Origin: Methylophaga sp. OBS3
Lineage (GTDB): Bacteria > Pseudomonadota > Gammaproteobacteria > Nitrosococcales > Methylophagaceae
Reading direction: 5' to 3'
Length of the DNA: 64,000 nucleotides
NCBI RefSeq assembly: GCF_026319325.1
Contig: NZ_JAPDMU010000002.1
Location: forward strand, 310,001-374,000
Shown here: piece by piece, positions 1-64,000 of the stretch
Numbering within the stretch: position 1 is the first letter of the stretch
Layout: every line of letters begins with the position of its first letter
Translations under genes and position numbers: made by a program
Notes under the pieces: model-generated
The model's input: only the letters and a program-made list of their open reading frames with translations
The model's database searches: none
Told to the model about the DNA's origin: nothing

Positions 1-385
1 AAGAACCGTATACTTCGTTCCAATTGTAGTCTTCACCTGGGAACATATAACGCAGAACACCAACATCATAGCTGAGACCAGTATCCCCGAACGCACCACC
101 GAAACCAGCGTAAATATCGATTTCTGTGCTTGCATCATCATCGAAATCGTAGCTTGAAGCCCAAGTACCAGCGTAGAAACCACTGCTGTGAGCGTAATCA
201 AAGCTGCCTGAAATCGCAGGATCGCCATCAGTTTGTGAAATACCACGCCAGATATATTCAGAAGATAATGCAACGCTAGCACTTGTTGAGTGTTGACCGT
301 CTTCACTTTCCCAAGCCATTGCTGTTGAAGTCATCGCCATTGTAGAGGCTGCAAGACACAATGCTGATAAGGTTTTCAATTTCAT
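1..385 (-). CDS. TorF-family putative porin, N-terminal part (3' end beyond window)
   Basis: Reading back from an ATG at 385, the frame is open to the window edge, giving about 128 residues. It begins with a Sec signal peptide (MKLKTLSALCLAASTMAMTS, cleavage near ...AMA/WES). The mature start has alternating Ser, Tyr, Asp and Gly typical of an outer-membrane beta-barrel, with the segment SSEYIWRGISQTDGDPAISG. That early Tyr-x-Trp-Arg-Gly-x-Ser-Gln pattern is what I know from the TorF/TIGR02001 family of uncharacterised proteobacterial putative porins. An AGGAG Shine-Dalgarno lies 7 bases before the ATG, which fixes the start. The C-terminus is missing, so barrel length cannot be judged. The substrate is unknown. 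Confidence 0.75.
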   Translation of the reverse strand, partial: MKLKTLSALCLAASTMAMTSTAMAWESEDGQHSTSASVALSSEYIWRGISQTDGDPAISGSFDYAHSSGFYAGTWASSYDFDDDASTEIDIYAGFGGAFGDTGLSYDVGVLRYMFPGEDYNWNEVYGS

Positions 386-674
386 TTTGTTGCTCCTAAG
401 CAAGAATTGTCGTGTAGTCATTTGAATATTGCGTTGTTCATTTGCAACACGTTGTATTCAGACTGCAACACCTAACGCAGATTGTGTGCCAACTCTGGTA
501 AATCTAATGAAAACAGGCACATATCGGTTATACGTTGTTTTCGTGTCTGGATAAAGTGATTTATTTTGGTGCGACGCAAAAATGACTATGGATCATATTG
601 GTGCGGCGCTCGTGTGACGAGCTTCGCACAAACTTGATATCATGCAACCACAAATTCCTATAGAAGAAATGCGC
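386..674. other. Intergenic region between porin and lgt
   Basis: This gap separates the divergent porin gene and lgt, so promoters for both should lie here. Two TGCAACAC direct repeats at 443-450 and 464-471 are spaced 21 bp and face the porin promoter side. A bulged GC-rich hairpin occupies 601-629. I see no further gene and no strong -35/-10 pair that I would defend. Confidence 0.5.
601..629 (+). promoter_or_regulatory. Hairpin in the lgt leader
   Basis: GTGCG pairs with CGCAC and GCTCG pairs with CGAGC around a TGTGA loop, with a small GC/TT internal bulge. There is no T-run after it, so it is not a simple terminator. It ends 12 bases before the first in-frame ATG (642) of lgt and about 45 bases before the start I prefer (675). 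Confidence 0.5.
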
Positions 675-1454
675 ATGAATTCTTTGCAGATTAACCCTGT
701 GGCAGTCGATCTTGGCTTTATGCAAGTCCATTGGTATGGGCTGATGTATCTATTTGGATTCATTGCTGCTTGGTTATTGGCCAGAAGACGTGCCAATCAT
801 CTCGGTTTAACGAAAACACAAGTTGAGGACCTACTGTTTTATGGTGCTGTTGGCGTTATTGTCGGTGGTCGAATTGGTTACGCATTGTTTTATGATTTGG
901 CCGCTAATTTAGATAATCCGCTTAATATATTGAAGATATGGCAGGGCGGCATGTCATTCCATGGTGGTTTATTAGGTGTGTTGTTTGCTGTCTGCTTGTT
1001 TGCACGTAAAAACAACAAAACATTTTTTGAAGTGACGGACTTTATTGCGCCGTTAGTACCACTCGGCCTGTTTTTTGGACGTATTGGTAACTTCATTAAT
1101 GGCGAGTTGTGGGGCAAGGTTTCCGATGTACCATGGGCAATGGTGTTTCCGACAGGTGGGGCATTACCAAGACACCCATCACAGCTTTACGAAGCTCTAT
1201 TAGAAGGCTTGGTGTTATTTATTTTGCTTTGGTGGTTTTCAGCTAAACCAAAACCCAGAGCCGCGGTTTCGGGATTATTTTTAGCAGGTTACGGTAGCTT
1301 CCGTTTCTTAGTTGAGTTTGTTCGTGTACCCGATGCGCAATACGGCTATCTCGCCTTTAATTGGCTAACGATGGGACAGATTTTGTGCTTGCCAATGATT
1401 ATTGGTGGTATCGCGATGATGGTTTGGGCTTATCGGGCTAATCCAACAAAATAA
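675..1454 (+). CDS. lgt: Prolipoprotein diacylglyceryl transferase
   Basis: Lgt transfers the diacylglyceryl group of phosphatidylglycerol to the lipobox cysteine of prolipoproteins in the inner membrane, the first step of lipoprotein maturation. The protein has several membrane segments, the HWYGLMY start region of the first helix, a MSFHGG segment carrying the essential-type His, and the family signature [13 protein letters not shown] around residues 135-147. The frame opens at ATG 642, but that ATG has no ribosome site. The ATG at 675 has GAAGAA 6 bases upstream and gives an N-terminus of about the E. coli length (259 residues). Its substrates in this window include the PstS-like protein, the efflux channel and the efflux adaptor. 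The 3' end overlaps dgkA on the opposite strand by 17 bp. Confidence 0.95.
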
Positions 1455-1794
1455 GTATCCAAGTGCCTGCGGCTATTATTAAGGTAAGTAACACGGCTAG
1501 CGAGCCATAGTCTTTAGCGCGTCCAGATAGTTTGTGGTTATCTGTGCTGACACGATCGACAACACATTCAATCGCTGAGTTGAGTGCTTCGACGATTAAA
1601 ACGGCGAGCAACACGCTAATCATGGCAAAGCGTTCTAAAGCGGTAACATCTAGAAAAAAACTCGCGGTTGCCAGCACGACAAATAAAATAAATTCCTGGC
1701 GGAATGCTGACTCATGACGAATGCCAGAATAGAGTCCTTGCATCGAATAAATGAATGCAAAGATCAGTCGCTTAATACCCGTGTTTTTTTCCAT
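1438..1794 (-). CDS. dgkA: Diacylglycerol kinase
   Basis: Small inner-membrane enzyme that phosphorylates diacylglycerol to phosphatidate, recycling the lipid left by membrane-derived glycan synthesis. It is 118 residues, close to the E. coli enzyme. It carries the conserved N-terminal amphipathic region with ESAFRQE, three membrane helices, and the family signature [13 protein letters not shown] followed by [11 protein letters not shown] chose ATG 1794 because the sequence from MEKNTG aligns with known N-termini. The only upstream extension uses a TTG at 1824. It is convergent with lgt, and their coding ends overlap by 17 bp with no terminator between them. Confidence 0.92.
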
Positions 1795-1936
1795 ACCGTC
1801 GTTTTCACTCCCAGTTGGGCGCAAAATGTGTCTTGATTATGCGCTGAATTAACATAAAGCGTTGAATTCTAGGCAAACATTGTGACTAGCATGTTAAAAT
1901 TACTGTTTATTTTTTAACCAAGCTTGTTGGTGGCAT

Positions 1937-3820
1937 ATGGCATTTCAGGATCAATATGATGTGATTGTAGTCGGTGGCGGTCATGCCGGTACCGAAGCGG
2001 CGTTGGCTGCTGCCCGTCAGGGTGTAAAAACGCTACTGTTGACCCAGAACATCGAAACATTAGGCCAAATGAGCTGTAACCCAGCTATTGGTGGTATCGG
2101 TAAGGGCCATTTGGTTAAAGAAATTGATGCGTTGGGTGGTGCAATGGCCCAAGCCGCTGATAAAGGCGGTATTCAGTTTCGTATTTTGAATGCGAGTAAA
2201 GGTCCTGCTGTTCGTGCCACACGTGCACAAGCTGATCGTATTCGCTACAAAGCAGCTATTCGCCATGTACTAGAAAACCAACCAAATCTTTATTTGTTTC
2301 AACAAGCCGTTGATGATCTCATTGTAGAAAATGATCGTGTTGCCGGTGTGGTGACACAGTCAGGTTTACGCTTTGGTGCAAAAACCGTTGTACTCACAGT
2401 GGGTACTTTTTTAGGTGGTGTAATTCATATCGGTCTGCAACGCCATCAAGGTGGCCGTGCCGGTGATCCTGCATCGATTAATTTAGCAGAGCGTTTACGC
2501 GCATTACCGTTTAGAGTGGATCGTTTAAAAACGGGTACGCCGCCACGTATTGCGACCAGCAGTATCGACTTTTCAAACTTGCAAGAACAACCAGGTGACA
2601 CCCCCACACCGGTATTTTCGTTCTTAGGTAAAGCCCAAGATCATCCTGCACAGATTTCTTGCTATATCACCCATACCAACGAAAAAACGCATGATGTCAT
2701 TCGTAATAACCTTGATCGCTCGCCTATGTATAGCGGTGAAATCGAAGGTATTGGTCCACGTTATTGCCCATCTATTGAAGATAAAGTTGTCCGGTTTGCT
2801 GATCGTAATGCCCATCAAATCTTTTTAGAGCCTGAAGGCCTGGATTGTAATGAGGTATATCCAAACGGTATTTCAACCAGTTTGCCATTTGACGTGCAAT
2901 ACGAAATTGTTCGTTCGATGAAAGGCTTGGAAAACGCGCACATTACGCGCCCAGGTTATGCAATTGAGTATGATTTCTTCGATCCACGCGACTTAAATCC
3001 ATGGCTCGAAACCAAACATATGCCGGGCTTATTCTTTGCCGGTCAAATTAATGGCACGACAGGCTACGAAGAAGCCGGTGCACAAGGTTTGATTGCAGGT
3101 TTAAATGCAGGCTTGCAAGCACGTGGTCGTGAACAATGGTATCCACGCCGTGACGAAGCCTACATCGGTGTGTTGATTGATGACCTGATTACCTCTGGCA
3201 CCAAAGAGCCGTACCGTATGTTTACCAGCCGCGCGGAATATCGTTTGATGTTGCGTGAAGATAATGCCGACAAACGTTTAACACCGATTGGTCGTGAGTT
3301 GGGTGTGGTTGATGATGCGCGTTGGGCAGCATTTACAGCTAAACAAGAAGCAGTTGAAAAAGAGTTTTCACGCCTTCAAGCCAGTAAGCTTGCACCTGAA
3401 AAAGTCGATCAAGCACATGTCAGCAAAGTGTTAGGTGAGCCGCTAAGCAAAAATACCACGGCGCTTGAATTACTACGTCGGCCAAATGTCGATTATTACA
3501 CCCTATTAGAATTGCTTGGCGAAACCATCGCCGTTGATGATGAAGTGGCTGAGCAGGTAGTGATTAACACCAAATACGCAGGCTATATCAATCGTCAACA
3601 AAATGAGATCGATCGTTTGCAACGTCACGAAAATACCGTATTGCCAAGCGATTTGGATTACAGCAATGTTCGTGGCTTATCTAATGAGGTTCGTGAAAAG
3701 CTGCAAAATGCCAAACCAGTTAGCCTTGGACAAGCGGCTCGCATTTCTGGCGTTACCCCGGCAGCCGTATCTTTATTATTAGTGCACCTTAAACGCTCTG
3801 GCCTGAGTCAGGCGAGCTAA
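1937..3820 (+). CDS. mnmG: tRNA uridine-5-carboxymethylaminomethyl(34) synthase MnmG
   Basis: MnmG (GidA) works with MnmE to place the carboxymethylaminomethyl group on the wobble uridine of several tRNAs, using FAD and methylene-THF. The 627 residues have the N-terminal FAD-binding motif GGGHAG (13-18), the [15 protein letters not shown] segment, the TGTPPRI motif, and the C-terminal helical domain that binds MnmE and tRNA. Length is normal for the family. Its stop codon shares its last A with the rsmG start (TAATG), so the two are translationally coupled. The partner mnmE lies near 52.5 kb, well separated from it; in many relatives the two are adjacent. Confidence 0.97.
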
Positions 3821-4446
3821 TGGCTGTTGAACTACGGGCACAGCTCGAAGCGGGCTGTGCAGAACTTGGTTTGTCATTATCCGAGCAACAAATTCAGCAA
3901 TTAATGGATTATTTGGCGTTACTTGCCAAATGGAATAAAGTCTATAATCTGACAGCATTGCGTGATACAGCACAAATGCTGAGCAAACATTTGCTGGATA
4001 GCTTGGCCTTGTTGCCATATCTTGATGCAGAAAGCTTATTGGATGTGGGCACTGGGGCTGGATTACCTGGCATCCCCGTTGCGATATGTCGGCCAAAGAT
4101 GGCCATTACCTTGCTTGATAGTAACGCCAAAAAAACCCGATTTTTGCAGCAGGTTAAAGCCGAACTAAAACTACAAAATGTTACTGTGGTTCATGGTCGT
4201 GTAGAGCAGGTCACGCTTCCAAAGTTTGCTATTATCACGGCGCGAGCCTTTGCAAGTGTTGGCGATATCATTGATTTAGCCGGTAGACACTGCGATGATG
4301 CCGGCAAGCTGGTTTTGATGAAGGGCGTCTATCCTGAACAAGAGTTACAGGAAGCCGGGCCGGGTTTTTCATTGCAAGCAGTCACCGCAATCAACGTGCC
4401 TTTCTGTGAAGGGCAAAGGCATTTGGTAACTCTGATTAAGGATTAG
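3820..4446 (+). CDS. rsmG: 16S rRNA (guanine(527)-N7)-methyltransferase RsmG
   Basis: RsmG (GidB) methylates G527 in the 530 loop of 16S rRNA using S-adenosylmethionine. Loss of this enzyme is known to give low-level streptomycin resistance. The 208-residue protein has a class I methyltransferase fold with the SAM-binding loop DVGTGAGLPG at residues 75-84, and ITARAF near residue 144 in the later part of the fold. It starts on the A of the mnmG stop codon and is followed after 9 bases by parA, so mnmG, rsmG, parA and parB are probably one transcript. Confidence 0.96.
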   Translation: MAVELRAQLEAGCAELGLSLSEQQIQQLMDYLALLAKWNKVYNLTALRDTAQMLSKHLLDSLALLPYLDAESLLDVGTGAGLPGIPVAICRPKMAITLLDSNAKKTRFLQQVKAELKLQNVTVVHGRVEQVTLPKFAIITARAFASVGDIIDLAGRHCDDAGKLVLMKGVYPEQELQEAGPGFSLQAVTAINVPFCEGQRHLVTLIKD

Positions 4447-4455
4447 GCAGACAGC

Positions 4456-5244
4456 ATGGGCAATATCTATGCAGTGACCAACCAGAAGGGTGGTGTAGGC
4501 AAAACCACATCGACGGTTAACCTAGCAGCATCACTGGCTGATTATGGAAAAAAGGTATTGCTGATTGACTTGGATCCCCAAGGCAATGCGACCACTGGCT
4601 GTGGCGTTGATAAAGAGCAACTACAAAACAGCAGCTATGAAGTCATCATGGCAGAGTGTAAAGCTGTTGATGCTATTGTTCGTCCTGATGAGTTGGGCTT
4701 TGATCTTATGCCCGCCAATACCGACTTAACGGCTGCTGAAGTTCAACTTCTCGAAATCAATTTACGTGAGCATCGCTTACGTCTGGCACTCGAATCTTCA
4801 CGCGATAAATACGACTTTATTCTGATCGATTGCCCACCGTCATTGAGCATGTTGACGGTAAATGCCTTGGTCGCATCTAAAGGTGTATTGATCCCAATCC
4901 AGTGTGAATACTATGCCCTCGAAGGCCTGTCATCACTCTTGAAAACCATCGAGCGTGTTAAGCAGCGTGCTAATCCGAATTTAGAGGTCACAGGGTTGCT
5001 CCGTACTATGTTTGATGCCCGAAATAACCTAGCTAACCAAGTGTCACGCCAGCTTATCAATCATTTTCAGGGCAAAGTTTTTCATTCAATCATTCCACGA
5101 AATGTGCGACTCGCTGAAGCCCCCAGTCATGGGCTGCCTGTGTTAAATTATGACCGGGCATCACGTGGTTCGATTGCCTACATGGCGCTAGCAAGTGAGT
5201 TAATGCGTCGAGATAAAAAAGCAACTGAAGTAGTAGGCGGATAA
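4456..5244 (+). CDS. parA: Chromosome-partitioning ATPase ParA (Soj)
   Basis: A 262-residue deviant-Walker ATPase. KGGVGKTT at 11-18 is the ParA/MinD-type Walker A with the signature lysine, LIDLDPQGN at about 37-45 is the switch region, and LIDCPPSL is the Walker B region. It has the short chromosomal (Soj) form without the N-terminal DNA-binding extension of plasmid ParA proteins. It binds DNA non-specifically as an ATP dimer and moves ParB-parS complexes. It sits directly after rsmG and 5 bases before parB, the usual chromosomal arrangement near the origin. Confidence 0.96.
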   Translation: MGNIYAVTNQKGGVGKTTSTVNLAASLADYGKKVLLIDLDPQGNATTGCGVDKEQLQNSSYEVIMAECKAVDAIVRPDELGFDLMPANTDLTAAEVQLLEINLREHRLRLALESSRDKYDFILIDCPPSLSMLTVNALVASKGVLIPIQCEYYALEGLSSLLKTIERVKQRANPNLEVTGLLRTMFDARNNLANQVSRQLINHFQGKVFHSIIPRNVRLAEAPSHGLPVLNYDRASRGSIAYMALASELMRRDKKATEVVGG

Positions 5245-5249
5245 TTCAG

Positions 5250-6110
5250 ATGGCAGCAAAAAAACGAGGTTTAGGGCGCGGGCTAGATGCCTTGCTTGCA
5301 GATGTCGAACAGGCAGAAACAGAAGTCAGTAATGACAGTCTGCAACATTTTCCATTAGATCAACTTCAACCCGGAAAATACCAGCCACGTATTGATATGT
5401 CACAAGAGTCGCTAGAAGAATTAGCTGACTCAATTCGCGCGCAAGGCCTAGTACAACCAATTGTTGTGCGTCCCGTTGGCGAAGGCCGCTATGAAATTAT
5501 TGCCGGTGAACGCCGCTGGAGAGCGTCGCGTTTAGCGGAACTGGCAACCGTTCCTGTTCTGGTTAAAGATGTCTCTGATCGCAGTGCGATCGCCATGGCG
5601 CTTATTGAAAACATTCAGCGTGAAAACCTCAATCCAATGGAAGAGGCCAACGCGTTACACCGTTTACGTGAAGAATTTGAAATGACCCATCAGCAAGCAG
5701 CTGAGGCGGTTGGTAAATCACGTGCTGCGGTCACCAATCTACTGCGTTTAAGAAATTTACATCCATCCGTGATGCGGCTGGTGGAAAACTGTGACTTAGA
5801 AATGGGGCACGCACGTGCGTTACTTGCCATCGAAGGCGAGCCGCAAGCTGAAGCTGCTCAACAAGTCGTTGAGAAAGGGCTGTCTGTTCGGGAAACAGAG
5901 CAATTAGTGAGACGTCTGTTAAAACCGAATAAAGCCGCTGATAAGCAAGAGAGTAACGCGCAAGCCGAAATTGACGAACTTGCCGAGCAATTACAGGAAA
6001 AGCTGGGACAACAAGCCAGTGTTAAACACCTGAGCAGTGGTAAGGGACGCTTAGTTATTCAGTACAGTAATGTCACAGAATTGAAAAAATTACTGTCCAG
6101 AATAAAGTAA
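5250..6110 (+). CDS. parB: Chromosome-partitioning protein ParB (Spo0J)
   Basis: ParB binds parS sites and, as a CTP-dependent clamp, spreads on DNA to form the partition complex. The 286 residues show an N-terminal ParA-stimulating region (GLGRGLDALLAD, 7-18), the ParB/Srx-type CTP-binding core with GERRWR (86-91) and ENIQRENLNPMEEA (120-133), a helix-turn-helix (about 146-168) and a C-terminal dimerisation domain. It closes the mnmG-rsmG-parA-parB run. I did not recognise a canonical parS palindrome in this neighbourhood by eye. Confidence 0.96.
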   Translation: MAAKKRGLGRGLDALLADVEQAETEVSNDSLQHFPLDQLQPGKYQPRIDMSQESLEELADSIRAQGLVQPIVVRPVGEGRYEIIAGERRWRASRLAELATVPVLVKDVSDRSAIAMALIENIQRENLNPMEEANALHRLREEFEMTHQQAAEAVGKSRAAVTNLLRLRNLHPSVMRLVENCDLEMGHARALLAIEGEPQAEAAQQVVEKGLSVRETEQLVRRLLKPNKAADKQESNAQAEIDELAEQLQEKLGQQASVKHLSSGKGRLVIQYSNVTELKKLLSRIK

Positions 6111-6123
6111 AGCTCGGAATTCG

Positions 6124-6153
6124 TTGACCTTATAAGCGGCATATCTCTATAAT
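6124..6153 (+). promoter_or_regulatory. Sigma-70 promoter of the ATP synthase operon
   Basis: TTGACC at 6124-6129 and a perfect TATAAT at 6148-6153 are separated by 18 bp. They lie between the parB stop and atpI, giving a short leader of about 35 bases. This is the strongest promoter match in the first part of the window and would allow the atp operon to be transcribed independently of parAB. Confidence 0.75.
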
Positions 6154-6195
6154 GTCGCGATTTGCTTTAGGCAAAATAAATTCCAGCAGGCGCCG

Positions 6196-7481
<1,286 letters not shown>

Positions 7482-7511
7482 TTTTTAGTAGTTTTTAACT
7501 TCTTTTTTTAG

Positions 7512-7772
<261 letters not shown>

Positions 7773-7814
7773 GGATTTTTTGAACCCCTTTAGCGATAAC
7801 AGAGAGGTATTAGC

Positions 7815-8285
7815 ATGAATATCAATGCAACCTTGATAGGTCAATTGATTGCATTTGCGGTTTTTGTCGCGTTTTGCATGAAGTATGTTTGGCCACCGAT
7901 CATGCAGGCGTTGGAAGAACGCACAAAGAAAATTGCCGATGGTCTGGCAGCTGCTGAACGTGGTCGTCATGAACAAGAGCTGGCTGAAAAACGTGCCCAG
8001 CAAGTCATTCATGAAGCCAAAAACCAAGCAGGCGAAATCGTTTCACAAGCACAACGTCGTGGTAACGAAATTGTTGATGAAGCAAAAAACAATGCGCGTA
8101 CAGAAGGCGAGCGCATCCTGAACTCTGCTCGTGCAGAGATTGAACAGGAAGCAAATCGTGTACGTGACGAATTAAGAAGCCAAGTCTCATCAGTCGCATT
8201 GGCTGGTGCTGGCAAGATTCTTAGTCGTGAAATCGACGATAAAGCGCATACCCAGCTGCTTGATGAATTGGTCAGCCAAATCTAG
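7815..8285 (+). CDS. atpF: F1Fo ATP synthase subunit b
   Basis: The 156-residue peripheral-stalk subunit has a single N-terminal membrane helix (about 5-25) followed by a long charged coiled coil rich in Ala, Glu, Lys and Arg (about 30-140), which dimerises and reaches to F1. It begins with the family start [14 protein letters not shown]. Only one b gene is present (no b/b' pair), as in other gammaproteobacteria. A weak GAGAGGT ribosome site lies 8 bases upstream. Confidence 0.97.
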
Positions 8286-8297
8286 AGGAATCATAGG

Positions 8298-8828
8298 ATG
8301 GCAGAAGCAATAACCATCGCACGCCCTTACGCAGCCGCTGTTTTTGCACTGGCGCAAGAAAAAGGCGATTTGCAGGCTTGGTCAAATCAGCTGCAAGTAG
8401 TTGCACAATGTGCAGAAGCTGCTGAAGTGCAGGCGATTCTGACCAATCCATCGGTCAGTGATGAACAGGCTGTTAATCTGCTCGGTGATGTGGTGGGTGA
8501 ATTATCCGCCGATGCACGCAATTTCTTAATGCTGTTAGCCGAAAATAACCGGTTACTGTTGTTACCAGAAATTGCCACACTCTTCGAGCAACTGCGTGCC
8601 GAAGCAGAGCAAATGCTGACAGCTGAAGTTGTCACGGCTCGCGCTTTGACAGATGAGCAAAAAACCAAAATCGCAGCCGCATTGAAAAATCGTCTTGGCA
8701 AAGAAATTACATTGACTGAACAAGTTGATGAATCACTGCTAGGCGGCGCAATCATTCGAGCAGGCGATCTGGTTATCGATGGATCTGCCTTAGGTAAATT
8801 GAACAGACTGGCCAGCGCGATTCGCTAA
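8298..8828 (+). CDS. atpH: F1Fo ATP synthase subunit delta
   Basis: The 176-residue delta subunit links the top of F1 to the b stalk. It has the helical N-terminal domain ([14 protein letters not shown] near residue 6) and the C-terminal OSCP signature [17 protein letters not shown] at about 147-163. It is spaced 12 bases after atpF with an AGAGGAAT ribosome site. Confidence 0.97.
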
Positions 8829-8853
8829 CCGGCCCGTTATAGAGGAAACAGAG

Positions 8854-10395
8854 ATGCAACTGAATTCAGCAGAAATCAGTGACCTGATCAAAAAGCGTAT
8901 TGAGAGCTTTGACGGGGCAACTGAAGCACGTACCGAAGGCACCGTAGTTGGTGTTACTGATGGTATTGTGCGTATTCATGGTCTTGCCGATGTCATGTCC
9001 GGGGAAATGCTTGAGTTTCCAGGCAACACCTTCGGTATGGCTCTTAACTTAGAGCGCGACTCAGTCGGTGCCGTTGTTCTGGGTGGTTACCAACATATTT
9101 CAGAAGGCGACAAAGTTAAATGTACTGGTCGTATTCTTGAAGTGCCAACTGGCGAAGCGCTGTTGGGTCGTGTTGTTGACTCACTGGGTAAACCAATCGA
9201 CGGTAAAGGTGATATTGCTGCAGAAAGCTCTTCTCCAATTGAGAAAGTAGCACCAGGCGTTATCGCTCGTCAGTCAGTTGATCAGCCAATCCAAACTGGT
9301 TTGAAATCAATCGACGCAATGATCCCAGTTGGTCGTGGCCAACGTGAGTTGATCATCGGTGACCGTCAAACTGGTAAAACTGCTATCGCTGTTGACACCA
9401 TCATCAACCAAAAAGGTACAGGCGTTAAATGTATCTATGTTGCGATTGGTCAAAAAGCGTCTTCTATCGCGAACGTTGTTCGTAAATTAGAAGAGCATGG
9501 CGCTCTGGATCACACCATCATCGTTGCTGCATCAGCTTCTGATTCTGCTGCACTGCAATTTATCGCACCATACGCTGGTTGCTCGATGGGTGAATATTTC
9601 CGTGATAAAGGTGAAGATGCACTAATCATCTATGATGACTTGACGAAACAAGCTTGGGCTTACCGTCAAGTATCACTGTTGCTGCGTCGTCCACCAGGTC
9701 GTGAAGCATACCCAGGTGACGTTTTCTATCTTCACTCACGTCTGCTGGAACGTGCTGCGCGCGTTAACGCTGACTACGTTGAAAAAATCACTGACGGTAA
9801 AGTTAAAGGCCAAACTGGTTCATTAACTGCATTGCCAATCATCGAAACACAAGCTGGTGACGTATCTGCATTCGTACCAACAAACGTAATTTCGATCACA
9901 GATGGTCAGATCTTCTTAGAAACTGACTTGTTCAACGCTGGTATCCGTCCTGCTATCAACGCTGGTCTGTCGGTATCTCGTGTTGGTGGTGCTGCACAAA
10001 CCAAGATCATCAAGAAATTGGGTGGTGGTATTCGTCTGGACTTGGCTCAATACCGTGAATTGGCGGCATTTGCTCAGTTCGCTTCTGACCTTGACGAAGC
10101 AACTCGTGCACAAATCAGCCGTGGTCAACGCGTTACAGAGTTGATGAAGCAAAAACAATATCAACCACTGTCAGTTGCAGAAATGGCGGTTTCGCTGTTC
10201 GCAGCCAACGAAGGCTACCTGGATGATGTTGACGTTAGCAAAGTTGGTTCTTTTGAAGCAGCCCTGTTAGCAAACATGCGTTCAGAAAATGCGCAGTTGA
10301 TGGATACCATCAACACAACAGGCAATTTTGATGACGATATCGCTGGCCAAATGCGCAGCGGCATTGAAAAATTCAAAGCTAACGGCAGCTGGTAA
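8854..10395 (+). CDS. atpA: F1Fo ATP synthase subunit alpha
   Basis: The 513-residue regulatory F1 subunit carries the Walker A motif GDRQTGKT at 169-176, the [16 protein letters not shown] segment, and the alpha/beta family signature [14 protein letters not shown]. It alternates with beta in the F1 hexamer and binds nucleotide without catalysis. The ATG is preceded by AGAGGAAAC. Codon choice is strongly biased, as expected for a highly expressed gene. Confidence 0.98.
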
Positions 10396-10409
10396 GCGAG
10401 GCATAATTC

Positions 10410-11276
10410 ATGGCTAGCGGTAAAGAGATACGCACGCAGATAGCAAGCATCAAAAGCACGCAGAAGATCACCTCTGCGATGGAGATGGTGGCTGCCAGTA
10501 AAATGCGTAAAGCTCAAGAACGCATGGCGGCAACACGGCCTTATGCTGAAAAGATTCTGAATGTTATTCAGCATCTGGCCTTTGCCAACCCTGAGTATAA
10601 ACATCCATATTTGATGGATCGTGAAGAGACCAAACGAGTTGGTTATATCGTTGTGTCATCTGATCGCGGTTTATGCGGTGGCTTGAACAACAACTTGTTC
10701 AAAGAAGTTCTGAAAGACATTCGTGAAAAGTCTGAAAAAGGCTTACAAATTGACGTTTGTGCTATCGGTCAAAAAGCCTCTGCGTTTTTCAGCCGCTTGC
10801 CGGTGAATATGGTTGCTCAAGTCACTCAGTTGGGTGATGCACCACGTGTTCACGAATTAATCGGCTCCATCAAAGTGATGTTGGATGCGTATGAGTCGGG
10901 TCAAATTGATAGTTTGTATCTGGTGTACAACGAGTTTGTTAACACCATGACCCAAGAAGATAAATTCATTCGTTTGTTACCAGCAACACCTGGTGCACCA
11001 AGTGAAGAAATGTCTCATCACTGGGACTACATTTACGAGCCAGATGCCAAAGAAGTTTTGGACGATTTGTTGGTCCGTTATATTGAGTCCGTGGTCTATC
11101 AGGGTGTTGTTGAAAATATCGCATCTGAACAAGCATCGCGCATGATTGCAATGAAAAATGCGTCTGACAATGCCGGCGACCTTATTGATGATCTGCAGTT
11201 GGTTTACAACAAAGCTCGCCAAGCTGCGATCACACAGGAAATCTCCGAGATTGTTGCGGGTGCCGCTGCGGTATAA
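10410..11276 (+). CDS. atpG: F1Fo ATP synthase subunit gamma
   Basis: The 288-residue central rotor shaft. It has conserved N- and C-terminal coiled-coil helices ([20 protein letters not shown] near the start, AISQ-like [15 protein letters not shown] at the end) that enter the alpha3beta3 core. A Rossmann-like middle domain includes [14 protein letters not shown]. Length and order between alpha and beta are standard. Confidence 0.98.
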
Positions 11277-11280
11277 CTGA

Positions 11281-12702
<1,422 letters not shown>

Positions 12703-12720
12703 TCTCTTGGGAGGTAGCTA

Positions 12721-13143
12721 ATGGCTATGACAATTCATGTTGATATCGTAAGTGCTGAAGAGTCGATTTATTCTGGCTCTGTAGAAGCGGTTATCGCCTC
12801 TGCACAACAAGGTGAGGTGGGTATTTACCCACGTCACGCGCCATTACTGACGCGTTTGAAACCAGGTGAAGTTCGCCTGTTGAAAGCCGGCGGTGAAGAA
12901 CACTTTTATGTGTCAGGCGGTATCCTGGAAGTGCAACCGCATGTAGTGACCATTTTGGCGGATACCGCATTACGTGCGGATGACGTTAATGAAGCTGCAG
13001 CGTTAGAAGCGAAAGCAGCGGCTGAAAAAGCGCTACACGATAAAACAGATAAAGTTGATTATGCTGAAGCAGCTGCCCAATTGGCAGAAGCAATGGCACA
13101 ACTTCGCAGCATTGAACGTATGCGTAAAGGCAAAGGCCGTTAA
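12721..13143 (+). CDS. atpC: F1Fo ATP synthase subunit epsilon
   Basis: The 140-residue subunit has an N-terminal beta-sandwich ([20 protein letters not shown] near residues 61-80) and a C-terminal pair of Ala/Glu/Lys-rich helices that can extend into F1 and inhibit ATP hydrolysis. A GGGAGG ribosome site lies 6 bases upstream. It is the last gene of the operon and is followed by a strong terminator. Confidence 0.97.
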
Positions 13144-13164
13144 GAAACCTGATCCTGCATACGA

Positions 13165-13191
13165 GGCCGTCCTAGTGACGGCCTTTTTTTT
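13165..13191 (+). terminator. Rho-independent terminator of the atp operon
   Basis: GGCCGTC and GACGGCC form a perfect 7 bp stem around CTAGT, followed by eight T residues. It lies 22 bases after the atpC stop and ends the operon before glmU. Confidence 0.92.
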
Positions 13192-13274
13192 GCCTATCGA
13201 ATGGTGGCTGACGCATACAAACGGTCATAACCAATCTGCTAGAATGCCTTATCCCATTTAAATCAAAGCTATTT

Positions 13275-14636
13275 ATGTCACTGTCTATTATTATTCTCGC
13301 CGCCGGTAAAGGCACCCGCATGAAATCTGCCAAACCAAAAGTCATGCATACCTTGGCTGGCAAACCCTTACTCCAACACGTTATTGATACCGCTAAGCTG
13401 CTTAATCCATCTAGCTTAACTGTCGTGTGTGGTAATGGTGCAGATGAAGTCGTGCCCTATCTTGAGGCACAAGGCATTGATACCGTCATGCAACATGAGC
13501 AAAAAGGCACAGGCCATGCCGTAGAGCAGGGCAAAGCCGCTTTTGCCAAAAGTGAACAAACCTTGGTGTTATACGGTGATGTACCGATGATTACTGAGGA
13601 AACACTGCAAGACCTTATCAACTGTGCCGCACCAGACAGCTTAAAAGTACTAACAGCCTTATTAGATAACCCAACAGGTTATGGCCGTATTGTTCGTGAT
13701 TTTGATGATCAAATGGTCTGCATCACCGAAGAAAAAGATGCTGACGAAGAAACCAAAATGATCAATGAGATCAATACCGGCATTATGTGTATTCCCTCAG
13801 CGTGGTTAACGCAAGCGTTAAACCAGCTCGATAATAATAATGCCCAAGGCGAATACTATCTCACCGATTTAATCGCTCAAGCGGTCAGTGAAGGCATCGA
13901 GATTGGTTCGGTTATCTGTGAAGATGAAATGGAAGTTGCCGGTGTAAATAACCGGGTGCAACTCGCTGAGCTGGAAAGCTACTACCAACAAAAACGTGCA
14001 ACCGAGTTAATGATGTCAGGTGTCACTTTCCGTGATCCAGCTCGTATCGATATTCGTGGCGACCTAACAGCGGGGCAAGATGTCACCATAGATATCAATG
14101 TTATCTTCGAAGGCAAAAACACCATCGCTGATAATGTTGAGATCGGTGCTCACTGCATCATCATCAATAGCACCATCCACCAAGGCGCTAAGATCTTGCC
14201 AAACAGCATCATCGAAAATGCCGAAGTGGGTGCTAACTGTGCTGTTGGGCCTTTTGCACGTTTACGTCCGGGTACGGTATTAGCTGAAAAAGCCAAGATT
14301 GGTAACTTCGTTGAAGTCAAAAACGCCAATATCGGTTTGGGTTCAAAGGTAAATCACCTTAGCTATATCGGCGATACCGATATGGGCGCAGATGTAAATA
14401 TCGGTGCGGGTACCATTACCTGTAACTACGATGGTGCCAATAAACACCGTACGATTATTGGTGATCGCGTATTTGTGGGTTCTGATACGCAGTTAGTTGC
14501 ACCGGTAACGGTTGAAGATGGTGCGACGATTGGTGCGGGTTCGACGATTCGTAAAACGGCACCAGCGGATGCACTTACTTTGACTGTTTCTAAGCAGAAG
14601 ACGGTTGAAGGGTGGAAGAGGCCGGTTAAGAAGTAG
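13275..14636 (+). CDS. glmU: Bifunctional GlmU: N-acetylglucosamine-1-P uridyltransferase and glucosamine-1-P acetyltransferase
   Basis: GlmU makes UDP-GlcNAc for peptidoglycan and LPS in two steps: acetylation of glucosamine-1-phosphate, then uridylation. The N-terminal pyrophosphorylase domain has LAAGKGTRM (8-16) and the GTGHAV segment. The C-terminal half (about 250-450) is a left-handed beta-helix of hexapeptide repeats with the acetyltransferase regions GPFARLRPGT and NIGAGTITCNYDGANKH. The 453-residue length is normal. It follows the atp terminator, a common gammaproteobacterial position. glmS, its frequent downstream partner, is not present here. Confidence 0.97.
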   Translation: MSLSIIILAAGKGTRMKSAKPKVMHTLAGKPLLQHVIDTAKLLNPSSLTVVCGNGADEVVPYLEAQGIDTVMQHEQKGTGHAVEQGKAAFAKSEQTLVLYGDVPMITEETLQDLINCAAPDSLKVLTALLDNPTGYGRIVRDFDDQMVCITEEKDADEETKMINEINTGIMCIPSAWLTQALNQLDNNNAQGEYYLTDLIAQAVSEGIEIGSVICEDEMEVAGVNNRVQLAELESYYQQKRATELMMSGVTFRDPARIDIRGDLTAGQDVTIDINVIFEGKNTIADNVEIGAHCIIINSTIHQGAKILPNSIIENAEVGANCAVGPFARLRPGTVLAEKAKIGNFVEVKNANIGLGSKVNHLSYIGDTDMGADVNIGAGTITCNYDGANKHRTIIGDRVFVGSDTQLVAPVTVEDGATIGAGSTIRKTAPADALTLTVSKQKTVEGWKRPVKK

Positions 14637-14694
14637 AAGTGCGCTATTCAGGTCGCTGGATTGTGACAAGTAGATAACTAGACAAGGATTGAAC

Positions 14695-15402
14695 ATGGAG
14701 TCAGGTTTTGCATTAATTTCATTCATTGCAAGTGTTGCGTCGCTGGTACTTGCTGTTGTGGCAATTTGGATAACATTTCAAATCAAAAACCAAGCAGACA
14801 AAGTATCAGAAAAAACTACTGACACATTGACAGAAATTAAAACCGACGCGAAAACAATATCACAGGTTGCAATGCCCGAGTTGAAGGCTTATGGCGACTC
14901 GATGCGAAGATTTATTTTGAGTGGTGGAAATAATACAGAAGTTAGAAATGAAAACTCTGACTTCGTTGATAAACTAGAAAAAATTGACACACGACTTAAA
15001 AGTTTAGAAGGTGAGAATGATATTTCTAAACTTAAGGCTGAATTGAAACTGTTATCTGAATCAGTTATTGATTCAGAAAAAGACGAAAGCCGTGATATTG
15101 CTAAATCGTCTAGAAGAGATATAGGTAGGGAGCGAGTAGGTGTTAGGATGACCTTCCCAAATCAAGTCTCTATTGAGACGTCATCACCTAATGAGACTTG
15201 GCAAGACTTATTGGACTACGCGATGCACTTTTATGATGAGAGTGAAACCAAAGATCAATATGGGAAAAAATGGATTTTAGTGAACAGCAAGACAAACGAG
15301 GTCATTGATGAAAAATTTATTAATGATGAAAGCACAACATTTGATGATATAGGTTTAAAAGTTGGCGACGAGTTAAGCTGGGTCAGTCTGAAAGGGAAAT
15401 AG
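14695..15402 (+). CDS. Unknown membrane-anchored coiled-coil protein
   Basis: I do not recognise this 235-residue protein. It has one N-terminal membrane helix (about 5-28, ISFIASVASLVLAVVAIWIT) and then a long hydrophilic, Lys/Glu/Asp/Ser-rich stretch with heptad-like spacing (about 30-135) that should form a coiled coil. A separate C-terminal domain (about 150-235) ends LKVGDELSWVSLKGK. That end resembles the last strand of small beta-grasp folds, but this is only an impression. The start at ATG 14695 has AAGGA 5-6 bases upstream; an in-frame TTG at 14689 is less likely. It is visibly richer in AAA, GAA, ATT and AAT codons than glmU beside it, and it sits between glmU and a repeat-rich non-coding patch. 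Together these suggest a later insertion at this junction. Confidence 0.7.
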   Translation: MESGFALISFIASVASLVLAVVAIWITFQIKNQADKVSEKTTDTLTEIKTDAKTISQVAMPELKAYGDSMRRFILSGGNNTEVRNENSDFVDKLEKIDTRLKSLEGENDISKLKAELKLLSESVIDSEKDESRDIAKSSRRDIGRERVGVRMTFPNQVSIETSSPNETWQDLLDYAMHFYDESETKDQYGKKWILVNSKTNEVIDEKFINDESTTFDDIGLKVGDELSWVSLKGK

Positions 15403-15514
15403 AAAGAACCGGGTTAAAGGTCTATAGTGCATCTAGACTCAATGGGGTGGCAGCCAGCATCGTCTAAAGATGTTTAGTTATTTTTTCCTCACGCTACCGC
15501 GAGGTGTGATTTAA

Positions 15515-15590
15515 TTGGATTTGTCACATCCATGTGACTCACCCTTCGGGCGCCTCTGGCGTCCAAATTCGTTCCCGACGAATTTGTGCA
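15515..15590. repeat. Three-hairpin structured repeat, copy 1
   Basis: Three consecutive hairpins. (1) GTCACAT/ATGTGAC at 15523-15538. (2) GGGCGCC/GGCGTCC at 15548-15564 with one G-T pair. (3) CAAATTCGT/ACGAATTTG at 15564-15586. Copy 2 follows at an offset of exactly 160 bp. Bases differing between the copies in hairpins 1 and 3 change in pairs, so the stems are preserved. Function unknown. Confidence 0.8.
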
Positions 15591-15674
15591 TGCCCAAAAT
15601 AAACGAACCAAACAAAAAGGCACCCGATATTGTCTTCATCCAAAAATTAACCTTGTTTGATGGCGTGGTCGAAA

Positions 15675-15750
15675 ATTGATTCGCGACATCCCTGTCGCTC
15701 ACCCTTCGGGCGCCTTCGGCGTCCAAATTTGTTCCAGACAAATTTGTCGC
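15675..15750. repeat. Three-hairpin structured repeat, copy 2
   Basis: Same architecture as copy 1. (1) GCGACA/TGTCGC at 15683-15698. (2) GGGCGCC/GGCGTCC at 15708-15724. (3) CAAATTTGT/ACAAATTTG at 15724-15746. Relative to copy 1 the paired changes are T-A to C-G and C-G to G-C in stem 1, and C-G to T-A in stem 3. Weak similarity between the copies may continue to about 15767. Confidence 0.8.
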
Positions 15751-15912
15751 TACGCTCAAACAAGCGTCCACTTAATCTATAAAGTGAAGCCAATTTTTAG
15801 CGGCAATAGACGGGAGTAAGGTCTTTATCTCAATTAAGTGCTGATTTCGCAGAGGCTCACTAGCCTTGCTAAGTTACAATACCGTCTTTGCCAAACTAAT
15901 TAGCGAATATCA

Positions 15913-16251
15913 ATGAGCGATCTCCCAAATTGTCCGGCCTGTGGTTCTGAATACACTTATCAGGATCAAGAAATGCTGATCTGTCCTGAGTGTGCCCATG
16001 AGTGGCAGGCAGGGGAGAGCACGGTAAATGAAACAGAAGATCAAATACTGGACGCCAACGGTAATGTGTTGGCTGATGGCGATACGGTAACGGTGATTAA
16101 AGACCTTAAAGTGAAAGGCTCTTCATCGGTGGTCAAAGTCGGCACGAAGGTCAAAAACATTCGTCTTGTGGGCGGTGATCACGATATTGATTGCAAGATT
16201 GATGGCTTTGGCGCGATGAAGTTGAAGTCACAGTTTGTTAAAAAAGTGTAA
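15913..16251 (+). CDS. yjdM: YjdM/PhnA family zinc-ribbon protein
   Basis: A 112-residue protein with an N-terminal zinc ribbon (CPACGSE at 8-14, CPEC at 29-32) and a C-terminal SH3-like beta domain ([20 protein letters not shown] and [13 protein letters not shown]) typical of PhnA/YjdM. The E. coli gene was named from phosphonate work, but its exact function is unsettled and it is not part of the C-P lyase. It stands alone, with a gap of about 150 bases before the phosphate-uptake operon. No clear ribosome site is visible before the ATG, so the start rests on family length. Confidence 0.88.
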
Positions 16252-16338
16252 GCATTACGGCAATATCTATTGCTATATAACGCCTGAACAGAAGGTTGCT
16301 AGGTTTCCTATCATGACTGGGTGATTAAAAACCTCGAC

Positions 16339-16356
16339 TAGTCATCATCTAGTCAT
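16339..16356 (+). promoter_or_regulatory. Probable Pho box (PhoB operator) with -10 element
   Basis: Two perfect 7-bp direct repeats, TAGTCAT, are separated by CATC, so they repeat with the 11-bp period of PhoB boxes. Each matches the E. coli half-site CTGTCAT at 5 of 7 positions. A -10-like TAAATT begins 10 bp after the box (16367-16372), the spacing known for Pho promoters in which the box replaces the -35 element. It precedes a Na/Pi symporter gene. Confidence 0.7.
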
Positions 16357-16404
16357 ATACCGCCTTTAAATTAGCAAAACGCTTAATCAACGGAGTGTTT
16401 GCTA

Positions 16405-17565
16405 ATGTCATCAATCGCACAAGAAAATCCATCCATTAACTCGCAGGCTTCGCAGTCTAACTGGCAAGCCTGGTTAACGGTCGCCGTATTAGTTTATCTA
16501 CTGTTAGCTGCTGTTGGGGCAATCGGTAGTGGCTTTAAGATTGCAACGGCCAGTAATGCTAAAGAGTTATTCGCTTTTGCTTCTAATCCGATCATTGCTT
16601 TGATTATTGGTATTGTGGCGACTGCGTTAATTCAAAGCTCGAGTACGGTGACGTCGATCATCGTTGGTATGGTCGCGGGTGGTTTACCTTTAAATATCGC
16701 GATTCCAATGGTTATGGGTGCCAATATCGGTACGTCTTTGACCAGTACGTTGGTTAGCCTTGGTCACGTTAGAAATGGCGAGGAATTCCGCCGGGCATTT
16801 TCGGCCGCGACGGTGCATGACAGCTTTAATATTCTTGCTGTGGCGATTTTGCTGCCGCTAGAGTTGTTATTTAGTCCACTCCAACGTAGTGCTGAATTCT
16901 TATCTGGCTATTTAGTGTCTGATGCCAGCGTGAGCATGAAAGATATGAATTTCATGAAGGCATTCTTATCGCCTGCTACTGACTTCTTATCAATGATTAC
17001 TGGCTGGTTACCTGGCATTTGGTCTGGTGTTGCCTTAATTCTGATTGGTGTTGCCATGATTTTGTTTGTGGTGACCGCTATCGGCAAAGTGTTACGTAAA
17101 GTGATGGTTGGTCGTGCTAAAGACATCATGCATCGTGCAGTCGGTCGTGGCCCGGTTTCAGGTATGGCATCTGGTTCGATTATCACGGTTCTGGTGCAGT
17201 CTTCTTCTACAACAACAGCGTTGATCGTGCCGCTGGCAGGTACGGGCGTATTTAATATCAGACAGATTTATCCTTTTACCCTTGGTGCGAATGTCGGTAC
17301 GACGATTACGGCATTGCTTGCTGCAACAGCGATTTCAGGGCCAACAGCACAGTTGGCATTACAAATTGCCTTGATTCATCTGGGCTTTAACTTACTGGCG
17401 ATCGCTGTGATTTATGTATTGCCTTTATTACGTCAGGTGCCAATCAAAATGGCTGAGACTTTGGCTTTCTACGCACAGAAAAACAAGATGTATGTGGTTG
17501 CCTACATCGGCGGTGTGTTTTTCGCGATTCCGTTGCTCATCATCGGTTTGAGCCAGTTGTTTTAA
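16405..17565 (+). CDS. Na+/phosphate symporter (NptA-like, PF02690)
   Basis: A 386-residue inner-membrane transporter with the internal two-fold repeat of the Na/Pi-cotransporter family. Each half carries a QSSS motif (77-80 and 265-268) followed by a GANxGT motif (GANIGTS near 106, GANVGTT 294-300). Hydrophobic helices flank both. It imports phosphate with sodium. It lacks the PhoU-like C-terminal domain found in longer bacterial YjbB-type members. The ATG at 16405 has CGGAGTG 7 bases upstream, preferred over TTG 16399. It leads a three-gene operon behind the predicted Pho box. Confidence 0.92.
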   Translation: MSSIAQENPSINSQASQSNWQAWLTVAVLVYLLLAAVGAIGSGFKIATASNAKELFAFASNPIIALIIGIVATALIQSSSTVTSIIVGMVAGGLPLNIAIPMVMGANIGTSLTSTLVSLGHVRNGEEFRRAFSAATVHDSFNILAVAILLPLELLFSPLQRSAEFLSGYLVSDASVSMKDMNFMKAFLSPATDFLSMITGWLPGIWSGVALILIGVAMILFVVTAIGKVLRKVMVGRAKDIMHRAVGRGPVSGMASGSIITVLVQSSSTTTALIVPLAGTGVFNIRQIYPFTLGANVGTTITALLAATAISGPTAQLALQIALIHLGFNLLAIAVIYVLPLLRQVPIKMAETLAFYAQKNKMYVVAYIGGVFFAIPLLIIGLSQLF

Positions 17566-17595
17566 GTAGATAACGTCATAAATAGGGAAATCAAC

Positions 17596-17814
17596 ATGTC
17601 AGAGTTAACACCACAAGAAAGACAGCTGCGCATCAGAGAGTTGAAGCAAGCGATCGAAGAATTGGAAGCGGGTATGCCGTCTGAAAGCGAGCATGAGCAA
17701 CACGAAATGATCGAGCACTTAGATCAATATTTTGATGCGGTAGAGACCAAGTTCACCAGTCTCAAAACCTTTTGGGAAGACTTGAGAAAGTCTTTAAAAA
17801 CGCAAAAGAACTAA
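17596..17814 (+). CDS. Small acidic coiled-coil protein of the phosphate operon
   Basis: An unknown 72-residue soluble protein, strongly charged, with two helical stretches (RELKQAIEELEAG and EMIEHLDQYFDAVETKFTS) likely to form a coiled-coil hairpin. It has no signal peptide or membrane segment, so it is probably cytoplasmic. AGGGAAA stands 5 bases before the ATG. It lies 30 bases after the symporter gene and 29 bases before the PstS-like gene, so it is almost certainly co-transcribed. A role as regulator or partner of the symporter is inferred from position only. Confidence 0.75.
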   Translation: MSELTPQERQLRIRELKQAIEELEAGMPSESEHEQHEMIEHLDQYFDAVETKFTSLKTFWEDLRKSLKTQKN

Positions 17815-17843
17815 CGATACCAACCGTTAATTTCGGGAGAGAT

Positions 17844-18767
17844 ATGGTGAAAAAGTATTATCCATTGATGGGGTTGTTGGCACTGACTGTCGCTGGCTGT
17901 GCCGAACAGGATTTAACCGCTACACAAATTACCGATGCCACGATTATGGTGGATGGTTCGAGTACGGTGTATCCAATCACTTTGCAGGCTGCGAATCGTT
18001 TTTTAAATACGCATGATGCCAGCATTTCGGTGAACTATTCGGGTTCAAGTGCTGGTTTTAGAGCTTTTTGTCGTGGTGAAACTGATGTGAGTAATGCCTC
18101 ACGTCCAATCAACGATGAAGAGCGGGCAATGTGTCAGGAAAACAATATTGCCTTTTTAACATTGCCGGTGGCGATGGATGCGATGGCGATTGTTGTTAAT
18201 CCAAAAAATACTTGGGTTGACGATATCTCAATGGCAGAACTAAACACCATGTGGTCTGAGCAAAGCGAAGGCAAGATCAACGAGTGGCAGCAAGTACGTG
18301 CTGAATGGCCTGATAAACCGTTATCGTTGTATGGTCGTGGTCAGGATTCGGGTACTTACGATTACTTTACGACCCATGTCACAGGGGAAACACGCCAAAG
18401 CCGTCACGACTATGTGGCCAGTGAAGATGAAGAGTTTTTATCTGCGCAAATTGCTAAAGATGAAAATGCGATAGGCTTCTTTGGTATTGGTGCTTACCAC
18501 CGTCATTGGGATACTTTAAAAGTTATCCCAGTTGATAATGGTCAGGGTGCGGTGTATCCATCTATTGAAACCGTTGCTGATGGTAGTTATCAGCCGTTTA
18601 CTCGTCCGTTATTTTTATATGTGAATGAGACATCGCTAAAGGAAAAGGCAAATTTAAAGCCGTTTTTGCAGCATTACTTTACCAATCTGCGTAGTTGGTT
18701 ACATTTCACAGGTTATATGCCGATTGCTGAAACTAATTATCAAGACAGTTTGTCAAAGCTTCAGTAA
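17844..18767 (+). CDS. PstS-like phosphate-binding lipoprotein
   Basis: A 307-residue substrate-binding protein of the PstS family. The signal peptide ends in the lipobox LTVAGC (Cys19), so it should be lipidated by Lgt and anchored in a membrane. Phosphate-binding loops include DGSSTVYP (37-44), SGSSAGF (66-72) and GQDSGTYDYF near residue 170. The ATG at 17844 is preceded by CGGGAGA; the longer upstream frame overlaps the previous gene and lacks a signal peptide. No pstC, pstA or pstB gene follows. It may therefore feed a Pst permease encoded elsewhere, sense phosphate, or serve the symporter next to it. Confidence 0.9.
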   Translation: MVKKYYPLMGLLALTVAGCAEQDLTATQITDATIMVDGSSTVYPITLQAANRFLNTHDASISVNYSGSSAGFRAFCRGETDVSNASRPINDEERAMCQENNIAFLTLPVAMDAMAIVVNPKNTWVDDISMAELNTMWSEQSEGKINEWQQVRAEWPDKPLSLYGRGQDSGTYDYFTTHVTGETRQSRHDYVASEDEEFLSAQIAKDENAIGFFGIGAYHRHWDTLKVIPVDNGQGAVYPSIETVADGSYQPFTRPLFLYVNETSLKEKANLKPFLQHYFTNLRSWLHFTGYMPIAETNYQDSLSKLQ

Positions 18768-18780
18768 ATGTGCAGATGGG

Positions 18781-18818
18781 AAGGCGGTGTTGTCGTAATG
18801 ATGGCGCCGCCTTTTTTT
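18781..18818 (+). terminator. Terminator of the phosphate operon
   Basis: AAGGCGGTG and CGCCGCCTT form a 9 bp stem with one G-T pair, followed by seven T residues. It starts 13 bases after the stop of the PstS-like gene. Confidence 0.85.
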
Positions 18819-18875
18819 ATTCCTCAACGTCATCAATCCCCGCAGATCCTGAATTGATGATGTGGTTTCATCAAT

Positions 18876-18901
18876 AAAATAGGTCATCGATGACCTATTT
18901 T
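18876..18901. repeat. 26-bp perfect palindrome
   Basis: A perfect palindrome, AAAATAGGTCATC followed by its exact complement GATGACCTATTTT, with no unpaired centre. It is followed by TTATAA. It could be a second terminator or a binding site for a dimeric regulator. It lies between the phosphate operon and the TonB receptor promoter. Confidence 0.6.
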
Positions 18902-18973
18902 TATAAATTCAGTCACCCCAGTTCTACACTGTCTATCACGAACTAATCCCTAAAAACCCTACAAAGTCTGCTG

Positions 18974-19002
18974 TTGACAGGTTCTTTTCATATCTTTACG
19001 AT
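18974..19002 (+). promoter_or_regulatory. Promoter of the TonB receptor gene
   Basis: A consensus TTGACA (18974-18979) and TACGAT (18997-19002) are separated by 17 bp. A Fur-like site begins 9 bases after the -10. Confidence 0.6.
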
Positions 19003-19010
19003 CCGCAAAT

Positions 19011-19029
19011 CTAAATCGTTATCATTTGG
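19011..19029. promoter_or_regulatory. Candidate Fur-type operator
   Basis: On the minus strand this reads CCAAATGATAACGATTTAG, which matches the 19-bp Fur consensus at 11 positions, including the run AATGATAA. It is a moderate match. Its position just downstream of the promoter of a siderophore receptor makes it plausible. Confidence 0.5.
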
Positions 19030-19055
19030 CTTAATAATAATTTCTGGGTCTATTT

Positions 19056-21173
19056 ATGAATCAATCTGCCATCACAAGACAGCTTTATTGTGTGCCGGCC
19101 ATTTTATCTCTGTTTATGGTCACACCTGTGCTCGCCGAAGAAACAACCGACAGCAGTGTCGAGTTACCAACGGTATCTGTTACTTCTCAAAATGCCAATG
19201 AATTAGGCTATATCGAGCTGGAAAAAGAACCAAAGGTTGGTAAGTTGGCAGTGCCTACTCAAGACCAGCCGTTTTCGGTCTCTATCGTGGACCCTGAGTT
19301 TATGAAAGACACCGGTGCCAAAACGATTCAAGATGCGTTGCTTTATACGCCTGGTGTTTATGCGGGTAACTTTGGTCTGGATACACGTATTGATGGTGCC
19401 AGTGTGCGTGGCATAAATGCTGGCCGATATCGGGACGGTCTTCGTGAAGTTTATGGCTCCTATAACAGTGTCCGTACCAATATCTATGCGTTGGAAAGCC
19501 TTGAAGTCCTGAAAGGTCCATCTTCCATGCTGTATGGCCAAGGCGATCTGGGTGGCTTGATTAATAGCGTGTCAAAACTACCAAAAGCAGAAAAAGGTGG
19601 TGAGATCTGGGGACAATACGGTTCATTCAATCGTAAACAAATTGCGTTTGATGTGACCGGCCCAATTGATGACGATGAGCAGTTTTTATATCGCATTGTC
19701 GGTCTGCAAAGAGACAGTGATACCCAAGTCGATCATGTTGAAGATGATGGTTACATGATTTCACCATCGTTCACTTGGAATATCAGCGATAAAACGCGTT
19801 TATCACTGTTGTTTAATCGCCAAGAAAACAAAGGGCAAATCTCTGCCCAGTTCTTACCCCAAGACGGTACTTTAGACCGAGCTAGCCAAGGTTACATTGG
19901 CTCAGAAACCTTTGTCGGTGAACCGGGCTGGGATAAATATGACCGTGAAAAAACAGAAGTAACGGTATTTTTTGATCATCAGTTTGCCGATAACTGGACA
20001 TTCTCAACGACAGCCCGTTATACCGATTCTAGCTCTGAAACGCGTGAACACTGGGTTGATATTCCTTCAAACCCAAGTGCAACTAATGGCCTGGTGAATC
20101 GTACTATTTTTATGGCAGATGCTGAGACGCAAATCTTTAACATCGACGCTCGGGTAAACGGTGTCTTTGATCTAGGCGCTACTCGCCATAATTTGGTTGT
20201 GGGTATTGATCGCCAAGATGCCAAGTGGGAACAAGACAATTACTTCAGTGGCCGGAGCTTAGGCGGCACGATTAATGTGTTTGATCCGCAATACGGTAAT
20301 TTGCAGGATCAGGTTTTGAATCCACAAGATCGCCCTGATAATGAAATCAAACAAACCGGTGTTTATGTTGCCGATCATATTGAGATTGGCAAAGTGGTGT
20401 TATCTGCTGGTTTACGTCATGACTGGGCCGAAAACCGGACTTTAGCGTTAACCGGGCCTGATACCGTCAGTGATGAAGAAGAAACGACAGGTCGTATTGG
20501 TTTGATGTATCGCTTTGATAATGGTTTGTCGCCTTATGTCAGCTATGCCGAAGCCTTCAGCATGAACCTTGGTAATGATGGTACAGCGGCAGCCAATACC
20601 CTCAAACCAACAACGGGCGATCAAGAAGAAGTCGGTATCAAGTATTTATCACCAGATAAAAGCTTAGCGATTACGGTGGCGTACTTTGATATTACCCAAG
20701 AAAATCGTATTAGCGATGGTGCAACACCAGGTGGTGTTGAGCAGATTGGTGCCGTCGTTGATGGTTGGGAATTACAAATCAACAAACGATGGGATAACTT
20801 CGAAACACAATTGGGTTATACCGATTTGAATGCGAAGAATGACAGCACGGGTGAGCGTTTGCCTTATGTTGCTGAGCAAATCGCAACATGGTGGAACAAG
20901 TTATATCTAGGTAATAACTGGCGTGTTGGTGCTGGTATTCGTTATATCGGTGACAATGTCGGTTCAGATTATGGCGCTGGTGCCGGTCCAAAAATTCCTT
21001 CAGAAACCTTATATGACGCAATGTTAGGTTACAGCATTGATCAGTGGGATTTCACACTGGATGCAAAAAACTTAACGGATGAAGAATTCATCTCATGGTG
21101 TCGTGGTGATGGTTTCGACTGTGGTTATGGTGAACGTCGTAACGTAACGGCCAACGTGCGCTATAGCTTTTAA
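19056..21173 (+). CDS. TonB-dependent siderophore receptor, FhuA-like
   Basis: A 705-residue outer-membrane receptor. It has a signal peptide (cleavage after VLA, residue 27), a TonB-box-like stretch (LPTVSVTS, about 38-45), a plug domain (about 65-190, with DALLYTPGVYAG and LEVLKGPSSMLYGQ) and a 22-strand-type barrel ending in aromatic YSF. Close to the C-terminus it has two cysteines (SWCRGDGFDCGYGERR). E. coli FhuA has a similar disulphide pair there, which suggests a hydroxamate ligand such as ferrichrome. The substrate is inference. It has its own promoter, a possible Fur site and a double terminator, and appears monocistronic. Confidence 0.88.
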   Translation: MNQSAITRQLYCVPAILSLFMVTPVLAEETTDSSVELPTVSVTSQNANELGYIELEKEPKVGKLAVPTQDQPFSVSIVDPEFMKDTGAKTIQDALLYTPGVYAGNFGLDTRIDGASVRGINAGRYRDGLREVYGSYNSVRTNIYALESLEVLKGPSSMLYGQGDLGGLINSVSKLPKAEKGGEIWGQYGSFNRKQIAFDVTGPIDDDEQFLYRIVGLQRDSDTQVDHVEDDGYMISPSFTWNISDKTRLSLLFNRQENKGQISAQFLPQDGTLDRASQGYIGSETFVGEPGWDKYDREKTEVTVFFDHQFADNWTFSTTARYTDSSSETREHWVDIPSNPSATNGLVNRTIFMADAETQIFNIDARVNGVFDLGATRHNLVVGIDRQDAKWEQDNYFSGRSLGGTINVFDPQYGNLQDQVLNPQDRPDNEIKQTGVYVADHIEIGKVVLSAGLRHDWAENRTLALTGPDTVSDEEETTGRIGLMYRFDNGLSPYVSYAEAFSMNLGNDGTAAANTLKPTTGDQEEVGIKYLSPDKSLAITVAYFDITQENRISDGATPGGVEQIGAVVDGWELQINKRWDNFETQLGYTDLNAKNDSTGERLPYVAEQIATWWNKLYLGNNWRVGAGIRYIGDNVGSDYGAGAGPKIPSETLYDAMLGYSIDQWDFTLDAKNLTDEEFISWCRGDGFDCGYGERRNVTANVRYSF

Positions 21174-21178
21174 ATAAA

Positions 21179-21200
21179 AAGCCCTGCCGAGGCAGGGCTT
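21179..21200. terminator. Terminator after the TonB receptor
   Basis: AAGCCCTGCC pairs perfectly with GGCAGGGCTT. The stem lies 5 bases after the stop codon, with an A-run before it and only a short T stretch after it. Confidence 0.75.
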
Positions 21201-21231
21201 ATCGATCTCTCACTAGCAACTGCTAGGTTTG

Positions 21232-21261
21232 GGCTCACCAGAGTTGGTGGGCCTTTTTTTT
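21232..21261 (+). terminator. Second terminator after the TonB receptor
   Basis: GGCTCACCA pairs with TGGTGGGCC (9 bp, one G-T pair) around GAGT, followed by eight T residues that run into the stop codon of the oppositely oriented His-rich gene. Confidence 0.88.
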
Positions 21262-21577
21262 AATGCCAGTAACGGTGACCGCTACGATAGATATGGTGGC
21301 GATCATAGTGATAATCACGTTTGTAATGACGGCCATGATCATAGTGTGAATTATGGCGGTAATGCTTGTTATGTTTGTAATGATGTTTGTGCTTGTAATA
21401 ATGCTTTTTATGATAGTTATGGTGTGAGTAACCATTGTGGTGATAGCCACTATAAATCGGGAAACCCAGACCAATATGCACATCAACATCTGCTTTTGCT
21501 TGATTAACCGAAAAGGCCATCAACATGCCGGTTACCAATAAAATAATGCCGGACTTTTTCAAATATTGTGCTGTCAT
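21260..21577 (-). CDS. Secreted His/Tyr-rich low-complexity protein
   Basis: A 105-residue protein with a clear signal peptide (ILLVTGMLMAFSV, cleavage after AKA, residue 29). The remaining 76 residues contain about 21 His and 14 Tyr, mixed with Lys, Arg, Asn and Asp, in motifs such as HHNYH, KHKHHYKH and HYDRHH. After the first 15 residues there is almost no hydrophobic core, so it is unlikely to fold as a globular domain. GAGGT lies 8-9 bases before the ATG at 21577. Dense histidines suggest binding of Zn, Cu, Ni or Fe in the periplasm or outside the cell, but no function is known to me. It is followed by the bidirectional-looking hairpin at 21232-21261. Confidence 0.8.
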   Translation of the reverse strand: MTAQYLKKSGIILLVTGMLMAFSVNQAKADVDVHIGLGFPIYSGYHHNGYSHHNYHKKHYYKHKHHYKHNKHYRHNSHYDHGRHYKRDYHYDRHHIYRSGHRYWH

Positions 21578-21780
21578 AACATTAACCTCGCTTTAATACT
21601 TACTACGATTACTAGGCTAATTGTTTGCAACGCGAAGTTGGGTCAAGAGTTGTAAAAAATTGTAAAAACAAAGATTTAGCCATTTAGGCATTAATTTTCA
21701 TAAACTTAATAGCATTGCACTTGCCAGCGAAAAAGTGCATAAATAGCGTCTTAGCAATATATATATAAAAGGAATTTCGG

Positions 21781-22167
21781 ATGGAGATGTTGGTATTGGC
21801 CTGTATTGTCACGGCGCTAATTTACTACTGCTATTCGTTTTTGAAACCGGCTGTGTCTGTGCGTTACTCGCCAAATAGAGGCCGGCTTCAACCTTATGCT
21901 GCGGTACAAGTCAGAGCTTGTGGTAATGCCTGCCAAGCCGCAGTGCAAACTGCAAAAATCACTTTTCTTAATACGCAAGCACCTACCTTGCCTTTAAATG
22001 CCTGTGACCGTATCGGGCAGTGCGAATGTCGTTTTCAACATTTTGCTGATAGACGACATCAACCAGATCGTCGTTTAAACACAATAAGTGATGAAGTCAC
22101 GCTAGACAATGATGCACGACGTAATCGTGCCGGCCGCCGTGCTTCGGATCACGCTAAAGTCGCTTAA
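21781..22167 (+). CDS. Unknown membrane-anchored protein with CxC and DRR motifs
   Basis: A 128-residue protein with one N-terminal membrane helix (about 3-22, LVLACIVTALIYYCYSF). Its soluble part has several cysteines (CGNAC near 48-52, CDR near 74, CEC near 80-82) and a basic motif HFADRRHQPDRR near 86-97. AAGGA precedes the ATG by about 8 bases. I know similar short proteins with a C-x-C...H-x-D-R-R arrangement only as uncharacterised. Paired cysteines and His could bind a metal. It is convergent with gdhA, with just one base between the stop codons. Confidence 0.7.
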   Translation: MEMLVLACIVTALIYYCYSFLKPAVSVRYSPNRGRLQPYAAVQVRACGNACQAAVQTAKITFLNTQAPTLPLNACDRIGQCECRFQHFADRRHQPDRRLNTISDEVTLDNDARRNRAGRRASDHAKVA

Positions 22168-22168
22168 T

Positions 22169-23581
<1,413 letters not shown>

Positions 23582-23658
23582 TTATTTTTCCGACAACAGG
23601 TTTACCAAATAGTTGTAGTGTCTGACGCCAGCTAGGCTAGCGTCAGTTTGATATTGAA

Positions 23659-25029
23659 TCAGCGCAGCAATAAAAACAAGGCGCGATCCTGACGTACGAT
23701 GTTTAGCAGCAGTTCAGGCTGGTTCTGCACCATAGGTTTGAACTGTTCTAGCGAGGTGACTTGCTGGCGGTTAACCGAGGTGATGATATCGCCCTCACGC
23801 AAACCCGCTTGGTAAGCAGGGCTGCCTTGCAAGACTTTATACAGAAGTACGCCTTCAATTTGACCAAAGTACGGTGAGTTTTGGTCAATATCTTCAAAGG
23901 TCACACCCGATAATTTCGGATGCACATTACCCGTTTGTTGGTTTGCAGCAACTTCAGTCGCGGTTGCCTCAACCGTCATGGGCTTGCCAGCACGAATAAT
24001 ATCTAACCGAATGGTTTTCCCAACTAGGACCAAGCCAATTGCATTACGGATATTTGATGCATTTTGCAGAGAAACACCATCGACAGCCGTGACGATATCA
24101 CCCACTTTTAAACCCGCTTTTTCAGCAGCAGAGTTAGGGGCAATTTGTGTTATCACAGCGCCACGATTGAATTCGATATCAAATGCCTGTGCGAGTTCTG
24201 GCGTTAGCTCCTGCATTTGCACACCGACGTAAGCACGGCGAACTTCACCGTATTTTAGTAATTGGTCGGTTACTTGTTTAACCAAATTACTCGGAATAGC
24301 AAAGCCGATACCAATATTGCCGGCATTTTGTGGAGAAAAAATCGCCGTGTTGATACCCACTAATTCGCCGCGAAGATTGACTAACGCACCGCCGGAGTTA
24401 CCAGGGTTAATCGACGCATCGGTTTGTATAAAGTCTTCATATCCCTCTAGGCCCAAACCACTTCGGCCTAGGGCGCTGACAATACCCGAAGTCACGGTTT
24501 GACCAAGGCCAAACGGATTACCAATCGCTACAACAAAATCACCGACCTGCAATTTGTCGGAGTTTGCGAGCGGTAATGAATTTAAGTTTTCAGCTGGGAT
24601 TTTAATTAAAGCAATATCCGTTGCTGGATCTGTACCCACCACTTCAGCCTGAAAGCTGCGACCATCTAATAATGAGACGGTGATCTCATCGGCACGTTGA
24701 ATTACATGATTATTGGTTAATACCAATCCCTCACGAGCATTGAAAATCACTCCCGAGCCAAGGCTTTGTGCCTGACGTGTGCGAGGCTGATCTGGCAGAT
24801 TAAAAAAGCGTCGAAAAAATGGATCGCTCATTAAGGGGTTATCACGAACCTGTACTTCTGCTCGAGTGGCAATATTCACAACGGCAGGTTTACTGCGATC
24901 TAACATCGGCGCCAACGTGGGCATTTTCTGATCGTCGTTTAACCATGGGAATGGCAATGCAGCAAAGGCGATTTGCCCTAACAGCGTTAATGCTGCCAGC
25001 CAAACTAATGCAGACTTAAAACGGATCAT
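23659..25029 (-). CDS. degQ: Periplasmic Do/DegQ-type serine endoprotease
   Basis: A 456-residue HtrA-family protease for quality control of envelope proteins. It has a signal peptide (cleavage near AFA/ALP, residue 23) and a trypsin-like domain with the catalytic triad His108 (TNNHVI), Asp138 (ATDIALI) and Ser212 (NPGNSGGAL). Two PDZ domains follow (about 255-345 and 365-450). ATG 25029 gives the signal peptide directly; an in-frame GTG at 25041 overlaps the AAGGAG ribosome site and is less likely. It lies 15 bases downstream of the cbpA-like gene in the same orientation, so the two are probably co-transcribed. DegP, DegQ and MucD cannot be separated by eye. Confidence 0.93.
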
Positions 25030-25044
25030 CTTGGTGGGCACTCC

Positions 25045-25944
25045 TTAAAACGCTTTTTCCAAGGCTTCTCGAGGATTGAACTCAAAACTGTCAGCCATTT
25101 TGCGATACAAAACTTTTTGGGTGTCACTGCTAGCGGGAGGCGTTTGGATTTGTAATACGACAAATTGGTCACCGGCAGTTTTACCTGGCAATCCACGGCC
25201 TTTTAAACGCATTTTCTGACCACTGCGCGCACCGGCAGGAATACTCAGACTAATTTTGCCAGCAAGCGTCGGTACGGTAACTTTAGTGCCTAGTGCAGCC
25301 TCCCAAGGTGCTAAGGGCAGATCTAAATAGATATCTTTATCCTCAACACGGAAAAAAGCGTGATTGGCAATTTGGATTTCTAAGAATAAATCACCGGCCT
25401 GACCGCCCATACCCGCTTTACCTTGACCGGATAAGCGGATTTTTTGTCCAGCACTGACGCCAGCAGGGACTTTGACATTTACCGTACCCGTCTGGGTTGC
25501 ACCGGTTGGTCGACGAACCGTTTTATTAGTGCCATGAAAGGCTTCTTCTAAGGTGATGGTAATTTTGGCCGTAACATCTTCGCCTTTGGCAAAGAAACTA
25601 TCTCCTCGAGCGCCGCCACCCATGCCGCCTGAAAACATGTTTTCAAAGAAGCTACTGAAGTTACCTCGCCCAAAACCGCCAGCACTGTCTTGCCATCCCG
25701 GTGGAGGGGTGAAAGATTGTCCGTGACGATATTGGCCACCAAATTGATCGTATTGTGCTTTTTTTTCAGGATCACGCAGCACTTCGTAGGCTTCGCCGAG
25801 CTCTTTGAATTTATCTTCGGCATTGGGCTCTTTGCTGACATCGGGATGATATTTGCGAGCCAATTTACGGTAGGACTTTTTAATTTCCTCCGCTGAAGCA
25901 GAGCGGTCGACGCCAAGTATTTTGTAATAGTCTTTGTATTCCAT
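25045..25944 (-). CDS. cbpA: DnaJ-class co-chaperone, CbpA-like
   Basis: A 299-residue type II J-domain protein. The J domain occupies residues 1-70 with the HPD motif at 33-35. A Gly/Phe-rich linker follows (about 75-115, GGMGGGARG), then two DnaJ C-terminal substrate-binding domains. It has no CxxCxGxG zinc-finger repeats, which separates it from DnaJ itself and fits CbpA. It stimulates DnaK ATPase activity and binds unfolded clients. It heads a two-gene unit with the Deg protease and is divergent from a TonB receptor. Confidence 0.93.
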
Positions 25945-26097
25945 GTCGCCACGATAAAGATTGAAAACGAAATTGTGCCTTTAATGGGGTTTGAGGTGTC
26001 TAATTTCAAGGCAATTCAGTTTTTTCCTGAGTTGAAGCGGGGGATTGGTGTGCTAAAGTTTGCCAACTTTTCACGATTTTTCAGGGATTTTTTCGCC

Positions 26098-28194
26098 ATG
26101 CTTAAAGTTAAAAAACTGCCTTTGCTGATTGCATTGGCAGCGGTGAACACGCCATATGCCGTATTTGCCGAGGAAGCAGAGTCGGCTGCATCGCTTGATG
26201 AGCTAGTGGTAACGGGTACGCGCAGCGAGTCACCTCTTTTGGAGGTCGCAGGAAACACAGGCCGTATATCAGAAGAAGAGATTGATTTGGTTCGTCCTGA
26301 CCATGTCAATCAGATTGTTAATCGTATTCCGGGCGTCAATGTTCAGCGCGGTAATGGGCAAGAGCATTTAACATCTATCCGTTCCCCAGTCTTGTCTGGC
26401 GGTGCGGGAGCGGGCTCTTTCTTGTATTTGGAAGATGGTATTCCGCTACGTGCAGCAGGCTTTGCAAACGTAAACGGTTTGTTTGAAGCTAATTACGAAC
26501 AAGCTGGTGGTGTTGAAGTGGTACGTGGTCCTGGTAGCGCTTTCTATGGTTCAAATGCTGTGCATGGTTTGATTAACTTCCTGACTCGCGCACCATCATT
26601 GGATCTTGAAAGAGAAATAGATGTGTCTGTTGGGCCCCATGATTTATATAAATTAAAAGGCACTATCAGTGACACAGAGGGCCGTCATGGCTATCGTTTG
26701 AGTGTTAATGGGACAACTGACGGTGGGTATGCGGAAGATGGTGGCTATGATCAGCAAAAGGTTACTTTCCGCCATGACTACTATGGTGACCAAGACAGCT
26801 TTAAAACTATTTTTAGTGCCACTAATTTAAATCAAAATACGCCGGGCTATATTGTTGGATTTAAAGCGTATGAGGATGAAAGACTCTCACGCAGTAATCC
26901 GAACCGTGATCGCGGAATAAGAGCCTATCGTGACGCACAATCATACCGCTTATCTACGGAATGGGAACGACAGTTAGATGATAATTCAACATTTCGTCTG
27001 ACCCCATATATCCGGCATACGGACATGGATTTCTTGATGCACTTTTTACCAGGCCAGCCAACTGAGAAAAATAGCCATAGCAGTGTCGGCCTATTATCTG
27101 CGCTTACATACGACTTAAATGGCGGTCATAAGGTTATTTTTGGTACTGACTTTGAATATACCGAGGGTGAGCTTTCTGAAGTACAGGATCAAGAGACAAA
27201 TCCAGGTCCTGGTGTTCCTCAGGGCGTGCATTATGATTATGAAGTGGATGCCACCGTTATTGCTCCTTATATCCACAGTGAATGGCAAGTCTTAGAGAAA
27301 ACGCGATTGGTTGCTGGTCTTCGTTACGAATACACCAAATATGATTACAACAACCAAACTACTGATGGCGCCATTTCGGTTGGTGCTGATGGTGTAGGAC
27401 CTAATGGTGGTGGTGAATTTGATCGTTACTTCCGACCTGCTGATGGTAAAGATACATTTAGCAACCTCAGTCCCAAGTTAGGCTTAGTTCAAGAATTAAC
27501 AGAAGACACTAGTGCATTTATCAACTACGCCCGTGGCAATCGTGCACCGCAAACAACGGATTTGTACCGCATACAAAACAATGCTGGGGCTAGTGCTGAT
27601 TCAGAAACCATCGATAGTATTGAAATTGGTATTCGAAAATTAGGTGAGGGTTTGCAATATGAGGTGGCAGCATATCATATGAAGAAGCGCGACTATTTCT
27701 TTACCGACACAAACGATATCAATGTTAATGATGGCAAAACTAATCATACAGGCCTGGAAATTGGTGCTTTCTATCCGTTTTCAGCGCAGTTTGATATTGC
27801 TGCGAATATGACTTTTGCAAAGCATGAATATGATTTTGATCGTGCAGATACGGATATTGAAAACGGCAATTATTTGGTTACCGCTCCTAAACGTACGGGC
27901 AATATTCGTCTTGGTTGGAATGCAACTTCTCAAACGCGCGCAGAGCTTGAATGGGTGCACATGAGTGAGTATTACCTAAATGATGCTAACACTGAGAAGT
28001 ATGAAGGCCATGATGTTTTCAACTTGTATGTTTCTCATCAAGTTAACAGTAACTTGAAACTGTATGGTCAGTTACGAAACGTATTTAATACCGAATATGC
28101 GGAGCGTGCTGACTTTGGTGGATTCCCTTTAAACTATCGTTATTTCGTTGGTGAAAAACGCTATCTACATTTTGGGGCAAGCTACGCTTTTTAG
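26098..28194 (+). CDS. TonB-dependent receptor, ligand unknown
   Basis: A 698-residue outer-membrane receptor with a signal peptide (cleavage after VFA, residue 24), a good TonB box DELVVTG (34-40), a plug domain (about 45-165, with IVNRIPGVNVQRGNG and VEVVRGPGSAFYGSNAVHG) and a barrel ending SYAF. The frame extends upstream to 25975, but the signal peptide identifies ATG 26098. I see no Fur site before it, unlike the other two receptors, and the plug is of the general CirA/colicin-type family. Iron is therefore not the only possible ligand; other metal complexes, cobamides or organic substrates remain open. Confidence 0.87.
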   Translation: MLKVKKLPLLIALAAVNTPYAVFAEEAESAASLDELVVTGTRSESPLLEVAGNTGRISEEEIDLVRPDHVNQIVNRIPGVNVQRGNGQEHLTSIRSPVLSGGAGAGSFLYLEDGIPLRAAGFANVNGLFEANYEQAGGVEVVRGPGSAFYGSNAVHGLINFLTRAPSLDLEREIDVSVGPHDLYKLKGTISDTEGRHGYRLSVNGTTDGGYAEDGGYDQQKVTFRHDYYGDQDSFKTIFSATNLNQNTPGYIVGFKAYEDERLSRSNPNRDRGIRAYRDAQSYRLSTEWERQLDDNSTFRLTPYIRHTDMDFLMHFLPGQPTEKNSHSSVGLLSALTYDLNGGHKVIFGTDFEYTEGELSEVQDQETNPGPGVPQGVHYDYEVDATVIAPYIHSEWQVLEKTRLVAGLRYEYTKYDYNNQTTDGAISVGADGVGPNGGGEFDRYFRPADGKDTFSNLSPKLGLVQELTEDTSAFINYARGNRAPQTTDLYRIQNNAGASADSETIDSIEIGIRKLGEGLQYEVAAYHMKKRDYFFTDTNDINVNDGKTNHTGLEIGAFYPFSAQFDIAANMTFAKHEYDFDRADTDIENGNYLVTAPKRTGNIRLGWNATSQTRAELEWVHMSEYYLNDANTEKYEGHDVFNLYVSHQVNSNLKLYGQLRNVFNTEYAERADFGGFPLNYRYFVGEKRYLHFGASYAF

Positions 28195-28206
28195 TAGTGA
28201 TACTTC

Positions 28207-28236
28207 AAAAAAACGGCTCCTATTGGAGCCGTTTTT
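28207..28236. terminator. Bidirectional terminator
   Basis: AAAACGGCTCC pairs with GGAGCCGTTTT around TATT, with an A-run on one side and a T-run on the other. It serves the TonB receptor and the convergent ATP-grasp gene. Confidence 0.9.
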
Positions 28237-28249
28237 GTTTGTGCCGTCA

Positions 28250-29734
28250 TTATTGGCGGAGCGTTTTACGTTGCTCGAGACGGTTTAAAAACTCACGCAT
28301 AATATCGTCATAGAGTGCCAAACCTAAGTAGGCATCCTCGACACCGCTATCAATACTTGGGTTATCGTTGACCTCAATCAAGACAACGCGAGACCCACTC
28401 TGCTTGATATCGATACCATACAAGCCATTTCCAACCAATTTCGCCGCTTTTGTAGCGATTTTAAGTACTTTTTCGGGTACTTCTGAAATAGGGATGGCGC
28501 TGGATTTACCAGAAGCCGTACCTTTTTTCGTGTTGTGGTTGTATATCTGCCAGTGGCCTTTACTCATAAAGTATTGGCAGGCATATAGCGGCTTGTTGTT
28601 AAAAACACCGATTCGCCAGTCGTAATCGGTAAACATAAATTCCTGTAACAATATGATCGCTGACTGTTGGAAAAACTCAGCCGCGTTTAGACGCAGTTCT
28701 TCAGCGTTATTTACTTTGATAACGCCCTTTGAAAATGCGCCATCAGGAATTTTCATTACTAATGGAAAGGCCGCGGTTTCACACATTTTCTCAAGCCCTG
28801 CCTTGTCATTACGATACAACAGGTGCGACTCAGGCATTGGCAGGTTGTGCTTCTCCAGCAGTTCTTTCAGATAAATCTTATTAGTACAGCGAATGATCGA
28901 CGTCGGATCATCAATAACCACTAACCCTTCACTCTCCGCACGACGAGCAAACTTATAGGTATGGTTATGAATCGCGGTGGTTTCACGAATAAACAGCGCA
29001 TCATATTCAGCTAAACGAATGTAGTCTCGCGGTGTAATTAGTTCAACATCAATACCTAGACGTTTACCACTGGCAATAAAACGTTTTAATGCCGTCATAT
29101 CACTCGGCGGCATTTTTTCTTCAGGATTATGCAAAATCGCCATATCGTAGCGAAATTGACGACGTTTTGATGGTTTTCGCCACAATTTGTGACTAAATGC
29201 GTCTAAAGCATTGGCAAATAAATCTTGCTCGCTTTCAGTGAGCGTATCAATCGCACCGGCACCGACACGGTTGATCAGCCAGTGACCTTTGTTAGTAAAG
29301 TCAATTTCCAGAATAGGGCAGGGGAATTGCTCATAAATCTGCCGAGCAAGCTTTTGCAGTGCTTTAAATTCACATTGGCCAAAAAAGACTTTCAAACGAA
29401 ACTTGGCTTCGCTTTGCTTGCTACTTGCCATGATAACTTTATCGAGCTTATCGCTGAGGTCTGTGAGATCAAACGCGTAAAGACTTTTCCGTGAAAGATC
29501 ATTGATGGTGCGTAAGCTTGGGATCACGCGATGGTCACGAGCTTCTGCAACCATTGAACAGTAGTAGCCAGGGCTCAAGTAATCAAGGCTATGACAGAGG
29601 TTAATAATTTGCGCACGTTCATTCAGGCTGTGCGTCGACGTTTGCAAATAATCGTCTACAGCAATGACTTGTGCGCTGGGGAAGTATGGGGCCCAGTCGT
29701 CGATATTTTCTACTATTATCAGATGGTTACTCAT
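28250..29734 (-). CDS. RLAN-domain RimK-type ATP-grasp ligase
   Basis: A 494-residue protein in two parts. Residues 1 to about 190 match the RLAN (RimK-like ATP-grasp N-terminal) type, with YLSPGYYCSMVAEARDHRVIPS near 53. The rest is a RimK-class ATP-grasp fold with the glycine-poor ATP loop FSKGVIK, the adenine-binding stretch LLQEFM, and the metal-binding end LIEVNDNPSIDSGVED. Such enzymes form amide or peptide bonds by an acyl-phosphate intermediate, often adding amino acids to a protein tail or peptide; the substrate here is unknown. AAGGAG lies 14 bases before the ATG. It is divergent from a DUF2817 peptidase and a GNAT-C39 gene, and these are likely partners. Confidence 0.88.
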   Translation of the reverse strand: MSNHLIIVENIDDWAPYFPSAQVIAVDDYLQTSTHSLNERAQIINLCHSLDYLSPGYYCSMVAEARDHRVIPSLRTINDLSRKSLYAFDLTDLSDKLDKVIMASSKQSEAKFRLKVFFGQCEFKALQKLARQIYEQFPCPILEIDFTNKGHWLINRVGAGAIDTLTESEQDLFANALDAFSHKLWRKPSKRRQFRYDMAILHNPEEKMPPSDMTALKRFIASGKRLGIDVELITPRDYIRLAEYDALFIRETTAIHNHTYKFARRAESEGLVVIDDPTSIIRCTNKIYLKELLEKHNLPMPESHLLYRNDKAGLEKMCETAAFPLVMKIPDGAFSKGVIKVNNAEELRLNAAEFFQQSAIILLQEFMFTDYDWRIGVFNNKPLYACQYFMSKGHWQIYNHNTKKGTASGKSSAIPISEVPEKVLKIATKAAKLVGNGLYGIDIKQSGSRVVLIEVNDNPSIDSGVEDAYLGLALYDDIMREFLNRLEQRKTLRQ

Positions 29735-29900
29735 AGATTTGTTGGCGTCTCCTTGGCGACTTCACCGTTCTATTTGTGCATCTTAAAGTCATTGTGTCAT
29801 GGTTGTGCTAAAAATTTTTGCCAGACTTGTGATTTACTGGTCAAAATCACCAAAAACACCTATTCTTCGCCAAAATTTTTGCAGTGGGAGTGTCGATGCT

Positions 29901-30971
29901 ATGTATGCAGAAGCTGTTTTGAGCGTCTTTTCACAACGTTATGCTGGTGCACGGGATAAGTTTGTTTCATCTGTTGAAACCAGCTCGATAGTTGAGCGAG
30001 TGAACAATATTGCTCACCCGCTTAAAGGCCCCAAAAACGAAAAGTTATTCTGCGATATCGCTTGGGCCGGTAATCCTAAAGCTAAAAACCTACTGGTCTT
30101 GGTGTCTGGATTGCACGGCGTGGAAGGCGGTGTCGGCTCTGCCATTCAATCTGACTTTATCAGTCGCCATCGTCGCTTACCCCCTGATATATGTGTTGTA
30201 TTAGTGCATGCGCTCAACCCATGGGGATTTGCTTGGGCGAGTCGAAATGATCACGAAGGTGTTGATGTAAACCGCAACTTTGTCGACTTTAGTGGCAAAT
30301 TACCGGACTCTGCTGAGGCATTAAAAATCTGGCAGGAATTAAGTCAAAGTGGTGCCGATATGGATAAAGTCGGTGCTCAACGCGAGTTATTTGATGCCCT
30401 GAGTCAGGGACAATATCAACAGTCAGATACGCTTTACTACGGTGGTGATAAAGCCAGTTGGTCACGGGAAGTTATCGAGCAGTTAGCCGCGCAAATTAAA
30501 CCTGAAAAACGTGAGCAGATTGTTGTCATAGACATTCATAGCGGCCTTGGCCCTTATGGTTATGGTGAGCTGATTTGTGATCACCCGCATGACAGTAAAG
30601 CCACACAAACGGCCCGAGATTTATTTGGTGCCACCGTCACTGAGCCTGCGATGGGTACTTCAAGCTCAGGGGTTAAACATGGTCTACATGACTATTTCTG
30701 GCACGCACAAGGTGAGCATGTTTGTTTCCTGACACTAGAGTTTGGTAGTTTTGGGAACAGTGAAATGTTGCGGGTTCTTTACGCTGATTATCTATTACAG
30801 CAGTCTGGCAAAATTGATTGGTCGGATCAGCAAACCTTGGATACAAAACATGGCATCCAAGATTTCTTCTGCCCCGATCAAACCCAGTGGCAGGAACTAG
30901 TGTTATTCCGTGGTCGTCAGGTAATTGAAATGGCATTGGAAGGGCTCAGCGGCCAAAATGGCAGTAACTGA
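29901..30971 (+). CDS. M14-like DUF2817 metallopeptidase
   Basis: A 356-residue protein of the DUF2817 group related to M14 zinc carboxypeptidases and deacylases. The zinc ligands are probably His72 and Glu75 in SGLHGVEGGVGS and His213 in DIHSGLG. The carboxylate-binding DVNRNF is at 122-127, and the likely catalytic Glu is in LTLEFGSFG near 285. There is no signal peptide, so it acts in the cytoplasm. The ATG at 29901 has GGGAG 10 bases upstream; the longer frame from 29799 is not supported. Its 3' end overlaps the next gene by 14 bp, so the two are translationally coupled. Confidence 0.85.
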   Translation: MYAEAVLSVFSQRYAGARDKFVSSVETSSIVERVNNIAHPLKGPKNEKLFCDIAWAGNPKAKNLLVLVSGLHGVEGGVGSAIQSDFISRHRRLPPDICVVLVHALNPWGFAWASRNDHEGVDVNRNFVDFSGKLPDSAEALKIWQELSQSGADMDKVGAQRELFDALSQGQYQQSDTLYYGGDKASWSREVIEQLAAQIKPEKREQIVVIDIHSGLGPYGYGELICDHPHDSKATQTARDLFGATVTEPAMGTSSSGVKHGLHDYFWHAQGEHVCFLTLEFGSFGNSEMLRVLYADYLLQQSGKIDWSDQQTLDTKHGIQDFFCPDQTQWQELVLFRGRQVIEMALEGLSGQNGSN

Positions 30972-32076
30972 TTCGGCAACAATCACGATTCGCACGGCAA
31001 CATTACAAGATGTTGATGTATTGCTGGCGTTGGAAAAAACGTGTTTTGATACCGATAGGCTGTCTCGGCGTAGTTTCAAATGGATGATCAACAAAGCTAA
31101 TGCGTTGTTATTGCTGGCGGAAAAAGACCAGCAACTCGCCGGTTATGTTTTGGTGTTGTATTCACGGGGCACGTCACTAGGGCGGATTTATTCGTTAGCC
31201 GTTTCTCCGGAACATCGTAAACAAGGCATTGCCAACACGCTGATGGCTGCGGCTGAAAAAGCAGCTTTGGCTGCCGGTCGAAGTTTTATCCGTCTAGAAG
31301 TTCGACCAGATAACCATAACGCCATTCGGCTTTATGAAAATTTAGGCTATAAGCAGTTTGATGTCGTCAGTGACTTTTATGAAGATCACACTGATGCTAT
31401 GCGTATGATGAAGGTGCTGCAACCTGAGCCACATACTCTGCAGAACCAAGTTGTACATTATTCGCAAAGCACCGACTTTACTTGTGGCCCCGCCAGTTTA
31501 ATGATGGCGATGAAAACCCTGAATCCTGAAATGCCGCCGCTAGATCGTATTACAGAGTTACAAATTTGGCGGGAAGCGACCACTATTTTTATGACGTCAG
31601 GTCATGGTGGCTGTAGTGCCCAAGGCTTGGCACTATCGGCTTGGCGGCGTGGGTTTGATACTACGTTAATCACCAATAGCGACGAAGTACCATTTATCAA
31701 TGGCGTGCGTAGTGATGATAAAAAGCAGGTGATTGAGTGTGTGCATCAAGATTTTGTGCAGCAAATTGATGCCTCAAATATCAATCAGCAAGTGCAGTCA
31801 ATGGATGTGAACTTGTTACGTCAGCATTTGGATGCTGGGGCATTAGTTGTGGTTTTGATAAGCTCTTATCGGCTTAATCAAAATAAGTCACCACATTGGG
31901 TTGTGCTCGCTTCAATATCCGATACCTTTGTGTATTTTCATGATCCAGATATTGATTGGGATGATGACAAAACGCTTACCGATAGTCTCTATATTCCGGT
32001 GACCCATAGAGAATTTAACCGTTTGTTGGGTTACGGTAAGCCACGTTATCAAGCGGCGGTTGTACTCAAAAATTGA
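30958..32076 (+). CDS. GNAT acetyltransferase fused to a C39-like cysteine peptidase
   Basis: A 372-residue fusion. Residues 8-155 are a RimI-like GNAT domain with the acetyl-CoA motif SPEHRKQGIA (83-92) and NAIRLYENLGY (121-131). Residues 165-370 are a C39/papain-like domain with Cys176 (DFTCGPASL), His313 (SPHWVVL) and Asp329 (HDPD), so the peptidase triad looks intact. The start is ATG 30958, inside the end of the previous gene. GNAT-C39 proteins are known from annotation but not functionally defined. Side by side with an ATP-grasp ligase and an M14-like peptidase, it suggests a peptide or protein-tail modification and its trimming. Confidence 0.88.
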   Translation: MAVTDSATITIRTATLQDVDVLLALEKTCFDTDRLSRRSFKWMINKANALLLLAEKDQQLAGYVLVLYSRGTSLGRIYSLAVSPEHRKQGIANTLMAAAEKAALAAGRSFIRLEVRPDNHNAIRLYENLGYKQFDVVSDFYEDHTDAMRMMKVLQPEPHTLQNQVVHYSQSTDFTCGPASLMMAMKTLNPEMPPLDRITELQIWREATTIFMTSGHGGCSAQGLALSAWRRGFDTTLITNSDEVPFINGVRSDDKKQVIECVHQDFVQQIDASNINQQVQSMDVNLLRQHLDAGALVVVLISSYRLNQNKSPHWVVLASISDTFVYFHDPDIDWDDDKTLTDSLYIPVTHREFNRLLGYGKPRYQAAVVLKN

Positions 32077-32137
32077 ACTTGCTTAGCTGATCACAGTCAG
32101 AGCTTTGTATTAAGCCTTTGCAGTGAAACGTTGAACT

Positions 32138-32590
32138 ATGCTGAATGCCATTAAATCTTTGTTAAACCCAGAAACTGACGATAACGCCACCTTGGCGAAA
32201 CAAGTACAAAACTCACCAAAGTTAGCTGCCGCCGCCCTGATGGTTGAAGTAATGACGGCGGATTATGAGCAAGATATCGCCGAAGTAGAAACACTCAAAG
32301 GCTTATTAAAAAAACAGTTTCAATTAACAGATGACGCTGCTGAGGCGCTGTTTCACGATGCCGTAAAAGCCCATCAAGATGCGACCGATTATTTTGCTTT
32401 TACCAGCGAAATCAACCGGCAATACAGCATGGCTGAAAAAATTCAGCTTATTGAGGCTTTGTGGCAAATGGCGGCAGCGGATGATGCTATTCAAGCTGTT
32501 GAACAACATGTAATTCGACGTATAGCGAGTCTGTTACACGTAGCCCATAACGACTTCATTGCCGCAAAACTCAAAGTTAGTGACAGTTAA
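32138..32590 (+). CDS. TerB-family protein
   Basis: A 150-residue all-helical cytoplasmic protein of the TerB/DjlA-N type. Its characteristic acidic helices are VMTADYEQDIAEVETLKGLL and ALWQMAAADDAIQAVEQHV, which in TerB domains bind divalent metal. It lies 61 bases after the GNAT-C39 gene and probably belongs to the same transcript. TerB-like domains are found in tellurite and phage-resistance loci and in membrane-stress systems, but many single-domain copies have no known role. Its stop codon overlaps that of the convergent gene by 3-4 bases. Confidence 0.8.
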   Translation: MLNAIKSLLNPETDDNATLAKQVQNSPKLAAAALMVEVMTADYEQDIAEVETLKGLLKKQFQLTDDAAEALFHDAVKAHQDATDYFAFTSEINRQYSMAEKIQLIEALWQMAAADDAIQAVEQHVIRRIASLLHVAHNDFIAAKLKVSDS

Positions 32591-33639
32591 TTTGTTACGT
32601 TAAAACGTTTTAAGCCAACCAATTGACCAGAGTCCGTTACCACTTTAACCTGCCAACGACCGGCGGATTGTTCTGGGAAATGACTTTTATAGCTAAAGGC
32701 GCGATAGCCTAATTCACGACCACCATTAATTTCCAATGTAATCCGGTCGACTTGTTTGCCGTTATGAACCCATACATGGTGGATTTTTTCTTGTAGTCCA
32801 CGCGGTGCTTTGATGGCTGTCCAAGCATACAGACCACTTTGTTTAAGCTGTGTTTGGCTAATACTATTAATCGCTTGACCATGTTGAAGCTGTTGGCGGT
32901 CAACTTCTTGCGACAGGCTCATTTCAGTTAATCGTAATGATGCTGGTGGTATCCAACCTCTTGCCTGCCACAACGCACCGGCTAATACACTTAGCATCAG
33001 TAATAATGCCGGCAAACGCCACCACCGACGATATTGAAACACCCTAACTAAGCTCGGCAAACTCAACGCAATGACGGTTAATAGTGCCCAAGCGATGCTT
33101 TGCGTGGTGGTCATTTGCAATATCACCGGCAGGCTAACTAACATGACTGAAAACAACGCAAAGGCATGAAACAGTAAAAACAGCTCACGACGTTTGGCGA
33201 GTTTTTGGTAGTAGACAGGGTCAATTACCGAGACAAGCGCACAGATAATTAACAGAGCAGTGAATACTGACTGACCGTGATCCCAAGTTGTGACAGCCAA
33301 GAAAAATGGCAGCGCGAAAAATAGGCTTTCCTGATGCACAAGCTGCGTTAAGTAATGCATAACAGCCGGAGGAAAGCTTAGATGGAAATAACGTAGTAAA
33401 AGATCTCTTAAGACTTTTTCAAGGATCAGAAATAGCCAACTAAGCAGTAAAACTATCGTGATGCCTTGGGCAATAGAAGTGCTACGTTCGACAAAAAAGA
33501 AGCTAGCTGCGCCCGAAATAAAACCAAAAATAGCAATTAAGCCTGGATAGCGCTGGGCCAAGGCGATCAACTTTATTAACAGTGATTTAACTGTTTGCAA
33601 TGTACTTACAGATGAAATGGCTGGTGATGAATTTGGCAT
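32587..33639 (-). CDS. DUF5924/DUF2914 inner-membrane protein
   Basis: A 350-residue membrane protein with about seven hydrophobic helices (residues 35-250) and a C-terminal periplasmic domain (about 255-350) matching the DUF2914 pattern: HHVWVHNGKQVDRI, EINGGRELGYRAFS, SAGRWQVKV and SGQLVGLKRFNV. Function is unknown in all relatives I can recall. It is convergent with the TerB-type gene, with overlapping stop codons and no terminator between them. Confidence 0.8.
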   Translation of the reverse strand: MPNSSPAISSVSTLQTVKSLLIKLIALAQRYPGLIAIFGFISGAASFFFVERSTSIAQGITIVLLLSWLFLILEKVLRDLLLRYFHLSFPPAVMHYLTQLVHQESLFFALPFFLAVTTWDHGQSVFTALLIICALVSVIDPVYYQKLAKRRELFLLFHAFALFSVMLVSLPVILQMTTTQSIAWALLTVIALSLPSLVRVFQYRRWWRLPALLLMLSVLAGALWQARGWIPPASLRLTEMSLSQEVDRQQLQHGQAINSISQTQLKQSGLYAWTAIKAPRGLQEKIHHVWVHNGKQVDRITLEINGGRELGYRAFSYKSHFPEQSAGRWQVKVVTDSGQLVGLKRFNVTN

Positions 33640-33778
33640 AACGGTGCATATTTTGCCCTAAACCCGCTAAAACCAACATTCTTTAATCTTTTATCGCTAA
33701 GATTTGTGACAAAACACAAAGTTATCGTGACTTTTCAGAACGTAAAAAGGGGGATATTTACAAAGCTTTTTACGTAAT

Positions 33779-33797
33779 GAGAATAAATATCATTTAC
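33779..33797. promoter_or_regulatory. Fur-type operator before a TonB receptor
   Basis: GAGAATAAATATCATTTAC matches 13 of 19 positions of the Fur consensus. A possible -35 TTTACA (33757-33762) is 16 bp upstream of GAGAAT, so the site would cover the -10. Confidence 0.65.
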
Positions 33798-33856
33798 ATT
33801 AGCAGTAACGATCAGTAATATCCAGTGACTTTTCAAGAAGTCAATGGAGTGTTGTC

Positions 33857-36010
33857 GTGCGTTTTTCTAGAACAATTATATATTTATCACTCAGTCTCGC
33901 TTGGACATCAGCAATGTCTGCAGAGCAAAACACTGAGTCAGATCCTACCGTCGATTTACCCAAAATGGGCGTATCTACTGATTGGTTAGGTTCATCCGAA
34001 AAGAGTGGTGACTACACTCGGCCACAAATGAATACGGCAACACGTTTAGGCCTGTCGATTCGGGAAACGCCACAATCTATTTCAGTTATTTCGCGTCAAG
34101 TTATTGATGATTTTAAGCTTGAGACCATAACGGACGTGGTAAACACGGCAACAGGGGTTTCTTCAAGAGCTTTGGATAGTTCTCGAGGCAGTTTCTCAGC
34201 TCGTGGCTTTGACATTACCAACCTGCAAATTGATGGTGTGCCAACGGCCTGGGAAGGTGGCTACTCGGCAGGCGAGACGATGACCGATATGGCCATTTAT
34301 GACCGAGTTGAAATTGTTCGTGGTGCAACAGGTTTGATTACTGGTGCGGGTGATCCGTCAGCGGCTATTAACTTAGTACGTAAACGTGCAGACAGTGATG
34401 AGTTTGTCGGTCATGCCACTGTTACCGCAGGTTCGTGGGATCATTATCAAGGTACTGTTGATGTCTCAACGCCGCTTAATGAGGCCGGTACGGTACGTGG
34501 TCGATTAGTGGGAAGTTATCGAGAGAGTGGTTCGTTCATTGATAATTTAGAAGATGAACGCCAAGTATTTTATGGCACCTTGGGGATTGATTTAACCGAG
34601 CGTACATTGCTGAATGTCGGTGTGAGTTACCAAGATCATAATCCGACCGGTTCTTCTTGGGGCGGTCTACCAACCTGGTATAGCGATGGTTCTCGTACAA
34701 ACTGGAGTCGGTCAAAAAATATTGGTACTGACTGGACCAAGTGGGGCTCGGAAGTCACCAATTATTTTGCCAATATTGAGCATCAATTTGATTCTGGCGC
34801 GTCTATTTATGCTGCCTACAGTCAAACGATTAATGATGGTGATATGAAGCTGCTTTATCTATCAGGTTATCCTGATCGTGAGACTGGTCTGGGACTGTCG
34901 CCTAGCTTGAGTCGTTATGACAACGAACGTAAACAGGAAAACGTCGATATTTACGGCAATATCCCGTTCCAATTATTTGGTCGAGATCATGAAGTCACTT
35001 TGGGCTTGATGCACAGTGAACAAGATTTTACTGCTAATCGTCACTATGCCCAGAATACGCCAGTATTAGGTAACTTTAATGAGTGGGATGGCAGTTACCC
35101 CGAGCCAATTTGGGGTGAAAGTGTTCCCTATGTCACTAAAGATACCAAGCAAACAGGTTATTACGCAGTATCGCGTTTATCTTTGAGCGATCCCATGACA
35201 TTAATCTTAGGTGCACGAATTACCGATTGGGAAGTGAATGGCATGGAGTGGGATGGCAGTTTCTACGAGTTTAACTATGACCAAGAGTTCACGCCCTATG
35301 CCGGTTTAATCTACGACTTTAACGAGGTTTATTCTGGTTATGTCAGCTATACCGACATTTTTAAGCCGCAGAGCTTACAAGATCGTAATGGTGATTACCT
35401 TGACCCTGTTGAAGGTAAAAACTACGAAGCCGGTATTAAAGCCGCTTATCTTGATGGCCGTTTAAATGCGACGTTATCGGTGTTCAGAATCGAACAAGAT
35501 AATCTTGGTCAAATTGATCCAGGTTTTATCGTTCCTGGTTCTATTAATCAGCAAGCCTATACACCAGCTGAGGGAGCGACAAGCAAAGGCTTTGAAGCAG
35601 AAGTTGCTGGTGCATTAACCGATAGATGGAATGTTTTATTAGGTTGGTCACAATTCCGTGCCGAAGATGCTGAAGGGGATGCTGTGAATACACAATTCCC
35701 TCGCCGTACGCTTAATTTATATACCACCTATGATGTTAACAATGCTTTAACTGTGGGCGGTGGCGTTAAGTGGGAAAGCAGTAACTACACTATCGCGACA
35801 AATCCATTAGGCAATAGTGAAAAGCTCAAGCAAGACAGCTATGCATTGGTCAATCTAATGGCGCGTTATCAGTTCACACCATCAGTACAAGGGCAGGTGA
35901 ATGTGAATAACCTGTTTGATGAGAAGTACTACAGTCAGATTGGTTTCTATAGCCAATATGCTTACGGTACGCCAAGAAGTGTGACAGCAAGTCTTCGTTA
36001 TGACTTTTAG
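33857..36010 (+). CDS. TonB-dependent siderophore receptor, FhuE/FpvA-like
   Basis: A 717-residue outer-membrane receptor with a signal peptide (cleavage near MSA/EQN, residue 22). The plug domain contains SIRETPQSISVISRQ (about 67-81), DVVNTATGVS and the strongly conserved YDRVEIVRGATGLITGAG (about 150-167), and the barrel ends LRYDF. The plug and the strand sequence GDPSAAINLVRKR resemble FhuE and FpvA receptors for hydroxamate or mixed siderophores. The start is GTG 33857 with TGGAGT upstream. It is the first gene of the Fur-marked iron island and is closed by a strong terminator. Confidence 0.88.
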   Translation: MRFSRTIIYLSLSLAWTSAMSAEQNTESDPTVDLPKMGVSTDWLGSSEKSGDYTRPQMNTATRLGLSIRETPQSISVISRQVIDDFKLETITDVVNTATGVSSRALDSSRGSFSARGFDITNLQIDGVPTAWEGGYSAGETMTDMAIYDRVEIVRGATGLITGAGDPSAAINLVRKRADSDEFVGHATVTAGSWDHYQGTVDVSTPLNEAGTVRGRLVGSYRESGSFIDNLEDERQVFYGTLGIDLTERTLLNVGVSYQDHNPTGSSWGGLPTWYSDGSRTNWSRSKNIGTDWTKWGSEVTNYFANIEHQFDSGASIYAAYSQTINDGDMKLLYLSGYPDRETGLGLSPSLSRYDNERKQENVDIYGNIPFQLFGRDHEVTLGLMHSEQDFTANRHYAQNTPVLGNFNEWDGSYPEPIWGESVPYVTKDTKQTGYYAVSRLSLSDPMTLILGARITDWEVNGMEWDGSFYEFNYDQEFTPYAGLIYDFNEVYSGYVSYTDIFKPQSLQDRNGDYLDPVEGKNYEAGIKAAYLDGRLNATLSVFRIEQDNLGQIDPGFIVPGSINQQAYTPAEGATSKGFEAEVAGALTDRWNVLLGWSQFRAEDAEGDAVNTQFPRRTLNLYTTYDVNNALTVGGGVKWESSNYTIATNPLGNSEKLKQDSYALVNLMARYQFTPSVQGQVNVNNLFDEKYYSQIGFYSQYAYGTPRSVTASLRYDF

Positions 36011-36034
36011 TCATAGTTAAAATGCTAGCTAAAC

Positions 36035-36067
36035 AAAAAAGCCGGTCATGTGGTGACCGGCTTTTTT
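36035..36067. terminator. Bidirectional terminator
   Basis: AAAAAAGCCGGTCA pairs with TGACCGGCTTTTTT around TGTGG. It serves the receptor gene and the convergent periplasmic-protein gene. Confidence 0.93.
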
Positions 36068-36114
36068 GTGACTTAATGTTGATGGCGCTCATGGATAACC
36101 TAGCGCCTATTTGA

Positions 36115-36927
36115 TTAAATACTTAGGGCTGTGAGCTCAATACGTGCAGCAACACCATACAAACGTGATGGGTTGGTATCACCTTCAACATTGTCTTTAG
36201 GTGCCAATGTCGGCCACATATCAGATACCGATGTCAGGTAATCATTCACTTTGCTCAGCGTGTCTGCTGACTGGTCGCGAGTTGCTTCTGGAACCTCTTG
36301 CAATCGGCGTTTAGCGATTTCAGTAAAGCCGTAAGCATCTTGAAATTCGTGCACATTTTTCAGTTCGCCATCTTCAATACCAATAGCGTATTCATCTGCT
36401 GCGGTACGAATAAGCTCTTTAATCGCTTGCAGGCTATTTTGCAGATCAAAGTCGACAACAGACTCGGCCGCTTTGATACCATTTTCTAAGTCCTGATAAG
36501 CGGCATCGACTTCAGCTTGGGGTGCCTTGTTAATCACGCTATCAGCGAGTTTGCTTAATGCGTCGTCAAAACGTTTACCACCACGATATTCGATAGATGG
36601 CACTAAACCCGCATATAACTCATCGCGAGGATGTTTCATGTGGGTAATCGCCATATCGGCTTGGCCTTGGCTATATAACTGATAACCTACTAATAAGTGA
36701 CCACGAATGAGACCTAAGCGAGTGAGATAAGCAACATCATTGGTTTTCAGATCGATTTCAGTAACGCCACCGCCTTCACCTTCACCACCGGCACTTGCTG
36801 CCATGGTCATGGTTGCGCCATGTTGAGAGTGATCTACCGAATCTGCAGCCAAAGCAGTAACACTAACGCTAACGCCGCTTGCTAGCGCGACGCCAAGACT
36901 GATCCATTTTTTTCGGTTTTCCTGCAT
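36115..36927 (-). CDS. Unknown secreted helical protein of the iron island
   Basis: A 270-residue protein with a signal peptide (cleavage near ALA/ADS, residue 27), a His/Met/Gly-rich linker (DHSQHGATMTM and GGEGEGGG, about 32-54) and a mostly helical body. The body carries GLIRGHLLVGYQLY (about 72-85) and AITHMKHPRDELY (about 93-105), which put His77, His96, His99 and Glu103 in positions suited to metal binding. I know the pattern only as an uncharacterised family, and any likeness to imelysin/EfeO M75 domains is a guess. GAGG lies 7 bases before the ATG. It faces piuC across a 68-base gap containing a Fur-type site, so iron repression of both directions is likely. Confidence 0.78.
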   Translation of the reverse strand: MQENRKKWISLGVALASGVSVSVTALAADSVDHSQHGATMTMAASAGGEGEGGGVTEIDLKTNDVAYLTRLGLIRGHLLVGYQLYSQGQADMAITHMKHPRDELYAGLVPSIEYRGGKRFDDALSKLADSVINKAPQAEVDAAYQDLENGIKAAESVVDFDLQNSLQAIKELIRTAADEYAIGIEDGELKNVHEFQDAYGFTEIAKRRLQEVPEATRDQSADTLSKVNDYLTSVSDMWPTLAPKDNVEGDTNPSRLYGVAARIELTALSI

Positions 36928-36973
36928 AAGACGGCCTCATGTTGTAGATTGATATTAAGTATTTAACTTTGAC

Positions 36974-36995
36974 ATAAATGAGAAGCATTCTCAAT
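36974..36995. promoter_or_regulatory. Fur-type operator between the secreted protein gene and piuC
   Basis: TGAGAA(GCA)TTCTCA is a perfect 6-bp inverted repeat inside a 13-of-19 match to the Fur consensus. It ends on the base before the ATG of piuC (36996) and lies about 47 bases upstream of the divergent gene. Confidence 0.75.
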
Positions 36996-37652
36996 ATGAT
37001 TTTACATTTGACACAATGTTTATCTTCTATTGACCTTGAGGTCATTCATGAGGAGCTAGCGGAATTACCATTTTACGATGGTAAAGAAACCGCTGGTCGC
37101 GCAGCTCGGAAGGTTAAAAATAATCAGCAAGCGGACAATATTGCTGCAACCGGTGTGTTGAAATTAATTGAAAAGCGATTACTAGATCATGAGCTTTTTC
37201 AGTTTGCAGCTAGACCTAAGCAATTTGTGCGGTTGATGTTGAGTAGCTATCAAGCAGGGATGGCATATGGCACTCATGTCGATGAGGCATTAATAGCTGA
37301 TCAACGCACAGATATTTCTTTTACTGTTTTTTTATCTACCAAAGATAGTTATGAGGGAGGTGAGCTGGTACTGGAAGACAGCAGTGGTGAACGCAGCTGG
37401 AAGCTTGATGCTGGTGATGTCCTGATTTATCCATCAACGTATTTACATAGAGTGAATACGGTGGAAAACGGTGAGCGTCTTGTCGTAGTCGGTTGGGTAA
37501 CTAGTAAAATACGGGATGCTAGTCAGCGTGAGCTTGCTTTTGACATTGAATTGGCACTTCGCGAAGAATTTGATCTGCATGGTAAAACAGCACAATACGA
37601 TCGGCTTTCCAAAATTCGTAATAACCTCCTACGGCAATGGGTAGAAAGTTAA
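36996..37652 (+). CDS. piuC: PKHD-type Fe(II)/2-oxoglutarate hydroxylase PiuC
   Basis: A 218-residue dioxygenase (YbiX/PiuC family) often found beside siderophore receptors under Fur control; its physiological substrate is unsettled. The iron ligands are His94 and Asp96 (YGTHVDEALI) and His151 (YLHRVNTV), and Arg161 (GERLVVVGWV) should bind 2-oxoglutarate. ATG 36996 gives the family N-terminus MILHLTQCLSS. An in-frame ATG at 36978 would place the Fur site inside the gene. No Shine-Dalgarno is visible before 36996. Confidence 0.9.
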   Translation: MILHLTQCLSSIDLEVIHEELAELPFYDGKETAGRAARKVKNNQQADNIAATGVLKLIEKRLLDHELFQFAARPKQFVRLMLSSYQAGMAYGTHVDEALIADQRTDISFTVFLSTKDSYEGGELVLEDSSGERSWKLDAGDVLIYPSTYLHRVNTVENGERLVVVGWVTSKIRDASQRELAFDIELALREEFDLHGKTAQYDRLSKIRNNLLRQWVES

Positions 37653-37680
37653 TCCAAAATGAATCGACCAAGCCTATAAC

Positions 37681-37699
37681 ATTAATGAGAATGATTCGC
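37681..37699. promoter_or_regulatory. Fur-type operator before the DUF3649-PepSY operon
   Basis: ATTAATGAGAATGATTCGC matches 13 of 19 Fur consensus positions, including AATGAGAATGATT. It lies about 60-80 bases before the operon start. Confidence 0.65.
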
Positions 37700-37761
37700 T
37701 TTTAGTTTAAAACGGTGTAAACTACGCTCAGTTATTCATCTGTTCGCGGGAGTTGCCCGGT

Positions 37762-38040
37762 TTGAAATCTAAACCTCTGGCTATAAGCTTGCAGGCACTA
37801 GCCGCTATTTTTGGTGGTTACTTATTAGCCTCCGCAAGTACCTTATTTTTATCTGCCATCTTGCCCTTAAGCAAAACAGAAGCGGTAATCACCGCTAGTT
37901 TGTTTAGCTTTGTGGTGTATCCGATCGCCATTATTTGGGTTTATGCCAAACAAGATTTCAAACGTGCATGGCTGGGCATGGTCGTTCCGAGCATTATCTT
38001 GATTGGATTAGCGTGGCTACTAAGCCGAGGTTTAAGTTAA
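37762..38040 (+). CDS. DUF3649 iron-uptake membrane protein
   Basis: A 92-residue inner-membrane protein with three hydrophobic helices (about 6-30, 38-58 and 66-88). It fits the DUF3649 group, small proteins that accompany PepSY membrane proteins in siderophore loci. There is no ATG: the frame opens with TTG codons, and TTG 37762 has GGGAG 9 bases upstream, giving MKSKPLAISLQALAAIFGGY. The stop overlaps the next start (TAATG). It is the first gene of a tightly coupled three-gene operon. Confidence 0.8.
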   Translation: MKSKPLAISLQALAAIFGGYLLASASTLFLSAILPLSKTEAVITASLFSFVVYPIAIIWVYAKQDFKRAWLGMVVPSIILIGLAWLLSRGLS

Positions 38041-39677
38041 TGGCTGAAGTGGAAAAAACATTCTTTCGCCAGTCAATGGCGGCTTTACATACTTGGGGTA
38101 GTTTAGTTGCCGGCTGGATGTTATTTGTCATCTTTGTGACCGGTTCACTAGGTGTATTTGATGATCCGATTAGCCATTGGATGCAGCCAGAGCGATCAAA
38201 TTTGCAAGAGCAAATGGCATATGACCCGGAATCTGCTGCCGATCGTCAGGAAGCGGTCCGTAAAGTACAAGCGTATCTGGAAAAAACAGAACCAAATGGT
38301 CACCTATGGTTTGCCAGCCTGCCTGATCATGAAAATCCATCGATCCGACTTTTCTGGCAAGACGCCGATGAAAATCCATTTGAGGCAAAGTTACACCCTG
38401 ATACAGGTGAAATCCTGCCTGCCGAAATGGATCGTGACACCGAGGGTGGTCATCACTTTGTACACATGCATTATGAGTTGCATGGCGGCACTTTGGGTAT
38501 TTGGGTTGTCGGTTTCTTTACCTTATTAATGCTGGTGGCATTAATAAGCGGTGTCATTATTCACCGCCGTATTTTCAAAGACTTTTTTACCTTCCGCTCG
38601 CACAAAGGTCAGCGTAGTTGGTTAGATGCACATAATGCCTCTGGAGTGCTGACACTGCCGTTTCAATTAATGATTGCCTTTACTGGTTTGGCTGTCTTTT
38701 TATCTATCTATATGCCTGCGGCCATTTTTGCGCATTACAACTCTCCGGGTGAGTTTTTCGCAGAAGTGTTTGAACGCCCAGCACCAAGAGAGATGACTCA
38801 TGAATCGGCACCTGTTGGAGATACCGGCGCTATGTTTGCTCAAGCTGAGCAGTCCATTGGAAAACCTGGCCAATTTATTCGTGTTGAACATCCAGGAGAT
38901 AGCAGTGCGGTCTTCACTATTTTTGGTCTATTTGATGCTGATGAATTTAAAGGCCGTTTGATTTTCCCAAGTAGTGGTATGGCCGAGTTTGATGCGGTGA
39001 ATGGAGAGCAACGCCATGTTGAACCGCCGGGCGCAGAACCAAATGGTGCGGCATTCCGTACACAGCGTGCAATGCGTACGCTGCACTTTGCAAATTTTGG
39101 TAGTTATACCGTGCGTTGGATTTATTTCTTAATGGGATTAACCGGTGCGGTGATGATTGCGTCAGGTTCAATTCTGTTTATGGTGAAACGTCGCCAGCGT
39201 GCCTTAAATGAGTTTGGTGCGGCAACACCACGTGTTTATCGTGTGGTTGATGTACTGAATGTTGCCAGTATCACCGGCTTATTGATCGCTTGTGTGGGGT
39301 ATTTTTGGATCAACCGCTTGTTGCCATTAGATGTCAGCGAACGTGCTGGCGTGGAGTTGAGTTTATTTTTCTCACTCTGGGCACTAACGCTGGTTCATAG
39401 TGCTGTACGCCCGGTTGCCAAAGCTTGGCGTGAGCAGCTGTTGTTCTTTGCTGCTCTGTGTTTGTTACTGCCAGTTGTTAATGCACTTACGGTCGGTGAC
39501 CACATCATTCGTTATCTGATAGCAGGTGATTGGCTTGGTTTTGGTTTTGAGTTAACCGTTGTTCTGTTTGGTGTGTTGGCCATAAAAACAGCCAACATGG
39601 TTAAACGTAAAACCGCTACCAGTATGCGTAAGGATGCTTTGACGACTAGCCAGCAAGTAGCAGAGGCAACCAGCTAA
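38040..39677 (+). CDS. PepSY-associated transmembrane protein (PiuB/FoxB-like)
   Basis: A 545-residue inner-membrane protein starting MAEVEKTFFRQSMAALHTWG, the typical opening of PepSY_TM proteins. It has a first helix (about 18-40), a large periplasmic part, central helices with HMHYELHGGTLGIWVVG, and several further C-terminal helices. Relatives such as FoxB and PiuB release or reduce iron from siderophores at the inner membrane. The conserved helix histidines could bind heme, but that is inference. Both its start and stop overlap neighbouring genes by one base. Confidence 0.88.
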   Translation: MAEVEKTFFRQSMAALHTWGSLVAGWMLFVIFVTGSLGVFDDPISHWMQPERSNLQEQMAYDPESAADRQEAVRKVQAYLEKTEPNGHLWFASLPDHENPSIRLFWQDADENPFEAKLHPDTGEILPAEMDRDTEGGHHFVHMHYELHGGTLGIWVVGFFTLLMLVALISGVIIHRRIFKDFFTFRSHKGQRSWLDAHNASGVLTLPFQLMIAFTGLAVFLSIYMPAAIFAHYNSPGEFFAEVFERPAPREMTHESAPVGDTGAMFAQAEQSIGKPGQFIRVEHPGDSSAVFTIFGLFDADEFKGRLIFPSSGMAEFDAVNGEQRHVEPPGAEPNGAAFRTQRAMRTLHFANFGSYTVRWIYFLMGLTGAVMIASGSILFMVKRRQRALNEFGAATPRVYRVVDVLNVASITGLLIACVGYFWINRLLPLDVSERAGVELSLFFSLWALTLVHSAVRPVAKAWREQLLFFAALCLLLPVVNALTVGDHIIRYLIAGDWLGFGFELTVVLFGVLAIKTANMVKRKTATSMRKDALTTSQQVAEATS

Positions 39678-40009
39678 TGACCAACAACCCTGTTATCACC
39701 GTTTTACTGTTGAACTTTTTAGCGATGACCGGCCTGAGTCTTGCGATGACAAAACATCATCAGCAATTGACTGGTGTTGTTTTAACCGCAGCGCGAGTTT
39801 GGTCATTACGCATCTTAGCCATCATTTTGTTGGGCCTAGCTTTGTATTTGATGTGCACAAGTTGGGGTGTTGCCTCGGGTGTCGTTTTATGGATTGGTTT
39901 GCTATCGGTTGGCGCTTTCTCAAGCGTGTTTTTGCTAAGTAACCAAAAGTTTAGGGTGGCAAGCCTATTAATCGGTTGCACCCTAGTTAGTTTGTTGATG
40001 TTGGTTTAA
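39677..40009 (+). CDS. DUF3325 membrane protein
   Basis: A 110-residue protein with four hydrophobic helices and the short motif MTKHHQQLTG (24-33) that is typical of DUF3325. It accompanies PepSY_TM proteins in Fur-controlled loci. Its start overlaps the preceding stop (TAATG), and the operon ends at a strong terminator 41 bases later. Function is unknown. Confidence 0.85.
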   Translation: MTNNPVITVLLLNFLAMTGLSLAMTKHHQQLTGVVLTAARVWSLRILAIILLGLALYLMCTSWGVASGVVLWIGLLSVGAFSSVFLLSNQKFRVASLLIGCTLVSLLMLV

Positions 40010-40050
40010 ACGCTATCATCACACTGCTTTAGCCGAAGCCCATCGTCATA

Positions 40051-40079
40051 AAAAAAGCCGCCCAACGGGCGGCTTTTTT
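40051..40079. terminator. Bidirectional terminator
   Basis: GCCGCCC and GGGCGGC form a 7-bp stem around AAC, with an A-run before and a T-run after. It ends the PepSY operon and the convergent argH. Confidence 0.93.
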
Positions 40080-40103
40080 ACATCATTCATATGACCACTA
40101 TAA

Positions 40104-41495
40104 TTAGAGTGATGACATATCTAATCGAGCTTGTTGAATCGCTTTTTTCACTTGTTCTGGCGCGGTTCCACCCAAGTGATTACGAGCAGCAACTGAGCCT
40201 TCTAATGATAAGACTTCGGAGACATCTTCTTCGATCTGGTCGCTAAATTGCTGTAATTCGCTGAGTTCAAGCAATGATAAGTCTTTTTCATGTTTAATAG
40301 CATAAGCAACAGATAAGCCAACTACTTCATGGGCGTCACGGAAGGCAACACCTTTACGAACTAAGTAATCAGCCAAGTCGGTCGCCGTGGCGTAACCTTT
40401 AAGCGCAGCTTGACGCATATTCGTTTTTTTGACGGTGATAACGGCCATCATGTCGGCATAAACACGTAATGAGCCAAGCAACGTATCAATGGTATCGAAA
40501 ATAGGTTCTTTGTCTTCCTGATTATCTTTGTTGTAAGCCAATGGCTGATTTTTCATCAACGTCAGCAAGTTAAACAAGTTGCCATACACACGGCTGGTTT
40601 TACCGCGAATTAACTCGGGTACATCTGGATTTTTCTTCTGCGGCATGATGGATGAGCCAGTACAGAAAGCGTCACCCAAGTCGACAAAATCAAACTGCGC
40701 TGAAGACCAGATAATGAGTTCTTCTGAAAAGCGCGATAAGTGCATCATCAATAGTGATGCAAAGCTATTAAATTCAATCGCAAAGTCACGATCACTGACA
40801 GCATCTAATGAGTTGCGACAAACGCGGTCAAAACCCAGCAATTCAGCAGTGTATTCACGATCAATTGGGAACGTTGTACCTGCTAACGCGGCTGCGCCAA
40901 GTGGCATGCTGTTAACACGTTTGGCACAGTCATCCAGGCGTTCGAGATCACGACGTAACATTTCATACCAAGCCAGCATGTGGTGGCCGAATGTCACTGG
41001 TTGTGCGGTTTGCAGATGTGTAAAGCCTGGCAAAATCGTTTCTGCTTCTCTTTCAGCCACATCAAGTAACGCTGATTTTAAACGCAATAATTCAGAGCGA
41101 ATTGGCTGCATCATATCGCGCAGATACAGACGAATATCAGTTGCGACCTGATCGTTACGTGAGCGGCCAGTGTGTAGTTTTTTACCGGTTTCGCCGATGA
41201 GCTTAATCAAACGTGCTTCGATGTTCATGTGCACGTCTTCTTGGGCGATAGACCAAGTAAATTCGCCATTATCGATTTCGGTTTCGATTTGTTGCAAACC
41301 GCTGATGATTTGATCTCGCTCGTCTTCGGTTAAGACGCCTATTTTGGCGAGCATCGTAGCGTGGGCAATAGAACCTTGGATATCTTGCCGATACATACGT
41401 TGGTCGAACATGACCGAGGCGGTAAATTCCTCAACAAATTTGTTGGTTGGCTGGGTCAGACGGGCTGAAGACAGTTTTTTATCAGATGCGGACAT
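40104..41495 (-). CDS. argH: Argininosuccinate lyase
   Basis: ArgH cleaves argininosuccinate to arginine and fumarate, the last step of arginine synthesis. The protein is 463 residues, standard length. It has [13 protein letters not shown] near the N-terminal third, the [10 protein letters not shown] segment with its catalytic His, and the superfamily signature [12 protein letters not shown]. It stands alone, divergent from hemC, with about 120 bases between them. A TATAAT facing argH is at 41531-41536 on the minus strand, but its -35 is poor. Confidence 0.97.
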
Positions 41496-41614
41496 ATCGC
41501 GGCCTGTTAAGTCAAAGCAAAGTAGCGCGCATTATAACGCGGCTGTCGTGGTACAGCAGCCGAAAATGCTAGAATGCTTTATTTTATTGGCTCGCAAAAC
41601 AGGAATCTTGTTTT

Positions 41615-42541
41615 ATGAAAGACGCCACTGTGCGTATCGCTACTCGCCGCAGTCCACTGGCGTTGTGGCAGGCAGAGTTTGTTCGTGATGAACTATTAGC
41701 CTTACACCCGCATCTGACCATCGAATTAGTCAAAATCAAAACCCAAGGCGACATCATTCTTGATACACCTTTAGCCAAAGTCGGCGGCAAGGGCTTATTC
41801 GTTAAAGAGTTGGAAGTTGCCATGTTAAATGGTGAAGCCGATATCGCTGTGCACTCAATGAAAGATGTGCCGGTAGAGTTTCCTGAAGGGCTGCACTTAC
41901 CTGTGATCTGTGCGCGTCATGATCCATTCGATGCTTTCGTATCTAATGATTACGCTAGCGTTGATGATTTACCGCAAGGTGCCAAGGTTGGGACGTCGAG
42001 CCTGCGCCGTGAATGTCAGCTTCGTCATTACCGACCGGACCTGCAAATTTTACCGCTCCGCGGTAATGTTAATACCCGTTTGGCTAAGCTGGATGCTGGT
42101 GATTTTGATGCCATTATCCTAGCCAAAGCGGGCTTGGAGCGTCTGCAATTTGATGAACGTATTCGCAGTGCATTAACTGCTGAGCAAAGTTTGCCAGCTA
42201 TTGGTCAAGGTGCACTCGGTATCGAAACGCGCATCGAAGATGCTGAGCTTAATGCATTAATTGCGCCGCTAAACTGCCCTCAAACCAGTATTACAGTTCG
42301 TGCAGAACGCGCATTAAATCGTCGTCTGCAAGGCGGTTGTCAGGTGCCAATCGGTGGGTATGCCATTTTGGATAATGACAAACTTTGGTTACGCGGTTTG
42401 GTTGGCCGACCAGATGGCACGGAAATGTTACTTGATGAAATCAATGGTGATGCTAAAGATGCCGAAACGCTTGGTTTGGCGCTAGCTGAAAAATTATTAA
42501 GTCGCGGTGCGGACAAAATTCTTGCTGAAGTTTATGGCTAA
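41615..42541 (+). CDS. hemC: Porphobilinogen deaminase (hydroxymethylbilane synthase)
   Basis: HemC joins four porphobilinogen units to hydroxymethylbilane in heme synthesis. The 308 residues include the N-terminal [13 protein letters not shown], the substrate-binding VHSMKDVP near 79-86, and Cys242 ([10 protein letters not shown]), which carries the dipyrromethane cofactor. It overlaps hemD by 8 bp. The hemC-hemD-hemX-hemY order is the usual gammaproteobacterial one. Confidence 0.98.
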
Positions 42542-43289
42542 TCAGCCAAGCCTTAAGGGGCTAAAGGTATTAGTTACCCGGCCAGAAGCCCAATCCGATG
42601 GTTTGGTGAATTTGTTGTTAGCTCAACATGCTGAGCCGGTGTTGCTGCCATTGATTGAGATTAAGGCTATCAATACGTGTCACTGGCCGCAGGTTGATTG
42701 GCGCAAAGTAAATTGGCTGATTTTTGTGAGTCGAAATGCAGTGCAACACTTTTGCCAAGGCCTGACAAAGCCATTACCTATCAATGTGAAATGTGTTGCT
42801 GTGGGAAATGGCACCGCTCAAGCGATGCAAGCACATGGTTTGGTAGTTAGTTTACAGCCAGCTATTTCTAACGGTAGTGAAGGCTTACTTAAACTGACGG
42901 AGATGCAAAATCTTGCCGGTCAGAAAGTTGTAATTATCCGTGGGCAAGGCGGTCGTGAGCATCTGGCTGAAACCTTACAGACCAGAGGTGCTACTATTCG
43001 TTATATTGAAGTCTATAGCCGACAACTGCCAACGGTGACGGTTGATCAAAAAGCCGCGGCATTAACGGTCGATATTTTGTTAGCGACAAGTGCTCAGAGT
43101 GTGTCCCACTTGTTGCAGATCTTTGCTGATAAAAAACCGCAAATCACAGCCAAACCGCTGGTTGTTTTAAGTGAACGAATTAAACAATATGCTTTAACGC
43201 AGGGATTTAGTGACATCGTTGTCACAGAAAATGCCAGTGATGATGCGATAATGCAGAAATTGATCGAAATAGGAGCTGAGCATGGATAA
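42534..43289 (+). CDS. hemD: Uroporphyrinogen-III synthase
   Basis: HemD closes hydroxymethylbilane to uroporphyrinogen III with inversion of ring D. The 251-residue protein has the two-domain, weakly conserved HemD pattern: [10 protein letters not shown] near the start, [35 protein letters not shown], and [13 protein letters not shown] in the second half. ATG 42534 lies within the end of hemC; the frame extends to a TTG at 42507, which is not needed. It overlaps hemX by 8 bp. Confidence 0.93.
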
Positions 43290-44313
43290 AAGCAGCCCAT
43301 CCTCTGAACAGAAAAAAGCAGAGAAACCAGCCAAAAAACAGCGAAATTGGGCAAAAATTAGACGAAATGCACTATTTTTCGTTATTTTCCTCGCTATTGT
43401 TGTTCCTGTTGGTTTGATGTTGTGGTGGAGTTATTTCCAACAGCAACAAATTAATGCGCTGACTGACCAGTTATCTCAATTTGATGAGGTTGAAACTGAT
43501 ATTGCAGCTTTAGGTCGCTCAAGCCAGCGAAACGCGTCCGGGCTTAAGGTTCTTGACGAAACCTTACAAAAGCAAGGTTTAGCCATTCGCGATCTCGAAC
43601 AGCGCGAACCCTTGACTGATAAAGCGATTCGTTTGCGTTGGACAATTCAGGAAGTTGATTACCTTCTACAGCTCGCTAATCAAAGAACGGTATTAGCAAA
43701 CGATGCTAGAGGTGCAAAACAAGCACTGCAACTGGCTGATGATAAGGTGCGCGATATTAATGATTACCGCTTTCAGCCTCTGCGTCAGATTATTGCTGAT
43801 GAGCAATTGGCACTTGATGCGGTCGCTAAAGCTGACATTGCAGGTATTGCCGCTGATTTACAAAGCGCTATCAATGCCATCGATTCTTTACGTGTTGTGA
43901 AAGGGCCTAAGCAATTTGCCAAAGATCCAATGGCTGACCCTAATGCTGATCTGACGACTGTTGCTGGTTGGCGGGATGCTGTTAGTGATATTTGGCAGCA
44001 AATACGTTCGTTAATCGTGATTCGACAGCAGGAAGATGCCCCGCAAGCCGTTTTGATTCCAGAACAACGCTATTTCCTTTATCAAAACTTACGCTTGAAG
44101 CTTGAAACAGCCCGCTTTGCAGTGCTTTCAGGTAGACAAAGTATTTACGATAGCAGCTTGGAAACCAGCATTGATTGGCTGGAGCAATTTTTTGTTGGTG
44201 AGCAGCGTGATGCTCTGTTAAGCACGCTAGAAAACCTTCAGGCTGAGAAAATTCAGGTGGCTTTGCCGGATATCAGTGGTTCACTTCGTTGGTTACAGGA
44301 TTTTGAGCCATGA
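43282..44313 (+). CDS. hemX: HemX membrane protein
   Basis: A 343-residue inner-membrane protein with a charged cytoplasmic N-terminus, one membrane helix (about 32-52), and a long periplasmic helical/coiled-coil part. Many databases label it a uroporphyrin-III C-methyltransferase, but HemX has no SAM-binding methyltransferase domain and none is visible here. Its role in heme metabolism is unproven. It is coupled to hemD and overlaps hemY (ATGA). Confidence 0.9.
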   Translation: MDKSSPSSEQKKAEKPAKKQRNWAKIRRNALFFVIFLAIVVPVGLMLWWSYFQQQQINALTDQLSQFDEVETDIAALGRSSQRNASGLKVLDETLQKQGLAIRDLEQREPLTDKAIRLRWTIQEVDYLLQLANQRTVLANDARGAKQALQLADDKVRDINDYRFQPLRQIIADEQLALDAVAKADIAGIAADLQSAINAIDSLRVVKGPKQFAKDPMADPNADLTTVAGWRDAVSDIWQQIRSLIVIRQQEDAPQAVLIPEQRYFLYQNLRLKLETARFAVLSGRQSIYDSSLETSIDWLEQFFVGEQRDALLSTLENLQAEKIQVALPDISGSLRWLQDFEP

Positions 44314-45500
44314 AGTTGTTACTGATCCTCATCATCGCGTTAGCCCTTGGTGGTACGCTGATTTGGTTGGCAGATTTTCAACCCGGCTTTGTTTTACTGC
44401 AATACGGTCAATGGAGTTTAGAAACGTCATTAATCGTTTTTGTTGTGATGTTTCTTATGTTGTTGTTTGCTGGCTACTTTGTTCTGCGCAGCACTTTACT
44501 GTTAAAACAGTCCCCTGCAAGACTGGCCAATTGGCAAAAACAATTACGTCAAAAGCGGGCCAGTCAGGCATTAACCAAGGGGCTTATAACGCTTGAAGAG
44601 GGCCGTTGGGTTGAAGCCGAGCGGTTATTAGTTCGTCATGCCGGTAATAGTGAAACGCCTTTATTGCACTACTTAGCAGCAGCACGTGCAGCACAAAAAC
44701 AATCTGCGCCGACGCGTCGTGATAATTATTTAAAATTAGCTCACGAAACGACGGAAGGTGCTGATATCGCAGTGGGAGTTGTTCAAGCAGAGCTGCAACT
44801 TTCTGCGGGCCAAAAAGAGCAAGCATTAGCGACTTTGCAGCACTTACGTCAGGTTGCACCAAAACATCCCTACGTTTTGCAACTGTTGCAGCAGCTATAT
44901 CAAGAAACCGATCAATGGCAGGCGGTGCAATCCGTATTGCCTGATCTTCGTAAGCGTCATGTGCTCGATAATAGTGCCATCAATGAACTAAGTGCTGAAG
45001 CTGCGGTTGGTCAGTTACACCATGCATTACTGCGTGAAGACTGGCAGCGAATGACGCAGATCTGGGAGCAAACAGCATCGAAAGTGCGAAATAGCGAAGC
45101 ACTGCTGATTCCTTATGTGAAAGGATTAATTGCGCAAGGTGAGTATGGTCAAGGCATTACGTTGATTGAGCACTATCAGCGTAAACATTGGAGTGATCAA
45201 CTCATTTACCAATACGGACTGATACCAGGAGCAAGTCTGTTAAAACGTCTGGCTTTTGCAGAAAAATATTTGAAGCAACATGAAGAAAACCCATGGTTGT
45301 TACTGACCTTGGGGCGCTTGGCTGCAGGCAGCAAACTCTGGGCAAAAGCAGAAGCTTATTTGCGCACCAGTATTGAGCATGGCCCACGAGGTGAGACATT
45401 TCAGGTATTAGCCGAAGTGCTCACGGCACAAAATAAGCGAGAAGAGGCGGCACAAACTTATCGTCAAGGGTTAGATTGGCAGTTAAAATCAGGGCAATAG
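44310..45500 (+). CDS. hemY: HemY protein
   Basis: A 396-residue protein with two N-terminal membrane helices (about 3-22 and 40-62) followed by a tetratricopeptide-type helical repeat domain (about 90-390). This is the proteobacterial HemY, not the Gram-positive protoporphyrinogen oxidase of the same name. Its biochemical role is not settled. It is the last of four overlapping hem genes. Confidence 0.92.
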   Translation: MKLLLILIIALALGGTLIWLADFQPGFVLLQYGQWSLETSLIVFVVMFLMLLFAGYFVLRSTLLLKQSPARLANWQKQLRQKRASQALTKGLITLEEGRWVEAERLLVRHAGNSETPLLHYLAAARAAQKQSAPTRRDNYLKLAHETTEGADIAVGVVQAELQLSAGQKEQALATLQHLRQVAPKHPYVLQLLQQLYQETDQWQAVQSVLPDLRKRHVLDNSAINELSAEAAVGQLHHALLREDWQRMTQIWEQTASKVRNSEALLIPYVKGLIAQGEYGQGITLIEHYQRKHWSDQLIYQYGLIPGASLLKRLAFAEKYLKQHEENPWLLLTLGRLAAGSKLWAKAEAYLRTSIEHGPRGETFQVLAEVLTAQNKREEAAQTYRQGLDWQLKSGQ

Positions 45501-45523
45501 CCCAATAAAACGGAATTGGTTTA

Positions 45524-47263
45524 GTGCAGGAAGTTGGCGCTCATCACTTAATTGATATTTTGATGCTGTTGTTGGCAACAGTCGTTATCATCCCAATTTT
45601 CCATAAAATCCGTTTAGGCGCCATCCTTGGTTATCTTACCGCGGGTATATTGCTAGGTCCTTGGGGGCTAGGGGTCATCACAGAGGTTGATGACGTACGC
45701 CATCTTGCTGAATTCGGCGTTATTTTCCTGTTATTTATACTAGGTATCGAGCTACGTCCCGATAAACTTTGGGAAATGCGTAAGCTGGTATTTGGGCTGG
45801 GTTTGGGGCAATTGCTAATCACAGCAGCAGCAATTTATGCTATCGCCTTAAGTTTTGATCTTCCTCACAATACCGCCATCATTATCGGCTTTGGTTTAGC
45901 ACTCTCTTCGACCGCATTTTGTCTAAAGTTGCTCTCTGAGCGAGGTGGTATTTCTACGTTGATGGGCCGAATGTCGATCTCCGTGCTGCTGTTACAAGAT
46001 ATTGCTGTTGTACCTTTATTAGCGCTGGTGTCTTATTTTGCCAGTGGTGGTGGCGAACTAACTGAGCCTGGATTACATATGGTGTATCCAGTGCTGATGA
46101 TCATTGCTCTATTGTTGGTTGGCCGTTACTTACTGAACCCTGTACTTGGTCGTATTGTTGCGAGTGAAGATCCTGAAGTCTTTATGGCTGTAGCGGTACT
46201 TATTGTACTTGGCGTCGCTTGGCTGATGCAGTGGGTTGGATTGTCGATGGCTTTAGGTGCATTTTTAGCCGGCATCATGTTGGCAGAGTCTCATTACCGA
46301 CATCAAATTGAAGCCGATATTTTGCCTTTCCGCGGCATTTTGCTGGGGCTGTTTTTCATGACGGTGGGTATGGAAATCAACTTTGGCTTGCTTTGGGAGA
46401 AGTTTGCACTGATTTTAGGGCTAACCATTGGTTTGATGTTACTCAAAGCCGCGATTGTCTATGTGCTTGCTCGTCTAGCTGGCGTTAAAAATGAAATTGC
46501 GCTTCAAACAGCCACATTGTTATCACAAAGCGGTGAGTTTGGTTTTGTCTTATTTGGTGTCGCGGCAACGTCAAATGTATTGAGTGAAGAAATCAGCCAC
46601 TTACTCACACTGGTCATTGCGATGACGATGGCCTTCACGCCATTTGCTGTCAGAAGCATGAATGCCCTGCTGTTAAGGTTTATTGATAGCAAACGCGATG
46701 CGGAACATGATTACGACCAACCTGAGTTCATTAACGATGCTCAACAGCATGTTATTTTGGCTGGATTTGGCCGGGTGGGTGCGCGGATTGCGGCGCTGCT
46801 GAGTGCGGCTGGCGTTAACTATGTTGGTCTTGATATGCGAGAGGTTCGCGTTAAAGATGCTCGCTCACAAGGTTTTCCGGTTTATTTTGGTGATGCCAGC
46901 AAAGTAAAAGTTTTGCGGGCTGCTGGTGCTGATAGGGCAAGCATGATCGTAGTGGCTTTAGATAATCCTGAGCAGGTAGATCGTTTGGTGGCTTCAGTCA
47001 GAACTGCCTATCCTGATATGCCGATTCATGCTCGTGCCAGAGATCGTAAACACTGTGCTGATCTGACCGTAAAAGGCGCTACTACTGTTATCTCTGAAAC
47101 CCTGGAAACCAGTCTCCGTTTAACCGAAGAAGTTTTATTGGGAAGTGGTGTTAATGAAATCGAAACCAAAGCGGTTATCGATGCCTTCCGTGAAGATTAT
47201 TACTCGAATGTCGTGCAGAAGGTTGCAGATAACAGGGTGGTGTTGGGCGAACTCAAACACTAA
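45524..47263 (+). CDS. Kef-type cation:proton antiporter (CPA2) with RCK domain
   Basis: A 579-residue inner-membrane protein. About 12 membrane helices (residues 8-385) include GILLGPWGLG, FGVIFLLFILGIELRP and the LLLQDIAVVPLLAL segment of CPA2 exchangers. A cytosolic TrkA-N/RCK domain follows (about 405-525) with the Rossmann motif LAGFGRVGARIA. It resembles KefB/KefC and YbaL potassium efflux systems, which respond to electrophiles and glutathione adducts. No kefF/kefG ancillary gene is beside it. The start is GTG 45524. Confidence 0.9.
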   Translation: MQEVGAHHLIDILMLLLATVVIIPIFHKIRLGAILGYLTAGILLGPWGLGVITEVDDVRHLAEFGVIFLLFILGIELRPDKLWEMRKLVFGLGLGQLLITAAAIYAIALSFDLPHNTAIIIGFGLALSSTAFCLKLLSERGGISTLMGRMSISVLLLQDIAVVPLLALVSYFASGGGELTEPGLHMVYPVLMIIALLLVGRYLLNPVLGRIVASEDPEVFMAVAVLIVLGVAWLMQWVGLSMALGAFLAGIMLAESHYRHQIEADILPFRGILLGLFFMTVGMEINFGLLWEKFALILGLTIGLMLLKAAIVYVLARLAGVKNEIALQTATLLSQSGEFGFVLFGVAATSNVLSEEISHLLTLVIAMTMAFTPFAVRSMNALLLRFIDSKRDAEHDYDQPEFINDAQQHVILAGFGRVGARIAALLSAAGVNYVGLDMREVRVKDARSQGFPVYFGDASKVKVLRAAGADRASMIVVALDNPEQVDRLVASVRTAYPDMPIHARARDRKHCADLTVKGATTVISETLETSLRLTEEVLLGSGVNEIETKAVIDAFREDYYSNVVQKVADNRVVLGELKH

Positions 47264-47273
47264 ACTTAAATAC

Positions 47274-47300
47274 AAAAACGGCGCCTTCGGCGCCGTTTTT
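47274..47300. terminator. Bidirectional terminator
   Basis: AAAAACGGCGCC pairs with GGCGCCGTTTTT around TTC. It serves the antiporter gene and the convergent dnaN. Confidence 0.93.
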
Positions 47301-47316
47301 AGTGAACTTTATGGCA

Positions 47317-48420
47317 TTAAAGTCGCATTGGCATCACAACATATTGGCGACTGATGTTGTCATCATTAGGTGTAATTAATGCACTGCTATTTTCATCACT
47401 GAAAGTCATTTTGACCTTGTTATCCGGCATCGCATTCAATAAATCGAGTAAGTAAGCATTGTTGAAAGCGATTTCCAACGTATTACCGCTATATTCAACG
47501 GCAACTTCTTCTTCAGCTGTTTCTTGTTCTTGGTTGGTGACCGTGGCTTTCAGTAAGCCGCTTTCCAATGTCAGACGGACGCTACGGTGTTTGTCATTTG
47601 CCAAAATCGAGGCGCGAGATAACGCTTGTTTTAGTTCATCACGTTCAGCAACAACGATTTTATCGCCACCTAATGGCAGCACTCGTTCGTAATTAGGAAA
47701 TTGGCCATCGATCAATTTTGAGGTGAAGTGTAAGTCGGGCAGCTCAACTTTGATTTGTTGTTGGCTAAAAGCGAGTTTTACTTCAGCATCAACATCACTT
47801 AATAAGCGACCTAATTCTAAAATTGCCTTACGAGGAACGATGACACTATTTTTTTCATCAGCCACTTCTGCCGTAGTGATTTCACCCAACGCCAGTCGGT
47901 GACCATCGGTGGCTACAGCACGTAATTTATTGGCTTCACGCTCTAACAACAAACCGTTTAGGTAATATCGAACATCTTGGCTCGCCATGGCAAAGCTAGT
48001 TTCATCTAACAAATCTTTCAGTGCAGCCTGTGGAATGCTGATTTGTTCGCTGTAATTTGCACCTTCACTGTCTGGGAAATCAGATGGTGAAAGCGTCGCA
48101 AGTGAGAAGCGGCTTTTACCCGCTTGCACTAAGGCTTTACTATCTTTGGCTTTAAAGCTAATAGTGGCGCTTGATGGCAAGGCACGGACAATATCCAATA
48201 ACTTGCGGGCTGAAACGGTGGTTTCACCAGCTTCATCAACGGCAACCGGTAATGTAGCAATCATTTCCAGTTCCATATCGGTACTGGTCATGGTGAGTTT
48301 ATCGCCTTGTGCTTTTAATAGAATATTCGACAAAATCGGCAGCGTTGAACGGCGTTCAACGATGCTGCAAACCAGCTGCAATGGTCGGGCGAGGCTTTCT
48401 TGGCTGACGGTGAATTGCAT
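47317..48420 (-). CDS. dnaN: DNA polymerase III beta sliding clamp
   Basis: The 367-residue ring subunit that tethers polymerases to DNA. It shows the three-domain clamp pattern, starting MQFTVSQESLARPLQLV, with the VRYYLNGLLLE and TDGHRLAL segments in domain 2 and the C-terminal QYVVMPMRL that forms part of the clamp-binding pocket. It lies 15 bases after dnaA in the same operon. It is followed by a terminator, not by recF. Confidence 0.98.
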   Translation of the reverse strand: MQFTVSQESLARPLQLVCSIVERRSTLPILSNILLKAQGDKLTMTSTDMELEMIATLPVAVDEAGETTVSARKLLDIVRALPSSATISFKAKDSKALVQAGKSRFSLATLSPSDFPDSEGANYSEQISIPQAALKDLLDETSFAMASQDVRYYLNGLLLEREANKLRAVATDGHRLALGEITTAEVADEKNSVIVPRKAILELGRLLSDVDAEVKLAFSQQQIKVELPDLHFTSKLIDGQFPNYERVLPLGGDKIVVAERDELKQALSRASILANDKHRSVRLTLESGLLKATVTNQEQETAEEEVAVEYSGNTLEIAFNNAYLLDLLNAMPDNKVKMTFSDENSSALITPNDDNISRQYVVMPMRL

Positions 48421-48435
48421 GATAGTTCTCTCAGG

Positions 48436-49791
48436 CTAACTCGATAAAGTGCGAAGTAAATTACGATAATCTTCTGCAACGCGGCTGTCACTTTCACGTA
48501 GTTCGGCGACTTTGCGGCAAGCATGTAAAACCGTTGTGTGATCTCGTCCACCAAATGCCTCCCCGATTTCGGGCAGACTATGGCTCGTTAATTCTTTGGC
48601 AAGTGCCATCGCAATTTGACGTGGCCTGGCAATTGAACGAGTGCGTTTTTTGGCCAGTAAATCAGAGACGCGGACTTTAAAATATTCCGCAGTGGTTTTC
48701 TGAATACTTTCCAATGTCACCAGTTTTTGATGCAGCGCCAGTAAGTCTTTTAACGCATCTTGCGCCATTTCAATCGACAAAGGCTGATTGGTAAAACGGG
48801 CAAATGCCATAACGCGTTGCAATGCACCTTCCAGATCACGCACGTTTGATTTAATACGTTTGGCGATAAAAAATGCCACATCATCAGGTAAGGTGATGAG
48901 GTTTTGTTGCGCTTTTTTGATCAAAATTGCCACACGTGTTTCAAGTTCTGGTGGCTCGATGGCAACCGTTAACCCCCAGCCCAGACGTGATTGGAGACGT
49001 TCATCAAGGTTATCGACTTCTTTAGGAAAGCGATCACAGGTCAGGATGATCTGACGTTGCCCTTCCAGCAAACTATTAAAGGTGTAGAAAAACTCTTCTT
49101 GAGAACGTTCTTTTTTGGCGAAAAATTGAATATCGTCGATTAATAATGCATCGGCGCTGCGGTAATGCGCTTTAAATTGATCAATGGCGTTATTGCGAAG
49201 CGCTGTAATCATATCTTGTACAAAACGCTCAGAAGACAGATAAATTACCTTGGCTTTAGGGTTGTTTTGTTTAATTTTGTTACCCACTGCAAGCATCAAG
49301 TGGGTTTTACCCAAGCCGGTGCCACCATATAAAAATAGTGGATTGTAGCCACTGGTACCTGGTGCTTCAGCAACATGAAGTGATGCTGCGCGAGCAATTT
49401 GGTTTGATTTACCTTCAACATAACTATCAAAAGTAAACATCGGATTAATTGGGCTGCCCAGTGAAGGTAAAGGATCGGCTTCTGCTGGTTTTGCGGCAAC
49501 AGGTTCGCGCGGTTGCTCTGGCTTTGGTTTCGGGGCGGGTACGGTATCGCGGGTACCGACTTCAATTGCCACTTTTTGAATAATGCCTTGGGTCAGACCA
49601 TTCAAAAGCGTGTTAATCTGTGTCTCGAGTTGTTCCTGAACCCATTGCTGTACATAAGGATTGGGCGCAAGTAAGCGCAAACTATCATCAGTCTCAATTG
49701 CTTGTAATGGGCGCAGCCAAGTATTCAGCTGTTGTGCCGACAAATCACCTGCGAGATGGGACAGGCATTTTTCCCAAAGCGGTGAAGACAC
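48436..49791 (-). CDS. dnaA: Chromosomal replication initiator protein DnaA
   Basis: A 451-residue AAA+ initiator with the N-terminal DnaB-interaction domain ([15 protein letters not shown]), a Pro-rich linker (85-110), Walker A GGTGLGKT (156-163), Walker [10 protein letters not shown], and the C-terminal box-binding signature [16 protein letters not shown] chose GTG 49791 because AAGGAG lies 5 bases upstream and the N-terminus matches E. coli; the frame opens 36 codons further upstream without support. It is divergent from rpmH. Confidence 0.97.
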
Positions 49792-49859
49792 AGCAACTCC
49801 TTGATGTAAAAGATTAAACAGGTAGGTATTCGTAAAGCGTAGCGCGTTTACACTTGGGT

Positions 49860-49888
49860 AGTATAACGCGACCAGCAAGGCACCTAAA
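49860..49888 (-). promoter_or_regulatory. Candidate dnaA promoter
   Basis: On the minus strand TTTAGG (49888-49883) and TATACT (49865-49860) are 17 bp apart, about 70 bases before the dnaA GTG. The -10 is good, the -35 weak. Confidence 0.45.
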
Positions 49889-49949
49889 GTTATCTGCAAG
49901 CCAATCGTTTGGCAAGTAAAATAATGTTGGTGTCAGAGTGTAATGTAGT

Positions 49950-49979
49950 TTGACGCCTGCTATTGCAAACCCTTATAAT
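49950..49979 (+). promoter_or_regulatory. Promoter of rpmH
   Basis: TTGACG (49950-49955) and a perfect TATAAT (49974-49979) are 18 bp apart, about 80 bases before rpmH. The leader between them contains no obvious attenuator. Confidence 0.75.
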
Positions 49980-50061
49980 CCCACGTCTTTTGTCTTGGGC
50001 AGTCTTGGTGGGTTAACCAGCTTTCCGATGCAAAATCATTGATATATCTGGAGTTGGTACA

Positions 50062-50196
50062 ATGAAAAGAACATTTCAGCCGAGTAATCTGAAGCGCAAG
50101 CGTACCCACGGTTTCCGTGCACGTATGAAAACTGTTGGTGGTCGTCGCGTGATTAACGCACGTCGCGCTAAAGGCCGCGCAAGTCTGTCAGTTTAA
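50062..50196 (+). CDS. rpmH: 50S ribosomal protein L34
   Basis: A 44-residue, very basic ribosomal protein starting [18 protein letters not shown], with the conserved [19 protein letters not shown] and ending LSV. The ATG follows GGAG by about 7 bases. It is followed after 26 bases by rnpA, the universal rpmH-rnpA order. Confidence 0.99.
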
Positions 50197-50222
50197 TTCT
50201 CGCAACTTGCGGGAGCCATGAC

Positions 50223-50576
50223 TTGGCTAAGTTTCGCCGAGCCATGAGAATGAACCGCCCGGGCGATTTCACCCGGGTATTTCGTCAGGGTAAACGCTTC
50301 GGCGGTGGTGGTCTGACGATAATTGCACTGCCAAGCAGTGTCGGCCATCCAAGGTTAGGATTGGCCATCGCAAAAAAACATCTCAAACTGGCCAGCCAGC
50401 GAAATAGGATGAAAAGGTTAATTCGCGAATCCTTTCGTCAGCATCAAGCATCGTTGGACAGTATGGATATTGTGGTACTGTCGCGTCCCGACATTAGTCA
50501 GCGTGACACCATCCAAATCCGGACAGCATTGGAGCGGCATTGGTTAACCGTGGTGACACAATGGCAAAATTCCTGA
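50223..50576 (+). CDS. rnpA: Ribonuclease P protein component
   Basis: A 117-residue basic protein that supports the RNase P RNA in tRNA 5' maturation. The RNR motif region [14 protein letters not shown] covers 59-72, and an F-x-x-V-F near the start ([12 protein letters not shown]) fits the family. The start is taken as TTG 50223 with GGGAG 7 bases upstream; in-frame ATGs at 50244 and 50250 are alternatives. Its end overlaps yidD by 16 bp. Confidence 0.94.
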
Positions 50577-50797
50577 TCTGGCTCGTCCGGGGCTATCGTT
50601 TTCTATTGAGCCCATTTCTGGGCATGCAATGTCGTTTCCATCCAACTTGTTCGCAATATATGATTGATGCCATCACGCGTCATGGTGCTATGCGTGGCAC
50701 TTGGTTGGGTTTGCGACGGCTTTCACGTTGTCATCCTTGGCATGAGGGTGGTGCGGATCCTGTTCCTGAATTAAAGACGAAATCACACAATGGATAA
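50561..50797 (+). CDS. yidD: Membrane protein insertion efficiency factor YidD
   Basis: A 78-residue amphipathic protein with the YidD signature [15 protein letters not shown] (about 24-38) and LSRCHPW followed by GGADPVP. It assists YidC-dependent insertion. ATG 50561 overlaps the end of rnpA, and its own end overlaps yidC by 8 bp. The longer frame from GTG 50540 is less likely. Confidence 0.95.
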
Positions 50798-52457
50798 TCT
50801 CAGAACACTGTTTATTTTTGGTTTGTTAATTGTTTCTTTATTGCTCTGGGAAGCTTGGCAAACTGACTACGTCAGACCTCAGCAAGCTGCACAACAAGCA
50901 AGTAGTACCGAAACCGTTGCAGCCTCTGATAGCAGTCAAACAGACTCGGCTGACTTACCATCATTACCTGCTACTACTAGTGATAGTGGCCTGGCTGATT
51001 TACCAAATATGAATGGCGAGCAAACCGCTGCAGCGAAGTCAGCCAGTCAAATTCGTGTCACAACTGACATTATTGATGTGTATATCGATTTGAAAGGCGG
51101 TGATATTCGCAAATTGGCATTATTAGATTATCCAGTAGATGCCGATCAGCCTGATGTGCCAGTGCAATTTTTGAACGATGGCACTAATCCATTCTTTATC
51201 ACGCAATCAGGTCTTCGTGCTGATGGTATTGCTGCGCCGACACACTATGATGTGTATCAAGCAGATGAAACCAGTTATGCCTTAGCCGATGGTCAGGACA
51301 CGCTTGCAGTGCCATTACGCTGGCAGGCTGATAATGGCCTGATAGTAACGAAAACTTACACCTTTAAGCGTGACAGTTATTTGGTAGACGTCCGTTATGA
51401 CGTTGAAAATGATGGCGCAGAAGCATTCTCTGCCAATCCTTATGCACAGTTTAATCGTACCCGTCCTGGTGATGATTCAATGCTGTTGTATACCTACACG
51501 GGCGCTGTTTTCTCAAGTGATCAAAATGAATACAAGAAAGTAGATTTTGATGAGCTAGATAAAACGGCTTACCGCACAGAATCAACCGGTGGTTGGGCGG
51601 CAATGATCCAACATTATTTTGTTGCGGCATTATTGCCACAATCTGATGCCGGTCAATTACGTTTTTACGGTAATGCGATTAATAGCAGCAACTACACGGC
51701 TGGTATGTTCTTACCACAATTAACTGCAGCGCCGGGTGAATCTGCGTCAGCTGAATACCGCATGTATATGGGGCCTAAAGAAACCCATCGTTTGGAAGAT
51801 GCGGCTGAAAACTTAGACCTGACCGTCGATTATGGTGTGTTAACCATTATCTCTAAACCATTGTTCATGATTATGGAGTGGTTCCATAAGCTGACAGGTA
51901 ACTGGGGCTGGTCAATCGTGTTGCTAACGATTTTGATCAAAATGGTCTTTTTTAAATTGTCAGCAAAAAGCTACCGTTCAATGGCCGGTATGCGTAAGTT
52001 GACACCAAAACTGACGGCGCTGAAAGAACGTTACGGTGACGATAAACAAAAATTCAATCAAGCCATGATGGATTTATATCGCACTGAAAAAATTAATCCG
52101 CTGGGTGGTTGTTTACCGATTTTGGTGCAAATGCCAGTTTTCTTAGCATTCTATTGGGTATTGGTAGAGAGCGTAGAGTTACGCCAAGCTGACTTTATCT
52201 TATGGATCAACGATCTGACGGCTATCGACCCTTACTTTGTATTGCCAGTATTGTTTGGTTTAACTATGTTCTTCCAACAAAAACTGAACCCAATGCCACA
52301 AGATCCTGCACAAGCGATGATGATGAAGATTTTCCCAATTGTCTTCACCGTCTTCTTTGCGTTCTTCCCGGCAGGTCTGGTGCTTTACTGGTTGGTGAAC
52401 AACATGCTGTCAATCGCACAGCAGTGGTACATCACGCGTAAGATGGGCGCGCTGTAA
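50790..52457 (+). CDS. yidC: Membrane protein insertase YidC
   Basis: A 555-residue Oxa1-family insertase of the Gram-negative type. It has an N-terminal helix (about 5-22), a Ser/Thr/Gln-rich linker, a large periplasmic beta-sandwich domain (about 85-340), and a conserved five-helix core (about 360-545) with [30 protein letters not shown] and the final [16 protein letters not shown]. It inserts proteins including ATP synthase subunits a and c. Confidence 0.98.
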
Positions 52458-52470
52458 TTCGTCCAAACTG

Positions 52471-53829
52471 ATGGCTTTAGTCAACACCGATACTATCGTC
52501 GCCATAGCCACTGCGCCCGGGCGCGGTGGTGTCGGTGTTGTGCGTTTATCTGGGCCTAAAGCGTTAGATATTGCCAGTGAAATGGCGGGTTCTATAACGA
52601 AGCCTCGACATGCAAAATTCGCTAATTTTACATCGCCAGACGGCGAAATCATTGATAGTGGTGTGGCGATATATTTTGCCGGACCCGCATCCTTTACTGG
52701 CGAAGATGTCGTTGAGTTACAAGGACATGGTAGCCCGCTGGTTTTAGAGCAATTATGTCAGGTTGCTATGCAGCTTGGCGCTAGAATGGCTCGCCCCGGT
52801 GAATTTTCCGAACGTGCATTTCTCAATGGCAAGATGGATTTGGCGCAAGCTGAAGCCGTTGCTGACTTAATCGAAAGTAGTACTGAACAAGCGGCTCGCA
52901 GTGCGATGCGTTCACTGCAAGGCGAATTCTCAAAACGTATTAACGACTTCCTCGGAGAGCTCACTTATCTCAGGGTGTTTGTCGAAGCCTCAATTGACTT
53001 CGCCGATGAAGAAATCGACTTTCTGGGTGAAGCGCAAGTCGACAAGCAACTGCAAACCTTACTATCGACGCTAGCTTCCATTCAAAATAGTGCACGCCAA
53101 GGTCGCTTATTGCGAGATGGTATTAGTGTTGTATTGGCGGGGCAGCCAAATGCCGGTAAATCGAGTTTACATAATCAATTAGCTGGCCATGATGCTGCGA
53201 TTGTTACTGATGTCGCGGGTACTACGCGTGATGTGCTGCGTGAACAAATTCATTTGGGCGGTTTGCCATTACGAATTTCTGATACCGCTGGTTTGCATGA
53301 CGCGACAGAAGATAAAGTCGAGTTAGAGGGGATTCGTCGCACGCGTAACGAATTAGCCCAAGCCGATCATATCTTGCTGTTGGTTAATGATGCCTCTGGT
53401 ATCACAGAGCAAGACAAAGCTATCTTAGCTGACTTACCAGCTGATAAACCATTAACGTTAATCCGTAACAAAATAGACCAAAGTGGTCATGCCGCTGAGT
53501 TGACCCAAGAAGATGGTGTTAATGTAATTTACCTGTCAGCTAAAACTGGTGCAGGGATGGATTTATTAACCCAGCATTTACAGCATGCTGTGGGCTTTCA
53601 TCCGGAAGATGAAGGTGTGTTTATTGCCCGTCGTCGCCATCTTGACGCATTAAACCGTGCTCAATTAGCCATTGAAGCAGGTTATAACTGTCTAACAGGT
53701 ATGGGCGCGGGTGAATTGCTCGCAGAAGAGTTAAGACAGGCTCAACAGGCTCTTGGTGAGATTACCGGCACATTTACCAACGAAGATTTGTTAGATCGTA
53801 TTTTTTCGAGCTTCTGCATCGGAAAATAG
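52471..53829 (+). CDS. mnmE: tRNA modification GTPase MnmE
   Basis: The 452-residue partner of MnmG in wobble-uridine modification. It has an N-terminal THF-binding domain, a helical domain, and an inserted G domain with G1 GQPNAGKSS (about 223-231), G2 AGTTRD, G3 DTAGLHD and G4 NKID. It ends in the family tail CIGK. It closes the rpmH-rnpA-yidD-yidC-mnmE run; mnmG is not next to it. Confidence 0.98.
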   Translation: MALVNTDTIVAIATAPGRGGVGVVRLSGPKALDIASEMAGSITKPRHAKFANFTSPDGEIIDSGVAIYFAGPASFTGEDVVELQGHGSPLVLEQLCQVAMQLGARMARPGEFSERAFLNGKMDLAQAEAVADLIESSTEQAARSAMRSLQGEFSKRINDFLGELTYLRVFVEASIDFADEEIDFLGEAQVDKQLQTLLSTLASIQNSARQGRLLRDGISVVLAGQPNAGKSSLHNQLAGHDAAIVTDVAGTTRDVLREQIHLGGLPLRISDTAGLHDATEDKVELEGIRRTRNELAQADHILLLVNDASGITEQDKAILADLPADKPLTLIRNKIDQSGHAAELTQEDGVNVIYLSAKTGAGMDLLTQHLQHAVGFHPEDEGVFIARRRHLDALNRAQLAIEAGYNCLTGMGAGELLAEELRQAQQALGEITGTFTNEDLLDRIFSSFCIGK

Positions 53830-53844
53830 TCCCTTGCGTTGACT

Positions 53845-53872
53845 TTGGCTTGTCATTGTCACACGTTACAAT
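53845..53872 (+). promoter_or_regulatory. Candidate corA promoter
   Basis: TTGGCT (53845-53850) and TACAAT (53867-53872) are 16 bp apart, about 30 bases before the corA-like start. A better -35, TTGACT at 53839, is too far from the -10. Confidence 0.4.
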
Positions 53873-53904
53873 CATTCCACATGCAATAAACAAAAGGGCA
53901 GGCA

Positions 53905-54858
53905 ATGTTGCGGCTTTACAAAATTGCGTTAGGACGCATCCAAGAAATTCCCGTTACCGATATGTTGACCATCGATCTGCTGAAGCAGGCGGATTGGATT
54001 GATGCACTGGAACCAGATGAACATGAACGTGCTTTGCTGGCGACTTTATTTAGCGATGAAGTACCTGATGTTGAAGATGTCGAAGAAATCGAAGCATCAG
54101 CACGCTGTTTTACAGACCAAGATGGGTTGCATGTTCACTCGATGTTTCTTGCCGCATCAGAAGGTCGGCATCACACGGTGTCAGTCGCTTTTGTACTACA
54201 GGCAGATCGATTGATAGCGATTCGTGATGATGAGCTTAGCGACTTTCGTTTGCTGCGTATGCGTGCACGTCGCGGTCAAATCAGCTGCAAAACCCCAACC
54301 GAGCTTCTCATTACCTTGCTTGAGCAGAAAGTCGAGAACCATGCCGATACACTTGAGGACATTCACCGCGAGTTAGAAAAAGTTAGTCACTTTGTCCTCG
54401 AAGAGGAAGACAGTGATCTGGAGCAGGCCATCAGTCAGCTTGCTCAGTTGGAAGATAGCAATGGGAAAATGCGTTTGTGTCTGATGGATACACAACGAGA
54501 TATTTCATTTTTGCTACGTCATCTACCCCAAGTTAATGAGCAGCGTGATACCTTGTATGAGATTTTGCGAGATTTAGAAACCTTGTTGTCGCATACGACT
54601 TTTTTGTTCGACAAAATAAACTTTTTGATGGACTCCACCCAAGGGTTTATCAATATCAAGCAAGCGCAAATCATTAAAACCTTTTCGATCGCGGCGGTGG
54701 TGTTTTTACCGCCAACCATGATCGCCAGCATTTATGGCATGAACTTCAATGTCATGCCGGAGTTAAGTTGGACGTTTGGTTACCCGATGGCTATTGGGTT
54801 AATGGTCGCCGCTGGTATTGCACCTTACTGGGTATTTAAACGTAAAGGTTGGTTATAA
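53905..54858 (+). CDS. corA: CorA-family magnesium/divalent-cation transporter
   Basis: A 317-residue protein with a large cytoplasmic funnel domain (about 1-245, with long helices around 140-245) and two C-terminal membrane helices. The selectivity signature YGMNFNVMPEL (near 275-285) lies between them. It forms a pentameric Mg2+ (Co2+, Ni2+) channel. It has a basic RKGWL C-terminus. gloA follows 23 bases later and may be co-transcribed. Confidence 0.92.
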   Translation: MLRLYKIALGRIQEIPVTDMLTIDLLKQADWIDALEPDEHERALLATLFSDEVPDVEDVEEIEASARCFTDQDGLHVHSMFLAASEGRHHTVSVAFVLQADRLIAIRDDELSDFRLLRMRARRGQISCKTPTELLITLLEQKVENHADTLEDIHRELEKVSHFVLEEEDSDLEQAISQLAQLEDSNGKMRLCLMDTQRDISFLLRHLPQVNEQRDTLYEILRDLETLLSHTTFLFDKINFLMDSTQGFINIKQAQIIKTFSIAAVVFLPPTMIASIYGMNFNVMPELSWTFGYPMAIGLMVAAGIAPYWVFKRKGWL

Positions 54859-54881
54859 CAATAAATATTAGGAGCAGAGAG

Positions 54882-55436
54882 ATGAGCCGACATTTTGATA
54901 AAGCAGTGGGATTAAGTGAAAACCACGATCCTGCTACTCATGAGTTTGTTTTTAATCAAACCATGTTTCGGATCAAAGATCCTGAACGCACATTACATTT
55001 TTATACTGAAATCATGGGTATGACGTTGATTAAACGTTTTGATTTCCCTGCAATGGAATTCACCCTATATTTTCTCGCCGCAATCTCACCACTAGAAAAG
55101 AAAAACTGGTCGGAAGATAACGATGAGCGAATCAAACAAACATTTGCGCGCCCTGCGATGCTAGAGCTGACACACAATTGGGGCGATGAAACTAATGATG
55201 ATGTGCAATACCACAATGGGAATAGCGACCCACGTGGTTTTGGCCATATTGGTTTTGCTGTGCCCGATGTCGATGCAGCTTGTGACCGATTTGAAAAAAT
55301 GGGTGTGCCATTTATCAAAAAGCCTAATGACGGCAAAATGAAAGGCATTGCCTTTATTCAAGATCCAGATGGTTATTGGATCGAAATCTTCACACCAGAT
55401 CGACAGCCTGAGCTGTTAAAAGATCATCTAGCCTAG
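54882..55436 (+). CDS. gloA: Lactoylglutathione lyase (glyoxalase I), long zinc-type
   Basis: GloA isomerises the methylglyoxal-glutathione hemithioacetal to lactoylglutathione. The 184-residue form resembles the human and Pseudomonas GloA3-type enzymes rather than the 135-residue nickel enzyme of E. coli. Predicted metal ligands are Gln26 (FNQTM), Glu95 (MLELTHNWG), His122 (GFGHIG) and Glu168 (GYWIEIF). AGGAG lies upstream of ATG 54882; the frame from 54849 overlaps corA and is not needed. Confidence 0.95.
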   Translation: MSRHFDKAVGLSENHDPATHEFVFNQTMFRIKDPERTLHFYTEIMGMTLIKRFDFPAMEFTLYFLAAISPLEKKNWSEDNDERIKQTFARPAMLELTHNWGDETNDDVQYHNGNSDPRGFGHIGFAVPDVDAACDRFEKMGVPFIKKPNDGKMKGIAFIQDPDGYWIEIFTPDRQPELLKDHLA

Positions 55437-55450
55437 AACAAATGAAACAT

Positions 55451-55482
55451 GATGCTCATCAGCGGATGGGCATCTTGTTTTT
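55451..55482 (+). terminator. Terminator after gloA
   Basis: GATGCTCATC and GATGGGCATC form a 10-bp stem with one G-T pair around AGCG, followed by TTGTTTTT. It also sits at the 3' end of the convergent transporter gene. Confidence 0.8.
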
Positions 55483-55483
55483 A

Positions 55484-57556
55484 CTATCTTGATTTATCAT
55501 CGGCAAGTGGATCACGTAGCTCGCCATTTTCATTAAGCATGTCGTCATGCTCATCCATTTTCCAGGGCAGAATGCCTGGTGAAATGTGTAAAAAGTGCAG
55601 ATATTTTTCAAACTGCGTCAGTAAATCATCGATGACTTCTTGTTCGGTACAACCATATAAATCATAAGATGCACCACCCCGACGCATAAATACTTCAGCT
55701 CGGTAATAGCGTTTTTCACCAGTGGGATCTTCGACCATTTCCGGATAAGCAAAAGTCGGTGTGATGTAACCACGCATTCTGACATCGTAGATAAAATCGA
55801 GCTCATTCTCGCGAATGACCTCAATATAAGCACGATGCTGAACGTCATCAAAAAACACATTGACCGGCCAACCTTGATGTTCCAGTTCAATTTCAACATG
55901 TTTCATGGCGGGATAGACGCTATCTCGAATAAAGGCGGCTACGTCTTTGTGCTCGGGAAAATCAAGCAGACTACTTAGACGTTTACGCCATTGTTTAGGG
56001 TTATGCTGCCACTGATGCATTGCTGCACTTAGACTAGCCTCACGGTGACCCTCAATAGCAAGTGCGCGCCACATACCAAAGGCTGCGAGCACCATGATGA
56101 TCGCAAATGGTAGCGCGCTGGTGATGGTCATAGTTTGCAATGCCCCAAGGCCACCAGCCAATAACAAGGTAGAGGCGACAATACCCTCGATGCTTGCCCA
56201 GAAAACACGCTGCCAAACGGGCGTTTTGCTACTACCACCGGAGGCAAGAGAGTCAATAACCAATGAACCGGAGTCTGATGAAGTGACAAAGAAAGTGATG
56301 ATTAAGATGACGGTTATAAAAGAGACGATGCTGGTAAGTGGTAATTGTTCATATAGCTTAAACAACGCGATCGCCGTATCATTTTGTACTTCCGTTATCA
56401 GTGCCGTGTAGCCCTGATTCATGATCATGTTCAGGGCCGTATCACCAAAAATGGAGAACCACATAAAGGTGAAGATGGTTGGCACAAATAAAACGCCAAA
56501 GACAAACTGACGAATGGTCCGACCACGGCTGATTTTGGCAATAAACAAGCCGACAAAAGGGGCCCAAGCGATGGTCCAGCCGAAGATAAATAAAGTCCAG
56601 TTACCAATCCAATCACTACGTGAGTAAGCCTGTAAATTAAAGGTTCGCTCAATAATATTATTTAGGTAACTACCGGTATTTTGAAGAAAGGTTTCCAGAA
56701 TAACGATGCTGGGGCCGACAATAAACACAAACAACATCAACGATACAGCCAACACCATATTAAGAATTGAGAGTCGTTTAACTCCCTTATCAAGACCGGC
56801 GACCACCGACAAAATGGCTAACATGGTGATAATGGTGATGGAGATTATTTGTACAGTGATATTTACCGGAATGTCCGACCATAGGTAGTTTATTCCGGCA
56901 TTAATCTGAGCCACTGATAAGCCAAGGGTGGTGGCAATACCAAACAAGGTCCCTAGAATCGCAATGACATCAACGGTGTGGCCAATAGGTCCGTAAATAC
57001 GGTCTCCGATGAGCGGGTAAAGTGCCGAACGCATTGAAAGAGGTAAACCATGACGAAATGCGAAGTAGGCTAATACCAGTCCCGTCAGGCCATAAATTGC
57101 CCAGATATGAAATCCCCAGTGGAAAAAAGCAATTTGCATTGCCTGCATGGCTGCATCCACGGTTTCTGGTGCGCCAGTCGGTGGTGATGCGTAATGCAAA
57201 ACCGGCTCAGCAACACCGAAAAAGAGTAGCGCAATACCGTAGCCAGCAGAGAACAACATGGCAAACCAGGCGGGAAAGCTATATTGAGGTTCAGCATGGT
57301 CTGGCCCAAGCTTGGTTTTGCCCCACTTTGATAAGCCAACAATGACAATAAATACCAAGAAAAAGGCGACGGCAAGCATATAAAACCAGCCAAAAGTCTC
57401 GGTCAGGAATTTCAGCAAGCCCTCAAAAGCCTCACCAGCAAGCGCCGGATTACTAATAGTGCCAATGACGAGTAGGAGTGTAATGACAACGGCAGGAATA
57501 AAAACGGGGATAAGAATCGTACTGCTTCGAGATGGCGCTGGCTGCTCGTGGCTCAT
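55484..57556 (-). CDS. betT: BCCT-family choline/betaine transporter (BetT-like)
   Basis: A 690-residue inner-membrane transporter with 12 helices (about 12-520), the BCCT segment GFHIWAIYGLTGLVLAYFAFR and the SSDSGSLV motif near 430. A long hydrophilic C-terminal domain (about 525-690) is present, as in BetT, where it senses osmotic stress. It probably brings in choline, betaine or a related quaternary amine driven by protons or sodium. No betA/betB/betI genes are nearby. A methylotroph could use it for osmoprotection or for methylated amines; the substrate is inferred. Confidence 0.88.
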   Translation of the reverse strand: MSHEQPAPSRSSTILIPVFIPAVVITLLLVIGTISNPALAGEAFEGLLKFLTETFGWFYMLAVAFFLVFIVIVGLSKWGKTKLGPDHAEPQYSFPAWFAMLFSAGYGIALLFFGVAEPVLHYASPPTGAPETVDAAMQAMQIAFFHWGFHIWAIYGLTGLVLAYFAFRHGLPLSMRSALYPLIGDRIYGPIGHTVDVIAILGTLFGIATTLGLSVAQINAGINYLWSDIPVNITVQIISITIITMLAILSVVAGLDKGVKRLSILNMVLAVSLMLFVFIVGPSIVILETFLQNTGSYLNNIIERTFNLQAYSRSDWIGNWTLFIFGWTIAWAPFVGLFIAKISRGRTIRQFVFGVLFVPTIFTFMWFSIFGDTALNMIMNQGYTALITEVQNDTAIALFKLYEQLPLTSIVSFITVILIITFFVTSSDSGSLVIDSLASGGSSKTPVWQRVFWASIEGIVASTLLLAGGLGALQTMTITSALPFAIIMVLAAFGMWRALAIEGHREASLSAAMHQWQHNPKQWRKRLSSLLDFPEHKDVAAFIRDSVYPAMKHVEIELEHQGWPVNVFFDDVQHRAYIEVIRENELDFIYDVRMRGYITPTFAYPEMVEDPTGEKRYYRAEVFMRRGGASYDLYGCTEQEVIDDLLTQFEKYLHFLHISPGILPWKMDEHDDMLNENGELRDPLADDKSR

Positions 57557-57701
57557 AGCTGAGTTCCTGATTGCTTGTTTAAGGCAAGATAGCCACGAGG
57601 TAAATTTCTGTAGTTAGCGAGGTGTGGCTTGTGATGTATTTCACTCATTTTGGTGGGCGAGCAACTGACTGTCAAACGCGCACCAGTTTTTAAACAATAA
57701 A

Positions 57702-57736
57702 AAACGCCGCTGTAAGTTGAGCCTACAGCGGCGTTT
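57702..57736. terminator. Hairpin terminator
   Basis: AAACGCCGCTGTA pairs perfectly with TACAGCGGCGTTT around a 9-base loop. It lies just downstream of the small PLDc_N-type gene on the minus strand and upstream of the BCCT gene. Confidence 0.8.
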
Positions 57737-57762
57737 GATAAGGTTAACTCAGTGTTAGTTAA

Positions 57763-57942
57763 CTAGCCCTTAGGCCCAAGTAAGAACCAAATGAGCAGAC
57801 CCAACAGTGGGAATAACAGCAGAATCAAAATCCATAATACTTTGGCGACACCACCAGCTGAGCTTTTAGCAACTTTAATAATTGCCCAAATAACAATGAT
57901 TAACCAAATCAGGCCTAACAGGCCGCCTACTTCCAATCCCAT
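57763..57942 (-). CDS. Small PLDc_N-type membrane protein
   Basis: A 59-residue protein starting MGLEVGGLLGLIWLIIVIWA, with two membrane helices (about 4-22 and 35-55) joined by KVAKSSAGG, and ending GPKG. This is the PLDc_N (PF13396) pattern: small proteins related to the membrane part of cardiolipin synthases. AGGAG lies about 8 bases before the ATG, which strongly supports translation. It is followed by a terminator and appears monocistronic. Confidence 0.88.
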   Translation of the reverse strand: MGLEVGGLLGLIWLIIVIWAIIKVAKSSAGGVAKVLWILILLLFPLLGLLIWFLLGPKG

Positions 57943-58012
57943 GTGCTTGCTCCTTTGCTTCTTTTATAAAAAAGGGCTTTCAGCATAGCCAGAAAATGAC
58001 ATGAATGCCAAT

Positions 58013-59422
58013 TTAGGGTGCTTCAGTCTCTTCCAATAAGCCGCCACCTAACGCTTTGTATAACGTCAGTTGGTTACGCAAACGCGCCAGATCAGTATCA
58101 ATTTCTGATAATTGAGCATCGATCAGACTGCGCTGTGCATCTAACACTTCCAAGTAGCTATCAACACCAGCATCAAAACGTTTTTCTGCTAATTCCAAGC
58201 TACGTGCCGTGGCTGTGGTTAAATCATGTTGCGCATTTAATTGATTTTCCAAAGTCTGACGTGCTTCTAATTCGTCATAAACTTCTTTGAAAGCCGTTTG
58301 AATAACTTCTTGGTAGCGAACAACGCTGACTTCTTTCTGCAGTTCAGCGACATCTAAATTGGCACTGTTAATACCCCAATCAATCAATGGAATATTAAAC
58401 TGTGGTGCGATCTGCCAAGTACGGCTACTCGCTTCAAACAAATTCGAAGTACTGCTTGAGGCAAAACCCAAACTGCTGGTTAAGCTAATGCGAGGGAAGA
58501 ATGCAGCACGTGCTGCACCGACATTGGCATTGGCAGATTTAATCGCTAACTCAGCCGCCACAACATCAGGACGTTGCAGCAAGACATCAGATTGCAGATT
58601 GTCAGGTAGCTTACTTAATACATCGGCAGTTTCCAGTTGCTCTGGATAATCTGCTTTGTTCAGCGGTTCACCGACCAATAACTCTAACAAGGTAAAGTTT
58701 TGGTTAGATTGCTGTTCGAACTGCGCTTCTGCGATACGGGCTTCATGTAACGCTGTTTCTGCTTGGCGTAATGCCAGTTCTGATGACAAACCACCTTCAT
58801 AACGGCGTTGAATCAAACCATAACTCTCTTCACGCGCTTCACGTGTAGATTTAGCCAAGTTTAATTGTGCCAAACTTGCCTGCCAGCTGAGATAGGCATC
58901 AGCTACTTCAGCAACCAGCGTCAGTTGTGTGCTTTTCAACGTCGCATCTTGCGCCAAGAAATCATTTAAAGCAGCTTGTTCAAGGCTATCGAGGCGACCG
59001 AAGAAATCGATTTCCCAAGATGGAATTCCAACACCGACGCTGTACTCTTCAAACACGCCACTTTGACCAAACTGGTTGCTATTACCAGAGAGTCGCTGAC
59101 GTGTGTAACCACCATCACCATCTAACATTGGCAATAGCTCTGCACGGCGAATACGGTATTGAGCACGCAGCTGCTCAACCATAAGTGCAGTTGCTTGCAA
59201 GTTACGGTTATTGTTTAAAGAGCTGGCGATAAGGCCTTGCAACGCCGCATCTTGGTAAAAGTCACGCCAGCCGATATCGGCAGCCGTCAGCTGTTCATTG
59301 GCATCCTGCTTTTCAGGCAGTGGGCTTGGATTCTCTGGACGTTGATAGTCTGGAATCATTGAGCAGCTGCTCAGGGTCAAAGCCAGCAAGCTGGCGCTTA
59401 ACCAGGTCCGTGTAAATGTCAT
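58013..59422 (-). CDS. Outer-membrane efflux lipoprotein, OprM/NodT family
   Basis: A 469-residue TolC-like channel subunit. The signal peptide ends in the lipobox LSSC (Cys20). Two repeats of the OEP domain follow, dominated by long Ala/Gln/Glu-rich helices ([18 protein letters not shown] in the first, [20 protein letters not shown] in the second). A trimer would form the outer duct of the RND pump encoded upstream. Its start overlaps the end of the pump gene by 4 bp. Confidence 0.95.
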
Positions 59423-62400
59423 GCTAAATCTCCTGTAGCAGCAGTTTGATTGGCCGGATCTTTACCTGTGAGCTTTGCCGCTAAGCGGAATACCACAACG
59501 AAAAATACCGGAATAAAGAAAATGGCGAGAGTTGTCGCAGCTAACATGCCACCAAAGACACCTGTGCCGATGGCATTTTGCGCACCACTACCTGCACCCG
59601 TTGCCAACATTAATGGCGCGACACCTAACATAAAGGTTAGTGCTGTCATGGCAATTGGCCGTAGTCGCATACGGATAGCTTCTAGGGTTGCATCCGTCAG
59701 TGATTGCCCTTGCTCATAAAGCGATTTAGCAAACTCAACAATCAAGATCGCATTACGTGCTGATAAACCTATCGTCGTTAACAGACCTACTTGGAAGTAT
59801 ATGTCATTGGACATTTCACGGCCTAGTGCAAATGCCACGGCGCCTAATACACCAAGCGGTACAACCATCATGACTGAAAATGGTACTGACCAGCTCTCAT
59901 AAAGCGCTGCCAAGAAGAGGAATACCACCAACACTGACAATGCATAAAGTAACGGTGCTTGCGCGCCAGAAGCACGCTCTTGCAACGACAATGCTGTCCA
60001 TTCGTAACCAATGCCTGCCGGTAATTCTGCAATCAGTTCCTCCATGGCCAGCATAGCTTCACCAGAGCTTAAACCCGGTGCCGCCTGACCTTGAATATTC
60101 ATCGCAGAAACACCGTTATAACGCTCTAAACGTGGCGAACCATAAACCCATTGTGATGAGCTGATAGCTGACATCGGGACCATTTCACCTTCGTTATTAC
60201 GGACATACCAGTTACTGATGTCTTCCGGCATCATCCTAAATGGTGCTTCACCTTGGACATAAACACGCTTAACACGACCTTTATCAATAAAGTCGTTAAC
60301 GTAAGTTGAGCCCCACGCTGTGCTGAAGGTGTTGTTAATATCATCCAATGAAACGCCAAATGACATGGCTTTTTGATGGTCAATATCAATCTTCAATTGT
60401 GGTCGATCTTGCAGACCATTGTGACGAACCTGACTTAGTCTCGGATCTTGGTTGGCTTTCGCTAACAAAGTATCGCGAGCACTCACCAATTCCTCATGAC
60501 CAAGCCCGCCCAAGTCTTGCAGCATTAAGTTAAAGCCACTGGCATTACCTAATTCACGAATTGGCGGCGGTGCTATGGCAAAGGCAAATGCATCGTTAAA
60601 TTGGCTCATGAAGCCAGAGGCTCGATTGGCTATAGCCTGAGCACTTTGGTCTGGCCGCGTACGTTCACTCCACGGTTTGAGGTTAACGAACAAAATACCG
60701 GCATTTTGACCGCGACCACTGAAGCTAAAACCGATAACGGTGAAAATCGATTCGACGTTTTCAGCTTCTTGTTCAAGATAAAACTCTTCAATGCGATTCA
60801 TGACTTCGATAGAACGCTCTTTCGAAGCATTCACCGGTAATTGCATCTCATTGAAGATGATCCCTTGGTCTTCATCAGGGAAGAACGATGTTGGTAATTG
60901 GGTAAATAAGTACGCCAAGCCACCGACGATCAATAAATAGACCAGCATGGTTCGACCCCAACGATTGATCAAATAACCGACAACCGTCTGCGTTTTTTGA
61001 CTGGTACGGTCAAAAGTACGATTAAACCAACCAAAGAAACCTTTTTTCTTGGCAGGATCATGTGCTGCATCTTTTAATAAGGTGGCACACAAAGCGGGAG
61101 TTAAGGTCATGGCAACCAATAATGACAACGCCATGGCTGACACGATCGTTATCGAGAATTGTCGATAAATAACCCCCGTCGATCCCGGGAAAAACGCCAT
61201 CGGAATAAATACGGCAGACACTGTTAATACGATACCGACCAAGGCGCCAGAAATTTGATCCATAGATTTCCGGGTGGCTTCTTTAACAGGCAGCTTATCC
61301 TCGTGTATAACCCGCTCAACGTTCTCGACAACAACGATAGCGTCATCCACCAAAAGACCGATGGCTAAGACCATGGCGAACATGGTCAACATATTGATGG
61401 AGAAACCGAACGCCAGCAGAATACCGAAAGTACCTAAGATAACGACAGGTACCGCAACCGCTGGAATCAGGGTCGCCCGGATATTCTGTAAAAACAGATA
61501 CATGACCAAGAAGACCAAGATCATGGCCTCTACCAGTGTTTTCACCACACCTTCGATGGAGATTTTGACGAATGGGGTTGTGTCGTAAGGGTAGGTGACT
61601 TTTAAGCCTTCCGGAAAAAATGGCTCTAAATCGGCAATACGATCGCGCACGGTTTGAGCCGTTTCTAAGGCATTAGCGCCAGATGCTAAGGTAATACCCA
61701 GACCCGCAGCAGACTGCGTGTTGTACTCCGTTTCGTATTGGAAGTTTTCACCACCAAGTGATACGCGAGCAACATCTTTCATCCGCACTTCAGAACCATC
61801 AGGATCAACGCGTAGCAAGATGTTCTCGAACTCTTCGATGGTCTCCATGCGAGTTTCAACGATGATGCTGGCGGCAATCTGTTGACCTTCAACAGCGGGT
61901 GTACCACCGACTTCACCTGCGGCGATTTGGACGTTTTGCTCACGAATCGCAGTAACAACATCACCTGTTGTCAGCTTGTAGTTAGCCAACTTGTCGGCAT
62001 CTAGCCAAATACGCATTGCATACTGAGAGCCAAATAAGTTGATCTGACCTACGCCGGTTACCCGACTTACGGGATCTTGGATATTTGCAGCCACATAGTC
62101 AGCAATATCGTAGCGATCCATTTTGCCGTTTTCAGAGACAAAGCCCATAACCATCAAAAAGCCGGTACTGGACTTAGTGACACGAATACCTTGTTGTTGC
62201 ACCTCTTGTGGTAGCAGTGGCATGGCAACTTGTAACTTGTTTTGCACCTGGACTTGGGCAATATCTGGATCCGTATCCGCCAAGAAAGTTACAGTGATTT
62301 GACCGACGCCATTCGAATCACCGGTTGAGCTGATGTATTGCAAATCATCTAGGCCGGTCATATTTTGTTCAATGACCTGAATCACCGAGTCTTCAACGAC

Positions 62401-62565
62401 CTGTGCCGAGGCGCCAGGGTAGGCAGTACGAATCTCAATGGCAGTCGGTGCGATACCTGGGTATTGGGCGATCGGTAACTGAAAAATAGACAGTAACCCT
62501 GCCAACATGATCAGGATGGCGATGACCCATGCAAAGATAGGGCGATCGATAAAAAAGCGTGCCAT
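59419..62565 (-). CDS. RND multidrug efflux pump, AcrB/MexB class (HAE-1)
   Basis: A 1048-residue inner-membrane proton/drug antiporter with 12 helices and two large periplasmic loops. It aligns closely with E. coli AcrB. The proton-relay aspartates are Asp407 and Asp408 ([16 protein letters not shown]). The [14 protein letters not shown] segment is intact near the C-terminus. At the place of AcrB Lys940 it has Arg937 (LSARNAIL), while the residues equivalent to Arg971 and Thr978 are kept (Arg967, Thr974). The adaptor gene ends 3 bases upstream and the channel gene overlaps its end. Drug range cannot be read from sequence. Confidence 0.96.
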
Positions 62566-62568
62566 GAA

Positions 62569-63732
62569 TTATTCCCCGCTTTGCTTTAATTGCTGTTGTT
62601 CATCAACATTGACTTCGGCGCCTTCAGCAATTTTTTGCAGACCTTCGACAATCACTTTCTCACCAGCCTCTAAGCCTGACTCGCTCAACCAATGATGGTT
62701 GATGCTGCGGCTGACATTGATAAAGCGTTGTTCAACAATATTATTGTCATTCACTAACATGACAGAGGCACGACCTTCACGATCAAAAATAACGGCTTTA
62801 TGTGGTACTAGAATGGCATCGTTCATCCGGCCTTCTTCGACTTCAGCGCGAACATACATTCCCGGCAGCAAAATGCCATCTGGATTAGGAAACTTGGCGC
62901 GCATAACAATACTGCCGGTGTTTTGGTTCACATTAACTTCAGAGAATTGCAGTTCACCGGTATGTTCATAAAGGCTGCCATCTTCGAGCAAAAGGTTAAC
63001 CGATGGTGCTTCCTCACCAGCAACACGACCTGCCATTAATTGACGGCGAAGTTGCAGGATTTCTTTTGAAGCCTGTGAGATGTCGACATAAATTGGATCA
63101 AGCTGATGTATTGTCGCCAAGCTATTAGTTTGACCAGCATTGACTAAGGCACCTTCTGTGACATGTGAGATACCAATCTGACCATCAATAGGGGCGTTGA
63201 CCTTGGTATAACGAAGATTAATTTCTGCTGATTCCAGTGCTGCCTGATTAACGGCGATTTCAGCTTTAGCTTGTTCAAAAGCTGCTAACGCTTCGTCATA
63301 TTCTTGTTGGCTAATGGCATTATCGTCGAGCAAGTTTTTGTAACGTTGTTCGCGACGCTCTGTGACTTTTAAATCGGCTTTTGCACGTTGCAGTGTTGCT
63401 TTGGCATTGTTAACCACGGCTTGATAAGGCGCGGCTTCGATTTGATAAAGTTGTTGACCAGCTTTGACAGCAGCGCCTTCGGTGAATAAGCGAGACTCAA
63501 TAATGCCATCTACTTGTGGACGTACTTCTGCCATGCGGATTGCCGTTGTGCGAGCTGGCAGCTCTGTTTGAATATCAATCGCCTGAGTCTTCAGTTCAAC
63601 AACATTGACGGTCATTTTTGGCATCGCCACTTGCTGTTGCTCAGCATCACTATCTGAAAGACAGCCCGTTAAAAACAAGCTGCTCAGTAATACTGGCGTT
63701 AGAAAAGAGCGAAAATGGCTGCGCGATAACAT
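62569..63732 (-). CDS. RND efflux periplasmic adaptor lipoprotein (AcrA/MexA family)
   Basis: A 387-residue membrane-fusion protein with the lipobox LTGC (Cys24), a split lipoyl/barrel-sandwich domain (VRPQVDGIIESRLFTEGAAV near 90), a helical hairpin (about 125-190) and a beta-barrel. It joins the pump to the outer-membrane channel. ATG 63732 has AGGAG 6 bases upstream; the frame continues upstream into the regulator gene but without a signal peptide. It starts 13 bases after the regulator stop. Confidence 0.95.
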   Translation of the reverse strand: MLSRSHFRSFLTPVLLSSLFLTGCLSDSDAEQQQVAMPKMTVNVVELKTQAIDIQTELPARTTAIRMAEVRPQVDGIIESRLFTEGAAVKAGQQLYQIEAAPYQAVVNNAKATLQRAKADLKVTERREQRYKNLLDDNAISQQEYDEALAAFEQAKAEIAVNQAALESAEINLRYTKVNAPIDGQIGISHVTEGALVNAGQTNSLATIHQLDPIYVDISQASKEILQLRRQLMAGRVAGEEAPSVNLLLEDGSLYEHTGELQFSEVNVNQNTGSIVMRAKFPNPDGILLPGMYVRAEVEEGRMNDAILVPHKAVIFDREGRASVMLVNDNNIVEQRFINVSRSINHHWLSESGLEAGEKVIVEGLQKIAEGAEVNVDEQQQLKQSGE

Positions 63733-63745
63733 AAAAACTCCTGTA

Positions 63746-64000
63746 TTAATCCGCTTTTGGGGTAGCGATCGCATCCCAAGATGCGGTGATAATCTCGCAA
63801 AGTCGGTTAGGATCGACTTGAATAACGCCGATAAGTTGCTGGCGGGCAAGATACATATAGGGCTCAAAGCTCAAACTGGCTAAAACATCATCTTGTAGAT
63901 CTTTGATTTCACCGGAAGCACGACCTTTGGCAAACAAGTCTCGTAATGGGGCAAACATGCTCCAGGCATCTTCGCGATGGCTACGCAAAATGTCGGGTGG
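63746..64000 (-). CDS. TetR/AcrR-type regulator, C-terminal part (start beyond window)
   Basis: The frame is open to the window edge, with about 84 residues visible. The helical sequence (FAPLRDLFAKGRASGEIKD, VLASLSFEPYMYLARQQL) is typical of the ligand-binding domain of TetR-family repressors, including the frequent pattern ...GRASGEIK.D. The N-terminal helix-turn-helix is outside the window. Its position directly before the adaptor, in the same direction, fits a repressor at the head of its own efflux operon. Confidence 0.75.
   Translation of the reverse strand, partial: PPDILRSHREDAWSMFAPLRDLFAKGRASGEIKDLQDDVLASLSFEPYMYLARQQLIGVIQVDPNRLCEIITASWDAIATPKAD

Follow-up and report, generated by a model that had tools for sequence, protein, structure and literature searches.

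The window analysed here, a 64,000-nucleotide stretch of the 2.30-Mb assembly of Methylophaga sp. OBS3, a marine, methanol-consuming bacterium, carries an ATP-grasp amide ligase gene divergent from two overlapping genes, one for a DUF2817 hydrolase and one for a fusion of an acetyltransferase (GNAT) with a C39-like peptidase domain (DUF3335), followed by a TerB-domain gene (table 1). All four reading frames lie where a preliminary description, made from the sequence alone, had placed them, and each is supported by Pfam; the ligase passes the Pfam cut-offs of both its domains (RLAN, 25 bits; RimK, 21 bits), and its nearest relatives, at 75–92% identity, come almost all from Methylophaga genomes. 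The DUF2817 frame begins at the first ATG within a longer mechanical open reading frame (29799–30971), and the GNAT-C39 frame also starts with ATG, 1.2 kb from the ligase. The short overlap of these two frames, noticed previously, has exactly the length then given and is not due to chance, since an overlap of 8–26 nt recurs in 21/21 Methylophaga loci with intact starts; it is probably a case of translational coupling. A promoter and terminator scan of the locus gave no clear excess over shuffled sequence, so that promoters between ligase and DUF2817 are presumed ones.

Table 1. Features of the ligase locus in the Methylophaga sp. OBS3 window (positions are those of the window).
Feature	Position	Strand	Support
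RLAN + RimK-fold ATP-grasp amide ligase, 494 aa	28250..29734	-	Pfam RLAN 174.9 bits, RimK 42.7 bits
Divergent intergenic region ligase/DUF2817, 166 bp, presumed promoter region	29735..29900	.	Layout common to Methylophaga relatives
DUF2817 M14-like zinc hydrolase, 356 aa	29901..30971	+	Pfam 259.3 bits; member of locus-specific clade
Overlap of DUF2817 and GNAT-C39 frames, 14 nt, probable translational coupling	30958..30971	+	8–26 nt overlap in 21 Methylophaga loci
GNAT (RimI/Ard1-like) + C39-like papain-fold DUF3335 fusion, 372 aa	30958..32076	+	Pfam DUF3335 278.7 bits, Acetyltransf_1 71.2 bits
TerB-domain gene, neighbour judged outside the system	32138..32590	+	Pfam TerB 109.3 bits

The ligase retains the ATP-grasp residues Asp442, Glu454 and Asn456, identical in 109/109 RLAN proteins. 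Its structural model (mean pLDDT 79) displays a RimK-type ATP-grasp fold: the nearest folds are RimK, LysX and ArgX (Z 24–26, ~270 residues), and comparison with 7qys, 7qyr and 4iwx gave Z 25–26 and an rmsd of 2.4–2.5 over ~270 aligned residues. LysX and ArgX add residues to the C-terminus of LysW, and RimK to RpsF. Whole-model matches cover only residues 192–494, and a profile of the RLAN N-domain found no match among PDB sequences up to E = 1. The protein falls below the NCBIfam cut-offs for RimK (TIGR00768, 93.4 vs 143.4; PRK10446, 37.8 vs 331), and a further RimK-like ligase is encoded elsewhere in the same genome. A hint, no more than suggestive, comes from Pseudomonas aeruginosa: PA1345, whose identity would follow from the gene order in locus L138, is recorded as a "hypothetical ATP-binding protein" with a Cpx site predicted upstream of it (PMC12802237).

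In the fusion protein, Cys176 and His313 of the C39 triad are kept in 80/81 and 81/81 proteins, the third position, Asp329, is Asp in 70 and Glu in 11, and Glu114 of the GNAT domain is retained in 79/81. Together with those of the ligase and DUF2817 (below), the catalytic residues that the preliminary description had named as intact are thus all present and conserved. In the model of the fusion protein (pLDDT 84), the GNAT half lies nearest to the RimI and Ard1 N-terminal acetyltransferases (Z about 21–22) and shares with the RimI/Ard1/Naa10 enzymes, besides the fold, the active-site motifs LEVRxxNxxAIxLYE and YxDxxDA; it differs from them in its fusion to a C39 domain and in a score of 81.9 against the NCBIfam RimI equivalog cut-off of 86.4 bits. 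We rejected its identification as the cell's own RimI, given this score and the true RimI encoded elsewhere in the genome (135.5 bits). DUF3335 is often fused to GNAT domains (PMC10318531).

To place the locus in a wider context, Pfam searches covered 276 gammaproteobacterial genomes (class sample) and 299 Pseudomonadota genomes (phylum sample), with one genome per species and some genomes in both samples. RLAN is present in 63/276 and 60/299 of them, about one fifth of the sampled Pseudomonadota genomes. Tabulation of gene neighbourhoods had been proposed as a check on the linkage of these genes, and its outcome is clear for the ligase and GNAT-C39: strong DUF3335 matches (over 200 bits), representing the C39 half, occur in 44 genomes of the class sample and 51 of the phylum sample, of which 43/44 and 50/51 also encode RLAN, nearly always in an adjacent gene. 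The hypergeometric p-values (about 1e-33 and 1e-45, uncorrected for kinship) are rough guides only, because congeneric genomes inflate the counts. Neighbourhoods were annotated with profiles made from the loci themselves. The 62 class-sample RLAN loci divide into 40 with a full-length GNAT-C39 within 6 kb, 7 with a lone GNAT, 12 with a second set of partners (discussed below) and 3 without any of these, while 44 further RLAN loci comprise 31 with GNAT-C39, 12 with a lone GNAT and 1 with neither. In the 40 class-sample GNAT-C39 loci, ligase and fusion share a strand in 33 and are separated by less than 250 nt in 36; overall, the pairs are mostly co-directional with gaps of 3–150 nt, which leave little space there for a graspetide or RiPP precursor gene. 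In Azospirillum brasilense Sp7, the GNAT-C39 gene immediately precedes that of the ligase. Distances among RLAN proteins run parallel to those among GNAT-C39 proteins (r = 0.66, shared species history included; null maximum 0.19). These observations support the ligase and GNAT-C39 as a functional pair. Given the 19 RLAN loci with a lone GNAT and no C39 (7 + 12), cutting by C39 would not be obligatory.

The pairing itself was already known as a prediction: in 2009, Iyer et al. reportedly used comparative genomics of amidoligases to predict gene groups of RLAN-ATP-grasp ligases with GNAT and C39-peptidase proteins. With its fused RLAN-RimK ligase, a GNAT-DUF3335 protein nearby and intact catalytic residues, the Methylophaga locus appears by sequence to belong to this RLAN-GNAT-C39 amidoligase group. 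The likeness to those predicted gene groups lies in a PF14401 + RimK ligase beside GNAT-C39 (PF11814); the Methylophaga locus appears to depart from them in its DUF2817 gene, inserted and overlapping GNAT-C39, and in its ligase, divergent rather than co-directional. Our literature search found no reported function for DUF2817 or DUF3335, and no activity, substrate, phenotype or product reported for the RLAN ligase system.

The DUF2817 protein exhibits the M14 pattern HxxE...NRNF...H...E, and His72, Glu75, His213, Glu280 and the NRN motif (Asn124-Arg125-Asn126) are invariant in 20/20 diverse members of the family; Glu280 and the NRN motif are conserved residues that had not been listed before. 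Among solved M14 enzymes, its profile matches REP34 (E 9e-4) and MpaA (E 1.6e-3) in the zinc-site region only, and hhalign comparisons with N-formylglutamate amidohydrolase (FGase) and with the PF00246 M14 group were not significant; the three families probably share one exopeptidase fold. The proposed link of DUF2817 to the ligase locus held in part. Counting strong matches only, the gene lies away from the locus in 7/11 genomes of the class sample and 29/44 of the phylum sample, so that co-occurrence fails for the family as a whole. Yet in a tree of 60 DUF2817 proteins (our trees are gene trees only) all 20 locus-linked copies, along with one unlinked member, fall in one clade with a support of 0.92, and the failure does not touch them, because the off-locus proteins belong to other clades. 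Five families contribute linked copies: Methylophaga (f1), f81, f151 and, outside Gammaproteobacteria, f181 and f182. Their layouts vary: in Methylophaga and f81 the ligase and DUF2817 diverge, in f151 (locus L092) ligase, DUF2817 and GNAT-C39 follow each other in one co-directional run, and in f181 and f182 DUF2817 either converges with the ligase or lies downstream of it. Since copies from five families with such varied layouts share one clade, a dedicated subfamily is indicated, and these data, with the frame overlaps described above, support DUF2817 as a genuine, if optional, part of the system. The unlinked clade member (L212, genome G334) adjoins a threonine dehydratase gene, and a search of that genome for RLAN found none.

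The TerB gene fared differently. It is encoded in 60/65 genomes with GNAT-C39, yet only two genomes, one a Methylophaga, have it at a distance of 6 kb or less from the locus, and among 24 Methylophaga-type loci it is near in 16, directly adjacent in 12 of these and displaced by 2.4–3.2 kb in the other 4. The preliminary description had counted TerB in the cluster; we reject it as a fourth component, as its proximity to the locus is practically confined to Methylophaga, and regard it as a lineage-specific neighbour. A tellurite-resistance (ter) system was likewise dismissed, for TerB is not conserved with the other genes (2/65 genomes within 6 kb). Neither defence nor phage origin offered a better assignment: PADLOC had no match to the ligase, DUF2817 or GNAT-C39, a single phage record gave only a weak GNAT match, and PHROGs matches were limited to generic ligase, carboxypeptidase and acetyltransferase families. 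The status of TerB as a bystander and the mostly off-locus DUF2817 family might suggest that the genes are neighbours by chance, acting in unrelated pathways. For the ligase and GNAT-C39, this is already contradicted by their near-constant co-occurrence and their adjacency in differing layouts, and the single clade of locus-linked DUF2817 copies also speaks against it; we thus consider it very improbable. Gene content, linkage and active-site conservation of the remaining three-gene module, and the folds of its ligase and GNAT domain, are what the analysis shows.

RLAN ligases also occur in a second class of operon, found at 12 loci of the class sample, with a stand-alone C39 protein, the RLAN ligase, a GCS2 carboxylate-amine ligase and FGase. 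The 12 ligases form one clade (support 1.0) among 109 sequences, with the GNAT-C39 class outside it. Both classes have a homologous ligase and a homologous C39 protein (hhalign 94%, E 1.3e-7), which points to these two as the common core; the second class lacks the GNAT fusion and DUF2817 and has two ligases and FGase instead. Thus, GNAT on one side and GCS2 with FGase on the other would be the class-specific parts. Enzymes of the Zn-exopeptidase type recur at further loci: besides the FGase of the second class, a PF00246 M14 peptidase is divergent from GNAT-C39 at five loci, and at locus L125 the ligase, accompanied by a lone GNAT, has an M14/AstE/DUF2817-like protein as neighbour. The M14 clan includes the AstE and AspA deacylases, and GNAT and ATP-grasp enzymes cooperate in the synthesis of N-acetylglutaminylglutamine amide (NAGGN). 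The product could be a metabolite of the N-acylated dipeptide or amino-acid type, such as an NAGGN-like compatible solute: the GNAT would acetylate an amino acid, the ligase would join a second one and DUF2817 would recycle the compound as an AstE/aspartoacylase-like deacylase. The L125 protein and the FGase of the sister class are in keeping with this proposal, as is a match to the NAGGN synthesis family TIGR03103, albeit a weak one (31.7 against a 569-bit synthetase cut-off for the GNAT domain). Nonetheless, the GNAT is closest to protein N-terminal acetyltransferases, no amidotransferase is found among the annotated neighbours of the window locus, and the papain-fold partner would be left without a role. 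We consider such a metabolite an unlikely product.

Overall, we suggest, with a probability of roughly 40%, that the locus encodes a cytoplasmic module for modifying peptides, whose enzymes work on a single common substrate, extended and trimmed at its C-end, cut and capped at its N-end. RimK-type enzymes work on C-termini and RimI/Ard1-type enzymes on alpha-amines; this model of C-end extension and N-end capping follows from the RimK/LysX/ArgX-like fold of the ligase and the RimI/Ard1-like fold of the GNAT. In an ATP-dependent step, the ligase would activate a carboxylate and so lengthen an acceptor peptide on its C-terminal side by an amino acid, which is probably acidic. The C39-like half of the fusion may cut the peptide and expose an alpha-amine, which the GNAT half of the same polypeptide would then acetylate. 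DUF2817, as an M14-type zinc enzyme, would trim the C-terminal side, reversing or limiting the action of the ligase. The reactions, their direction, their order and the substrate are what we infer here. The earlier proposal of a "write, cap and erase" system remains plausible, refined into an extend-and-trim and a cut-and-cap activity. In the class sample, 29/40 GNAT-C39 loci have no tracked extra partner and DUF2817 is absent from most, so trimming would be either dispensable or carried out by other enzymes.

The nature of the acceptor is where the peptide module meets a serious rival. A short peptide seems more likely by analogy, a preference that arises only because characterised relatives of GCS2 and FGase, the partners in the sister class, have free or N-acylated amino acids as their substrates. 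Alternatively, the ligase may extend the C-terminus of a specific protein, with GNAT-C39 and DUF2817 editing or removing the tail. Its nearest folds are indeed those of the protein-modifying ligases RimK, LysX and ArgX, and the GNAT is of the RimI/Naa10-like type that acetylates protein N-termini. An experimental writer-eraser precedent also exists in RimK and RimB (PMC11957791; PMC12239564), as RimB takes off the glutamates put on RpsF by RimK, while also stimulating poly-glutamate synthesis (PMC11957791). The likeness resides in a RimK-fold ligase (Z about 25) combined with a hydrolase able to undo its product (PMC11957791); yet the ligase here carries the extra RLAN domain and scores below the RimK-family cut-offs, its hydrolases are of cysteine and zinc types whereas RimB is retropepsin-like, and the Methylophaga locus adds a GNAT. 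Moreover, no conserved target-protein gene was noticed beside the classified loci, the families of the sister-class partners are known for small-molecule substrates, and the host already possesses its own RimI and a further RimK-like ligase. Modification of a protein tail hence strikes us as somewhat unlikely, if to be taken seriously.

A related idea concerns translation. DUF155/RMND1 is a frequent partner of the locus: the gene is single in 38/77 RLAN genomes and is found no more than 6 kb from the locus in 19/38, across nine families, and a search of the Methylophaga window genome gave no match. RMND1 supports mitochondrial translation. With a RimK-like ligase, a RimI/Naa10-like GNAT-peptidase, a DUF155/RMND1-type protein at many loci and DUF2817 as eraser, the system might modify a ribosomal or ribosome-associated protein, in connection with the ribosome or the nascent chain, a proposal that we hold to be doubtful.

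Compared with the gene groups reportedly predicted by Iyer and co-workers, the present evidence adds a locus-specific DUF2817 clade, the split of the ligases into two classes, the association with DUF155 and the exclusion of TerB. True parts are thereby told apart from bystanders, two ligase classes are recognised with distinct partner sets, and a locus-specific hydrolase is named; with this list of parts, the question of the substrate can now be put to experimental test.

The RLAN ligases (amide ligases in which an RLAN domain joins a RimK-type ATP-grasp fold) of a second operon class form a separate clade in the tree, with a support of 1.0. This class combines a C39 peptidase, the RLAN ligase, a GCS2 ligase and an N-formylglutamate amidohydrolase. 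A gene of the DUF155/RMND1 type is present in 38 RLAN genomes; in 19 of them it sits no more than 6 kb away from the RLAN/GNAT-C39 locus (table).

Features in the window and in neighbourhoods of related loci (L numbers; coordinates local to each).
Feature	Position	Remark
DUF155/RMND1-type gene	L092:6239-7033	≤6 kb from RLAN/GNAT-C39 locus
DUF155/RMND1-type gene	L110:6963-7766	same
DUF155/RMND1-type gene	L118:10088-10879	same
DUF155/RMND1-type gene	L155, L158, L159, L161, L167	same
GNAT-carbon-nitrogen hydrolase fusion	L025:11587-13149	adjoins RLAN gene, Alcanivoracaceae genome
GNAT-carbon-nitrogen hydrolase fusion	L105:9845-11398	adjoins second-class RLAN locus
Second-class RLAN operon	L095:7888-12002; also L105, L113, L116 and 8 more loci	
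DUF5924/DUF2914 membrane protein	window 32587-33639	4-nt tail-to-tail overlap with TerB gene
TonB-dependent receptors (three)	window 19056-21173, 25975-28194, 33857-36010	near or flanking locus

In one relative (L066) a receptor-family gene lies between GNAT-C39 and TerB. Five genomes (L068, L070, L071, L078, L088) encode, divergently from GNAT-C39, a PF00246 zinc carboxypeptidase of 563-574 aa, perhaps standing in for the DUF2817 hydrolase.

An RLAN ligase gene also occurs on the Pseudomonas aeruginosa plasmid pZYPA1927 (L138), where GNAT-C39 is absent within 8 kb of it; its surroundings, namely ggt, a glutamate/aspartate ABC transporter and pagP, look like the chromosomal P. aeruginosa context, and the stretch probably corresponds to PA1338-PA1346.
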